A DNA stretch of 44,871 nucleotides from positions 1-44,871 of the forward strand of contig NZ_JAMQQG010000016.1 of NCBI RefSeq assembly GCF_023716925.1, written 5' to 3'. Position numbers and translations under genes: made by a program. Positions within the stretch are counted from its first letter, which is position 1; every line of letters starts with the position of its first letter. This document shows positions 1 to 44,871 of this stretch, in pieces. The notes under the pieces are model-generated. The model was not told where the DNA came from, ran no database searches, and was given only the letters and a program-made list of their open reading frames with translations. The DNA is from Frankia sp. R82. Its GTDB lineage: Bacteria > Actinomycetota > Actinomycetes > Frankiales > Frankiaceae.

Positions 1-1683
1 GTGGCAGACCGGGCTGCACCACGACGTCTGCCACCACGCGCGGGCGCGGGCGCGTTCGGCGCCTGGGCGCAGGCCGCCGGCGCGGTCGCGTTCGCCGCGG
101 TTCTCGCCGCTCTGGCCGCCACCTCGTCGACAGCACCGACAACGGCCACGGCCACGGCCACGGCCACGGGTGCGGGCCCGCGGTCGCGGTCGGGTCTGGG
201 GGTGCGGGCAGGGGCACCATCGGAGTCCGGGACCGCCACCGAAACCACCGGCCGTCCGTTGAGCCTGCCGGAGCAGGTGCTGCTGGCCTCCGACCGCGCA
301 CACACCCCGATCGTCATCGCCCTGTTCGGCCGCACGGACGGCCAGCTCGACGCCCGCCGCCTCGCTGCCGCCACCATCGAGGTGTTCGCCCGGCATCCGG
401 CCACCAGGTCGGAGCTGGCGGACCTGTCGGGACGCGGCGGCTGGCGGATCCGCCCCCGGCCACGGCGCGCGCCGGTCCACGAGAGCGCGGCGGCCACGAG
501 CGACGACGCCTGGCAGGCACTGAACCGGGTGATGCGGGCAGGCCTCGATCTGCGCCGCGCCCCGCTGGCCCGGCTGCTGGTGGTCCACCAGCCGGGCGGT
601 GACTGGCTCGGCATCGTCGGGCACCATCTGGCTCTGGACGGCCGAAGCCTGCTGGCCGTCCTGACCGAGACGATGGCCGCCTACCGGACGGATCCTCCGT
701 TCCCGTCCGACCAGCACACGATCGGCGAGGACCTGGTCGGCGAGGACCTGGTCGGCGAGGACCTGCCGGCACCGACGGCCGGCGGGCCCGGCCAGCCGGG
801 ACGCACGCGGCAACGACCCTGGCCGACACACCGGTCGCGGTTCATCCAGCCGGTGGGGACCTCGGCCGACCACGGGTTCGGCCTGTTACCTCAGGTGATT
901 CCCGTGCCCCGCCCGCGTCGGCTGCCCGACGGACAGCTGCCCACGGTCAACGACGTCCTGGTGGCCGCCGCCCATCTGGCCATCGGACGGTGGAACGCCG
1001 GTCATGGTCGCGCCAGCGATGTGCTGCGAGTTCGGGTGGCCCTGGCCCACGGAACCCCCACCGCGCTGGGCGGACTGTCCAGCCGCTTCGTGATCGTCCC
1101 GAGTGATGCCGACACCCGGGCCGCCCCGGCCCGGCTGCTCGCCGCCGTGGTCGAGCGCACCTCGACCGCCAAGTCTCGGGTCGCAGTGACCTCGGCCGCG
1201 CTTGTCGGCGGGTCGACGCGTCCGGTCGTCGTGTCGCTGGCCACGCGGCTGTCGGATGTCCTGGCGAACGCACTGCCCGACCGGCCGCGGGCGGCCCTGC
1301 TGAACCTGGCCGTCGCGGCGTCGAGGCCCGTGCTGATGCCGAGCGCCGCGGTGAGCAACCTGGGTCGCGTCGGCACCGATCTCACCGTGGGCACGGGCGG
1401 GCCCCGACTGCTCGACCTGCACCTGACCGCCCCGGCCCGGATGCCGCAGGGCCTGGCCATCCACGTCGTGGGGATGGCGGACCGGATCCACCTCACCTTC
1501 AGCCACGCCCGCGAACTGTGGGACGATGCCGCCGTCCGGACGTTCGCCAACCTGTTCGACGCCGCCGTCCGCGAACTCACCAGCACGCCCGGTGCCACTG
1601 CCCCGCCCACCGCCGTCCCGTCCCCGCACACTGGTCGACGCGGCGTGTACACCCTTGCGGACAACGGGACGGCCGGCCGATGA
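1..1683 (+). CDS. Condensation-domain / PapA-like acyltransferase (5' end uncertain)
   Basis: The protein resembles the chloramphenicol-acetyltransferase superfamily that includes NRPS condensation domains, PapA acyltransferases and wax-ester synthases. The catalytic HHxxxDG motif is present as HHLALDG near residue 207, followed by a typical NDVLVAAAHLAIGRW segment near residue 318 and a VSNLGR segment near residue 453. These enzymes move acyl groups from a thioester donor to a hydroxyl or amine acceptor. The recognisable domain begins near residue 86 (RPLSLPEQ). The first 85 residues are Ala/Thr-rich and look unconserved. The frame is open to base 1, so the gene may start upstream of the window or at an internal codon. 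A 15-bp repeat (721-765) gives three GEDLV units. The stop overlaps the next start (ATGA), so it is probably co-translated with the flippase and may acylate a surface glycan; that role is inference. Confidence 0.7.
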   Translation: MADRAAPRRLPPRAGAGAFGAWAQAAGAVAFAAVLAALAATSSTAPTTATATATATGAGPRSRSGLGVRAGAPSESGTATETTGRPLSLPEQVLLASDRAHTPIVIALFGRTDGQLDARRLAAATIEVFARHPATRSELADLSGRGGWRIRPRPRRAPVHESAAATSDDAWQALNRVMRAGLDLRRAPLARLLVVHQPGGDWLGIVGHHLALDGRSLLAVLTETMAAYRTDPPFPSDQHTIGEDLVGEDLVGEDLPAPTAGGPGQPGRTRQRPWPTHRSRFIQPVGTSADHGFGLLPQVIPVPRPRRLPDGQLPTVNDVLVAAAHLAIGRWNAGHGRASDVLRVRVALAHGTPTALGGLSSRFVIVPSDADTRAAPARLLAAVVERTSTAKSRVAVTSAALVGGSTRPVVVSLATRLSDVLANALPDRPRAALLNLAVAASRPVLMPSAAVSNLGRVGTDLTVGTGGPRLLDLHLTAPARMPQGLAIHVVGMADRIHLTFSHARELWDDAAVRTFANLFDAAVRELTSTPGATAPPTAVPSPHTGRRGVYTLADNGTAGR

Positions 1684-3296
1684 GATGGACGCGGCGACCG
1701 GGACGGGCCCGGCCGCAACTGCGCCCTGGCCGAACCCGCCCTGGCCGAACCCGCCCTGGTCGAACCCGTCCCGGTCAAACCCGCCCCGGTCGGGCGCGGC
1801 AGAGATGGCGGGAGCTCGTGGTCGAGCTGCTGCGCGGGCCGATGCTGCTGGCCGTCGCCGGTGGCGCCGCCAACGGACTGAACCTGGTGATGAACCTGGT
1901 GCTCGCCCGGGTGCTCGACCCGTCCGACTACGGCGCTGTGGTCGTGCAGACGAACATCTACCTCGTGCTGGCAGTGGTGGGCACGGCCGTGCTGACTGCC
2001 GTCGTGCACCGTGACCTGGCTCCCAGCAGCATCCCCGGACGGGCCAGGATTGCCTGGATCCGCCGGCTGCGCGGGGCCACCGCGTTCATGGCGCTGATCG
2101 CGACGCTGCTCGCACTGGCATCGTGCTGGCCGGTCGCGGCACTGCTGTCCTACCCGCATCCGGTCGCGATCGCCGAGGCGGGGGCCGCCGCCGGCCTGTG
2201 GCTGGCGGTCTGCGTCGAGCGTGGTCTGCTGCAGGCCCGCGGCAACTACCTGGGACTGGCCCGGAACATGGTGTACGAGACGGTGTTGCGGGTCACCGTC
2301 ATCATCACCGCGGCCTGCGCGGGGCTCGGCGTCGACGGTGCCGGCCTCGGCCTGCTCGTCGGCGCCCTCGCCGCCACCTCCTCGGCCCGCACGTCCGTGT
2401 CCCGCACGTCCGTGTCCCGCACGTCCGGTGACCACGTCCGCCCAGACCACGTCCGCCCAGACCATGCTCGGCCCGAGCCGGGTGGGACTGCTGCGCCCAC
2501 GCCGCCGTCCACACCGACACCGCCGTCCACACCGACACTGCCGTCCACACCGACACTGCCGCGACGTACGCGTACCGCGTTGCTCGCGGACTCCTCGGTG
2601 GCACTGGCGACCCTGATGCCGCTGGCACTGCTGCAGAACGTCGATGTCGTGCTGGTCGGCTGGCGCAACCCGGACGGGGCGGGCAGTTACGCGGCGATCT
2701 CCACGGCCTGCAAGGTCCCCGTGTTCGTCGGACTCGCGGTGGCGAACTACCTGCTGGCGGAGGCGGCCCGGCGCCGCCGGCAGGGACGGACCGCCTATGC
2801 GGCGCTGGCCCTGGCCATGGTCATTGTGATCGTCCCGGGGCTGTTGCTGTCCGCGGCGGGCGCGGTCGCGGGCCGTCCGCTGCTGATGCTGATGTTCGGT
2901 TCGCGGTTGGCCTCGGCGTCCGACGTCCTGTGGGTGCTGGCACTGGCGACGACCTTCCTCGCCGCCACCCTGCTGTTCGCGACCTACCTGCTGGGCATCG
3001 GTAACCGGGGGATCGTCTGGGTGCTGGCCGTGTGCACCCCGGCGTCCACCGTGGTGGTGGCCCTGTTCGCGGGGGGGATCACCTCGACGGCCGTCGCCCT
3101 GCTCGCCTGCCAGGCCGTCACCGCCGTCCTCGCCGGCACCCTCGTCGCCCGGGCGCACCGGTCCCAGCCGCTGCCGCCCGGCCTCGACGTCTCGACCCCA
3201 CCCCTGTCGTCGCTGACAACCCCGATGCCGTTGTCCGCGGGACCGCCGCCGAGCCTGCCACGGCTCGAAGTAGCCGGCGAGCTCGGCGGACGCTGA
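1680..3296 (+). CDS. Lipopolysaccharide/polysaccharide flippase-like membrane protein
   Basis: This 538-residue protein has many hydrophobic spans. It resembles the MATE/MOP-superfamily polysaccharide exporters (Wzx/RfbX type), with the N-terminal pattern GAANGLNLVMNLVLARVLDPSDYG characteristic of them starting near residue 62. Such proteins flip lipid-linked glycans across the membrane. The ATG at 1680 overlaps the preceding stop by four bases and is chosen for that reason, although an upstream in-frame start is open. The N-terminus contains a 15-bp tandem repeat giving RTRPG units. The middle (about residues 235-300) is expanded by three different minisatellites giving SVSRT, HVRPD and TPTPPS units, which probably form a long cytoplasmic or periplasmic loop. 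Function beyond family level is not determinable. Confidence 0.75.
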   Translation: MRWTRRPGRARPQLRPGRTRPGRTRPGRTRPGQTRPGRARQRWRELVVELLRGPMLLAVAGGAANGLNLVMNLVLARVLDPSDYGAVVVQTNIYLVLAVVGTAVLTAVVHRDLAPSSIPGRARIAWIRRLRGATAFMALIATLLALASCWPVAALLSYPHPVAIAEAGAAAGLWLAVCVERGLLQARGNYLGLARNMVYETVLRVTVIITAACAGLGVDGAGLGLLVGALAATSSARTSVSRTSVSRTSGDHVRPDHVRPDHARPEPGGTAAPTPPSTPTPPSTPTLPSTPTLPRRTRTALLADSSVALATLMPLALLQNVDVVLVGWRNPDGAGSYAAISTACKVPVFVGLAVANYLLAEAARRRRQGRTAYAALALAMVIVIVPGLLLSAAGAVAGRPLLMLMFGSRLASASDVLWVLALATTFLAATLLFATYLLGIGNRGIVWVLAVCTPASTVVVALFAGGITSTAVALLACQAVTAVLAGTLVARAHRSQPLPPGLDVSTPPLSSLTTPMPLSAGPPPSLPRLEVAGELGGR

Positions 3297-3311
3297 GCGT
3301 CGGCATCGGCG

Positions 3312-4037
3312 TCAGGGTGCGGCGCCGGCGGGGGCGAGTTCGGCGAGCTGGGTGCGGACCCAGGCCGTCACATCGGTGGCGGTCGGGTCGGCGGCCAGGG
3401 AGGTGAACAGGACCGGACGCGGGCCGCGGGCGGCGGCGGCGTCACGGGCCATCACGTCGAGGTCGGCGCCGACCAGCGGGGCCAGGTCGGTCTTGTTGAT
3501 GACGAGCAGGTCACTGCTGGTCACCCCCGGGCCGCCCTTGCGTGGCACCTTGTCGCCGCCGGCGACGTCCACGACGAAGATCTGCCGATCGACGAGTCCG
3601 TAGCTGAACGTCGCGGTCAGGTTGTCGCCGCCGGACTCCACCAGGACCAGGTCAAGCGGACCGGCCTCGGCCTCCAGATCCTCGACGGTGTCGAGGTTGG
3701 CACTGATGTCGTCACGGATCGCCGTGTGCGGGCAACAGCCGGTCTCCACCGCGCGAATGCGCCGCGGGTCCAGCACGCCTGCACGCCGCAGGAAGTCGGC
3801 ATCCTCGGTGGTGTAGATGTCGTTGGTCACCACGCCCAGGCGCAGGCTCCCCGACAGCGCCCGGCACAGCGCCGCGACCAGCGCCGTCTTTCCGCTGCCG
3901 ACCGGCCCACCGATGCCGATCCGCGGTGCCCGTCCAGCGTCCACCGAACCCGGTCTGCCACCGGCACCGGTGGCTGTGCTGCCGGCGCCGCCGCCGGCGG
4001 CGGGCAGGGCGTCGATGTGGTCGTGGCCGAGATGCAT
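3312..4037 (-). CDS. ureG: Urease accessory GTPase UreG
   Basis: UreG is the SIMIBI-class GTPase that drives nickel delivery into apo-urease together with UreE, UreF and UreD/H. Visible motifs are the P-loop GPVGSGKT (about residues 44-51), the metal-binding CPH motif (about 102-104, within [10 protein letters not shown]), a [10 protein letters not shown] segment and the guanine-specificity motif NKTD (about 183). The N-terminus has three histidines ([11 protein letters not shown]), a short version of the His-rich leader seen in many UreG proteins. Length (241 aa) is normal. It lies 18 bp downstream of tsaD on the same strand. No urease structural or other accessory gene is in the window; the rest of the operon may be just left of the polysaccharide genes or elsewhere. 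Confidence 0.95.
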
Positions 4038-4055
4038 CCTGGGTGTCCTCCCGAG

Positions 4056-5189
4056 TCAGGCGGCGGTCGGGGTCAGGGATGCGGTGACGCCGAGCTGCGC
4101 CCGCTCGAGGTATGCCCCGGGCATGGCAGCAAGATCAGGTGGTGACGGCGGCGCGCCGGCCCGCACCAGCAGGTCACCGAGCGCGGCGATCATCACCCCG
4201 TTGTCGGTGCAGCGGCGCCGGGCGGGCACCCGCAGCCGGATGCCCGCCGCCGCGCACCGGGACGCGGCGAGCTCCCGCAGCCGGCTGTTCGCCGCGACCC
4301 CACCCACGATCAGCAGATCGGCGATGCCCTGGTCACGGCACGCCCGGATCGCCTTGGCGGTGAGCACGTCGACAACCGCCTCCTGGAACGAGGCGATGAC
4401 GTCCCCGGACGGCACGCCCGAATCCGGATGCGACTCCGCCCAACGGGCCACCGCCGTCTTCAACCCGGAGAACGAAAACGTGTACGGAGCGTCGTTGCGC
4501 CCCGTCAGTGGCCGGGGAAACGCCAACGCCGTCGGATCATGCCCGACCGCCCCCCGGTCCACCGCCGGCCCGCCCGGGTAGGGCAGCCCGAGCACCCGCG
4601 CGACCTTGTCGAAGCACTCCCCGGCGGCATCGTCCACCGTGTCGCCGAGGTGGCCGATCGGATCCCGCGCCAGGTCCCCGACCTGCAGCAACGACGTGTG
4701 CCCGCCGGAGACGATCAGCGCGATCAGCGGGTTCGGCAGCGGCGTCCCGTCGACCAGATCGGCCGCCAGATGCCCGGCGAGATGATGCACCCCGTACAGC
4801 GGGACGCCGAGCGCGGTCGCATACGCCTTCGCCGCCGACACCCCCACGTGCAGCGCCGTGGCCAACCCCGGCCCCGCCGTCACCGCCACCGCCCCGATGT
4901 CGGACGTCCCCAGCCCCGCGGACGCCAACGCCGCCCGCACACACGGCACGATCGCCTGCACATGCGCCCGTGCGGCGATCTCCGGCACCACTCCGCCGTA
5001 GCGGGCATGCTCGTCCATACTGGTGGACAACGCCTCGCCGAGCAGCACCCCGTCGCGCACCAGCGCGACCCCGGTCTCGTCGCACGACGTCTCGATCCCC
5101 AGCACCACCGGCCCGGCGACCGCCGTCGGTCCAACGCCGGGTTCCGTGGCGGCTGGCCGTCCGACGGCCGGGCCCTGCTGCGCCGGCAT
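4056..5189 (-). CDS. tsaD: tRNA threonylcarbamoyladenosine transferase subunit TsaD
   Basis: TsaD (Gcp/Kae1 family) transfers the threonylcarbamoyl group to A37 of ANN-decoding tRNAs, working with TsaB and TsaE. The N-terminal ASKHA signature [12 protein letters not shown] starts near residue 28, followed by [12 protein letters not shown]. The metal-binding HxxxH pair lies in HHLAGH. A conserved YPGGPAVD segment and [12 protein letters not shown] near the C-terminus are also present. Length (377 aa) is slightly above the usual because of about 27 unconserved N-terminal residues, so translation could start later. Actinobacterial tsaD usually sits beside tsaE, tsaB and rimI; here the neighbours are fur and ureG, an atypical arrangement. 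Confidence 0.95.
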
Positions 5190-5357
5190 CTCCCGCGGCC
5201 TCCCTACCCTGATCTCCCGCTGCCACCGACATCAGCTGCCGCTGGTCCCTGCTGTCACCGACTCCTCGCCACCCTGACACCCGCCCCAGCGTCGATGGCC
5301 GCCAGCTGCGTACCAGGCAGCCGCGCCGGCCGGGTCTCGGCCGGGTCTGGTGGCACC

Positions 5358-5377
5358 TACCTGGTACGTGCCAGGTA
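5358..5377. promoter_or_regulatory. Inverted repeat between fur and tsaD
   Basis: TACCTGG and CCAGGTA flank a 6-base centre, giving a 7-bp stem. It lies just downstream of the fur stop and 180 bp upstream of the tsaD start. It could be a weak terminator or an operator; the sequence does not decide which. Confidence 0.35.
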
Positions 5378-5390
5378 TCGGAGGTCCAGC

Positions 5391-5900
5391 CTACGCCGGG
5401 CTCGCGGGGCTCCCGCTGCTCGCGGGGCCTGCCGGGCTCGCCTCCAACCCGGCGGTGTCCGGGCCCGGTCCGGCGAGGCGGCAGGTTCGGCACACGCCGG
5501 TCAGCGCCGCATGGTCAGGTTGCAGGCGGAAGCCGACGGTCCGGGCGAGCCGCTCGGCGACGCCGTCCAGCAGGTCGGCCGGGACGTCCTGGATCGCGCC
5601 GCAGCGCCGGCAGCGCACATGCAGGTGCCCACCGCCGGTCAGCCCCGCCGCCAGGTGATACACCACCGGCCCGTGCGCCGGATGCACATGCGTGACAAGC
5701 CCCAGATCACCAAGCGTCTCCACCGCTCGGTAGACGGTGGTCCGATGCAGCCCCGGGACGATCAGATCCGCCCTGGCCAGCACATCCTCGACGCACAGAT
5801 GATCATCTGTCTCGGCCAGGACCCGCAGCACCGCCCGCCGCGCCGGCGTCACCCGCTCACCCAACGCCCGCAACCGCGCCACCCCCGCCGCCGCTGCCAT
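5391..5900 (-). CDS. Fur-family metal-responsive transcriptional regulator
   Basis: A winged-helix Fur-family repressor. The N-terminal DNA-binding part contains RVTPARRAVLRVLAE and the HRTTVYRAVETL recognition-helix segment. The dimerisation part has a His-rich stretch (HVHPAHGPVVYHLA, then GGHLHVRC) and two CxxC pairs (CRRC and CRTC) that form the structural zinc site. I chose the ATG at 5900 (169 aa) because it places the conserved domain at the usual distance from the N-terminus. A GTG at 5957 would add 19 unconserved residues. The C-terminus is extended by about 25 Ala/Ser/Pro residues. Whether it senses iron, zinc, nickel or peroxide cannot be told from the motifs; its placement upstream of the nickel chaperone gene ureG makes nickel or zinc worth considering (inference). 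Confidence 0.9.
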   Translation of the reverse strand: MAAAAGVARLRALGERVTPARRAVLRVLAETDDHLCVEDVLARADLIVPGLHRTTVYRAVETLGDLGLVTHVHPAHGPVVYHLAAGLTGGGHLHVRCRRCGAIQDVPADLLDGVAERLARTVGFRLQPDHAALTGVCRTCRLAGPGPDTAGLEASPAGPASSGSPASPA

Positions 5901-6138
5901 GGGGGGATCCGCCGGCGTTCCGACATGTCGCTTGCCGCCTACGTCCACCGTCGCCACCCTACGATCCGCGCGTCCGGCCCGACCGGTGATCCGGTGCGAA
6001 TCCGTGACCTCGCGGAACGGTCACCGTCCAGTGCGGACGGTAGTTGGGTGTCTGTCGAACGAGACGGTGGGGGTGAGGTGAGCTCGGAGTCGAGGGTGGA
6101 CGTGGCTGGGTTGGGGGTGGGCGTGGCGGCGGTGAGGA

Positions 6139-6178
6139 TGACGTGATCACAAGGGCCGTGACGTGATCACAAGGGCGG
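6139..6178. repeat. 20-bp tandem duplication
   Basis: Two adjacent copies of a unit beginning TGACGTGATCACAAGGGC, differing only in the final two bases. Each carries the palindrome TGATCA. It lies just before the long inverted repeat at 6193-6260. Confidence 0.7.
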
Positions 6179-6192
6179 GGTGGAGGTCGGCG

Positions 6193-6260
6193 GATCTACA
6201 AGTGGAGGGTTGTTCGGTGTAAGGGCCCCGAAATCCCGAACAGGCCTCCACCTGTAGATC
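6193..6260. repeat. Palindromic repeat family P2, copy 1
   Basis: GATCTACAAGTGGAGG on the left pairs with CCTCCACCTGTAGATC on the right. The arms are 25 bp with three mismatches around an 18-base centre. The inner 50 bp, from GTGGAGG to CCTCCAC, closely match the element at 42870-42920, including TGTTCG and CCCGAA at the same relative places. This copy has extra outer pairing (GATCTACA). Confidence 0.8.
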
Positions 6261-6415
6261 GGAAGGTGATCAACTTTGGGTTGTGGCTATGGTGTGGCTA
6301 TGGGGCCTGGGGAGGGCACGATCAAGGGGCGGATCCCGATGGCGGAGGCCGCGTCGCACCGCGCCGGGACGCGTGGGAGCGGTCCGGGTGGACGGTCCTC
6401 CTCCTGCCTCTTCCT

Positions 6416-6447
6416 GGTTGTGACCAGTGTTGTGACACAGTGTCCGC
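6416..6447 (+). promoter_or_regulatory. Direct repeat immediately upstream of def
   Basis: TTGTGAC occurs twice at 12-base spacing just before the def start. No clear Shine-Dalgarno sequence is visible between it and the ATG, so the transcript may be leaderless or nearly so. Whether this is a promoter or a binding site is inference. Confidence 0.3.
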
Positions 6448-7191
6448 ATGGCTGTGCTTCCGATCCGCACCGTCGGCGACCCGGTGCTGCGCACCCCGGC
6501 GGTGCCTGTCACGACGTTCGACGCGGCGCTGGCGCGGCTCGTCGAGGACATGATCGATACCATGTACGCTGCGCCCGGGGTGGGGCTCGCGGCGCCGCAG
6601 GTCGGTGTGGGTCTGCGGGTGTTCGTCTACGACGTGGGCTATGACCCGCGCGACCTGGCCGTACCCCGGCGGCCGAGGGTCGTTGTCAACCCCGCGCTCA
6701 TCCTCGAGGACGGCGCGAGCCCCGAGGACGGCGCGAGCCCCGAGGTTGTCGGAAGCCCCGAGGTTGTCGGAAGCTCCGAGGACGTCACGGGCGCCGTGAA
6801 CGTTCGGGACGGCGCGAACCCCGAGCACCCCGGCCATCCGGAGCATCCGCAGGACGTGGCGGGGGCGGGAGAGCTGGAGGTCGCGGAGGGGTGTCTGTCC
6901 GTCCCGGGGCTGTACTTTCCGACGCCGCGGGCCTGGCGGGCGACGGTGCGCGGGGTGGACGCGTCGGGGGAGCCGGTGGAGTACACGGGGGAGGGACTGG
7001 CCGCCCGGTGCTTCCAGCACGAGTGTGACCACCTCGACGGGATTCTCTATCTGAACCGGCTGACCGGGGACGCGCGGGTCGCGGCGGTGCGGGCACTGCG
7101 CGAGGCGCTGCCGGCCGGTCGCGAGGGGTCGCCCGCGGGTGGCGAGGGGTCACCGGCCGGAGGCGGGACGACGGTGTTCGGCCGGTCGTGA
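6448..7191 (+). CDS. def: Peptide deformylase
   Basis: This metalloenzyme removes the formyl group from N-terminal formyl-methionine of new proteins. All three catalytic motifs are present: GVGLAAPQ (about residues 44-51), EGCLS (about 147-151, Cys metal ligand) and HECDH (191-195, two His ligands and the catalytic Glu). The length is 247 aa against roughly 170-200 for the family. The excess is an insertion of about 55 residues (86-142) between motifs 1 and 2, built from 18-bp tandem units giving EDGASP and EVVGSP, plus a C-terminal Gly/Ser-rich tail. The insertion falls in a surface loop region of known deformylases, so activity is probably kept (inference). The next gene follows after a tandem-repeat spacer. 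Confidence 0.93.
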   Translation: MAVLPIRTVGDPVLRTPAVPVTTFDAALARLVEDMIDTMYAAPGVGLAAPQVGVGLRVFVYDVGYDPRDLAVPRRPRVVVNPALILEDGASPEDGASPEVVGSPEVVGSSEDVTGAVNVRDGANPEHPGHPEHPQDVAGAGELEVAEGCLSVPGLYFPTPRAWRATVRGVDASGEPVEYTGEGLAARCFQHECDHLDGILYLNRLTGDARVAAVRALREALPAGREGSPAGGEGSPAGGGTTVFGRS

Positions 7192-7294
7192 GGTGACGGT
7201 GCGCGGCCGGCCGGTCGGAGGGCGACGGTCGTCGACCGGGCGAAGCGCGACGGGGTTCGGGTGGTCGTGACATCCTTGTCGGCCACGGGAAAAG

Positions 7295-7364
7295 TGCGGG
7301 ACTGTGCGGGACTGAGCAATGCGGGACTGAGCAATGCGGGACTGAACAGTGCGTGACTGACGAG
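7295..7364. repeat. 15-bp tandem repeat array
   Basis: One partial unit and four units of the type TGCGGGACTGAGCAA run head to tail with no spacers, ending 20 bp before the start of the F420-type oxidoreductase gene. The last unit has diverged. It lies in the likely 5' leader or promoter region of that gene. Confidence 0.8.
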
Positions 7365-7384
7365 GCAGACAGGGAGTGGCCGCG

Positions 7385-8347
7385 GTGGGCGACATCTCCG
7401 GCGGGCCGTACAAACGGCCGTTCCGGTTCAACATCCAGTGTTCGTCGCCGGAGCAGGTGGACGCCCGGTCGTGGGCGGCGCTGGCCCGGCGGGTGGAGGA
7501 CCTGGGCTATGCCACGCTCACCGTGTCCGATCATCTGGACGAGCAGGTCGCGCCGATCGCGTCGCTGATGGCCGCCGCCAACGCCACGACCACACTACGC
7601 ATCGGGTCGATGGTTTTCAGCAATGACTATCGGCATCCGGTGGTGCTCGCGAAGGAGGCGGCGACCCTCGACGCATTGTCCGGCGGACGGTTCGAGCTCG
7701 GTCTCGGCGCCGGGTGGATGACGTCGGACTACCGCCGCGCCGGTCTCACCCTGGACCCACCGGGCGTGCGGATCGCGCGGCTGGCCGAGGCGCTCACCGT
7801 CATCAAGGGCATGTTCGCCGACGCCCCCCTGCACCACCAGGGCACGTACTACCAGGTGGACGGGCTCAACGGCACGCCGAAGCCGGTGCAGCGGCCCCAC
7901 CCGCCGATCGTGATCGGCGGCGGCGGGCGCCGGATGCTCACGCTCGCCGCCCGCGAGGCCGACATCATCGGCCTGAACATGAACATGGCCGGCGGGGTCA
8001 TCGACGCCTCCCTCGGTCCGAACGCCACCACGGACGCCACCGAGGAGAAGATCGGCTGGATCCGGGAGGCGGCCGGGGCCCGCTGGGACGAGCTGACCCT
8101 GCAGGTCCGGGTGCACATGGTGGTCGTCACCGAGGACCGTGAGTCCGTCGCCACGCTGCTCGCCACCGGGTTCGGCCTGACCACCGAGCAGGCGCTGACC
8201 ACCCCGCACGCGCTGTGCGGCTCGGTCGACCAGATCTGCGACGATCTCGTCGAGCGGCGCGAACGGTTCGGCATCAGCACCGTCGGCGTCGCCCTGGACG
8301 CCCTGGATGTGCTCGCCCCCGTGGTCGCCCGCCTCGCCGGCACCTGA
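7385..8347 (+). CDS. LLM-class F420-dependent oxidoreductase
   Basis: A luciferase-like (beta/alpha)8 flavin/F420 oxidoreductase, close in style to the TIGR03621 group. Visible family features are the N-terminal RPFRFNIQCSS strand, TVSDHLDEQVAPIASLMAAA, LRIGSMVFSNDYRHPVVLAKEAATLD, the GRFELGLGAGWM segment and HPPIVIGGGG. Length (320 aa) is normal. The GTG at 7385 is preferred because AGGGAG lies 8 bases upstream; a GTG at 7376 is too close to that site. The substrate is unknown. It is followed by the AGPS-like gene on the same strand, and the two may be co-transcribed. Confidence 0.88.
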   Translation: MGDISGGPYKRPFRFNIQCSSPEQVDARSWAALARRVEDLGYATLTVSDHLDEQVAPIASLMAAANATTTLRIGSMVFSNDYRHPVVLAKEAATLDALSGGRFELGLGAGWMTSDYRRAGLTLDPPGVRIARLAEALTVIKGMFADAPLHHQGTYYQVDGLNGTPKPVQRPHPPIVIGGGGRRMLTLAAREADIIGLNMNMAGGVIDASLGPNATTDATEEKIGWIREAAGARWDELTLQVRVHMVVVTEDRESVATLLATGFGLTTEQALTTPHALCGSVDQICDDLVERRERFGISTVGVALDALDVLAPVVARLAGT

Positions 8348-8420
8348 GCTGAGCCCCGTCCCGTCCGCCCCGCCCCGTCTGTCCCGCCCCGTCCGTCCGT
8401 CGTTCGTGGAGGAGTCACCG

Positions 8421-10112
8421 TTGGTCGAGCACATGAAGTGGTGGGGCTGGGGCCGGGAGAGCGTCTCGTTCTCGCCCGCGGACAAGCCGGCGCTGGCGCC
8501 GTTCATCCGCACGCACATCGGCCTGGACGTCACCCGTCCGCCGGCACAGGCCCCGGCGTTCGCCGACCTCGACGTCGCCGAGCCGATCCTGCCGGACGCG
8601 CTGCGCGACGCCCTGGTGGCCGCGGTCGGCGCCGAGCACGTGCACACCGAGACCCTCGAGCGGGTCGTGCACGCCTACGGCAAGAGCCTGCGTGACCTGG
8701 TCCGCGTCCGCAGCGGTGACCTGGGACGGCTGCCCGACGCGGTCGTCTACCCGGGCGGCGAGGACGAGGTGCGCGCCGTGCTCACCGCGGCGCTGGCGGC
8801 CGACGCCGTCGTGATCCCGTTCGGCGGCGGGACGAACATCTCCGGCAGCCTCGAGGCTCCGCGCGGCGAGACCCGTCCGGTGCTGTCGGTGGACCTCGGC
8901 CGCCTCGACCGGGTGCTCGACATCGACACCGACGCACGCCTGGCCCGCATTCAGGCCGGGGCACTCGGCCCGGACCTCGAGGAGCAGCTGAACGCACTCG
9001 GCTGGACACTCGGCCACTTCCCGGACAGCTTCAGCCACTCGACCCTCGGCGGGTGGATCGCGACCCGCTCGTCCGGCATGCAGTCGGACAAGTACGGCGA
9101 CATCGCCGAGATCACCCGGGCGGTGCGGGTCGTCACCCCCGCCGGTGTGCTCGCGACCCGGGCGGTGCCCAGCCAGTCCACCGGGCCGAGCGTGCGCGAG
9201 ATGATCCTCGGCAGCGAGGGCCGGCTCGGCATCATCACCGAGGCCACCGTGCAGGTCCACCGGGTGCCCGAGGAACGCACCATCCTCGGCTACTTCTTCC
9301 CCACCTGGGACGCGGCGCTCGTCGCCATGCGCGAGATCGCCGAGAGCGAGGCGGCGCCGAGCGTCACCCGCGTCGCGGACCCCGGCGAGACCCGCTTTTC
9401 GCTGGCCACCAGCAAGAAGGGCTCGGCGGTCACGGCCCTCGTCTCGAAGGGGCTCAAGCAGTACCTGGCCCGGGTGAAGCACTTCGACCTCGAGCGGATG
9501 TGCCTGTCGTTCATCGGCTTCGAGGGGTCGCCGGGTCACGTGAGCACCCAGCGCAAGCTGGTCGGCGCCATCGTCAAACGTCATGGCGGGGTGTGCGTCG
9601 GCACCGGCCCCGGGCAGCTCTACGACCAGAAGAAGTTCGACACCCCCTACATCCGCGACTTCCTGCTCGGCCAGGGCGCCCTCGCGGACGTGTCGGAGAC
9701 CGCCACCAGCTGGTCGCAGCTCGCCTCCCTCTACACCGGCGTGGTCGCCCGGGCCCACAAGGCGTTCGACGAGATCGGCGTCCAGGGCTGGATCATGGCC
9801 CACCTGTCACACTCGTACCACTCCGGCGCCTGCCTGTACTTCACCTTCGCCTTCGCCTCCCCGGTAACCCTGGACGCGCTCGAGCGCTACGACACGGTCA
9901 AGTCCGCGCTCCAGCAGGGCTTCATCGATCTCGGCGGCACCCTGTCGCACCATCACGCCGTCGGCCTCGAGCACGCCCCCTGGCTCGCCGACGACATCTC
10001 ACCTGCTGGCGTCTCGTTCGTCTCGGCGCTGTTCGACGGCATCGACCCCGGCCACAACCTCAACCCCGGCAAGATCATCCCGTCCGTCGCCCCCGGGCCG
10101 GCTGCGGACTAG
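8421..10112 (+). CDS. FAD-binding oxidoreductase, alkyl-DHAP synthase (AGPS)-like
   Basis: A vanillyl-alcohol-oxidase-family flavoprotein resembling alkyldihydroxyacetonephosphate synthase, the ether-lipid enzyme. It has an N-terminal MKWWGWG segment, a FAD-binding (PCMH-type) domain with PFGGGTNISG and GGWIATRSSGMQSDKYGDI, and a C-terminal cap domain with LSHSYHSGACLYFTF and the HHH motif (GGTLSHHHAVG) that corresponds to the AGPS active-site histidines. The C-terminus DPGHNLNPGKI is also typical. I chose the TTG at 8421 (563 aa) because GGAGGAG lies 6 bases upstream; an ATG at 8433 is the alternative. The stop is directly followed by the cobF ATG. Whether it makes ether lipids or oxidises another substrate is open. 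Confidence 0.85.
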   Translation: MVEHMKWWGWGRESVSFSPADKPALAPFIRTHIGLDVTRPPAQAPAFADLDVAEPILPDALRDALVAAVGAEHVHTETLERVVHAYGKSLRDLVRVRSGDLGRLPDAVVYPGGEDEVRAVLTAALAADAVVIPFGGGTNISGSLEAPRGETRPVLSVDLGRLDRVLDIDTDARLARIQAGALGPDLEEQLNALGWTLGHFPDSFSHSTLGGWIATRSSGMQSDKYGDIAEITRAVRVVTPAGVLATRAVPSQSTGPSVREMILGSEGRLGIITEATVQVHRVPEERTILGYFFPTWDAALVAMREIAESEAAPSVTRVADPGETRFSLATSKKGSAVTALVSKGLKQYLARVKHFDLERMCLSFIGFEGSPGHVSTQRKLVGAIVKRHGGVCVGTGPGQLYDQKKFDTPYIRDFLLGQGALADVSETATSWSQLASLYTGVVARAHKAFDEIGVQGWIMAHLSHSYHSGACLYFTFAFASPVTLDALERYDTVKSALQQGFIDLGGTLSHHHAVGLEHAPWLADDISPAGVSFVSALFDGIDPGHNLNPGKIIPSVAPGPAAD

Positions 10113-10943
10113 ATGCGCACGTTGCTGGTGGTCGGGATCGGGGCGGGTGATCCCGACCAGCTGACGTTGCAGGCGGTGCGGGCCCTGGCGCGCACGGACG
10201 TCTTCTTCGTCCTCGACAAGGGCCCGGCCGCAGCCGACCTGACGGCCCTGCGCCGCGAGATCCTCGACCGCCACCTCGGCGAGGGCGGCTACCGTCTGGT
10301 CGCCGCCCCCGACCCGCCGCGCGATCGCGCCCCGTCCGAGGACCGCAGCACCGCCGGTCGCGCCGCCTACGCCACCGCCGTGGACGACTGGCATGCGCGC
10401 CGCGCCGAGCTCTACGAGCGGATGGTCCTCGACGAACTGGACGACGAGGGCACCGGCGCGTTCCTGGTCTGGGGCGACCCGTCGCTGTACGACAGCACGC
10501 TGCGCATCCTCGAACGGGTCGCCGCCCGCGGCAGGGTGGCGTTCGAGCACCAGGTGATCCCCGGGATCTCCAGCGTGCAGTCCCTGGCCGCGAGCCACCG
10601 CCTGGTCCTCAACGGCATCGGCACCCCGGTGACCATCACCACCGGCCGTCGCCTCGCCGAATCCGGCTTCCCCCCGGACGTCGACGACCTTGTCGTCATG
10701 CTCGACGGCGACACCGCCTTCACCGCACTGGCCGCCACCGACGCCGGAGCCGACCTCGACATCTACTGGGGTGCCTACCTCGGCACCGACGACGAACTGC
10801 TCATCCACGGCCGCCTGCCCGACGTCGCCGGTACCATCACCCGCACCCGCGCCGACGCCCGCCGCCGCAAAGGCTGGATCATGGACATCTACCTGCTGCG
10901 CCGCACCCCCCGCACCCCCACCCGGGACGGCGACCGCCCGTAG
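10113..10943 (+). CDS. cobF: Precorrin-6A synthase (deacetylating) CobF
   Basis: CobF is the SAM-dependent C1-methyltransferase of the aerobic cobalamin pathway, converting precorrin-5 to precorrin-6A with release of acetate. The tetrapyrrole-methylase fold shows as LLVVGIGAGDPDQLTLQAVRAL at the start, FLVWGDPSLYDST in the middle and VIPGISSVQSLAA after it. The long spacer with YERMVLDEL is typical of CobF. Length (276 aa) fits. The ATG follows the preceding TAG with no gap, so it is likely translationally coupled to the AGPS-like gene. No other cob gene is in the window. Confidence 0.9.
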   Translation: MRTLLVVGIGAGDPDQLTLQAVRALARTDVFFVLDKGPAAADLTALRREILDRHLGEGGYRLVAAPDPPRDRAPSEDRSTAGRAAYATAVDDWHARRAELYERMVLDELDDEGTGAFLVWGDPSLYDSTLRILERVAARGRVAFEHQVIPGISSVQSLAASHRLVLNGIGTPVTITTGRRLAESGFPPDVDDLVVMLDGDTAFTALAATDAGADLDIYWGAYLGTDDELLIHGRLPDVAGTITRTRADARRRKGWIMDIYLLRRTPRTPTRDGDRP

Positions 10944-11057
10944 CGCCACGATCCGGAGCCGCCTGAACCCCGCAGCTGCTCGCCCCGCAGCTGCTCGCCT
11001 GGGCACGCGAGTCCGGCCTCGACTGGCGGGCGCCGCCGTGGCCGAAGCGCCCCCGGG

Positions 11058-12002
11058 TCAGGACGCTGCCCCGGGGTCGGCTGCGGGGCGGCGGTGGGCG
11101 TCGAGGAAACGGCGCAGTTCGGCGTGCAGCTCCAGATCCTCCGGGGTGGCGCCGCCGAAACCCCCGTGCGGCATGGCCTCGAAGACGTGCAGCTCGGCCT
11201 GGATCCCGGCGGCGCGCAGCCGGCGGTGCATCCGCACGGTGTTGGACAGGAACAGGTCGCGCGTGCCGGTCTGCAGGAAGGTGGGGGGAAAGCCGGCGAG
11301 GTCGCCGAACAGCGGGGACAGGTGGGGGTGGGCGAGGTCGTGCCCGTTCGCGTACAGCTGGTTGACCTCCATCAGGCTGGCGGCGATGTTGTCGAAGTCA
11401 CGGTTGGTGTGGAAGCTGTCACCCGATTCCGTGAGGTCGACCTCCGGGGTGATCAGCACCAGGGCCGAGGGCATCGGCAGGCCCTCCTCCTTCGCCCGCA
11501 GCAGCAGCGCCGCCGCGAGGTTGCCGCCCGCCGACCCGCCGCCGACGACGATGTCGCGCGGATCCCGCTCCTTGAGCAGCGCCCGGTAGGCCGTGACGCA
11601 GTCGTCGAGGGCGGCCGGGAAGGGGTGGCGCGGCGGCATCCGGTAGTCCACCGCCCAGGTGATCATGGCGCTGGTCATCGCCGTGATCGAGCCCATCAGA
11701 CGACACACCTCCCCGCCACCCAGGATCAGGGCACCGCCGTGCAGGCTGAGGTAGACGGGGGCGTCGTCGGGCAGGCCCTGGGTGCGCAGCACGTAGGTGT
11801 GCACACCGTCGATCTCGGTCTCCTCGCTCTCGACCGGAAGCTCGACACCGAGAAAGCGCTGCAGGAGCAGCTGGTCGGTCTGTTCGACCATCCGCTCCCA
11901 TCCCGGCGTGTCGTCGAGAGCCGGCATGTTCTGGCGGACCGGTGGCATCGCCAGGAACTTACGTGCCTGCTCGCTGACACTCTGCGGAACCCACTCGCTC
12001 AC
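11058..12002 (-). CDS. Alpha/beta hydrolase, hormone-sensitive-lipase (family IV) type
   Basis: An esterase/lipase of the HSL group. The oxyanion-hole motif HGGA lies in YLSLHGGALILGGG (about residue 88), the nucleophile motif GGSAGGN near residue 154, the acidic residue region in TPEVDLTESG and the catalytic histidine in AMPHGGFG near the C-terminus. Length (314 aa) is normal and no signal peptide is seen, so it is likely cytoplasmic. It converges with cobF and is divergent from the PucR-like regulator, with which it shares a 294-bp upstream region. Control by that regulator is possible but is inference. Confidence 0.9.
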   Translation of the reverse strand: MSEWVPQSVSEQARKFLAMPPVRQNMPALDDTPGWERMVEQTDQLLLQRFLGVELPVESEETEIDGVHTYVLRTQGLPDDAPVYLSLHGGALILGGGEVCRLMGSITAMTSAMITWAVDYRMPPRHPFPAALDDCVTAYRALLKERDPRDIVVGGGSAGGNLAAALLLRAKEEGLPMPSALVLITPEVDLTESGDSFHTNRDFDNIAASLMEVNQLYANGHDLAHPHLSPLFGDLAGFPPTFLQTGTRDLFLSNTVRMHRRLRAAGIQAELHVFEAMPHGGFGGATPEDLELHAELRRFLDAHRRPAADPGAAS

Positions 12003-12296
12003 GCCTGTCCTCCTCGCCTCGTTGGCGGTTTCATCCCGGCGGACCCGTTTCGGCGAACCCGCCTCGACCGGATCGCCGCACTTCGTGTGTGCTGGGTCAT
12101 AGGTGATTCTGCGCGCAGAACCGGCCGCCGGGCGCCCGCCATCCGGCGCTCATGTCCCGCCATCCGGCGCCGGCACCGGGCGGCCCGGTCGGCCTCCGGT
12201 GCCCCGAGCCCGGTATGCAGCCCGTCGCCGTCCGGGGCGGTCGGTGGTCGGGGCGAGAAACTGGCCAGTGCCGGGTCCGCCGGGGAGCATGGGCAG

Positions 12297-13333
12297 ATGC
12301 GGGAACTCGCGATACGCCTGGCCACCCTGGACCCGAGGCAGCCGGCGCGGTCGGGGTGATCGGCAGTTTCGACGTCCTGGTGGCGACCCGAGCGGGCCTG
12401 ACGGCGATCGTCGGACGGGCGGCGCAGCTCGCCGGCCACCCGGTGCGGCTGGTGGACCCCGCCCGCCGCCGCGTGGTGCGGGCCCGGCCGGACGGCACGC
12501 TGTGGGCGGCCTCGCCCGAACCGGATCCGAGCTGGCCGTCGGCGGCGTTGGGCGCCGACGACGCGATCCTCTGGTTGGAGGCCGCCCGGCCGATCGGCAC
12601 ATTACAGGCGGTGGTCCTGGAGCGGGCGGCGGCGGCAGCCCGGGTCGTCCTCGACCGCACTCCGACCCACCCCCGGCCTCATGATCCGGAGCTGCTCGAC
12701 CTGGTTCTGGACGCCGCGGTCGCCGAGCCCGACCGGCTGGCCTGTGCCCGCCGGCTGGGCCTGCCGGAGCGAGCGCGCGCGGTGGCACTGCACGACGGCA
12801 CCGCCCGCGTCCTCCCGGCCGACCACAAGCCATCGGCCGGGACCGGTGCCCGCGAGCTTCCGGCGGGCACGCGCGCTGGTGTGGGCCCTGTGGCGACCCT
12901 CGCCGAGCTGCCCTCGTCGTGGGACGCGGCGCGGCTCGCGCTACGGCTGACGGCGCCGGGCACCGCCGCCGATCCGGGACCGCGGATCGTGCACGCCGAC
13001 ACCCTCGGCAGTCTCACCCTGCTGGTAAGGGCCGCTCTGGCAGATCCGGGGCCGGTGGCGGACGTCGAGATCCTGACCCGGGCCGCGGCGAGCACGCCGT
13101 GGCTGCTCGCCACCCTCGACGCCCTGGTCACCGCGGCCAGCCTGCGCGACGCCGCCCGCACCCTGCACGTGCACCACTCGACGCTGCAGGATCGCCTCGT
13201 GCACGCCGAGTCCCTGCTCGGCTGGCCCCTGCGCGCACCGCACGGCCGGCTGCGCCTGCACCTCGCCCTCGTCCTGCGTCGCGTGCTGCGCTCCGCTCCG
13301 CCTGATGCCCGCCCAGCAGCGCCCCACCCTTGA
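12297..13333 (+). CDS. PucR-like helix-turn-helix regulator with apparent 5' frameshift
   Basis: The C-terminus (LVTAASLRDAARTLHVHHST then LQDRLVHAESLLGWPL) matches the PucR C-terminal HTH_30 domain: a helix-turn-helix followed by the arginine-rich LRLHLALVLRR end. The upstream part shows the usual weakly conserved GGDEF-like/linker region. The natural N-terminus seems to be the ATG at 12297 (MRELAIRLATLDP), typical for actinobacterial members, but that frame stops at 12357-12359. The rest continues one frame away (EAAGAVGVIGSFDVLV), as if one base were missing near 12335-12340. Without a correction, translation could start at GTG 12356, giving 325 aa and losing about 20 residues. Whether this is a sequencing error, a real mutation or frameshifting cannot be told here. 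Divergent from the esterase gene. Confidence 0.7.
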
Positions 13334-13441
13334 CGCCGGCCAGCGGCGCCCCACCCGCGACGTCGGCCAGCGCAGGCACCCGGCCCTCGCAGGTCGGCGG
13401 GTGGACGGGTCGGCAGGCCGTCCGGTCGTCCGCTCGTCCGG

Positions 13442-14641
13442 CTAGAGGTCGTGGACCTCGCCGAGGGCGGCGGCGAGACCCAGGCCGAGGTCGGTGGGGG
13501 CGGGGGCGAAGAAACGGTCGACCTCGGCGTCGGTGACGTCGGCCAGGCGGGCGGGGGACCAGCGGGGGGTGCGGTCCTTGTCGACGAGGGCGGCGCGGAT
13601 GCCCTCGGTCAGGTCGTGGGTGGACAGGGCGGCGTTGGCGATCCGGTACTCCTGGTCGAGCGCGTCCTCGAGGCAGCTCATCGTCGTCGCGGCGCGCAGG
13701 GCCCGCAGGGTGACGGCCAGCGCCGTGGGGGACTTGGTGACGATCTCGGCGCCGGCATCGCGGGCGGCGGGCTTCACGCTGTGGGTGAGCAGGTTCACGA
13801 TGCGGGCGATGTTGTCGCTGCGGTAGAGGTCGTCGATCCACTCCCGCTGGGCGGCGAGCTCGCCGGGCGGCGGGGTGTGGATGGAGAAGTTGTAGTTGGC
13901 GATGGCCTCGGCGGGATCCGCGGCGGTGCGCAGCACCTCGAGCAGGGCGGGGATTTCCGCGGAGGGCAGGTAGTGGTCGGCCAGGCCCGCGGTGATCGCG
14001 TCGGCGGGGCCGATGTGGCGGCCGGTGAGGGCGAGGTGGGTGCCGAGTTCACCGGGGGCGTGCGAGAGCAGCCAGGTGCCGCCGACGTCCGGGACGAACC
14101 CGATCGCGACCTCCGGCATCGCCAGCACGGAACGCTCGGTGACGATGCGGACGTCCCCGTGGGCGGACAGGCCGAGGCCGCCGCCCATGACGATCCCGTC
14201 CATGATCGCGATGTAGGGCTTGGGGAAGCGGCGGATGCGGGCATTGAGCCGGTACTCCGACGACCAGAACGCCAGGGCGTCCTCGGGCTGACCTGCGACG
14301 ATGGCGGCGCGTACGGCGCGCATGTCACCGCCGGCACACAGACCGCGCTCCCCGGCACCGTCGAGCAGGACGGCGGCGACGCCCGGGTCGTTCGCCCAGT
14401 CGGCGAGCGCCTCGTCCAGCGTCTCGACCATGGTGGTGGTCAGCGCGTTGATGGACCTGGGCCGGTTGAGGGTGAGCCGGCCGAGGGCACCGCCGATCCC
14501 CTCCCGGCTGACCAGCACCTCCGGCTGCGACCCGCTGCTTGCGCCGGTCGCGCTCGGACCGCCTGTGTTCGCGGGTGCGGAGTTGGCAGAACTGGTGGCC
14601 GGAGTGCCGATCGGCGAGGACGATGCGGAGAGTGCAGTCAT
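13442..14641 (-). CDS. Enoyl-CoA hydratase/isomerase family, 3-hydroxyisobutyryl-CoA hydrolase-like
   Basis: A crotonase-superfamily enzyme of about 399 aa. The length, the C-terminal extension and the segment GGDMRAVR match 3-hydroxyisobutyryl-CoA hydrolases of valine degradation better than simple hydratases. Visible features are LNRPRSINALTTTMVETLDEAL, GAGERGLCAGGD (CoA-binding oxyanion loop), AIMDGIVMGGGLGLS, FVPDVGGTWLL and KSPTALAVTLRALR. I chose the ATG at 14641. An in-frame start further upstream (14725) would translate a short tandem repeat (GGTCTGGGGTCGC-type units) and looks artificial. The first 40 residues after the start are Ser/Thr/Pro-rich. It is probably a soluble monocistronic gene. 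Confidence 0.87.
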   Translation of the reverse strand: MTALSASSSPIGTPATSSANSAPANTGGPSATGASSGSQPEVLVSREGIGGALGRLTLNRPRSINALTTTMVETLDEALADWANDPGVAAVLLDGAGERGLCAGGDMRAVRAAIVAGQPEDALAFWSSEYRLNARIRRFPKPYIAIMDGIVMGGGLGLSAHGDVRIVTERSVLAMPEVAIGFVPDVGGTWLLSHAPGELGTHLALTGRHIGPADAITAGLADHYLPSAEIPALLEVLRTAADPAEAIANYNFSIHTPPPGELAAQREWIDDLYRSDNIARIVNLLTHSVKPAARDAGAEIVTKSPTALAVTLRALRAATTMSCLEDALDQEYRIANAALSTHDLTEGIRAALVDKDRTPRWSPARLADVTDAEVDRFFAPAPTDLGLGLAAALGEVHDL

Positions 14642-15001
14642 CTCGGGCTGCCCACCCTTCGGGTCGCGGTCTGGGGTCGCGGTCTGGGATCGCGGTCTGG
14701 GGTCGGGGTCTGGGGCCACGGCCATGACGTCAGGGCCGTGGGGTCACGGTCGGGCGGCACGGTCGCGGGGATGCGATGGTCGGTCACGAACCGCGAGACG
14801 TGGCCCATGGTGCGGGCCGGCCGCACGGACGGATTCCGTACATCCTGACGGTCCCGCCCGCCAGACGGTAGTGATCCGGGCTGCCCCTAGATGAACGTCA
14901 CTGTTCGTGTGGCGAAAGCGACGAATGCCCGCTGATCTACAGTGCCGCATCCGCATATTTTATTTGATTGCGTACTTAGGGTAAACAATCTTGCGGGGTG
15001 T

Positions 15002-15028
15002 GCAGTCATACCGTGACGGCATGACTGC
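15002..15028. repeat. Hairpin-forming inverted repeat
   Basis: GCAGTCATACCG and CGGCATGACTGC flank TGA, a 12-bp stem with one mismatch and a 3-base loop. It directly follows an AT-rich patch that is unusual for this genome. Confidence 0.7.
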
Positions 15029-15052
15029 GGACGATCGGCCGCTGCGATCAGT

Positions 15053-15072
15053 GCCGATCGGTACCGATCGGC
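15053..15072. repeat. Perfect 20-bp palindrome
   Basis: GCCGATCGGT followed by its exact reverse complement ACCGATCGGC, with no spacer. Additional GATCGGCC copies lie on both sides (15033-15040 and 15066-15073). It might be a binding site for a dimeric protein. Confidence 0.75.
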
Positions 15073-15102
15073 CGACAATCGGCCTCGTGGCCTGTGGAGT
15101 CA

Positions 15103-15210
15103 GGTCCGTGACTCAAGGTCGCACCCCATGGTCCGTGACTCAAGACCGCACCTCATGGTCCGTATCTCGTGGCCGTGCTCCACGGCTCGTGCTCCATGGC
15201 TCGTGCCGCC
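15103..15210. repeat. 27-bp tandem repeat array
   Basis: Units begin GGTCCGTGACTCAAG at 15103 and 15130. A third, diverged unit starts at 15157 and partial units follow. The head-to-tail arrangement without spacers argues against CRISPR. Confidence 0.7.
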
Positions 15211-15328
15211 TGGCTGTTTCTCGCGGATCTCGGCTGTCGTCGCCATTTACGCAAAGTAATGATTAGGGGGCATATGGTGTGTATTGTGGCCTTGTTTCTG
15301 CCAGGTCCGGTGCCATCTCGCGATCTGC

Positions 15329-15380
15329 GGTCGCCGGGCCCGACCGTCATGGTGCCCAGCGACCACTCTTCATCCCCTCG
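15329..15380 (-). repeat. Palindromic repeat family P3, copy 1
   Basis: The core GGTCGCCGGGCCCGACC...GTGCCCAGCGACCAC (15329-15366) is followed by a short tail. Its reverse complement matches the element at 27856-27895 over most of its length. The arms GGTCGC and GCGACC allow a hairpin. Confidence 0.65.
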
Positions 15381-15556
15381 ATACCCCATCGGGCACAGAA
15401 GGTATCCACTCGGATACTAAAAGCAATGTCGGGATTACCTGTCGCCGTATCTGCGCCGTCTCACCGCGGATCTGACACGCTAGGAAATCGTTTCACCACC
15501 ATGCGTGCATATGGTGAGCCTCGCCTGGTCATCCCCCACGTCACCTCACGAGCCGC

Positions 15557-15610
15557 GGTCGCTCAGCCCGACCGGGACCGCGCCCAGCAACCACGCTTCG
15601 CACCCTGACC
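15557..15610 (-). repeat. Palindromic repeat family P3, copy 2
   Basis: The core GGTCGCTCAGCCCGACC...GCGCCCAGCAACCAC (15557-15594) is followed by the tail GCTTCGCACCCTGACC. The tail corresponds to GGTCGGGGTGCGAT upstream of the 27856-27895 copy on the opposite strand, so homology extends beyond the hairpin. Confidence 0.7.
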
Positions 15611-15684
15611 GTGTCGGCCGTGTCGGCCGTGTCGGCCGTGTCGGCTCCACCTTGGCCGGCGACCATTGCGCAAAGTCACAGACT

Positions 15685-15741
15685 CTTGCCGAGGTGGAGT
15701 GAAGATTCCGGCCCGCGGATCCTTCATCAAGCCTCGGCAAG
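15685..15741. repeat. Palindromic repeat family P1, copy 1
   Basis: A 57-bp imperfect palindrome beginning CTTGCCGAGG and ending CCTCGGCAAG, with inner arms AGTGAAG and GGATCCTTCA. The element at 42597-42653 has exactly the same length and matching arms, while the centre differs. Confidence 0.85.
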
Positions 15742-16096
15742 AACGGATCATGGTTTTCGGCTACCTTCGAGCGAGCCGCTTTCGTCGCAGGAAGTGGTAT
15801 GGATGATGCGGAATGTATCGGTCGACGGGTGCCGGGAGTGGCTGGGCGTGAGGGTGTTCCGGTCGAAGGCCCACCGGTCCTCGAGACCGTCACTCTCCGA
15901 CATGTCTGCGCGGAACGTGATGGCCTGGCTGCATCTCGACGGGCCAGGCGCATCGGTGGGGCCGGACCCGCGGATCGTGGGGTTGCCACGGTCGGCATAG
16001 GCGGCAGGGGGCGCGCCGGAGCACGGACAGACCCACCCCGACCCCAGGCCCCGGACTGCAGGTGCAGGGCGAAGGCCTCAAGGTCGTGGGTGGCCG

Positions 16097-17392
16097 TCAG
16101 ATGACGGTGCGTTCCTCGGGGAAGTGGCAGGCAACCTGGTGTCTGGGAGGGCCACCAGGTGAGCCGGTCGCGGAGGTGCCGGGGCGTCCGGCGGGAGTCG
16201 TATCGGGCGGCCCGGGGGGAGGGGTGTCGGGGCGTCCAGTGGGAGAGGGACCACGGGGCTCGGTAGGTGCGGTGTCGGCGAGGCCTGCGGGTGAACTGCC
16301 GAGGGAGCCGGCGGGGGAGCGGTCGGCCAGTGGCGGGGCCTCGGTGCGGCAGATGTCCTGGGCCTTCCAGCAGCGGGGATGGAACCGGCAGGCCGATGGT
16401 GGGTTGCGCGGGCTCGGGACGTCACCGTGCAGTCGGATGCGGTCGCGCTGGCGGGTGCTGGCCGGGTCGGGGATCGGCACCGCGGACAGCAGTGCATGGG
16501 TGTACGGGTGCAGGGAGTGCTCGAACAGGGTGGTGCGGTCGGCGATCTCGACGATCTGGCCGAGGTACATGACGGCCACCGTGTCGCTGAGGTGGCGGAC
16601 CATCGACAGGTCGTGCGCGATGAACAGGTAGGTCAGTCCCAGCTCGGCGCGCAGATCGTCGAGCAGGTTGATGATCTGCGCGCGGATCGACACGTCGAGG
16701 GCGGATACCGGTTCGTCGGCGATGACGAGCTTTGGTCGGGTCGCGAGCGCCCGGGCGATCCCGACCCGCTGGCGCTGCCCGCCGGAAAACTCGTGCGGAT
16801 ACCGGTTGTAGTGCTCCGGATTGAGCCCGACCAGCTCCAGCAGCTCCCGCACCCGCGCCCGCATCGCCTGCCCGCTGTCGGATGCCAGGCCCTGGACGCG
16901 CAGGGGGGCCGCGATGATCGCGCCGATGGTGTGACGGGGGTTCAGGGACGAGTATGGATCCTGGAAGATCATCTGGATGTCGCGGCGCAACGGCCGGAGC
17001 TGCCGGGACGGCAGTCGGGTGATGTCGCGGCCGTCGAAGGTGACGGTGCCCGCGGTCGGGTCGAGCAGCCGGGACAGCAGCCGGCCGGTCGTCGACTTGC
17101 CGCTGCCGGACTCGCCGACCAGACCGAGGGTGGCACCGCGGGCGATCGAGAAGCTGATCCCGTCCACGGCCCGCACCCCCGCACCGGCGCCGCGTCTGCG
17201 GCCGAAAGTGCCCTGGCCAGCCGGGAACACCTTGGTCAGCCTGTCCACTCGGACCAGCTCGTCCACGGCTACGGGTCGATCGTCAATGGCGACCGGTCGA
17301 TCGTCGGTGGCGACGGGCCGATCGTCGGTGGCGACGGGTCGATCGTCGGTGGCGGCGGGCCGGTCTTCGGTGGTGGGGTGGTTGTCGGTCAT
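16097..17392 (-). CDS. Peptide-type ABC transporter ATP-binding protein (OppF/DppF-like)
   Basis: The second ATPase of an oligopeptide/dipeptide/nickel importer. Visible motifs are Walker A GESGSGKS (about 93-100), the Q-loop in [16 protein letters not shown], the signature [14 protein letters not shown], Walker [14 protein letters not shown] and the switch histidine in [14 protein letters not shown]. The C-terminal oligopeptide-transporter domain ([15 protein letters not shown]...HQVACHF) is interrupted by about 60 Pro/Gly-rich residues. The N-terminus is extended by four to five VATDDRP units from a 21-bp minisatellite (about 17270-17375). The start overlaps the OppD-like stop by four bases (ATGA), so it is the last gene of the operon. 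Confidence 0.92.
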
Positions 17393-18414
17393 CGGGCGGG
17401 GGTCACCTCCTCGGCGCGAATGCGCTGGCGGACCTCGGCGGGCAGGTGGCAGGCGACGCGATGGCCGGGGGCCGCCTCGACCAGCGCGGGACGGACGGTG
17501 CCTGTCGCGGGGCCGGCCTGCTCGCGGTAGGCGCAGCGGGGATGGAACGGGCAGCCGGGGGGCACCGTGATCAGGCTCGGCGGTGCACCGGGGATGGTGC
17601 GCAGCCGGTCGTCGCGCTGCTCGTCCAGGCGGGTCACCGACTGCAGCAGACCCCAGGTGTAGGGGTGTTCGGGGCGGGCGAACACGTCGGCGACGCTGCC
17701 ATGCTCCATCACCTGCCCGGCGTACATCACCAGCACGTCGTCGCCGAGTTCGGCGACGACCCCGAGGTCGTGGGTGATCAGGATGATCGCGGTGTCGAAC
17801 TCGCGTTGCAGATCCCGCATCAGATCGAGGATCTGCGCCTGGACGGTGACGTCGAGCGCGGTCGTCGGCTCGTCGGCGATCAGCAGCGCCGGGTCGCAGG
17901 ACACCGCCATCGCGATCATGGCGCGTTGCCGCATGCCTCCGGAGAACTGGTGCGGGTAGTCGTCCAGGCGCCGGGACGGCTCGGGGATGCCGACGAGCTC
18001 GAGCAGCTCGGCCGCGCGACGGCGGGCCGCGGCCCGCGAAACCCGGTGGTGCACCCGGTAGGCCTCGACGATCTGGTCGCCGACGGTGAACTGGGGGTGC
18101 AGGGCCGACAGCGGATCCTGGAAGATCATCGCCATCCGCTGCCCGCGTAGCGCCCGTACCCGGGCGGAGCTCGCGGTGACGAGGTCCTCGCCGTCGAGGC
18201 GGATCTGCCCGTCGATGCTCACCCGCCGCCCGCGTCGGTGCAGGCCCATGATCGCGAGGCTGGTGACGCTCTTGCCCGACCCGGACTCGCCGACGATGCC
18301 CAGCGTGCGGCCCCGGTGGACGTCGAAGCTGAGCCCGTCCACGGCGCGTACCACCCCGTCGTCCGTGGTGAACCGCACCGACAGGTCCCGCACCTGCAGG
18401 AAGGGGGCGCTCAT
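17389..18414 (-). CDS. Peptide-type ABC transporter ATP-binding protein (OppD/DppD-like)
   Basis: The first ATPase of the importer, 341 aa. Walker [10 protein letters not shown]-loop [16 protein letters not shown], signature [13 protein letters not shown], Walker [13 protein letters not shown] and switch region [14 protein letters not shown] are all intact. The C-terminal [11 protein letters not shown] cluster carries the cysteines that bind an iron-sulfur cluster in some Dpp/Opp ATPases. It overlaps its neighbours on both sides by ATGA, showing tight translational coupling with the OppB-like permease and the OppF-like ATPase. Confidence 0.94.
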
Positions 18415-19412
18415 CGGGGGCGCACCCGGGGGTCGACGACGGCGTAGGCGATGTCCACCAGGACGTTCGCCATGATCACGAAGAAGGCGGCGAACAGGGT
18501 GACTCCCATCGTCACGGGCAGGTCCTGGGTGTTGACGGCGTCGATGCTGATCGCGCCGAGGCCGCGGAAACCGAACGTGCGCTCGGTGAGGATCGCCCCG
18601 CCGAACAGCACCCCGAGGTCGAGGCCGAGGATCGTGACGATCGGGGTGAGCGCCGGGCGCAGCGCGTGCTTACCGATCACAGTGCGCTCCGGCAGCCCCT
18701 TCGCCCGGGCCGTACGCACATAGTCCTCACCCAGAGTGTCGATCATGCTGGCGCGGGTGAGGCGCTGGTAGTTCGCCATGTAGAGCAGCGAGAGCACGAT
18801 CCACGCCGGCAGCAGGTTCCACGCCCACAGCGCCGGGTTCGCCGTCAGAGCGACGTAGTGGACGTTGTCGATGATGTGCCACTTGTAGCTGACCAGCAGC
18901 AACAGCAGCAGGCCGGTGAAGTACACCGGCAGCGACACCCCGGCCAGCGACACCGCCGCGGCGATCCGGTCGAACAGCCCGCCGCGGCGCACCGCCGACA
19001 GCACGCCGCTGCTCACCCCGACCGTGAGAAACAGCACCGCCGCGCCCAGCGACAGCGACGCCGTCACCGGCAGGGCGTCGACGATCTGCGACCACACCGG
19101 CTGGTCGTTGCGAAACGAGAATCCCAGGCACGGTGCCGGGCACCAGCTGCGGTCGGAACCGGAGTCGAAATGGCGTCCGACGAACACCCCGCGCAGGAAA
19201 CTCCAGTACTGGTCGACGTAGGACCGGTCGAGCCCGAGCTTCCTCGTGACCCCCGCGATGGTCGCCGGGTCCGGGCTGCGCCCGGCGAACAGCACCGCCG
19301 GATTGTTGCCCAGGGCTTTCGGCACCACGAAGAACAGCACGAACGCGAGCACACTGACCAGCCACAGGATGACGACCGCGCCGACGAGGCGCCCCACGAC
19401 GAACCGGGTCAT
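18411..19412 (-). CDS. Peptide-type ABC transporter permease (OppB/DppB-like)
   Basis: An integral membrane permease of 333 aa. It starts with the usual first span (VVGRLVGAVVILWLVSVLAFVLFFVVP), then an extended periplasmic segment containing ALGNNPAVLFAGRSPDP, and further spans. The EAA loop that contacts the ATPase is visible as DYVRTARAKGLPERTV. The long periplasmic loop (about residues 40-115) includes two cysteines (SWCPAPCLG), uncommon in this family. A 157-bp spacer with short CTGTCGCAG-type repeats separates it from the binding-protein gene upstream. Confidence 0.93.
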   Translation of the reverse strand: MTRFVVGRLVGAVVILWLVSVLAFVLFFVVPKALGNNPAVLFAGRSPDPATIAGVTRKLGLDRSYVDQYWSFLRGVFVGRHFDSGSDRSWCPAPCLGFSFRNDQPVWSQIVDALPVTASLSLGAAVLFLTVGVSSGVLSAVRRGGLFDRIAAAVSLAGVSLPVYFTGLLLLLLVSYKWHIIDNVHYVALTANPALWAWNLLPAWIVLSLLYMANYQRLTRASMIDTLGEDYVRTARAKGLPERTVIGKHALRPALTPIVTILGLDLGVLFGGAILTERTFGFRGLGAISIDAVNTQDLPVTMGVTLFAAFFVIMANVLVDIAYAVVDPRVRPR

Positions 19413-19569
19413 GCGACGTCCCTGCTGCCCGCGGCCGGGTTCCGCGCCCTGTCGCAGCAGGACCTGTCGCAGTGAGCGTTGTCGCAGTGAGCTCCGTCGC
19501 GGCGGGCGTTGTCACCCTGCACGCCGCTGAGCTTCGCGTGGCCGACAGTCGTCGGCACGGTCGTCGGCC

Positions 19570-21441
<1,872 letters not shown>

Positions 21442-21606
21442 GGATCTCCCTGTTGATGTCCGTGGGCCCGGCCAGCCCCGTGCCCGCTGCCAGCGAGGCG
21501 CTGCCCCGGGCGGCCGGTCGCGCAGTGTCTGCGTCGCGCTGCCGACAGATGTGCAGAAGTGCAGAAGTGCGAGGGTGCGAGGGCGCGAAGGCGCGGGACC
21601 ACGGGG

Positions 21607-22590
21607 TCAGCGACCGCCGCGGGGGTCGAAGGCGTCGCGCAGGCCGTCGCCGAGCAGGTTGAAGGCGAGCACCGTGGCAAAGATCGCGAGCCCCGGCGCC
21701 AGCATGAAGATCGGTTCGATGCTGTACCAGCCGTGCGACGACGTGGCCAGCGAGTCCCCCCACGACGCCGTCGGCGGACGCACTCCGACGCCCAGATACG
21801 ACAGCGCCGCCTCGTTCAGAATGTTCGTCGGAATGAGCAGTGTGGCGTACACCAGGACAGGTGCGGCAACGTTCGGCAGTAGCTCACGGAAAATCACCGC
21901 GGACGTCCCCATGCCGAGCGACCGGGCCGCCTCGATGAACTCTCTTTCCCGCAGTGACAGCACCTGCCCGCGCACGATCCGCCCGATGTACGGCCAGGCG
22001 AATATTCCGATGACGAACACCAGTACCCCGATACGCAGCCCCGACCCGGAAAGTCCGAACGCCCGGTTCGGAATCACCGCCACGATCGCGATCGCGAACA
22101 GCACCGACGGTACCGACAACAGCAGGTCCATCAGCCGGGCGATCACCGTGTCCCACAGCCCACCGAGGTAGCCCGCGAGCATTCCGAGAACCGTCCCGAT
22201 GACCACCGCCGTGGCCGTCGCCAGCAGCGCCACCAGCAGCGAGACCCGGGCCCCGTAGACGGTGCGGCTGAAGATGTCCCGCCCGTTGACCGGCTCCACC
22301 CCGAACAGGAAGTGCCAGCTCATGCCCCCGAACCGCCCCCGGGGAGCGGCGGTGTTCGGATCAAGGAGCTCGTAGTGCGGTTCGTTCGGCGGATGCCCCA
22401 GAAGCCTGACGATCAGCGGTGCGAAAGTCGCCGTGAGGGCAAGGAGAACCAGGAATACCAGGCTCGCCATCGCCACTTTGTTGCGCCGAAGTCGACGCCA
22501 TCCTGACTGCCACAGTGAACGCCCCGCTATCGGCGCCTCCACCGGCGCGGCGACGGCATCGACCATCATCTGTCCCGGCGGTGCCGTCAA
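21607..22590 (-). CDS. Peptide-type ABC transporter permease (OppC/DppC-like)
   Basis: The second permease, 327 aa. It has the OppC_N region (WRRLRRNKVAMASLVFLVLLALTATFAPL), the periplasmic HFLFGVEPVNGRDIFSRTVYGARVSLLVAL segment typical of DppC, about six spans and the EAA loop EFIEAARSLGMGTSAVI. I chose the TTG at 22590: it follows an in-frame TGA closely and has GGGAGG 9 bases upstream. An internal ATG at 22569 is the alternative. It is the first gene of the operon and is preceded by a strongly structured leader. Confidence 0.9.
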   Translation of the reverse strand: MTAPPGQMMVDAVAAPVEAPIAGRSLWQSGWRRLRRNKVAMASLVFLVLLALTATFAPLIVRLLGHPPNEPHYELLDPNTAAPRGRFGGMSWHFLFGVEPVNGRDIFSRTVYGARVSLLVALLATATAVVIGTVLGMLAGYLGGLWDTVIARLMDLLLSVPSVLFAIAIVAVIPNRAFGLSGSGLRIGVLVFVIGIFAWPYIGRIVRGQVLSLREREFIEAARSLGMGTSAVIFRELLPNVAAPVLVYATLLIPTNILNEAALSYLGVGVRPPTASWGDSLATSSHGWYSIEPIFMLAPGLAIFATVLAFNLLGDGLRDAFDPRGGR

Positions 22591-22596
22591 GATTCA

Positions 22597-22713
22597 CCAC
22601 CTCCCGCCCACAACTGAGAAAAAGCTCGACCTGGTCCGCCGAGGGACGCTAGACCTCGCTGGCGGAACTGAATACCCGGCGGAGGTGGTTGTCGAGGAAA
22701 CTTTTCTCAGTTG
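22597..22713 (-). promoter_or_regulatory. Structured 5' leader with anti-Shine-Dalgarno segment
   Basis: On the minus strand the leader has an outer stem (CAACTGAGAAAA at the 5' side, + strand 22691-22713, with TTTTCTCAGTTG, 22611-22630), closed inside by CTCGAC/GTCGAG. Between them lies an inner hairpin (CCGCC...GAGG with CCTCGGCGG). A segment CCACCTCCGCC (22678-22688) is complementary, with one bulge, to the OppC-like ribosome binding region GGCGGGAGGTGG (22597-22608). Pairing of the two would hide the Shine-Dalgarno sequence. No known riboswitch class is recognised. The complementarity is seen directly; a regulatory role is inference. Confidence 0.5.
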
Positions 22714-23848
22714 GCACACAGGAAGCCTCAGATGTGCGGCTCGATGCGCGTCTGACACAGGCTCAAGACATCGTTGTAACGGAACCCGGACCATCGGCGT
22801 CCCGCGGCGCCCTGTAGTCGCCTGCCCATCACGCCAGGAAACACTCACCACGCCGCGCTGTTGCTGCGGACGGTGATGACTACCGCAATCGGTGGCGTCC
22901 CGGCTCCGGGCAGGGATGGTGCCATCCGCCGACGCTGCGTCCACGGCTGCCTGTCGACGCCCGACGGCCTGTCGACGCCCGCGGGCCTGTCGCCATTGGG
23001 GGGCCTCGGGTCCCGAGCAACCCATCACATCTGCTGATCACGGCCGCGGGCTTGGCGGGATGGAGGTGGCGGTATCACTCTTTGTATGACGATAAGTTCC
23101 GAGGGTGATGTGGGCGCCCGATGATAGATCATTTGGCTGGCGATGGGCGCGCGGCCTTGGCGGTCTTTTGTGGATCATTGGCGGTCTTTTGTGGATCAAA
23201 GGCCTGCTGCTGCCAGGGTCCGAAGCTCGGTCGCTGAGCACGGTCATAGCCGGGGTGAGCGACCAACCTTCACCAGGTGCCCCCGAATCCGGCGGTAACC
23301 AGGCTGCGGGACGCGCGGGGTGGCAGGACGGTGACGATTCAGCGATGCCCAGGGTGGCCAGTGATTCACAAGAAGCGGCTCACGGCATGTCTCGCGTCGG
23401 CCGCACCTTCACCCTCCGCCTATGACGTTCCGTGGCTATCCGAGTGCCTGGTGTGTCTTCCGTTGCTCGTCGTCGCGGCCTGGGGCTTCGGAGGTGGGCC
23501 CGCGCCTGCGCCGCGACCGTGATCGACGACGCTGTCACGGTCGCTGTTCTCGCTATGCGGACGAAACGCTCGCCGGACCCTACAGAGCGAACGGCACCAG
23601 CCTCAGTGGCACAGGCAGCCGACAAGCCGGACAAAGAAAAACCGCGACGGAGCGCGATAAGGCTACCATCTGTAATCAGGGGAAATCCGAGCGTATCCTT
23701 GGGGTGGAGTGGCTGGGAATTTTCTCCAGGTGATCGCCGCGGCCGGGCCGCGGAATCCGAAGAGGCCGAGGAAACGGAGCCCGCGTGCGTTCGTGACGCA
23801 CGGTCGCGCAGCGCTGGCCGCCAGGCAGCGACCACACGAGACCCGCTC
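22714..23848. other. Intergenic region with P3 repeat, no recognised gene
   Basis: About 1.1 kb. Contents are a 19-bp CTGTCGACGCCCG-type tandem (22950-22995), the P3 element with a duplicated 20-bp segment (23162-23264), and from 23.4 to 23.85 kb overlapping open frames on both strands with no recognisable domain. A moderately AT-rich stretch around 23630-23720 breaks the usual composition. The promoter of the importer operon should lie at its left end. Confidence 0.45.
23162..23264 (+). repeat. Palindromic repeat family P3, copy 3 (extended)
   Basis: The hairpin core GGTCGCTGAGC...GGTGAGCGACC spans 23229-23264. Upstream, CGGTCTTTTGTGGATCA occurs twice in tandem (23162 and 23182). This TTTTGTGGATCAA segment also precedes the core in the 27811-27895 copy, so the full unit is about 85 bp. 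Confidence 0.7.
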
Positions 23849-24379
23849 TTAGTGGGATGACCGTGCGTGACGCTTGGACCTGCGGTGGCGCGTGGCGGCG
23901 GCACCTCGGGTCGCCGAGGGGCGTAGTCCGGCCAGTGCGGCGGAATCCAGCATGGAATCGTCAGCGGCACCGCGGCCAGTCTCGCCGGTGTGGCCAGTCT
24001 CGCCGGTGCGGCCGAGCCCGCCTGTGTGGCTGAGCTCACCTGTGTGGCCAGTCCCGCCGGTATGGCGCGTCCCGCCGGTCCGAGCGCCGAGGGCGGGCAG
24101 GTCGGGATCATCGAGACGCTCGGGATGGCGCGTGGCCTGGTCGGCGCGCTGGTCGGCGCGCTGCTCGGCGAGGGTGCGGGTGCCTGGGCCTTCGACGAGG
24201 CCGTCGGGGACGTGGCGTTCGGGGGGCGGGCCGAGCGGTTGGGGCGGACGCAGGCTCGTCCAGAGGCTGTAGAGGCGGCTGTAGCCGTGGGTCATCCGGA
24301 AATGCCAGTCGAGGTCGCCGGGGCTGGTGAACGTGGCGGCGCAGTCGAGGTCGGTGCGTGGACACAGGTAGGTCGTCAC
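23849..24379 (-). CDS. Small protein with C2H2 zinc-finger-like N-terminus and HTG repeats
   Basis: Residues 6-31 show C-x6-C-x3-F-x5-L-x2-H-x4-H, the classical C2H2 zinc-finger pattern apart from a longer gap between the cysteines. The rest (176 aa in all) is low-complexity: a Pro-rich stretch, QRADQRADQ, then six 6-residue units (GGTRHT, GGTGHT, GELSHT and so on; residues 101-136) from an 18-bp minisatellite, and a basic His/Arg-rich tail. The GTG start at 24379 has GGAGGGAG about 6 bases upstream, which supports real translation. It may bind nucleic acid or metal; no function is known to me. Divergent from the M20 peptidase gene. Confidence 0.6.
   Translation of the reverse strand: MTTYLCPRTDLDCAATFTSPGDLDWHFRMTHGYSRLYSLWTSLRPPQPLGPPPERHVPDGLVEGPGTRTLAEQRADQRADQATRHPERLDDPDLPALGARTGGTRHTGGTGHTGELSHTGGLGRTGETGHTGETGRGAADDSMLDSAALAGLRPSATRGAAATRHRRSKRHARSSH
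23972..24079. repeat. 18-bp minisatellite inside the zinc-finger gene
   Basis: Six in-frame 18-bp units (+ strand type CCAGTCTCGCCGGTGTGG) code for HTG-containing hexapeptides on the minus strand. Units differ by a few bases each. Confidence 0.8.
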
Positions 24380-24406
24380 GTCGGGCTCCCTCCGTCCCTG
24401 ACGACA

Positions 24407-24430
24407 TACCCACAGCTCACAGGGGGTATC
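24407..24430. promoter_or_regulatory. Inverted repeat in divergent promoter region
   Basis: ATACCC and GGGTAT flank about 12 bases between the divergent zinc-finger and M20 peptidase genes. It is a possible operator. Confidence 0.3.
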
Positions 24431-24596
24431 CGCGCCGATCGTGGACGAAGCGGGAAGCGGCCGAGGGCTCGGCCCGGCAGGGGAGCGGGTACAGGAACAT
24501 ACGGGACGGAGTGGGATGTTGCAGGCGTACTACCGAAGTGTTGCCGCAGGCGTGCCGTGGTCGATGCGGTGGGCGGGTGCGGAGCAGACTGGGGAT

Positions 24597-25988
24597 ATGT
24601 CGACCACGCCGCCACCGTCGTCCAACCCGTCTGCCCCGTCCGCGCAGCCGGTGACCTCGGGCCCGGGTGGGTTGCGGCTGCCGGTGGCGGCGCCGAACGC
24701 CGAGGCCGAGGTGGTCGAGCTGTGCGCGGAGCTGCTGCGCTTCGGTTCGGTGAACCGGGGCGACGGCGACGGGCGGGAGCGTCCGGCCGCCGAGTACGTG
24801 GCGGCGAAGCTCGCCGAGGTGGGGATCGAGCCGACCATCCTCGAGTCCGAGCCGGGGCGCACCAGCGTCATCGCGCGCATCAAGGGGGCGGATGCGAGCC
24901 GGGCGCCGCTGCTCGTCCATTCGCATCTGGACGTGGTGCCGGCCGACGCCAGCCAGTGGCGGGTCGGGCCGTTCTCCGGCGAGGAGCTCGACGGCTGCCT
25001 GTGGGGGCGCGGTGCCGTCGACATGCTCGACATGGTCGCGATGACCCTGGCCACCGTCCGTGACCTGGTGCGCAGCGGGCGCAAGCCGTCCCGGGACCTG
25101 GTGGTGGCGTTCCTGGCCGACGAGGAGGCCGGTGGCGTGCTCGGCGCCCGGTGGCTCGTCGACAACCATCCGCAGCACTTCGCCGACTGCACCGAGGCGA
25201 TCGGCGAGGTCGGCGGATTCTCCTACACCGTCTCCGACGACCTGCGCCTCTACCTCATCGAGACGGCCGAAAAGGGTCTGGCCTGGATGAAGCTCACCGC
25301 CACCGGCCGCGCCGGCCACGGCTCGATGATCAGCGACGACAACGCGGTCACGGCGCTGTGCGAGGCGGTGGCGCGCCTGGGTCGCCACGAGTTCCCGATC
25401 GTGCTCACCGACACGGTGCGCCGCTTCCTCGGCGAACTCGGCGATGCGATCGGCGTCCAGTTCGACCTCGACGATCTGGACGCCACCGTCGCCAAGCTCG
25501 GCCCGGTCGCCCGCATGATCGGCGCGACGCTGCGCAACACCGTCAACCCCACCCAGCTCGCCGCCGGGGAGAAGGTCAACGTCATCCCCGGCGAGGCCGT
25601 CGCCTATGTGGACGGCCGCTACCTGCCCGGCCAGCAAGAGGAGTTCCTCCGCCAGCTCGACGAGATCCTCGGCCCCGACATCCGCCGCGAGTGGGTCGTG
25701 CTCGACGACGCCGTCGAGACCGGCTTCGACGGCCCGCTGGTCGACGCGATGGCCGGCGCCCTGCGCGCCGAGGACCCGATCGCCCGCCCCGTCCCCTACA
25801 TGCTCTCCGGCGGCACCGATGCGAAGTCCTTCTCCCGGCTGGGCATCCGCTGCTTCGGTTTCTCCCCCCTGCTGCTGCCCGCCGACCTCGACTTCTCCGG
25901 CATGTTCCACGGCGTGGACGAGCGCGTCCCGCTCGAGTCGCTGCGCTTCGGCGTCCGCGTCCTCGACCGCTTCCTGCGCGCCTGCTGA
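24597..25988 (+). CDS. M20-family metallopeptidase (dipeptidase/deacylase type)
   Basis: A di-zinc hydrolase of the M20/M25/M40 group, 463 aa. Zinc ligands and catalytic residues appear in order: HSHLD (His about 110, Asp 112), GRGAVDML (bridging Asp about 142), ADEEAGG (catalytic Glu and ligand Glu, about 175), and the C-terminal histidine in MFHGVDERVP. The dimerisation lid contains TGRAGHGSM. The ATG at 24597 has only GGGG upstream; longer in-frame starts would add unconserved sequence, including the intergenic inverted repeat. The first 30 residues are Pro/Ser-rich. The substrate (N-acyl amino acid, dipeptide or other) is not determined. It could process peptides brought in by the neighbouring importer, but that is inference. 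Confidence 0.92.
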   Translation: MSTTPPPSSNPSAPSAQPVTSGPGGLRLPVAAPNAEAEVVELCAELLRFGSVNRGDGDGRERPAAEYVAAKLAEVGIEPTILESEPGRTSVIARIKGADASRAPLLVHSHLDVVPADASQWRVGPFSGEELDGCLWGRGAVDMLDMVAMTLATVRDLVRSGRKPSRDLVVAFLADEEAGGVLGARWLVDNHPQHFADCTEAIGEVGGFSYTVSDDLRLYLIETAEKGLAWMKLTATGRAGHGSMISDDNAVTALCEAVARLGRHEFPIVLTDTVRRFLGELGDAIGVQFDLDDLDATVAKLGPVARMIGATLRNTVNPTQLAAGEKVNVIPGEAVAYVDGRYLPGQQEEFLRQLDEILGPDIRREWVVLDDAVETGFDGPLVDAMAGALRAEDPIARPVPYMLSGGTDAKSFSRLGIRCFGFSPLLLPADLDFSGMFHGVDERVPLESLRFGVRVLDRFLRAC

Positions 25989-26059
25989 CGGACATCACGG
26001 CCACACGGAATATCACTCCTTGTGAAAGGCTCATCGGCTCGTTGTGACATGATGGGAAT

Positions 26060-26536
26060 GTGACCGATGACGCACTGGCTGCCCTCGGCCTGAACCGGCC
26101 GGCCGAGGACTCCCGCGTCGGCCCACCGCCGCGCACCTACGCCTACCTGGTGCAGGTCAGCGCCGATGGTTCCCACTGGAACGCCGACTGGACGGAACCC
26201 TCCGGCGGCTTCGAACCCGAAGCGCGCCCCGCGGCAGGGGCCACCGAGATCGCCCGCCGGGTGCTGCGGCGTCGTTTCCTGCAGGTCCGGGCGGACGGCG
26301 ACCCGCACCGTCACAGCATGTGGTTCCGCGTCGACGTCTGGTCCCTCGATCCCGCCACCCCGTGCCACGACCCCGCCGCGCACAGTGTCAACGGAGCGGT
26401 CAGATCCACCACCCGCGCCCACCACAAGCTCGGGGCGATCGCGCTCTCTGGCCGCCACCTGCTCTCCGGCGGCATCCCCCCGGACGCGGTCGAGATCCGC
26501 ACCCCGGCCCAGGCCCGCCGCGAGATCGACGGCTGA
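26060..26536 (+). CDS. Conserved-looking hypothetical protein
   Basis: I do not recognise this 158-aa protein. It has even, protein-like composition (RTYAYLVQVSADGSHWNADW, LRRRFLQVRADGDPHRHSMWFRVDVW, PPDAVEIRTPAQARREI) and no signal peptide or membrane span. It looks like a small single-domain cytoplasmic protein. The start is a GTG with GGGA just upstream. It lies 71 bp after the M20 gene on the same strand, and its 3' end faces the DUF5703 gene. Confidence 0.6.
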   Translation: MTDDALAALGLNRPAEDSRVGPPPRTYAYLVQVSADGSHWNADWTEPSGGFEPEARPAAGATEIARRVLRRRFLQVRADGDPHRHSMWFRVDVWSLDPATPCHDPAAHSVNGAVRSTTRAHHKLGAIALSGRHLLSGGIPPDAVEIRTPAQARREIDG

Positions 26537-26619
26537 CCCGCGCGACACCGAGCCCGCACCCGCACCCGCGTCCAAACCCAAACCCAAACCCGGACCGCCG
26601 TGCGTCGCGGCGAGGCCGG

Positions 26620-26823
26620 TCAGGTCGGCAGATAGCCGGGCAGCCCGCCGGGGCGCCGCCGACGGCGCAGGATCGCGCGGCGGGAACCGTCCGGGAACAG
26701 CCGGAGCCGATCCAGCTCCCAGTCCCCGAACTCGGCGTGCATCGTGAGGATCTGCACCGCGGCCCGGCGGTCCGTGCCCGGCGGCATGTACAGCTTCTGG
26801 TATTCGAGCTCGACTCCAGCCAA
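26620..26823 (-). CDS. DUF5703-family small protein
   Basis: A 67-aa protein containing LEYQKLYMPPGTDRRAAVQILTMHAEFGDWELDRLRLFPDGSRRAILRRRRRP in sequence, the pattern of the small actinobacterial DUF5703 family (a short beta-alpha protein with HAEYGDWELDRLRL and a basic tail). The function of the family is unknown to me. A TTG at 26823 is the likely start, with GGTCAGG upstream; the frame is open further upstream but that part is Arg/Ser-rich and unconserved. It is too short to stand out among longer overlapping frames. Confidence 0.65.
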   Translation of the reverse strand: MAGVELEYQKLYMPPGTDRRAAVQILTMHAEFGDWELDRLRLFPDGSRRAILRRRRRPGGLPGYLPT

Positions 26824-26844
26824 TGTGACCTGACCTTGTACGAC

Positions 26845-26879
26845 GAGCGGACAACAGTTACGGAGAGCGGACAACAGTT
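26845..26879 (-). promoter_or_regulatory. Two 15-bp direct repeats at 20-bp spacing upstream of DUF5703 gene
   Basis: GAGCGGACAACAGTT occurs at 26845 and again at 26865, exactly 20 bp apart (about two helical turns), ending 22 bp upstream of the DUF5703 start. The spacing suits two protein molecules on one DNA face. Direct regulation is inference. Confidence 0.4.
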
Positions 26880-27048
26880 CGGACGGACGGGCACTGCGGA
26901 CGCGGGTGACTGCGGACGGGCAGGAACTGCGGCAGCCGACGGTGCATCGGCGACGGCTGCGAGCGACCTGACTCCGCCGCGTCGAGAATCGACACTTACC
27001 ACCGTGCGGTCCCACCACGTTAACCGTCCCGCTACCTCCTGCAACGTA

Positions 27049-27071
27049 TCCGGACGCGATCCGCGTCCGGA
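27049..27071. terminator. Strong hairpin, possible factor-independent terminator
   Basis: TCCGGACGCG and CGCGTCCGGA form a perfect 10-bp stem with an ATC loop, and CAAC/GTTG may extend it outside. There is no T-run, as is common for actinobacterial hairpin terminators. It lies downstream of the TIR fragment (minus strand). Confidence 0.45.
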
Positions 27072-27185
27072 AGTTGTGGGTTCCGCCTCTGCCGTGGTGG
27101 GCCGCCGGTCGCCACCGAGGCCGTCCGAAGGCTACTCTCCGTATCGCATTCCTTGGAAAATTTGTTATTTATGCCCGATATTTGC

Positions 27186-27755
27186 CTAGGTGGCGGCTAC
27201 ATGGGTCGCCGTGGTCGTATTCGTGTCCGTTTTGCTGATCGCGCGCGACCCGCGGGGGTTCCCGTGCGGGCCGGTCGACTGCGCGGGCCGTGAGGGTTGT
27301 CCGGTGCTGGCGGCCCGCCCCGGTTGACGGGTTCGAGCCGAAGGCTCCTGGCGGATGAGCCCTCGAGCCGGCCACGAGGACGGCGAGCCCGAACCCAACC
27401 GGTTCCGCGCAACCGTCCCGGTGCTCTGTTGGCGAACCGGGAGCAGTGGGATGAGTACCGGCAGCACAAACCGCCAAGCTCGAACCGCCGAAAGCAGGCC
27501 TCGGGGAGGATGACTCGTGCCCACCGCCTCGTCTGCCGAGTCTGACCCCGACCTCGGACCGGGCTCCGACGCCGAACGTCCGACGGACACCCTGGTCGGC
27601 CAGTGCGTGCCGGCGACGAAGTCCCAGTCCTGGATTGGCACGGTGTAGTCGCTGTCCTCCAGATGCCAGGCGATCCACCGGGCCCAGTCGGCGTCCGCGT
27701 CGGTATAGAAGACAAAGAAATCCCAGGTGGACTCACCGTGACGATCTTGCTCCAC
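27186..27755 (-). pseudogene. TIR-domain protein fragment
   Basis: The first 52 residues (WDFFVFYTDADADWARWIAW then HLEDSDYTVPIQDWDFVAGTHW) match the beginning of bacterial TIR domains, including the F/Y-x-S/T-Y strand and the WDFVAG segment. TIR domains act as NAD-cleaving or scaffold modules, often in antiphage or NB-ARC-like proteins. After residue 52 the similarity stops. The frame stays open to 189 aa, but the later part is Ser/Pro/Arg-rich without TIR strands, and neither other frame restores it. I read this as a decayed or truncated gene. The start is a GTG at 27755. A P3 repeat lies 56 bp upstream. Confidence 0.6.
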
Positions 27756-28163
27756 GGTGCGCCATCATGTCGTGCCGTGTCCGGTCGGTCGCAGATGGCT
27801 GGCTGTCGGGCCGTTTTTTGTGGATCAAGGAACTGCTGTGGTCGGGGTGCGATGTGTGGTCGCTGGGCACGGTGATAGTCGGGCTGAGCTACCACGGTTC
27901 GGGGGGTGACTCCCGGCATGGTGGCAGGGGTGCGGCCACCTACACGTCCAGTGGTTTCGCGGTGGCAATGTGTGGATGGCGAGGGTGATCGAGGATCCAT
28001 GAGATGCGCCCTGGCGACCGCTGGCACCGGGCAGGCCCGTCGGGTGCGTCGGGTCCGGCCAGCATGCCCACCTGGCAGGCCAGGGACGTCAGCCAAGGAC
28101 GTCAGGCCAGGCCAGGGATGCCAGGCCAGGCCAGGGCAGGCCAGGGATGCCCGGCCAGGGACG
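27756..28163. other. Intergenic region with P3 repeat and GGCCAGG tandem
   Basis: It holds the P3 copy 4 element and, at 28070-28160, an irregular array of GGCCAGGGATGC and GGACGTCAGG-type units just downstream of the PIG-V-like gene. No gene is seen. Confidence 0.5.
27811..27895 (+). repeat. Palindromic repeat family P3, copy 4 (extended)
   Basis: TTTTTTGTGGATCAAGG is followed by CTGCTG and GGTCGGGGTGCGAT, then the core GTGGTCGCTGGGC...GGGCTGAGCTACCAC (27856-27895). It is the most complete copy and serves as the reference for the family. Confidence 0.75.
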
Positions 28164-29696
28164 TCAGGGGACGTAGGCGAGGGTGAAGGCGAGGGTGGCG
28201 TAGAGGGTCATCGCGGTGGTGGCGGCGACCAGGGTTGCGGTGAAGATCTCACGGCGGGCCGTGACCAGGGCGGCGACCAGCAGGAACGGGAAGGCGCCGT
28301 AGAGGTAGCGCTCGCCGGAGTCGAGGTTGCTGCCGGTGAGCACGGCGACGAGCACCAGGGTGCTCCACAGCGCGTACGAGAAGGGGAGCCGGCGGTACAT
28401 CACGACGAGGCCGACGACGGCGAGCAGGATCCACGGGACGTGCAGGGCGGTGCCGAGTTCGCCGTGGAACGCGCCGCTGGCGGCGTGCCACAGCACCGCG
28501 AGCGGGTTGCTGGTGGCGCCGTGACGGGCGGCGTCGCGCTGCATGGTGAAGGGGGCGAAACCGTCGCCGTAGGTGTGCGCCGACCAGGCGACGTAGATCC
28601 CGGCGCCGACCAGCGGGGCGAGTACCGCCGCCACCTGCCAGCCCACGGACGCCCCGCGCAGCCGTCCGCCGGGTCGCCAGAGACTGCCCGGCGCAGCGGT
28701 CAACGATGCCGACGTGGACGGCGAGGAAGGATCAGCCGAAGCCGAAGCCGAAGCCGAAGCCGAAGCCGCCGAAGCCGAAGCCGCCGTGGCCAAAGCCGCC
28801 GTGGCCGAAGCCGAAGCCGAAGCCGCCGAAGCCGAAGCCGCCGTGGTCGAAGCCGAAGCCGTGGTGGCCGTGGCGGGGTGGGCGGAGGCGGCGTGTGGGG
28901 AGGAGACGTTGCCGAAGGGAGAGGAAACCCCGGTGGGCCGGGGGGGTGGGCCGAGGCGGCGGGTCAGGGGCAGTGACCAGGGCAGGGTGCGGGCGGCCTC
29001 GATCGCGACCGGGATGACGAGCAGGACGCCCAGCGGGCGGCACAGGCCGCTGAGCAGGCCGGCGAGGGCGGCGAGTTCGAAGCGGCGGGTCCGGGCACCG
29101 AGGAACACCGCGACGGCCAGCAGGCCGGCGAGCGCCTCGGCGTAGCCCATGACCAGCACGAACGCCGGCGGTGCCAGGGCGGTGAACCAGATCAGGCGAA
29201 ACGTCGCGTCCTCGCCGAGGCCCTCGACGGCGGCAAGGCGCACCAGCGCGAGCGCAAGACCAAGCGCGCACACGTTGACGATCACCAGCAGGATGGGGCC
29301 CTCACGCCCGGCCGCACCCGGCAGGTGCGCGAGGCCGCGCACCAGCATCGGCAGCAGCGGGAAGAACCGGCGGCTCTCCGCGCCGGCGCCGCCATAGCCG
29401 GACTCGGCGATGGTGCGGTACCAGCCGGCGTCCCAGCCGAGCAGGCCGGTGGTGCGCAGGGTGACGTGCTGCGTGCCCTGGGCCTGGTCGGCGATGAAGT
29501 GGGTCATGGCCAGCGCCGCGCCGACGACGACCCGGGCGGCCAGCCAGGCGAGCAGCACCTCGCGCCAGCGCCACGGGTCCGGGCGCCGGCGTGCCCCGGT
29601 GTGCCGCCCACCGTCCCGTCGCGTCCCGCGTCGTTCGTCCACCACGACAGCGGACGTGGACGCGGCGGACGCGGGGGACGGCGGGGCGGCGGTCAT
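28164..29696 (-). CDS. PIG-V-like mannosyltransferase, GT-C membrane protein
   Basis: A multi-span GT-C glycosyltransferase of 510 aa. The segment GLLGWDAGWYRTIAESGYG (Asp about 89) matches the loop with the catalytic Asp in PIG-V/PIG-M-type mannosyltransferases, and SGERYLYGAFPFL near the C-terminus is also typical. These enzymes use polyprenyl-phosphate-mannose outside the membrane. Between residues about 270 and 330 there is an Ala/Ser-rich insertion (ASASAASASASATAALATA type) from a GCCGAA minisatellite. The ATG is two bases beyond the stop of the upstream GT39-like gene, so translation is probably coupled. Confidence 0.82.
   Translation of the reverse strand: MTAAPPSPASAASTSAVVVDERRGTRRDGGRHTGARRRPDPWRWREVLLAWLAARVVVGAALAMTHFIADQAQGTQHVTLRTTGLLGWDAGWYRTIAESGYGGAGAESRRFFPLLPMLVRGLAHLPGAAGREGPILLVIVNVCALGLALALVRLAAVEGLGEDATFRLIWFTALAPPAFVLVMGYAEALAGLLAVAVFLGARTRRFELAALAGLLSGLCRPLGVLLVIPVAIEAARTLPWSLPLTRRLGPPPRPTGVSSPFGNVSSPHAASAHPATATTASASTTAASASAASASASATAALATAASASAASASASASASADPSSPSTSASLTAAPGSLWRPGGRLRGASVGWQVAAVLAPLVGAGIYVAWSAHTYGDGFAPFTMQRDAARHGATSNPLAVLWHAASGAFHGELGTALHVPWILLAVVGLVVMYRRLPFSYALWSTLVLVAVLTGSNLDSGERYLYGAFPFLLVAALVTARREIFTATLVAATTAMTLYATLAFTLAYVP
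28731..28880. repeat. GCCGAA minisatellite inside the PIG-V-like gene
   Basis: About 150 bp of 6-bp GCCGAA units with GCCGTGGCC variants. On the minus strand it codes for Ala/Ser repeats between two membrane-span blocks. Other frames are open too, giving artefactual long ORFs. Confidence 0.85.
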
Positions 29697-29697
29697 C

Positions 29698-31563
29698 CTA
29701 GGAGGCCTGGAAGCGCAGCAGGGCGTAGTTCTCGTAGACCTTCGCTGGCAGGCCCTGCTTCATGACCTGGTCGGCGTGCGGGCGGGCCTGCGCGAGGGTG
29801 GTCTGCACCTCGGTGCACAGGTCCTCGTACGTGCGGTACGCCCCGGAACCGGCGAGGAACACGGTGTGCCCGGGACCGGCCTCGGCCAGAGCGCGCCGGG
29901 CGATCTCGCGTCCGTCGGCGTTTTCGTTGCGCTGCTCGTAGTCGACCCAGTCGACCCGGTCCGGCGGCGCGTACGTCGGCACGACGTACACCTTCAGCCA
30001 CGAGGGGACGGTGCGCGACAGGCCGGGACCGATCTGGTCGGGGCAGACGAGCATCACGTCGCCGGGACGGGCCAGCCGCTGCAGCACGTGGGCGGCCTCG
30101 GTGGCCTGCGAGCGCTCCCGGTGGACGTCCGAGGTGCCGGCCAGCAGGCCGATGGCCGCGGCGACGGCGATGACACCCTGGAAGATCCGCCGGTCGCCGA
30201 TGACCGTCGAGCCGAGGCCGAGCACGAGCAGGAACGGGACGAACGCGGTGGCGGTGTAGCGGTCGGCCCAGGCGTTGCCGACGAGCTTGCCGGCGGTGAC
30301 CGCGACGAACAGGGTGCCGGTGGCGAGGAAGAACAGGGTCCGGCCGGGTTCGCGTCCGCGCAGGTCGATGAGCAGGAACCGGCCGCCGGTGGACTGCCCG
30401 GCCAGGCCCGCGGCGGCCAGCCCGGTGACGAGGAACAGCAGCAGCCGGCCGAGGGTGGTCGGTCCGCCGGCCCACTGGCCGTAGGCGTGGGAGATCGCGG
30501 CGTAGCTCGCCGGCTCACCCCACGGCGTGCCGGTGTGGGCGAGCTGGTCGAAGAAGCTCGGCAGCCACGGGGCGAACACCAGGCCGCCGCCCACCAGGCC
30601 GATCAGCGCGTAGATCGGCCCGCGCCGGGCGGAGGCCACACCGGCCGACGCCGTGCCCGACGACGCACCACGTCCCCCTGACCGATGGCTACGCGCCCCG
30701 CCTGCGGGTCGCCCCACCGGTCCCACGCCTGCGGACGAGCCCAGGCCCGTACCCGCCGCCGTCGGCGAGCCCAGGCCGGTCCCGCCCCCGGTCGCGGGAT
30801 AGACCCTGATGCCCGCGCCGCCGAGTCCGTCGACACCGTCCGTGCCATCACCGGTTCCGGGAGCCTGACCGGTCGTCCCGCCGCGGCGGGCTCGTCGGGC
30901 CCGGTACCAGGGTCGCAGGAACAGCAGGCCGAGCAGCCATACACCGACGGTGACCAGCAGGTACAGACACCAGTAGTGGGTCAGGGCGAGGCAGCCGGCG
31001 GCCACCGCGAGCCCGATCACCGATTTCGCCGACGGGGCGCGCAGCACCCGTTCGAGGGCCACGCCACCGAGTGCGGTCAGCAGCACGATAAGGCTGTACA
31101 TCCGGGTCTCGGTGCCGAAGTACAGCGCGAACGGCGAGGTCAGATAGAGCACCACGCTGACCCGCGCGCCCCGCTCGCCGATCACCCGCTGCGCGACCAC
31201 GTACAGCGGCCAGGCCGCCAGAATGTTGATCACCGCGGACAGTGACCGTACGGCCAGGGTGCTCTCCCCGAACACGGAGATCCAGCCGTGCAGCAGCAGG
31301 TAGTACAGCGGCGGCGAACCGTCCTGGAGCAGGCCGTCCCACAGGGTGGTGCCGGCTCCGGACAGCGGCAGGCGGGCGATCGCCACGCTCTGCGCCTCGT
31401 CCAGCCACAGGGCCTGGGTGGCGGTGAACCGCACGATCACCGCGGCGGCGACGAGTGCGCCCACCACGATGGTGAACGCCCGCCCCGCGCGGCCGGATGC
31501 GTTGCCGACCTGGTCGACCGGTTCGGGCTTGTGCTCCGCCGGGCGCACCGCGACGTCCGTCAC
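29698..31563 (-). CDS. GT-C glycosyltransferase, ArnT/GT39-like (copy 1)
   Basis: A 621-aa membrane transferase. The first periplasmic loop carries ALWLDEAQSVAIARLPLSG (Asp-Glu about 55-56), the catalytic-type motif of PMT/ArnT enzymes, then DGSPPLYYLLLHGW and GTETRMYSLIVLL. After about ten spans a soluble C-terminal domain contains DVMLVCPDQIGPG. A Gly-rich linker of about 75 residues (GTTGQAPGTGDGTDG onwards) interrupts the middle. The GTG at 31563 has GGAAGG 7 bases upstream. It is clearly paralogous to the 38045-40069 gene. It likely adds a sugar from a polyprenyl carrier to an envelope glycan or lipid; donor and acceptor are unknown. Confidence 0.85.
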   Translation of the reverse strand: MTDVAVRPAEHKPEPVDQVGNASGRAGRAFTIVVGALVAAAVIVRFTATQALWLDEAQSVAIARLPLSGAGTTLWDGLLQDGSPPLYYLLLHGWISVFGESTLAVRSLSAVINILAAWPLYVVAQRVIGERGARVSVVLYLTSPFALYFGTETRMYSLIVLLTALGGVALERVLRAPSAKSVIGLAVAAGCLALTHYWCLYLLVTVGVWLLGLLFLRPWYRARRARRGGTTGQAPGTGDGTDGVDGLGGAGIRVYPATGGGTGLGSPTAAGTGLGSSAGVGPVGRPAGGARSHRSGGRGASSGTASAGVASARRGPIYALIGLVGGGLVFAPWLPSFFDQLAHTGTPWGEPASYAAISHAYGQWAGGPTTLGRLLLFLVTGLAAAGLAGQSTGGRFLLIDLRGREPGRTLFFLATGTLFVAVTAGKLVGNAWADRYTATAFVPFLLVLGLGSTVIGDRRIFQGVIAVAAAIGLLAGTSDVHRERSQATEAAHVLQRLARPGDVMLVCPDQIGPGLSRTVPSWLKVYVVPTYAPPDRVDWVDYEQRNENADGREIARRALAEAGPGHTVFLAGSGAYRTYEDLCTEVQTTLAQARPHADQVMKQGLPAKVYENYALLRFQAS

Positions 31564-31925
31564 GGCAGTTCCTTCCGTCCACGTGGTCCGCGGTGCGGGC
31601 GGGTCAGCCGGGTCGGCGTCTCGTCGACCGGCGGGCAGGGCCCGCACCCGCAGGGCTGGTTTCGTGCGGGCTGGTTTCGTGCGGCGGACCCACGCGCCCG
31701 GCGGGTCCGGACGGGTGCGGGGGTCAGGCCGCGGTTGCCGCCGGGCATGCGCCACCGACCGGCCGATGATGCGAAGATCACCAGCCGGCGGAGGACCACA
31801 CCCCGGCACCTAGTCTGGCGGTGCCCACCCACCCCGGCATGCCGGGAGGTGGACGCCGCCCACGTCTTGACGTGCTGACGGTCCGGTCGGCGCCGTCAGG
31901 TGTCGGCGCTGACCGGACGCCCGGG
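31564..31925. other. Intergenic region with 17-bp tandem
   Basis: It contains a GGGCTGGTTTCGTGCGG duplication (about 31655-31685), the hairpin CACGTC-TT-GACGTG (31861-31874) and the terminator-like hairpin at 31882-31917. The promoter of the GT39/PIG-V pair is expected here. No gene is seen. Confidence 0.45.
31882..31917 (-). terminator. Hairpin downstream of FAD-dependent oxidoreductase
   Basis: TCCGGTCGGCGCC and GGCGCTGACCGGA pair over 13 bp with one mismatch around a 10-base loop, starting 9 bases after the oxidoreductase stop. There is no T-run. Confidence 0.5.
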
Positions 31926-33407
31926 TCAGCGCTTGGTGGAGGAAACCTCCTCGTGGTAGTCCTCCTCGACGTTGACCTCCCACACGTCGTGGTGGGTGCC
32001 GTCGACGATGTTCTCGACGGTGAGCATGGCGGTCAGCATCGAGTGGTCCTGGTTGTTGTACCGGTGCATGCCGTTGCGCCCGACCGGGTGCACGTTCGGC
32101 GTGTTCTCGGCCAGCCAGGCCCGGATGATGTCCACATTCTTCTTGTACTGCATGTCATAGTACGGGTACGCCTTTGGCATACGGACGACATAGCCCGCCT
32201 CGACCTGGTTTGACCGGATCAGGCCGAGTTCGACGAGTTCCCGGGTCGCCAGCGCGACGAGGTCCTCGTCCGAGCTGCTCCACGTCTCGTCGCCCTCGAA
32301 GACGAAGTACTCCAGGCCCAGGCACGTCTTGCCGTCCTTGACCAGGAACGGCGACCAGGATGCGAAGTTCTGGATCCGGCCGACCTTCACCGTGGGCGCG
32401 TGAATGTAGATCCAGTTGTCCGGGAATCCGGCGGACTCCGGCACCACCAGCGCCACGGTGAGGAAGTCGCGGTACTTCAGCGCGTTCGCCGCGGCGAGCA
32501 CGTGCGCGGGTGCCGGCGGGTCCATCACCTTCACCAGCGACGAGAACGACATCGAGGAGATGAACTGGTCGCCGGTGTACTGGTACTCGCTGCCCAGGTC
32601 CGTGCGCGAGGACTCGGGCGCTCCCGCTCCCGGCCCGTACCCGCCGATGACCTCGGTGGTCACCCCGGTGGCACGGCCGTTCTCGTGGTGGATCTTACGG
32701 ACCTTCTCCTCGAAGACGACCCGCCCGCCCTGCTTGACGATCTTGTCGGTGGCGGTCTCCCACATCATGCCGGGTCCGTACTTGGGGTACTGGAACTCCT
32801 CGATGAGGGACGTGATGTCCTTCTGGTTCCGCTTCGGCAGCACCGCGTTGACGATGGCGTTGAACATCGACAGGCTCTTGATGCGCTGCGCCGCCCAGTC
32901 CGAGGGCATCTCGTTGACCGGCACCCCCCACAGCTTCTCCGTGTAGGTCTTGAAGAAGGTGCGGTACAGCCGCCACCCGAAGCGGGCGACCAGCCAGTTC
33001 TCGTAGTTGCTCTGGTCCTTCGGCGGACGCACCCGGGCCGCGGCGTAGGACGCGATGCAGCGCGCCGCCTCGACCACCCCGAGATTGCCCAGCGCGTTCG
33101 TCGCCTTCAACGGGTAGTCGAAGAACTTGCCGTTGTAGTAGATACGGCTCGACCGCGGCCGCAGCAGGAAGTCCTCGTCGGGGAGGATCTCATGCCACAG
33201 CTTCTCGACCTCGGGAACCTTCGTGAAGAAACGGTGGCCGCCGATGTCGAAACGCCAGCCGTCGCGCTGCGCGGTACGACTGATTCCGCCGACGACCGAG
33301 TCACCCTCGATAATCGTCACGGGCACGTCCCGTTTCACCAGCTCCCAGCCGGCGGTCAGGCCGGCCGGCCCGGCCCCGATGACGACTACCTCTGGCTTTT
33401 CGGTCAC
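31926..33407 (-). CDS. FAD-dependent oxidoreductase (amine-oxidase/UDP-galactopyranose-mutase-like)
   Basis: A 493-aa flavoprotein with an N-terminal FAD-binding motif GAGPAGLTAG (11-20) and FDIGGHRFFTKVPEVEKLW, typical of the protoporphyrinogen-oxidase/UGM-like group found in polysaccharide clusters. Later segments TYTEKLWGVPVNEM and MHRYNNQDHSMLTAMLTVENIVDG fit that group. The reaction is not known; members next to glycosyltransferases may act on sugar or polyprenyl-linked intermediates. It has no signal peptide. It is divergent from the GT87-like gene and followed by a terminator-like hairpin. Confidence 0.87.
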   Translation of the reverse strand: MTEKPEVVVIGAGPAGLTAGWELVKRDVPVTIIEGDSVVGGISRTAQRDGWRFDIGGHRFFTKVPEVEKLWHEILPDEDFLLRPRSSRIYYNGKFFDYPLKATNALGNLGVVEAARCIASYAAARVRPPKDQSNYENWLVARFGWRLYRTFFKTYTEKLWGVPVNEMPSDWAAQRIKSLSMFNAIVNAVLPKRNQKDITSLIEEFQYPKYGPGMMWETATDKIVKQGGRVVFEEKVRKIHHENGRATGVTTEVIGGYGPGAGAPESSRTDLGSEYQYTGDQFISSMSFSSLVKVMDPPAPAHVLAAANALKYRDFLTVALVVPESAGFPDNWIYIHAPTVKVGRIQNFASWSPFLVKDGKTCLGLEYFVFEGDETWSSSDEDLVALATRELVELGLIRSNQVEAGYVVRMPKAYPYYDMQYKKNVDIIRAWLAENTPNVHPVGRNGMHRYNNQDHSMLTAMLTVENIVDGTHHDVWEVNVEEDYHEEVSSTKR

Positions 33408-33665
33408 TGTGCCGGACCTCTCCTCAACACACCTGCATGGTCACTCCCGAGCCGATGCCGATGCACCGGTCCATGGGGGCGCCGGACCCTGGGGCCGGCC
33501 ACGGGGTGAGTCTTGCACGTGTACGGCTGTGATCCACCCCCACCCCCTTGCCGTTCCGTGCCAGCCAACCGTGGTACGCGGGGCACCCGGCGCGGCCCCG
33601 CACCGATCCCCCGGGATGGGGGTGGTCGGCCTCTGGGATCGTGCGGTCATGGCTCCTGTGCGCCG

Positions 33666-35246
33666 ATGCGGCGCGTGACGTCCCGGCGCGGCCAGGTCCG
33701 GGACGCCCACCTCACGCTGGCTGCCCCCGCCGCCGGGGCACCGGCCGCCGGCTCCCGGCCGGTGCTGGCCGCGGTGCTGGTCAGCTGGTGTGCGCTGGCC
33801 TGGGGAATCGCGGCCAAGGACGGGCGCTACGGCGCCTGGGCGATGGCCGCGATCGGCATCGGCGTCACCGCCGCCACCTGCGCCACGTGGTGGGCCCGAC
33901 CACGTCCCCGTGGACCTGCGCCGATCGGGCCCCGGCCACTGGACGCACGCCAGCAGGCCGGAGGGGGCGAGTCGGGCGGACAGCGCCTGTCCTGGGCGCT
34001 CGTTGCGCTCACCGTCGGGCTGGGTCCGCTGGTGCGCCATCCCCGGTACTACGCCAGTGGAACACCGGCCGCCGCCGCCGACTTCCTCGCGGCCTGCGCC
34101 GGCCTGCTGGCCGCCGCCACCATCGCCCGGGGCGCCAGTGGCACCCTCCTGGGCCGCCGCAGTACCGGGGCGGCGGGCGGACAGCCGCGCCGGTGGACGG
34201 CCGGGTCCACCGCGGTGTTCCGGACGGTGCTGACGCTGGCCGGTGCGGCCGGGGTGGCCACCATCCGGGCCGCGCCCGCGCCGCGCATCGACGTGTTCCA
34301 CCTGCTGCAGGTCTCCACGGTGGGGCTCGTTCACGGCGCGGACCTGTACCGCCAGCAGTGGGCGCCGGACCGGGCGTCCTACGGCCTCGACGGCCTGTTC
34401 GACGTCTACCCGTACCTGCCGTGGACGTCCGTGCTGCTCGCCCCGGCCCGGCTGTTGCTCGGCGACGTCCGCTACGGTCTGCTCGCCGCCCTCGCCATCG
34501 CCGCGATCTGCGCCCGCCGGCTGGGCGCCGCCCCTGGCTCGCCTGGCTCGCCTGGTCCGGACGGGGGAGCGGCGGCGGGCGCGGTCGGGCTGCTGCCGCT
34601 GCTGGTGGTGATCCTGCCCGAGTCGATGTACGCGCTGCAGCAGTCGTGGACCGAGCCGCTGCTGATCGCCTGCCTGGCCGCCATGGTGCTCGCGGTGGCC
34701 CGGGGACACCCCCGGGTGGCGGTCGTCGCGTTCGCGCTGGCCCTGGCGTCCAAACAGCATGTGACGCTGCTGGTGCCGGTCGCGGCGGCCTGGCCGGCGT
34801 TCGGCGTGCGGCGCACGGCGGTGAGCGCGGGCACGGCGCTGCTGCTGGTCGCGCCCTGGCTGGTCGCCGGCCCACGCGACTTTGTCGACGATGCCGTGAC
34901 CACGAACCTGCACTACCGGGTCCTCGGCCACTCACTGTCGGTACCGGGCTGGGCGTCCCATTTCGGCGTGACGCTCGGTTTCGGACCGGCGCTGGTCGTG
35001 CTGGCCGCGGCCTATGTGCTGGCCTGGCGGGCCCGGGGCGACGCGGGCGGGTTCTGTCTCGGCGGCGCGCTCGTCCTGCTCGGCGCGAGCCTGATGAACA
35101 AGCAGACGTTCTTCAACCACTACACGCTGCCGATGGGCCTGCTCGTGCTCACCGCCGTGCTGCTCACCAGCCCAACGCCCACAGGGCGATACCGCGAGGT
35201 CGTCGTTGACCCGCCGCACCGCCCTGGTGGTGAGACCACCGGGTGA
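33666..35246 (+). CDS. GT87-like integral membrane glycosyltransferase
   Basis: A 526-aa protein with about ten spans. DVYPYLPWTSVLLAPARLLLGD, SMYALQQSWTEPLLIACLAAM and ALASKQHVTLLVPVAAAWPAF resemble the GT87/DUF2029 group of polyprenyl-phosphate-sugar-dependent transferases in actinobacteria, with LMNKQTFFNHYTLPMGLL near the end. The ATG at 33666 is chosen because it places the first span properly; no strong ribosome site is visible. The 3' end converges with SDR copy 1 (28-bp gap). The sugar and acceptor are unknown. Confidence 0.72.
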   Translation: MRRVTSRRGQVRDAHLTLAAPAAGAPAAGSRPVLAAVLVSWCALAWGIAAKDGRYGAWAMAAIGIGVTAATCATWWARPRPRGPAPIGPRPLDARQQAGGGESGGQRLSWALVALTVGLGPLVRHPRYYASGTPAAAADFLAACAGLLAAATIARGASGTLLGRRSTGAAGGQPRRWTAGSTAVFRTVLTLAGAAGVATIRAAPAPRIDVFHLLQVSTVGLVHGADLYRQQWAPDRASYGLDGLFDVYPYLPWTSVLLAPARLLLGDVRYGLLAALAIAAICARRLGAAPGSPGSPGPDGGAAAGAVGLLPLLVVILPESMYALQQSWTEPLLIACLAAMVLAVARGHPRVAVVAFALALASKQHVTLLVPVAAAWPAFGVRRTAVSAGTALLLVAPWLVAGPRDFVDDAVTTNLHYRVLGHSLSVPGWASHFGVTLGFGPALVVLAAAYVLAWRARGDAGGFCLGGALVLLGASLMNKQTFFNHYTLPMGLLVLTAVLLTSPTPTGRYREVVVDPPHRPGGETTG

Positions 35247-35274
35247 ACGCACCCGGCCTGGTTGTCCGGCGAGA

Positions 35275-36192
35275 TCAGGTGGCGGCGTCGGCCTGCCTGC
35301 GGGCCCGCTCGCCGTAGAGGATGGCGGGCTCGAGCCCGTCCAGTGTCGGGATGCGCAGCGCGTACAGCTCCTCGCGCCCCACCCGCTCGGCCTGGGCGAC
35401 GATCTCATGCTCGTCGTAGTGGACGGAGAAGAACTTCCCGGACACCGCGTCGGCCCTGCCGGAGGCGAGGAACGTGGCCAGCTCCGCGGCGCGCTCCGGC
35501 GGGTACCAGCCCTTGTCCTCCAGCTCGTGGCCGGGCGGGAAGATCCAGGAGAAGGTGTCCGGTGGGTTTGCCGCGAGGGTGTCACGGATGGGCCACAGCG
35601 GGTCGGTCAGCTTGCTGAGCACATTGCCCGGCGTGATCGAGAAGACCGACACGCCGCGGCCTTCCAGCTCCAGGGCGAGCATTTCCGAGAAACGGATGAT
35701 CCCGGTCTTGGAGACGCCGTAGGGAACCAGGAACGGCATGCCGACCATGCCGGCGCCGCTGGCCACGTTGATGATGTGGCCGTGACCGGCCTCGAGCATG
35801 CCCGGCAGCACCAGGCGGCTGAGGTGGATCGCGGCGATCAGGTTCAGGTTCAGGCCCTTGACGATGGCCTCCGGATCCATCTTCTCGAACCTGCCCGACG
35901 TGCCGGGGACGCCGCCACCGGCGTTGTTCACCAGAATGGTCGGCGTACCGAACTCGGACGTCGTGAAGTCCAGCAGCGCCTGGACGGAGGGCAGGTCGGT
36001 CACGTTGGCCGTATGCGCCGCCGCCCGCCCGCCCGCGGCCCGGATGAGGGACGCCGTCTCCTCGATCTCGTCCGTCGAGCGGGCCGAGACCACGACGGCC
36101 GCGCCCTCCTCGGCGTAGCGCAGGGCGATGGCGCGGCCGATGCCGCGTCCGGCACCGGTGACAACGGCCACCTCACCAGCGAGCTGACTCAT
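35275..36192 (-). CDS. Short-chain dehydrogenase/reductase (cassette copy 1)
   Basis: A classical SDR of 305 aa. The cofactor motif TGAGRGIG is at 12-19, NNAG at 89-92 and the catalytic triad at Ser 145, Tyr 158 and Lys 162 (YGVSK). The C-terminus is unusually long for an SDR and has a conserved extension (FFSVHYDEHEIVAQAERV) shared with copy 2. The ATG at 36192 has AAAGGTG upstream; a longer open frame to 36363 is unconserved. It forms, with the EthD-domain gene and TetR copy 1, a cassette duplicated 5 kb away. The substrate is unknown. Confidence 0.92.
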   Translation of the reverse strand: MSQLAGEVAVVTGAGRGIGRAIALRYAEEGAAVVVSARSTDEIEETASLIRAAGGRAAAHTANVTDLPSVQALLDFTTSEFGTPTILVNNAGGGVPGTSGRFEKMDPEAIVKGLNLNLIAAIHLSRLVLPGMLEAGHGHIINVASGAGMVGMPFLVPYGVSKTGIIRFSEMLALELEGRGVSVFSITPGNVLSKLTDPLWPIRDTLAANPPDTFSWIFPPGHELEDKGWYPPERAAELATFLASGRADAVSGKFFSVHYDEHEIVAQAERVGREELYALRIPTLDGLEPAILYGERARRQADAAT

Positions 36193-36233
36193 CAGTCGAT
36201 CACCTTTCGTGATGTGAGTTCTGCCGGTGGAAT

Positions 36234-36251
36234 CGGGGATTCCGATCCCCG
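36234..36251. terminator. Hairpin between EthD-like gene and SDR copy 1
   Basis: CGGGGAT and ATCCCCG flank TCCG, a 7-bp perfect stem downstream of the EthD-like stop and upstream of the SDR start. It may reduce read-through or be an operator. Confidence 0.4.
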
Positions 36252-36325
36252 GCGGGCAGACCGTCGGCGACGGCTGCCAGGTTCTGTTTCCGCACCGCCG
36301 GGCACGCGCATCCGGATCGGCCGGG

Positions 36326-37099
36326 TCAGCCGGCGCCGGGCGGGCGGGACGACCGGAGGTCACGCAGCAGGTACTCGTCCATGACCGCGGCGACCGTCCG
36401 CGTGCCGTCGAGGAAGAGCCTGATGTCGTCGCCGATTGTGCTGGCGTTCTGCTGCCAGGTCGCCTCGGTCACGTCGCCGCCGAAGAAACGGGCCGGATCG
36501 AGAACGTCCTCGAGCGACGCGAAGCCCTCCTCGCTGAGCGCGTCGAACGGCTCGCCCTCGACCAGCGGACCGTCGGGTGTCGGCCGGCCCGTCGCCGGCA
36601 CGACGCGAGCGACCACGTTGCGGACGTAGGTGCGCGCCGGATGGATACGCAGGGACATCGGCTGGTGCACGTCGATCCAGTGCCGCACGAGCTGGTCGTG
36701 GGTCAGCGACGGCAACCGGTACAGCAGCGCGGCCACCGTGTGGCCTGGCTGCGGCCGGGTGGCGCTGACCGGCCGGGAGCCACCCCACCGGACGACGGCC
36801 TCCGTCACGACAGCGGCCACATGGTCCGGCCAGACGTCGGCGACGAGGGCGGCGACGTCCCCGGTGTCCTCGCCCGCCTCGACCCACACCGACAGCGCGG
36901 CGACGAAGCGACGGGTGACGGGCTCGCTCCGACGCTGCCACCGGTCGGTCGTCTCGCGGTCCTCGACCCGCACGGCGATCCCGGGGCAGCGGTCGGCGGG
37001 CAGCTCGCCCAGCAGCCGGTGGTTGAACTGCACGACGTCGGCAGGGCTGAGCGCGGGGATGTCCCCCGGCTGGTGGGCGACGAAGACGACCTTCTCCAT
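36326..37099 (-). CDS. EthD-domain (dimeric alpha-beta barrel) protein
   Basis: A 257-aa protein whose middle part (LPSLTHDQLVRHWIDVHQPMS, then LRIHPARTYVRNVVARVVPA) looks like an EthD-type dimeric alpha-beta barrel, with the usual His in the HW-x-D-x-H segment. The N-terminus (VQFNHRLLGELPADRCPGIAVRVED) recurs as a remnant near SDR copy 2. EthD proteins accompany oxidative pathways, with roles ranging from ether degradation to polyketide ring modification. The partner is presumably the adjacent SDR (inference). Ends 134 bp before the SDR start and starts 53 bp after the TetR stop. Confidence 0.72.
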   Translation of the reverse strand: MEKVVFVAHQPGDIPALSPADVVQFNHRLLGELPADRCPGIAVRVEDRETTDRWQRRSEPVTRRFVAALSVWVEAGEDTGDVAALVADVWPDHVAAVVTEAVVRWGGSRPVSATRPQPGHTVAALLYRLPSLTHDQLVRHWIDVHQPMSLRIHPARTYVRNVVARVVPATGRPTPDGPLVEGEPFDALSEEGFASLEDVLDPARFFGGDVTEATWQQNASTIGDDIRLFLDGTRTVAAVMDEYLLRDLRSSRPPGAG

Positions 37100-37152
37100 G
37101 GCGCTCCCTTGCGATATCGGTGTGGAACCCGGTCGGACGGGGCGGGGCGCCC

Positions 37153-37800
37153 CTAGCGCGCGGCCACCGGCCGGATCAGGGTCAGCGACGGCAGCAGGAG
37201 GTGATCGACGAATCCGGCGAGGTATTCGGGGGTGACCTGGATGCCTTCGAACAGGGCCCGGGCGGGCATCATGGCCATGAAGGCGAGCGGGCCGAAGTCG
37301 AGCGCCGGGTTGCCGGGTGCGATCTCGCCGCGTTGCACCGCGCGGTCGAGGATCTCGCGCAGGATGCCATGGAACGGGGCGAACAGCCGGCGGCGTAACG
37401 CGGCGCCGAGATCCGGATCGGTGTGGCAGGCGTGGGCGAGGCCGGCTAGCAGTGGTGCGTCGGTCGGGGCGACGTCACCGAGGACCGTGGTCATCGCCAT
37501 CAGATCGCCGCGCAGACTGCCGGTGTCGATGCGGGCGGGGGCGGGGTTGTCGTGGTGCAGGGCCTCGACGACGAGGTCGGCCTTGCCCTGCCACTGCCGG
37601 TACAGCGTGGCCTTGCTGACCCGGGATCGGGCGGCGATTCCGTCCATGGTCAGGCCGTCGTAGCCGAGTTCGATCAGTAGTTCGATCACGTCGGTGTAGA
37701 TCTCCCCGACCCGTTCGGCGCTCAGTCGTCGGCTGCCCGCCGGCCGGACCCGCGTCACCGCTGGCCCCGCGGGACGAGCCCCGCTGTCGCTGTCCGTCAT
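37153..37800 (-). CDS. TetR-family regulator (cassette copy 1)
   Basis: A 215-aa TetR-type repressor. The helix-turn-helix is at about residues 50-70 (LTMDGIAARSRVSKATLYRQW). The ligand domain includes DVAPTDAPLLAGLAHACHTD and GDLMAMTTVLGD. The ATG at 37800 has GGGGTGAG just upstream; upstream extension is possible but unconserved. The central 579 bp (37183-37761) are nearly identical to the second copy, with one mismatch (37695; Thr/Ala). The C-termini and extreme N-termini differ. It probably regulates the SDR/EthD cassette and itself through the ACGGTACCGT palindrome upstream (inference). Confidence 0.93.
   Translation of the reverse strand: MTDSDSGARPAGPAVTRVRPAGSRRLSAERVGEIYTDVIELLIELGYDGLTMDGIAARSRVSKATLYRQWQGKADLVVEALHHDNPAPARIDTGSLRGDLMAMTTVLGDVAPTDAPLLAGLAHACHTDPDLGAALRRRLFAPFHGILREILDRAVQRGEIAPGNPALDFGPLAFMAMMPARALFEGIQVTPEYLAGFVDHLLLPSLTLIRPVAAR
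37183..37761. repeat. 579-bp duplicated block, copy 1
   Basis: Identical to 41562-42140 at 578 of 579 positions by direct comparison (offset 4379). The only difference is T at 37695 against C at 42074. It covers most of the TetR coding sequence and breaks off abruptly at both ends. Confidence 0.95.
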
Positions 37801-37842
37801 GGTCTCACCCCTTCGTTCCACCGAACGTCGCTCGGGAACGAA

Positions 37843-37852
37843 ACGGTACCGT
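37843..37852. promoter_or_regulatory. Candidate TetR operator, copy 1
   Basis: The perfect palindrome ACGGTACCGT (inside GAAACGGTACCGTACC) lies 43 bp upstream of TetR copy 1. The paralogous gene has ACGGTACAGT in a similar place. Self-regulation is inference. Confidence 0.45.
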
Positions 37853-37941
37853 ACCAAAAGTGCACAGGGAAGAGGTGCGGTGGACTACGGAGGATCGACA
37901 CCTGCGCGATCCGGTCACCATTTCGCCACTCGACCACTCGA

Positions 37942-38002
37942 CCACTCGACCACCCGTTCACCCGATCGGGCCGAGCGGATGGGTGGGTGGGTGGTCGAGT
38001 GG
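37942..38002. terminator. Long inverted repeat between GT39 copy 2 and TetR copy 1
   Basis: CCACTCGACCACCC and GGGTGGTCGAGTGG are exact reverse complements (14 bp) around about 33 bases. The left arm is part of a CGACCACT tandem. It may end transcription from the GT39-like gene. Confidence 0.5.
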
Positions 38003-38044
38003 CCCGGGGCGGGACGACGTCGGGTGGCGCGCGGGTGGGGCTGC

Positions 38045-40069
38045 TCAGCGCAGGGTGGAGAAACGTTCCAGGGACGCGCCCTCGTACAGGTCGCGCTGGT
38101 AGACCTGCACAGTGCGGTCGCGCAGGGTGGCAAGCTGGTCGGAGAGCACCGCGCATGCGCCCTCGAGGAACCGGTAGCCGTCGGCGCGCACGAGCAGCAC
38201 AGCATGGTCGGGGCCGGCGAGCTCGTTGACCTCGGCGGCGAACGCCGTGCCGTTGGCATGGCGCATCCGGTCGGGGTAGTCGACCCAGTCCACGAGCGAG
38301 GGGCCCGAGGAGTCCGCGTAGACGATCTCGCGCACGGTCGGCGGGCCGTGTCGGCTCAGCGCCCGGTGCACCGCGGGGCCGAGCTGGTCGGGGCAGTAGG
38401 CGACGACGTCGCCGGGGCGGGCCAGCGCCACGATCCGTCCGGCGATCTCCCCGGCCTGGGTGCGTTCGGTGCGGGCCAGCTGCCAGCCGCCGATCAGCCC
38501 GCTGCCCACCGCCAGCACCAGCACGATCGCCCGCACTCTTGTCCCGGGCAGCACGGCGATGCCGAGTGAGGCGAGCATCAGGCAGGCCGGCAGCGCGATG
38601 CCGGTGTACCGCTCGGCGTACGCGCTGCCGCCGAACGCGTTCACGAAGTAGGCGAGCACCAGCGGTGCCAGCCAGATCGCCGCAAGATAGCGTCCCGGCA
38701 CCCGCCCGGTGACCCGAACCGCAAGCTCCCGACCGCCCGCGGGACGGGCGGTGAACCCGATCAGGGCCCCGCCGAGCAGCACCACGCCGAGCAGCGCTCC
38801 GGTGGACTGCGGCCCCGCCCAGTCGAACACCGTGTCCAGCAGCACCTGGGCCTGCACCTTGGGTGCCCACGGAGTACCGGTGTGCAGCATCTGGAAGGCG
38901 AACGACGGCATCCACGGCGCGAACAGGACGGCCGACGCCGCCATCGCCGCGAACGCCCGCAGCGTCACCCGCCGGTAGTACGGCCGCCGCCGGGCCTGCA
39001 GCAGCAGGAACGCCGCCACCGTGAAGATCAGCAGGAACGTCCAGTAGTGCGTGTAGACCAGCGCGGTCGTTGTAAGTGTGAGCTGCCCCAGCCGCGGCAG
39101 ACTCGACCGTTCCAGCGCCCGCACCGCGGTGAACCCGAACACCAGCACCAGCAGCACGACCAGCGAGTACATCCGCGTCTCGCTGCCGTACCGGATGGCG
39201 TAGGGAGAGCAGGAGAACAGCAGCAGCGTCGCGACGGCCACCCAGGTCGGCGCATCCGACCCGGCGTTGCCGGCACCGGACGCGATCCGCCCGACGCGGC
39301 GTCCGGCCAGCCAGGCCATCGGCAGAGTGAGCAGCGACAGCACGCCGGACAGCGCCCGCACGGCCACATCGCCGTCGCCGAACACCGCGATCCAGACATG
39401 CAGCAGCAGGTAGTACAACGGCGGTGAACCGTCGTGCCGCAGGGCGTGCAGCAGATCCGGGACGGGCAGCGAGGCGATCGCCACGGTCAGCGACTCGTCC
39501 AGCCACAGATGGCTCGGCGTCGCGAACCGCAGGACCGCGCCGACGGCCACGGCGAGTCCGACCGCCAGCATCAGGAGCGCGCGCGTATGCCCGCAGGCCA
39601 GCACCCACAACCGCCGCCAGCCCGGCCCGCCCCCCCCGACCCGTGTCTGGGTCTCGACCTGTGCCGGCGACTCGACCTGTGCCGGGGTCCCGACCTGTGC
39701 CGGGGTCCCGACCTGTGCCGGGGTCCCGACCTGTGCCGGCGACTCGGCCTCGGCGGGAAGCCCGCCGGCAGTGGCCGGCCCCGCGTGGCGGGACGATCCG
39801 GTGTCGCGGGACGGCGGGGCCGCGGGGACCAGCTCGGTGTGCTGGGTCAGCCCGGCGCTGGGGGCCAGCCTGGCGTCCGGGCCGGACTGGGCAACTTTCG
39901 GCTCGGACGACGAGCCATTGGTAGGTGGCGGGCTGCCACCGAAGGATGGCACTCTGCCCTCGAGAGGTTGAGCGCGGCCGGGTTCGCGGGGGCCGGGCAG
40001 CAGCGCCGGTCCCGGACCGGCCTCGCTGCTGTCCGCCGCTTCTGCATCCACGATGGGAACGCTACCCAT
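38045..40069 (-). CDS. GT-C glycosyltransferase, ArnT/GT39-like (copy 2)
   Basis: A 674-aa membrane transferase paralogous to the 29698-31563 gene: HLWLDESLTVAIASLPVPDL, DGSPPLYYLLLHVWIAVFG, RYGSETRMYSLVVLL and a C-terminal DVVAYCPDQLGPA domain line up in order. The first 140 residues are Pro/Ala/Ser-rich and unconserved and include five AQVGTP/AQVESP units from an 18-bp minisatellite (39644-39745). The ATG at 40069 has GAGAGG upstream. It faces no partner gene directly. It probably acts in the same envelope glycan pathway with a different acceptor or donor (inference). Confidence 0.83.
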   Translation of the reverse strand: MGSVPIVDAEAADSSEAGPGPALLPGPREPGRAQPLEGRVPSFGGSPPPTNGSSSEPKVAQSGPDARLAPSAGLTQHTELVPAAPPSRDTGSSRHAGPATAGGLPAEAESPAQVGTPAQVGTPAQVGTPAQVESPAQVETQTRVGGGGPGWRRLWVLACGHTRALLMLAVGLAVAVGAVLRFATPSHLWLDESLTVAIASLPVPDLLHALRHDGSPPLYYLLLHVWIAVFGDGDVAVRALSGVLSLLTLPMAWLAGRRVGRIASGAGNAGSDAPTWVAVATLLLFSCSPYAIRYGSETRMYSLVVLLVLVFGFTAVRALERSSLPRLGQLTLTTTALVYTHYWTFLLIFTVAAFLLLQARRRPYYRRVTLRAFAAMAASAVLFAPWMPSFAFQMLHTGTPWAPKVQAQVLLDTVFDWAGPQSTGALLGVVLLGGALIGFTARPAGGRELAVRVTGRVPGRYLAAIWLAPLVLAYFVNAFGGSAYAERYTGIALPACLMLASLGIAVLPGTRVRAIVLVLAVGSGLIGGWQLARTERTQAGEIAGRIVALARPGDVVAYCPDQLGPAVHRALSRHGPPTVREIVYADSSGPSLVDWVDYPDRMRHANGTAFAAEVNELAGPDHAVLLVRADGYRFLEGACAVLSDQLATLRDRTVQVYQRDLYEGASLERFSTLR
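39644..39745. repeat. 18-bp minisatellite in GT39-like copy 2
   Basis: Units of the type GGGGTCCCGACCTGTGCC repeat in frame, coding on the minus strand for AQVGTP and variants. It lies in the N-terminal cytoplasmic segment. Confidence 0.85.
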
Positions 40070-40280
40070 CCTCTCGCCGCACGATCTTGCCTCCTGCCCG
40101 GGGCGCGTACGCGCCCGGGGCAGGGCGCGCCAGCCGTGGCGACGTCGGCCTCGTCGCCGCACCCTCAGCTTGTCATCCGACGGTCACCGTACGGCCATCG
40201 GGCCGTCCCCGGCGACCCACCGTCTCAGACGGGGACACACCCCTGCCACATCAAGGGAGACAACATGGGCGACCTCTCGG

Positions 40281-41201
40281 TCAGCCGTTCCCGGCAGCCT
40301 CGTCCGGGCTGCTGGGCCTGCGGTAGTCGATGGACGGTTCCAGCCCGGTCAGGGTCGGGATGCGCAGGGCATACAGCTCCTCGCGTTCCACCCGCTCTGC
40401 CTGCGCGACGATCTCGTGCTCGTCGTAGTGGACGGAGAAGAACCGGCCGGTCGCCGCATCGGCCTTGCCGGAGGCGAGAAACAGGCACAGCTCGGCCGAC
40501 CGTTCCGCCGGATACCAGCCCTCGTCCTCCAGGGCATGCCCCGCGGGAAAGACCTTCGGGAAATCGGGCGGCGGGTTGTTGATGAGCTCGTCGCGGTGGG
40601 GCCACATGGGCTGGGTCAGCTTGCTGAGCACATTGCCGGGCGTGATCGAAAAGACGGAGATGTTGTGTTCCTGCAGTTCCAGGGCAAGCATTTCGGAGAA
40701 CCGAATGAGGCCCGTCTTCGAAACGCCGTAAGGCACCTGGTAGGCCATGCCGATCATGCCGGCTCCGCTGGCCACGTTGATGATCCGTCCCTGCCCGGCC
40801 TCGAGCATGTCGGGCAGCACCAGACGGCTGGCGTAGATCGGGGTGAGCAGGTTCAGGTTGACCCCGCGCAGGATGCCCTCGGGTTCCAGCAGGCTGAACC
40901 GACCCGATGTGCCACGGCCACCACCACCGGCGTTGTTCACCAGCAGGGTGATCGGGCCGAACTCGGACCGGGCGAAATCCAGAACGTCCCTGAGTGCGTC
41001 CAGGTCGGTCACGTCGGCCTGGCGGGCTGCCGCCCGGCCGCCGGCGGCCCGGATCAGGGCGACCGTCTCCTCGATCTCCGCGATGTGGCGGGCGGTGACC
41101 ACGACCGCCGCCCCCTCTTCGGCGAACCGCAGCGCGATCGCGCGTCCGATGTTGCGGCCACCACCGGTGACGACGGCGACCTGACCTGCGAGCTGACTCA
41201 T
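40281..41201 (-). CDS. Short-chain dehydrogenase/reductase (cassette copy 2)
   Basis: A 306-aa SDR about 70% identical by eye to copy 1, including the long C-terminal extension (FFSVHYDEHEIVAQAERV). NNAG and the YGVSK active site are kept, but the cofactor loop reads TGGGRNIG, with Asn replacing the central glycine of TGxxxGIG. The EthD gene that follows copy 1 is here reduced to a remnant between this gene and TetR copy 2. The start is an ATG at 41201. Cofactor preference or activity may differ from copy 1 (inference). Confidence 0.9.
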   Translation of the reverse strand: MSQLAGQVAVVTGGGRNIGRAIALRFAEEGAAVVVTARHIAEIEETVALIRAAGGRAAARQADVTDLDALRDVLDFARSEFGPITLLVNNAGGGGRGTSGRFSLLEPEGILRGVNLNLLTPIYASRLVLPDMLEAGQGRIINVASGAGMIGMAYQVPYGVSKTGLIRFSEMLALELQEHNISVFSITPGNVLSKLTQPMWPHRDELINNPPPDFPKVFPAGHALEDEGWYPAERSAELCLFLASGKADAATGRFFSVHYDEHEIVAQAERVEREELYALRIPTLTGLEPSIDYRRPSSPDEAAGNG

Positions 41202-41225
41202 GAGCTGGTCACCCTTCTGACCTGT

Positions 41226-41315
41226 GTGTTGTTGACGGACCCAGGGGGTCCGAGACGGTGGTCAGCGTCGTCGGGCGTTCGTTCGGCGTGTTGTTGACGG
41301 ACCCGGGGGGTCCGA
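41226..41315. repeat. 28-bp direct repeat pair near the EthD remnant
   Basis: GTGTTGTTGACGGACCC followed by a GGGGGTCCGA half occurs at 41226-41253 and 41288-41315 with one mismatch. Each unit holds a GGACCC/GGGTCC palindrome. The pair lies in the region where the EthD gene would continue toward its 3' end. Confidence 0.75.
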
Positions 41316-41341
41316 ACCTCGGGAGGACGGCGCGTCGGCGA

Positions 41342-41443
41342 CGCCTGCCGGCGGTCCTCGACCTGCAGCGTGATCCCGGGATACCGCTCGGCGGCAAGCT
41401 CGCCGAGCAGGCGGTGGTTGGGGCGCACGACGGCGGACAACGG
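41342..41443 (-). pseudogene. Remnant of EthD-domain gene
   Basis: The segment NHRLLGELAAERYPGITLQVED matches NHRLLGELPADRCPGIAVRVED of the intact gene at 36326-37099, about 34 residues in all. The rest of the domain, including the HWIDVH part, is absent and replaced by short repeats. A 104-aa frame through it is unlikely to make a folded protein. Confidence 0.75.
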
Positions 41444-41462
41444 CGTTCGGTGAGCGGGCCGG

Positions 41463-42179
41463 CTACGAGGCACCGGGCGGCGTACCGTCTGCGACCGCCG
41501 ACGATCGGACATCCGACGGCGACACGTCTGACGACGGCGACATCGTCGGTGGTGATCCGACCAGCGACGGCAGCAGGAGGTGATCGACGAATCCGGCGAG
41601 GTATTCGGGGGTGACCTGGATGCCTTCGAACAGGGCCCGGGCGGGCATCATGGCCATGAAGGCGAGCGGGCCGAAGTCGAGCGCCGGGTTGCCGGGTGCG
41701 ATCTCGCCGCGTTGCACCGCGCGGTCGAGGATCTCGCGCAGGATGCCATGGAACGGGGCGAACAGCCGGCGGCGTAACGCGGCGCCGAGATCCGGATCGG
41801 TGTGGCAGGCGTGGGCGAGGCCGGCTAGCAGTGGTGCGTCGGTCGGGGCGACGTCACCGAGGACCGTGGTCATCGCCATCAGATCGCCGCGCAGACTGCC
41901 GGTGTCGATGCGGGCGGGGGCGGGGTTGTCGTGGTGCAGGGCCTCGACGACGAGGTCGGCCTTGCCCTGCCACTGCCGGTACAGCGTGGCCTTGCTGACC
42001 CGGGATCGGGCGGCGATTCCGTCCATGGTCAGGCCGTCGTAGCCGAGTTCGATCAGTAGTTCGATCACGTCGGCGTAGATCTCCCCGACCCGTTCGGCGC
42101 TCAGTCGTCGGCTGCCCGCCGGCCGGACCCGCGTCACCGCCGAGCCCTCAGGTCGAGCCCCGTCACCACCGTCTGCCAC
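41463..42179 (-). CDS. TetR-family regulator (cassette copy 2)
   Basis: A 238-aa TetR protein with the same helix-turn-helix and ligand domain as copy 1, almost unchanged (Ala for Thr in GEIYADVIEL). The C-terminus differs: the copy 1 end (LTLIRPVAAR) is replaced by a 30-residue Ser/Pro/Asp-rich tail. The start is a GTG at 42179 with GGGGTGAG upstream, in the same relative place as the copy 1 ATG. It should recognise nearly the same DNA as copy 1, so cross-regulation of both cassettes is likely (inference). Confidence 0.92.
   Translation of the reverse strand: MADGGDGARPEGSAVTRVRPAGSRRLSAERVGEIYADVIELLIELGYDGLTMDGIAARSRVSKATLYRQWQGKADLVVEALHHDNPAPARIDTGSLRGDLMAMTTVLGDVAPTDAPLLAGLAHACHTDPDLGAALRRRLFAPFHGILREILDRAVQRGEIAPGNPALDFGPLAFMAMMPARALFEGIQVTPEYLAGFVDHLLLPSLVGSPPTMSPSSDVSPSDVRSSAVADGTPPGAS
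41562..42140. repeat. 579-bp duplicated block, copy 2
   Basis: Partner of 37183-37761, one mismatch. The flanks diverge at once on both sides, into SSDVSPSD-type coding on the 3' side and a different N-terminal segment on the 5' side. Confidence 0.95.
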
Positions 42180-42230
42180 GGCCTCACCCCACCGTCATCG
42201 TCGTCACCGCCATCATCGCCCAGGAACGGA

Positions 42231-42240
42231 ACGGTACAGT
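42231..42240. promoter_or_regulatory. Candidate TetR operator, copy 2
   Basis: ACGGTACAGT, one mismatch from the perfect palindrome upstream of copy 1, within GGAACGGTACAGTTTCG. It lies 52 bp upstream of the TetR copy 2 start. Confidence 0.4.
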
Positions 42241-42596
42241 TTCGCTGGCCGTGGCACCACAGGTGCCCAGGTCCGCATCCGTGTTCTGATCTTCGCCGAG
42301 CCCCGCCCTGTCTCGGATCTGCGCTTCCGTCTTGGGGTCGTGCCTCCGTTGTGGGCTGTGCTTCCGTCTTGAGTCGTGCCTCCCTTGGGGCCCTCGCCTG
42401 GATGCCTTGCCCCGGTGTCCTGCATCGATGCGTTTGCTCGCCGCCCCGGAGTCCCGAGTTCCTGTGGCGCAGCACGAAGTTCCTTGGAGTTTGTGTCGTG
42501 ACCTGACGTCCAGACTGGCTCCGGGCGCGGTCGCGCCGCTACCTCGTCGGCCGTCGAAGCTACCCTGATCGCCTCGCGCCGAGACCTTGATCACGT

Positions 42597-42653
42597 CTTG
42601 CCGAGGGTTAGTGAAGACCTGGGGCCCTGGATCCTTCACTACGCCTCGGCAGG
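42597..42653. repeat. Palindromic repeat family P1, copy 2
   Basis: 57 bp beginning CTTGCCGAGG and ending CCTCGGCAGG, with inner arms TTAGTGAAG and CTTCACTA. Same length and arms as 15685-15741; the centre (CTGGGGCCCTGG) differs. Confidence 0.85.
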
Positions 42654-42869
42654 ATCGGCGACGGCGTCAGACTCCTCGACGTTGTGGTCGTCCGGGGTGG
42701 GCCGCCGCCCGGCCAGGTAACAGACCCTGGCAGCGGCCTGGGGTTTTTCGGTGTTGCGGTGGTCCAGGGCGGTTCCTCGGGTGGGTGGCGGGGACGGAGC
42801 CGGGGTGCGCTGTGCGGCGGCGGAGGTCGCTGTCGTGCTGACCTCATGCGGAGGCTTGTTCGGGTACAT

Positions 42870-42920
42870 GTGGAGGGCTGTTCGAGGATCAAGCGGGTCA
42901 TTTCCCGAATAACCCTCCAC
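42870..42920. repeat. Palindromic repeat family P2, copy 2
   Basis: GTGGAGGGCTGTTCG pairs with CGAATAACCCTCCAC around a 21-base centre. It matches the inner part of the 6193-6260 element. A further half-site GGAGGCTTGTTCGGG lies just to its left (42850-42864). Confidence 0.75.
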
Positions 42921-43007
42921 GTCTGGCCGGAATAGCCGGAATGGCCGGAATAGCCGGGATGACCGAGGTGGCGGGGAGGTAGGGAGATCAGGCGGGGCGC
43001 AAGGGCG

Positions 43008-44871
43008 TCAGGGAGAGTCGTTGAGGTCGTCGTCGAGGTCGTCGTCGGAGTCGTCCTCGAGCTCACCGGCCTCGTGGCCGGCCAGCAGCGGGCCGAGCGA
43101 CGTCGTCCGGCGGCGTCCGCCGGAGGTGCGCACGGCGTGGCGGACGGCCGGGCCGTTGACCGCCACGATCGACAGGTGGCTCGCCGCCCGGGTCAGCGCC
43201 GTGTAGATCAGCGGACGGGTGAGCATCCGCCCGGCCTCCGGTGGGAAGACGGCGACGACGGCCGGCCACTCGCTGCCCTGGGCCCGGTGCACGGTCACCG
43301 CCCAGCCCAGGCGCAGGTCGCCGAGCAGGCCGGCGGGCACCTCGACCGTCCCGCCGGGGAAGGCGACTCGCAGCGCGCCGCGATCGCCGAGGGCGACGAC
43401 CGTGCCGATCTCACCGTTGGCGAACCCGATGTCGACGTGGTTCGCCGTGGCCACCACCCGATCACCGATATCGAACCCCGAGGCCGAGCCGCCGGAGCCC
43501 GCCCCACCGCCACCGCCACCTGCCCCAGCTCCAGCGCCGGACGTGCCCCCGGGGTTGAGGACGCGCTTGAGGGCCGCGTTCAGCGCCGTGGTGCCGGCGG
43601 GACCGGCGTGGACAGGGGTGACGACCTGGATGTCGGCGACCGGGATGCCCAGGGCCCGCGGGATGGAGTCGGTGACGAGCTGCACCGTGCGGTGGGCGGC
43701 TTCGCCGGAGCTCTTCGCGGGCACGACGACGACCTCCCGTCCGGCATCGGGGGCGGGTGGCGGCAGTTCCCCGCCGCGCACCGCGGCCGCCAGCGTCGCG
43801 ATACCTCCACCGTCCACCTGTCGGTAGAGCCGGCGCAGTTCCGTCACCGGCACCTCACCCCGTGGATGCGGGTCGGCCGGGCCGTCCTCGGGATCGGTGC
43901 CGGGCGGGCTGCCGTCGGCGGGGCCGCGGGCCAGTCCGTAGTCGAGCAGGTCGGTGAGGACCTGGCCGGGGCCGATGCTCGGCAGCTGTGCGGGGTCGCC
44001 GACGAACATCAGGTGGGTGCCGTCGGCGCAGGCGTCGAGCAGGGCCGCGGCGAGCTCGGCGTCGAGCATGGACGCCTCGTCGACGACCACCAGATCGGCG
44101 TCGATCGGATTGTGTTCGCCGCGGGCGAAACCGGCGCCGCGGCCCTGGGCACCGAGCAGGCGGTGCAGGGTGCTCGCCGGTGCGCCGCAGAGCTCCTCGA
44201 GACGCTTGGCGGCCCGTCCCGTGGGCGCGGCGAGCGCCACCTCGGCGCCGGCCGCCTCGGCCAGGCGGACCACGGCGGCGACGGTGCGGCTCTTGCCGGT
44301 GCCCGGACCACCGGTGAGCACGCTCACCCCCGACTCCAGCGCTGCGTGGGCCGCGCGCAGCTGGACCTCGTCCAGTCCGCGCACGGCGTCGTCGGCGTCC
44401 CTGGTCGCATCGGGGCCGGAGGCGTCCGCGGCGGCACCATCCAGGCCGGCGCCGGCAGTGGGGATGACACCGGAGTCGGAGCGATCGGCGTTGCCGGCGT
44501 CCGGGTCGGCTGGGGTGTCGTCGTCCGACGGGCCGTCGTCGAAGCTCAGCTCGGTGGCCGGCGGCGGGGCGGGGACGGACGGGGTGGCGTCGGTGCCGGG
44601 GGAGTCGTCGTCGGTGTCGCCGGTGGAGTCGGGGCGGCGGCGAACCCGGGGCTCACCGGCCCGCAGCGGCTCTGCGGTGGCGATGAGGCGTTCGACGCCG
44701 TCGGCGATGGACTGTTCGGCCATCGCATAACGCTCGAGGGCGATGCGGTCGGCGACGGCGAGGATCCGTCCGTCGTCGAACGCGTCCTGCAGGGCGGCCC
44801 GCGGGTCGGCCACGCCCTCCCGGGCGGCGGCGGCGAGCACCGGATCGACGGGGGCGGCCGTGTCCCCGGCC
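43008..44871 (-). CDS. recD2: RecD2-type superfamily 1B DNA helicase (5' end outside window)
   Basis: The C-terminal about 620 residues of a RecD-like 5'-3' helicase. Visible are the end of the helix-hairpin-helix region (ALERYAMAEQSIADGVERL), Walker A GGPGTGKS, motif Ia APTGRAAKRLEEL, Walker B VVVDEASMLD, motif III GDPAQLPSIGPGQVL and the C-terminal UvrD_C_2 part with VTVHRAQGSEWPAVV and IYTALTRAA. About 100 Asp/Pro/Ala-rich residues are inserted before the motor domain, a Gly-rich loop (SGAGAGAGGGGGG type) interrupts it before FDIGDRVVAT, and the protein ends in an acidic tail. The frame is open to the window end, so the start is not seen. It presumably works in DNA repair without RecB/C (family knowledge). 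Confidence 0.9.
   Translation of the reverse strand, partial: AGDTAAPVDPVLAAAAREGVADPRAALQDAFDDGRILAVADRIALERYAMAEQSIADGVERLIATAEPLRAGEPRVRRRPDSTGDTDDDSPGTDATPSVPAPPPATELSFDDGPSDDDTPADPDAGNADRSDSGVIPTAGAGLDGAAADASGPDATRDADDAVRGLDEVQLRAAHAALESGVSVLTGGPGTGKSRTVAAVVRLAEAAGAEVALAAPTGRAAKRLEELCGAPASTLHRLLGAQGRGAGFARGEHNPIDADLVVVDEASMLDAELAAALLDACADGTHLMFVGDPAQLPSIGPGQVLTDLLDYGLARGPADGSPPGTDPEDGPADPHPRGEVPVTELRRLYRQVDGGGIATLAAAVRGGELPPPAPDAGREVVVVPAKSSGEAAHRTVQLVTDSIPRALGIPVADIQVVTPVHAGPAGTTALNAALKRVLNPGGTSGAGAGAGGGGGGAGSGGSASGFDIGDRVVATANHVDIGFANGEIGTVVALGDRGALRVAFPGGTVEVPAGLLGDLRLGWAVTVHRAQGSEWPAVVAVFPPEAGRMLTRPLIYTALTRAASHLSIVAVNGPAVRHAVRTSGGRRRTTSLGPLLAGHEAGELEDDSDDDLDDDLNDSP

Follow-up and report, generated by a model that had tools for sequence, protein, structure and literature searches.

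Organization of the duplicated TetR locus

Frankia sp. R82 is a root-nodule bacterium. The stretch of its DNA considered here (44,871 nt of contig NZ_JAMQQG010000016.1, hereafter the window) contains two cassettes that share the gene content TetR, EthD, and SDR (Table 1). In cassette A, the regulator gene tetR-A is followed downstream by an intact EthD gene and then by an SDR gene; downstream of tetR-B, cassette B has only an EthD remnant and a second SDR gene. Both regulators belong to the TetR family by domain content, with PF00440 and PF16859 scoring above the Pfam cut-off in each of them. An earlier sequence-only reading of this DNA had described the linked SDRs as about 70% identical and EthD as intact in one cassette and eroded in the other, and both descriptions agree with the alignments. 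The SDRs share 73% identity over 296 residues of protein and 76.3% of DNA (dS 0.58), and the EthD protein of 257 aa in cassette A corresponds to a remnant of 86 bases in cassette B.

Table 1. Features of the two cassettes and of the TetR blocks in the window
Feature	Position	Strand	Description
Cassette spans	A 35275-37800; B 40281-42179		Gene content TetR, EthD, SDR
SDR oxidoreductase, cassette A	35275..36192	-	305 aa; 93.3% DNA identity to F. nodulisporulans orthologue
EthD-domain protein, cassette A, intact	36326..37099	-	257 aa; Pfam EthD
TetR-A gene	37153..37800	-	215 aa; TetR_N + TetR_C_11
Block in TetR-A, very probably converted	37183..37761	-	Codons 14-206 of 215; HTH and nearly the whole C-terminal domain
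Conserved promoter element upstream of TetR-A, candidate operator	37835..37849	-	GTACCGTTTCGTTCC
705-aa ORF separating the cassettes	38045..40162	-	
SDR oxidoreductase, cassette B	40281..41201	-	306 aa; 93.0% DNA identity to F. nodulisporulans orthologue
EthD remnant, cassette B	41351..41436	-	86 bases, 80% identical
TetR-B gene	41463..42179	-	238 aa; GTG start; C-terminal tail unlike that of TetR-A
Matching block in TetR-B, probable donor	41562..42140	-	89.5% to F. nodulisporulans B orthologue, 84.1% to its A copy
Sole mismatch between the blocks	37695 (T) vs 42074 (C)	+ (letters)	1 amino-acid difference between the TetRs over codons 14-206
Same conserved promoter element upstream of TetR-B	42223..42237	-	GTACCGTTCCGTTCC

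The ORF that separates the cassettes has no Pfam or NCBIfam match at an E-value of 0.001. In a permissive blastn search, it matches weakly a region located approximately 8 kb upstream (29749-31762 versus 38087-39885, 59-63% DNA identity in pieces), which is possibly a distant homologue. Tandem arrays are found upstream of tetR-A (37926-37953, 8-base unit CCACTCGA, 3.5 copies) and within the separating ORF (39635-39739, 18-base unit, 5.8 copies); the alignment to the relative used for comparison, Candidatus Frankia nodulisporulans AgTrS, breaks near the latter. A 26-base hairpin-like sequence, GTTGTTGACGGACCC-N-GGGGGTCCGA, is present in two direct copies adjoining the EthD remnant (41228-41253 and 41290-41315). 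With up to three mismatches allowed, these are its only sites in the R82 genome and none occurs in F. nodulisporulans, in which a 57-base stretch aligns to the repeat region (41284-41340) at 82%. The erosion of EthD in cassette B may be connected with these copies.

The near-identical block

Base-by-base comparison bears out the earlier claim that the two TetR genes are identical at 578 of 579 positions (37183-37761 versus 41562-42140), and the match can be extended at neither end. The longest exact run reaches 512 bases in this pair, as against 27 between the window SDR genes and 32 between the TetR copies of F. nodulisporulans, so the identity of the block is not a matter of chance. Synonymous differences between the blocks are absent (0 in 156.7 sites). 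At the sole mismatch, TetR-A carries the base of the A copy of F. nodulisporulans and TetR-B that of the B copy. Both ends of the block had been described as sharp, and this holds for position 37761, where the block passes into an N-terminal stretch that is homologous between A and B but diverged. At 37183, by contrast, the C-terminal tails of A and B simply cease to be homologous, in both species; the sharpness of the ends is thus in part a consequence of where homology stops.

Comparison with the sister species

The published draft of R82 (6.89 Mb, 370 contigs) places it nearest to F. nodulisporulans and two related strains, at 86% ANI (PMC9670867); the assembly containing the window has 6,895,298 bases in 370 contigs. 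The strains Ag45/Mut15 and AgPM24 share 97% ANI with AgTrS (PMC9194555). The TetR block was detected at E ≤ 1e-30 in two of the 13 genomes of the genus, R82 and F. nodulisporulans, with two copies in each, and a protein search found the TetR pair in two of the 35 genomes of the family, again these two. The comparison of the locus thus rests on a single relative carrying both cassettes. Its contig C134 (letter-for-letter NZ_CADCWS010000134.1) preserves the order of the window, with tetR-A reaching the contig end, followed by the intervening gene, the SDR gene of cassette B, tetR-B, and the gene beyond. The SDR and EthD genes of cassette A are located on another contig, C364, which is not joined to C134 in that assembly. 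Since both cassettes are present in F. nodulisporulans, their duplication is older than the species split. The EthD gene on C364 (reverse complement 53-827) is found in two frames (tblastn pieces 53-511 and 351-818) and looks frameshifted, through either decay or sequencing error.

Identity within the block is 99.8% between the window copies, whereas the two copies of F. nodulisporulans match at 483 of 579 positions (83.4%). Orthologous copies match at 518 positions (89.5%) for TetR-B and at 488 (84.3%) for TetR-A. For the SDR genes, DNA identity is 93.3% (A) and 93.0% (B) between orthologues and 76-78% between paralogues. Of the 96 block sites that distinguish the TetR copies of F. nodulisporulans, 95 carry one and the same base in both window copies (59 of B type, 29 of A type, and 7 other), and at the remaining one each window copy retains its own type. 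In the SDR genes, each window copy matches its own orthologue at 137 of the 198 sites where the F. nodulisporulans copies differ.

The trees repeat this pattern. The TetR block tree joins the two window copies (support 99/99), and the grouping of window TetR-A with its F. nodulisporulans counterpart is rejected (p-AU 0.003). The SDR tree recovers the orthologous pairs (100/99 and 100/100) and rejects a grouping of the two window copies (p-AU 2e-50). The A and B pairs of SDRs group together against three other Frankia SDRs (91/92, not starred), as predicted by a local duplication. Taken at the level of sequence, these comparisons show that the TetR copies were homogenised after the species split. 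The check proposed in the sequence-only reading, i.e., base-by-base alignment, silent sites, and a related strain, gave gene conversion as its result.

Timing and direction

By the rule of three, the absence of synonymous differences sets a ceiling near 0.02 on the silent divergence of the window TetR pair. Between orthologues, dS is 0.15 and 0.24 in the SDR genes, and 0.22 in TetR-B within the block. On these silent-site estimates, and if the assembly is exact, the conversion is recent, roughly nine-tenths or more of the interval since the split having passed before it took place. In F. nodulisporulans, the A and B copies have a dS of 0.28 for TetR (95% bootstrap interval 0.19-0.39) versus 0.45 for SDR (0.35-0.57), and the TetR value was the lower in 99% of 1000 bootstraps. 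This hints that the TetR genes were also homogenised earlier, so that more than one event possibly took place, although unequal silent rates could give the same pattern. For homogenisation in several species, the earlier event suggested by this dS pattern is a hint, the pair being present in only two of the 35 family genomes.

With TetR-B of the window as the third sequence, the numbers of unique sites are 60 for the A copy of F. nodulisporulans, 29 for its B copy, and 25 for the window (p = 0.0013 and 0.0002). The F. nodulisporulans A copy is thus the long branch among the three, and under a clock the window block groups with B, which would make TetR-A the recipient. In a tree rooted with three distant TetR outgroups, the best topology weakly places the window block with the A copy (68/76), and its placement with the B copy is not rejected (p-AU 0.227). 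We consider it likely that copying proceeded from TetR-B to TetR-A, a direction favored by the distances although not confirmed by the rooted tree. Along the block, the A-type (29) and B-type (59) sites show some clustering (31 runs versus 40 expected, p 0.017). A mosaic of two donors is not claimed on this clustering.

Probable gene conversion and alternative explanations

The locus very probably reflects an old duplication that gave rise to A and B, followed by a recent gene conversion between the TetR genes in the R82 lineage. The molecular route, like the direction, is inferred. An old local duplication would have produced two TetR-EthD-SDR cassettes in the common ancestor with F. nodulisporulans, after which the copies would have diverged and EthD of cassette B decayed. 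Later, in the lineage of the window, one TetR gene would have suffered a break or gap and been repaired by recombination, with the other TetR gene as template, and the non-reciprocal copying of approximately 580 bp would have left the regulators nearly identical over codons 14-206.

MutS_V had no match in the R82 genome (95% complete), whereas 11 of the 14 control genomes matched; NucS is present in R82 and matched in 7 of the 14. A study of Mycobacterium smegmatis reports that recombination at 85% identity is low but measurable with NucS and about fivefold more frequent without it (PMC5290159), so break repair templated by a TetR gene is possible at about such divergence. Template-directed repair between copies of this kind may therefore have been feasible, though NucS would make it rare. 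The A-type base retained in TetR-A could stem from a later point mutation restoring it, with a chance of about 4% (transitions weighted 4:1, our own choice). Its restoration by NucS in a short patch is not favored: the A/B transitions three bases to either side are of B type in the window, and collateral repair by NucS is reported at three nucleotides (PMC11551744). The neighboring B-type sites may instead reflect changes private to the A copy of F. nodulisporulans.

A single recent duplication had been judged a poor fit in the sequence-only reading, and a wholly recent origin of the cassettes is rejected here, since both copies occur in F. nodulisporulans and the window SDRs are only 76% identical. 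The same reading preferred gene conversion, in agreement with the contrast between sister TetR copies at 83.4% and window copies at 99.8% with no synonymous difference. It also offered selection for identical regulators as an alternative. Purifying selection that had kept an old duplicate identical is hardly credible: TetR-A and TetR-B do have in common a promoter element that, with up to one mismatch allowed, occurs nowhere else in the genome, but selection on the protein does not equalize silent sites, all of which (approximately 157) are identical here. Moreover, F. nodulisporulans tolerates 83.4% TetR identity, and the flanking parts of the same two genes have diverged. Selection as the sole cause is thus refuted, and selection for identity is neither supported here nor needed for the result.

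An assembly artefact, in which the interior of TetR-A was filled with TetR-B sequence or true differences were collapsed by a short-read assembler, is unlikely, although the R82 draft was indeed built with SPAdes 3.13 from 2x150 Illumina reads, deposited as SRX17215055 (PMC9670867). SPAdes collapses alternative paths, termed bulges (PMC6736328); single differences inside the block could therefore have been lost, and one difference in 579 may overstate the identity. The surviving mismatch is located 66 bases from a block end, closer than the default k, and would be protected by the unique flanks; a random site is expected this near an end about one-fourth of the time by our own arithmetic. The default k of SPAdes is 77. 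Diverged A and B copies like those of F. nodulisporulans, however, share no exact run longer than 32 bases and would not merge in the assembly graph, so that an A-type copy 16% diverged is hardly likely to have been erased. No third, orphan copy of A type was found elsewhere in the R82 assembly, and TetR-A keeps its A-type base, which a pasted B copy would do only by chance (about 4%). In addition, library fragments of about 1000 nt (PMC9670867) are long enough to bridge the 512 bases that the two copies share. Replacement of TetR-A by homologous recombination with a B-like gene of another cell would have a similar outcome in sequence, such that one genome cannot separate it from internal conversion. 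It is nonetheless very improbable, for the incoming DNA must have been nearly equal to the resident TetR-B and must have stopped where the homology of A and B ends, within one gene. An internal template accounts directly for both features.

Promoter element and regulators

In R82 and F. nodulisporulans alike, the element GTACCGTTYCGTTCC is located upstream of each of the two TetR genes. Each genome has these two sites at up to one mismatch and none elsewhere, whereas the backwards control pattern gave no sites in R82 and one in F. nodulisporulans. The element is possibly an operator, a candidacy based on conservation and rarity only. Its dyad symmetry (7 of 10) is no evidence for this role, since shuffled 150-base upstream regions often reach 7 (in 121, 136, 151, and 217 of 300 trials), and the operator dyad was rejected.

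Between TetR-A and TetR-B of F. nodulisporulans, 4 of 19 residues differ in what we take to be the region of the recognition helix (residues 58-76, our own choice), as do 29 residues out of the 109 that make up the C-terminal domain. The window regulators show no differences in either region (0/19 and 0/109). In F. nodulisporulans, two signals may reach one type of operator through divergent TetRs and the common element. Rather speculatively, the conversion in R82 could have reset a diverging pair of sensors, and the TetR rather than the SDR, its presumed target, might be homogenised repeatedly in this lineage, coupling operons with diverging enzymes. If each TetR controls its own cassette, operons once able to answer different ligands are predicted to have a single sensor now.

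Relation to known systems

Gene conversion is a well-known mechanism; the TetR pair of R82 adds a clear further instance of it and does not constitute a novel type. For tufA and tufB of Salmonella, which undergo gene conversion, the average walk length is about 500 nt to either side (PMC5485169). The TetR case probably resembles it in that sequence is copied non-reciprocally from one chromosomal paralogue to another, up to the ends of homology. The tuf copies, however, were nearly identical from the outset, whereas the TetR templates were probably about 80-85% identical and have diverged neighbors. Recurrent concerted evolution has been described for 26 prokaryotic genes (PMC6053082), in which, as here, paralogues are closer within a species than to their orthologues. 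For TetR, by contrast, one species of the two shows homogenisation, which does not establish recurrence, and no TetR-type regulator is among the 19 bacterial genes listed in that study. Among the matches listed in literature searches on gene conversion of regulators or TetR, no title or beginning of an abstract reported the R82 locus or TetR conversion. In the Frankia literature, "gene conversion" is absent from the main text of a paper on Alnus-infective strains (PMC9956245) and occurs only within a reference title in the available text of another (PMC3729583).

The locus offers a clean example from nature in which paralogues that had clearly diverged underwent ectopic gene conversion, in an actinobacterium without detected MutS. 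With the pre-conversion state preserved in the sister species, an ordinary copying process is seen with unusual clarity. It illustrates how a single member of a duplicated operon can be reset while the remainder diverges, and that identity within a genome, taken alone, misdates a duplication.

Outside the family, five TetR relatives (44-53% identity) were found in named genomes. No EthD match was detected in the stretches surrounding them, two of which (L034 and L036) reach only about 400 bases past the TetR gene on one side, and the sole SDR in two others (L037 and L038) is a distant one (32-34%), located about 3 kb from the TetR gene. Pairs of SDR and EthD genes at most 2 kb apart occur in two further Frankia genomes, G003 and G007 (protein identity to cassette A of 75-82% for SDR and 55-61% for EthD); neither the 9 kb around each pair nor a genome-wide search at E ≤ 1e-30 yielded a match to TetR. 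These two genomes have almost identical SDRs in their SDR-EthD regions (L054, 4.9-5.8 kb, and L055, 3.6-4.5 kb; branch lengths 0 and 0.001), and G007 also has another, different SDR-EthD copy (L053).
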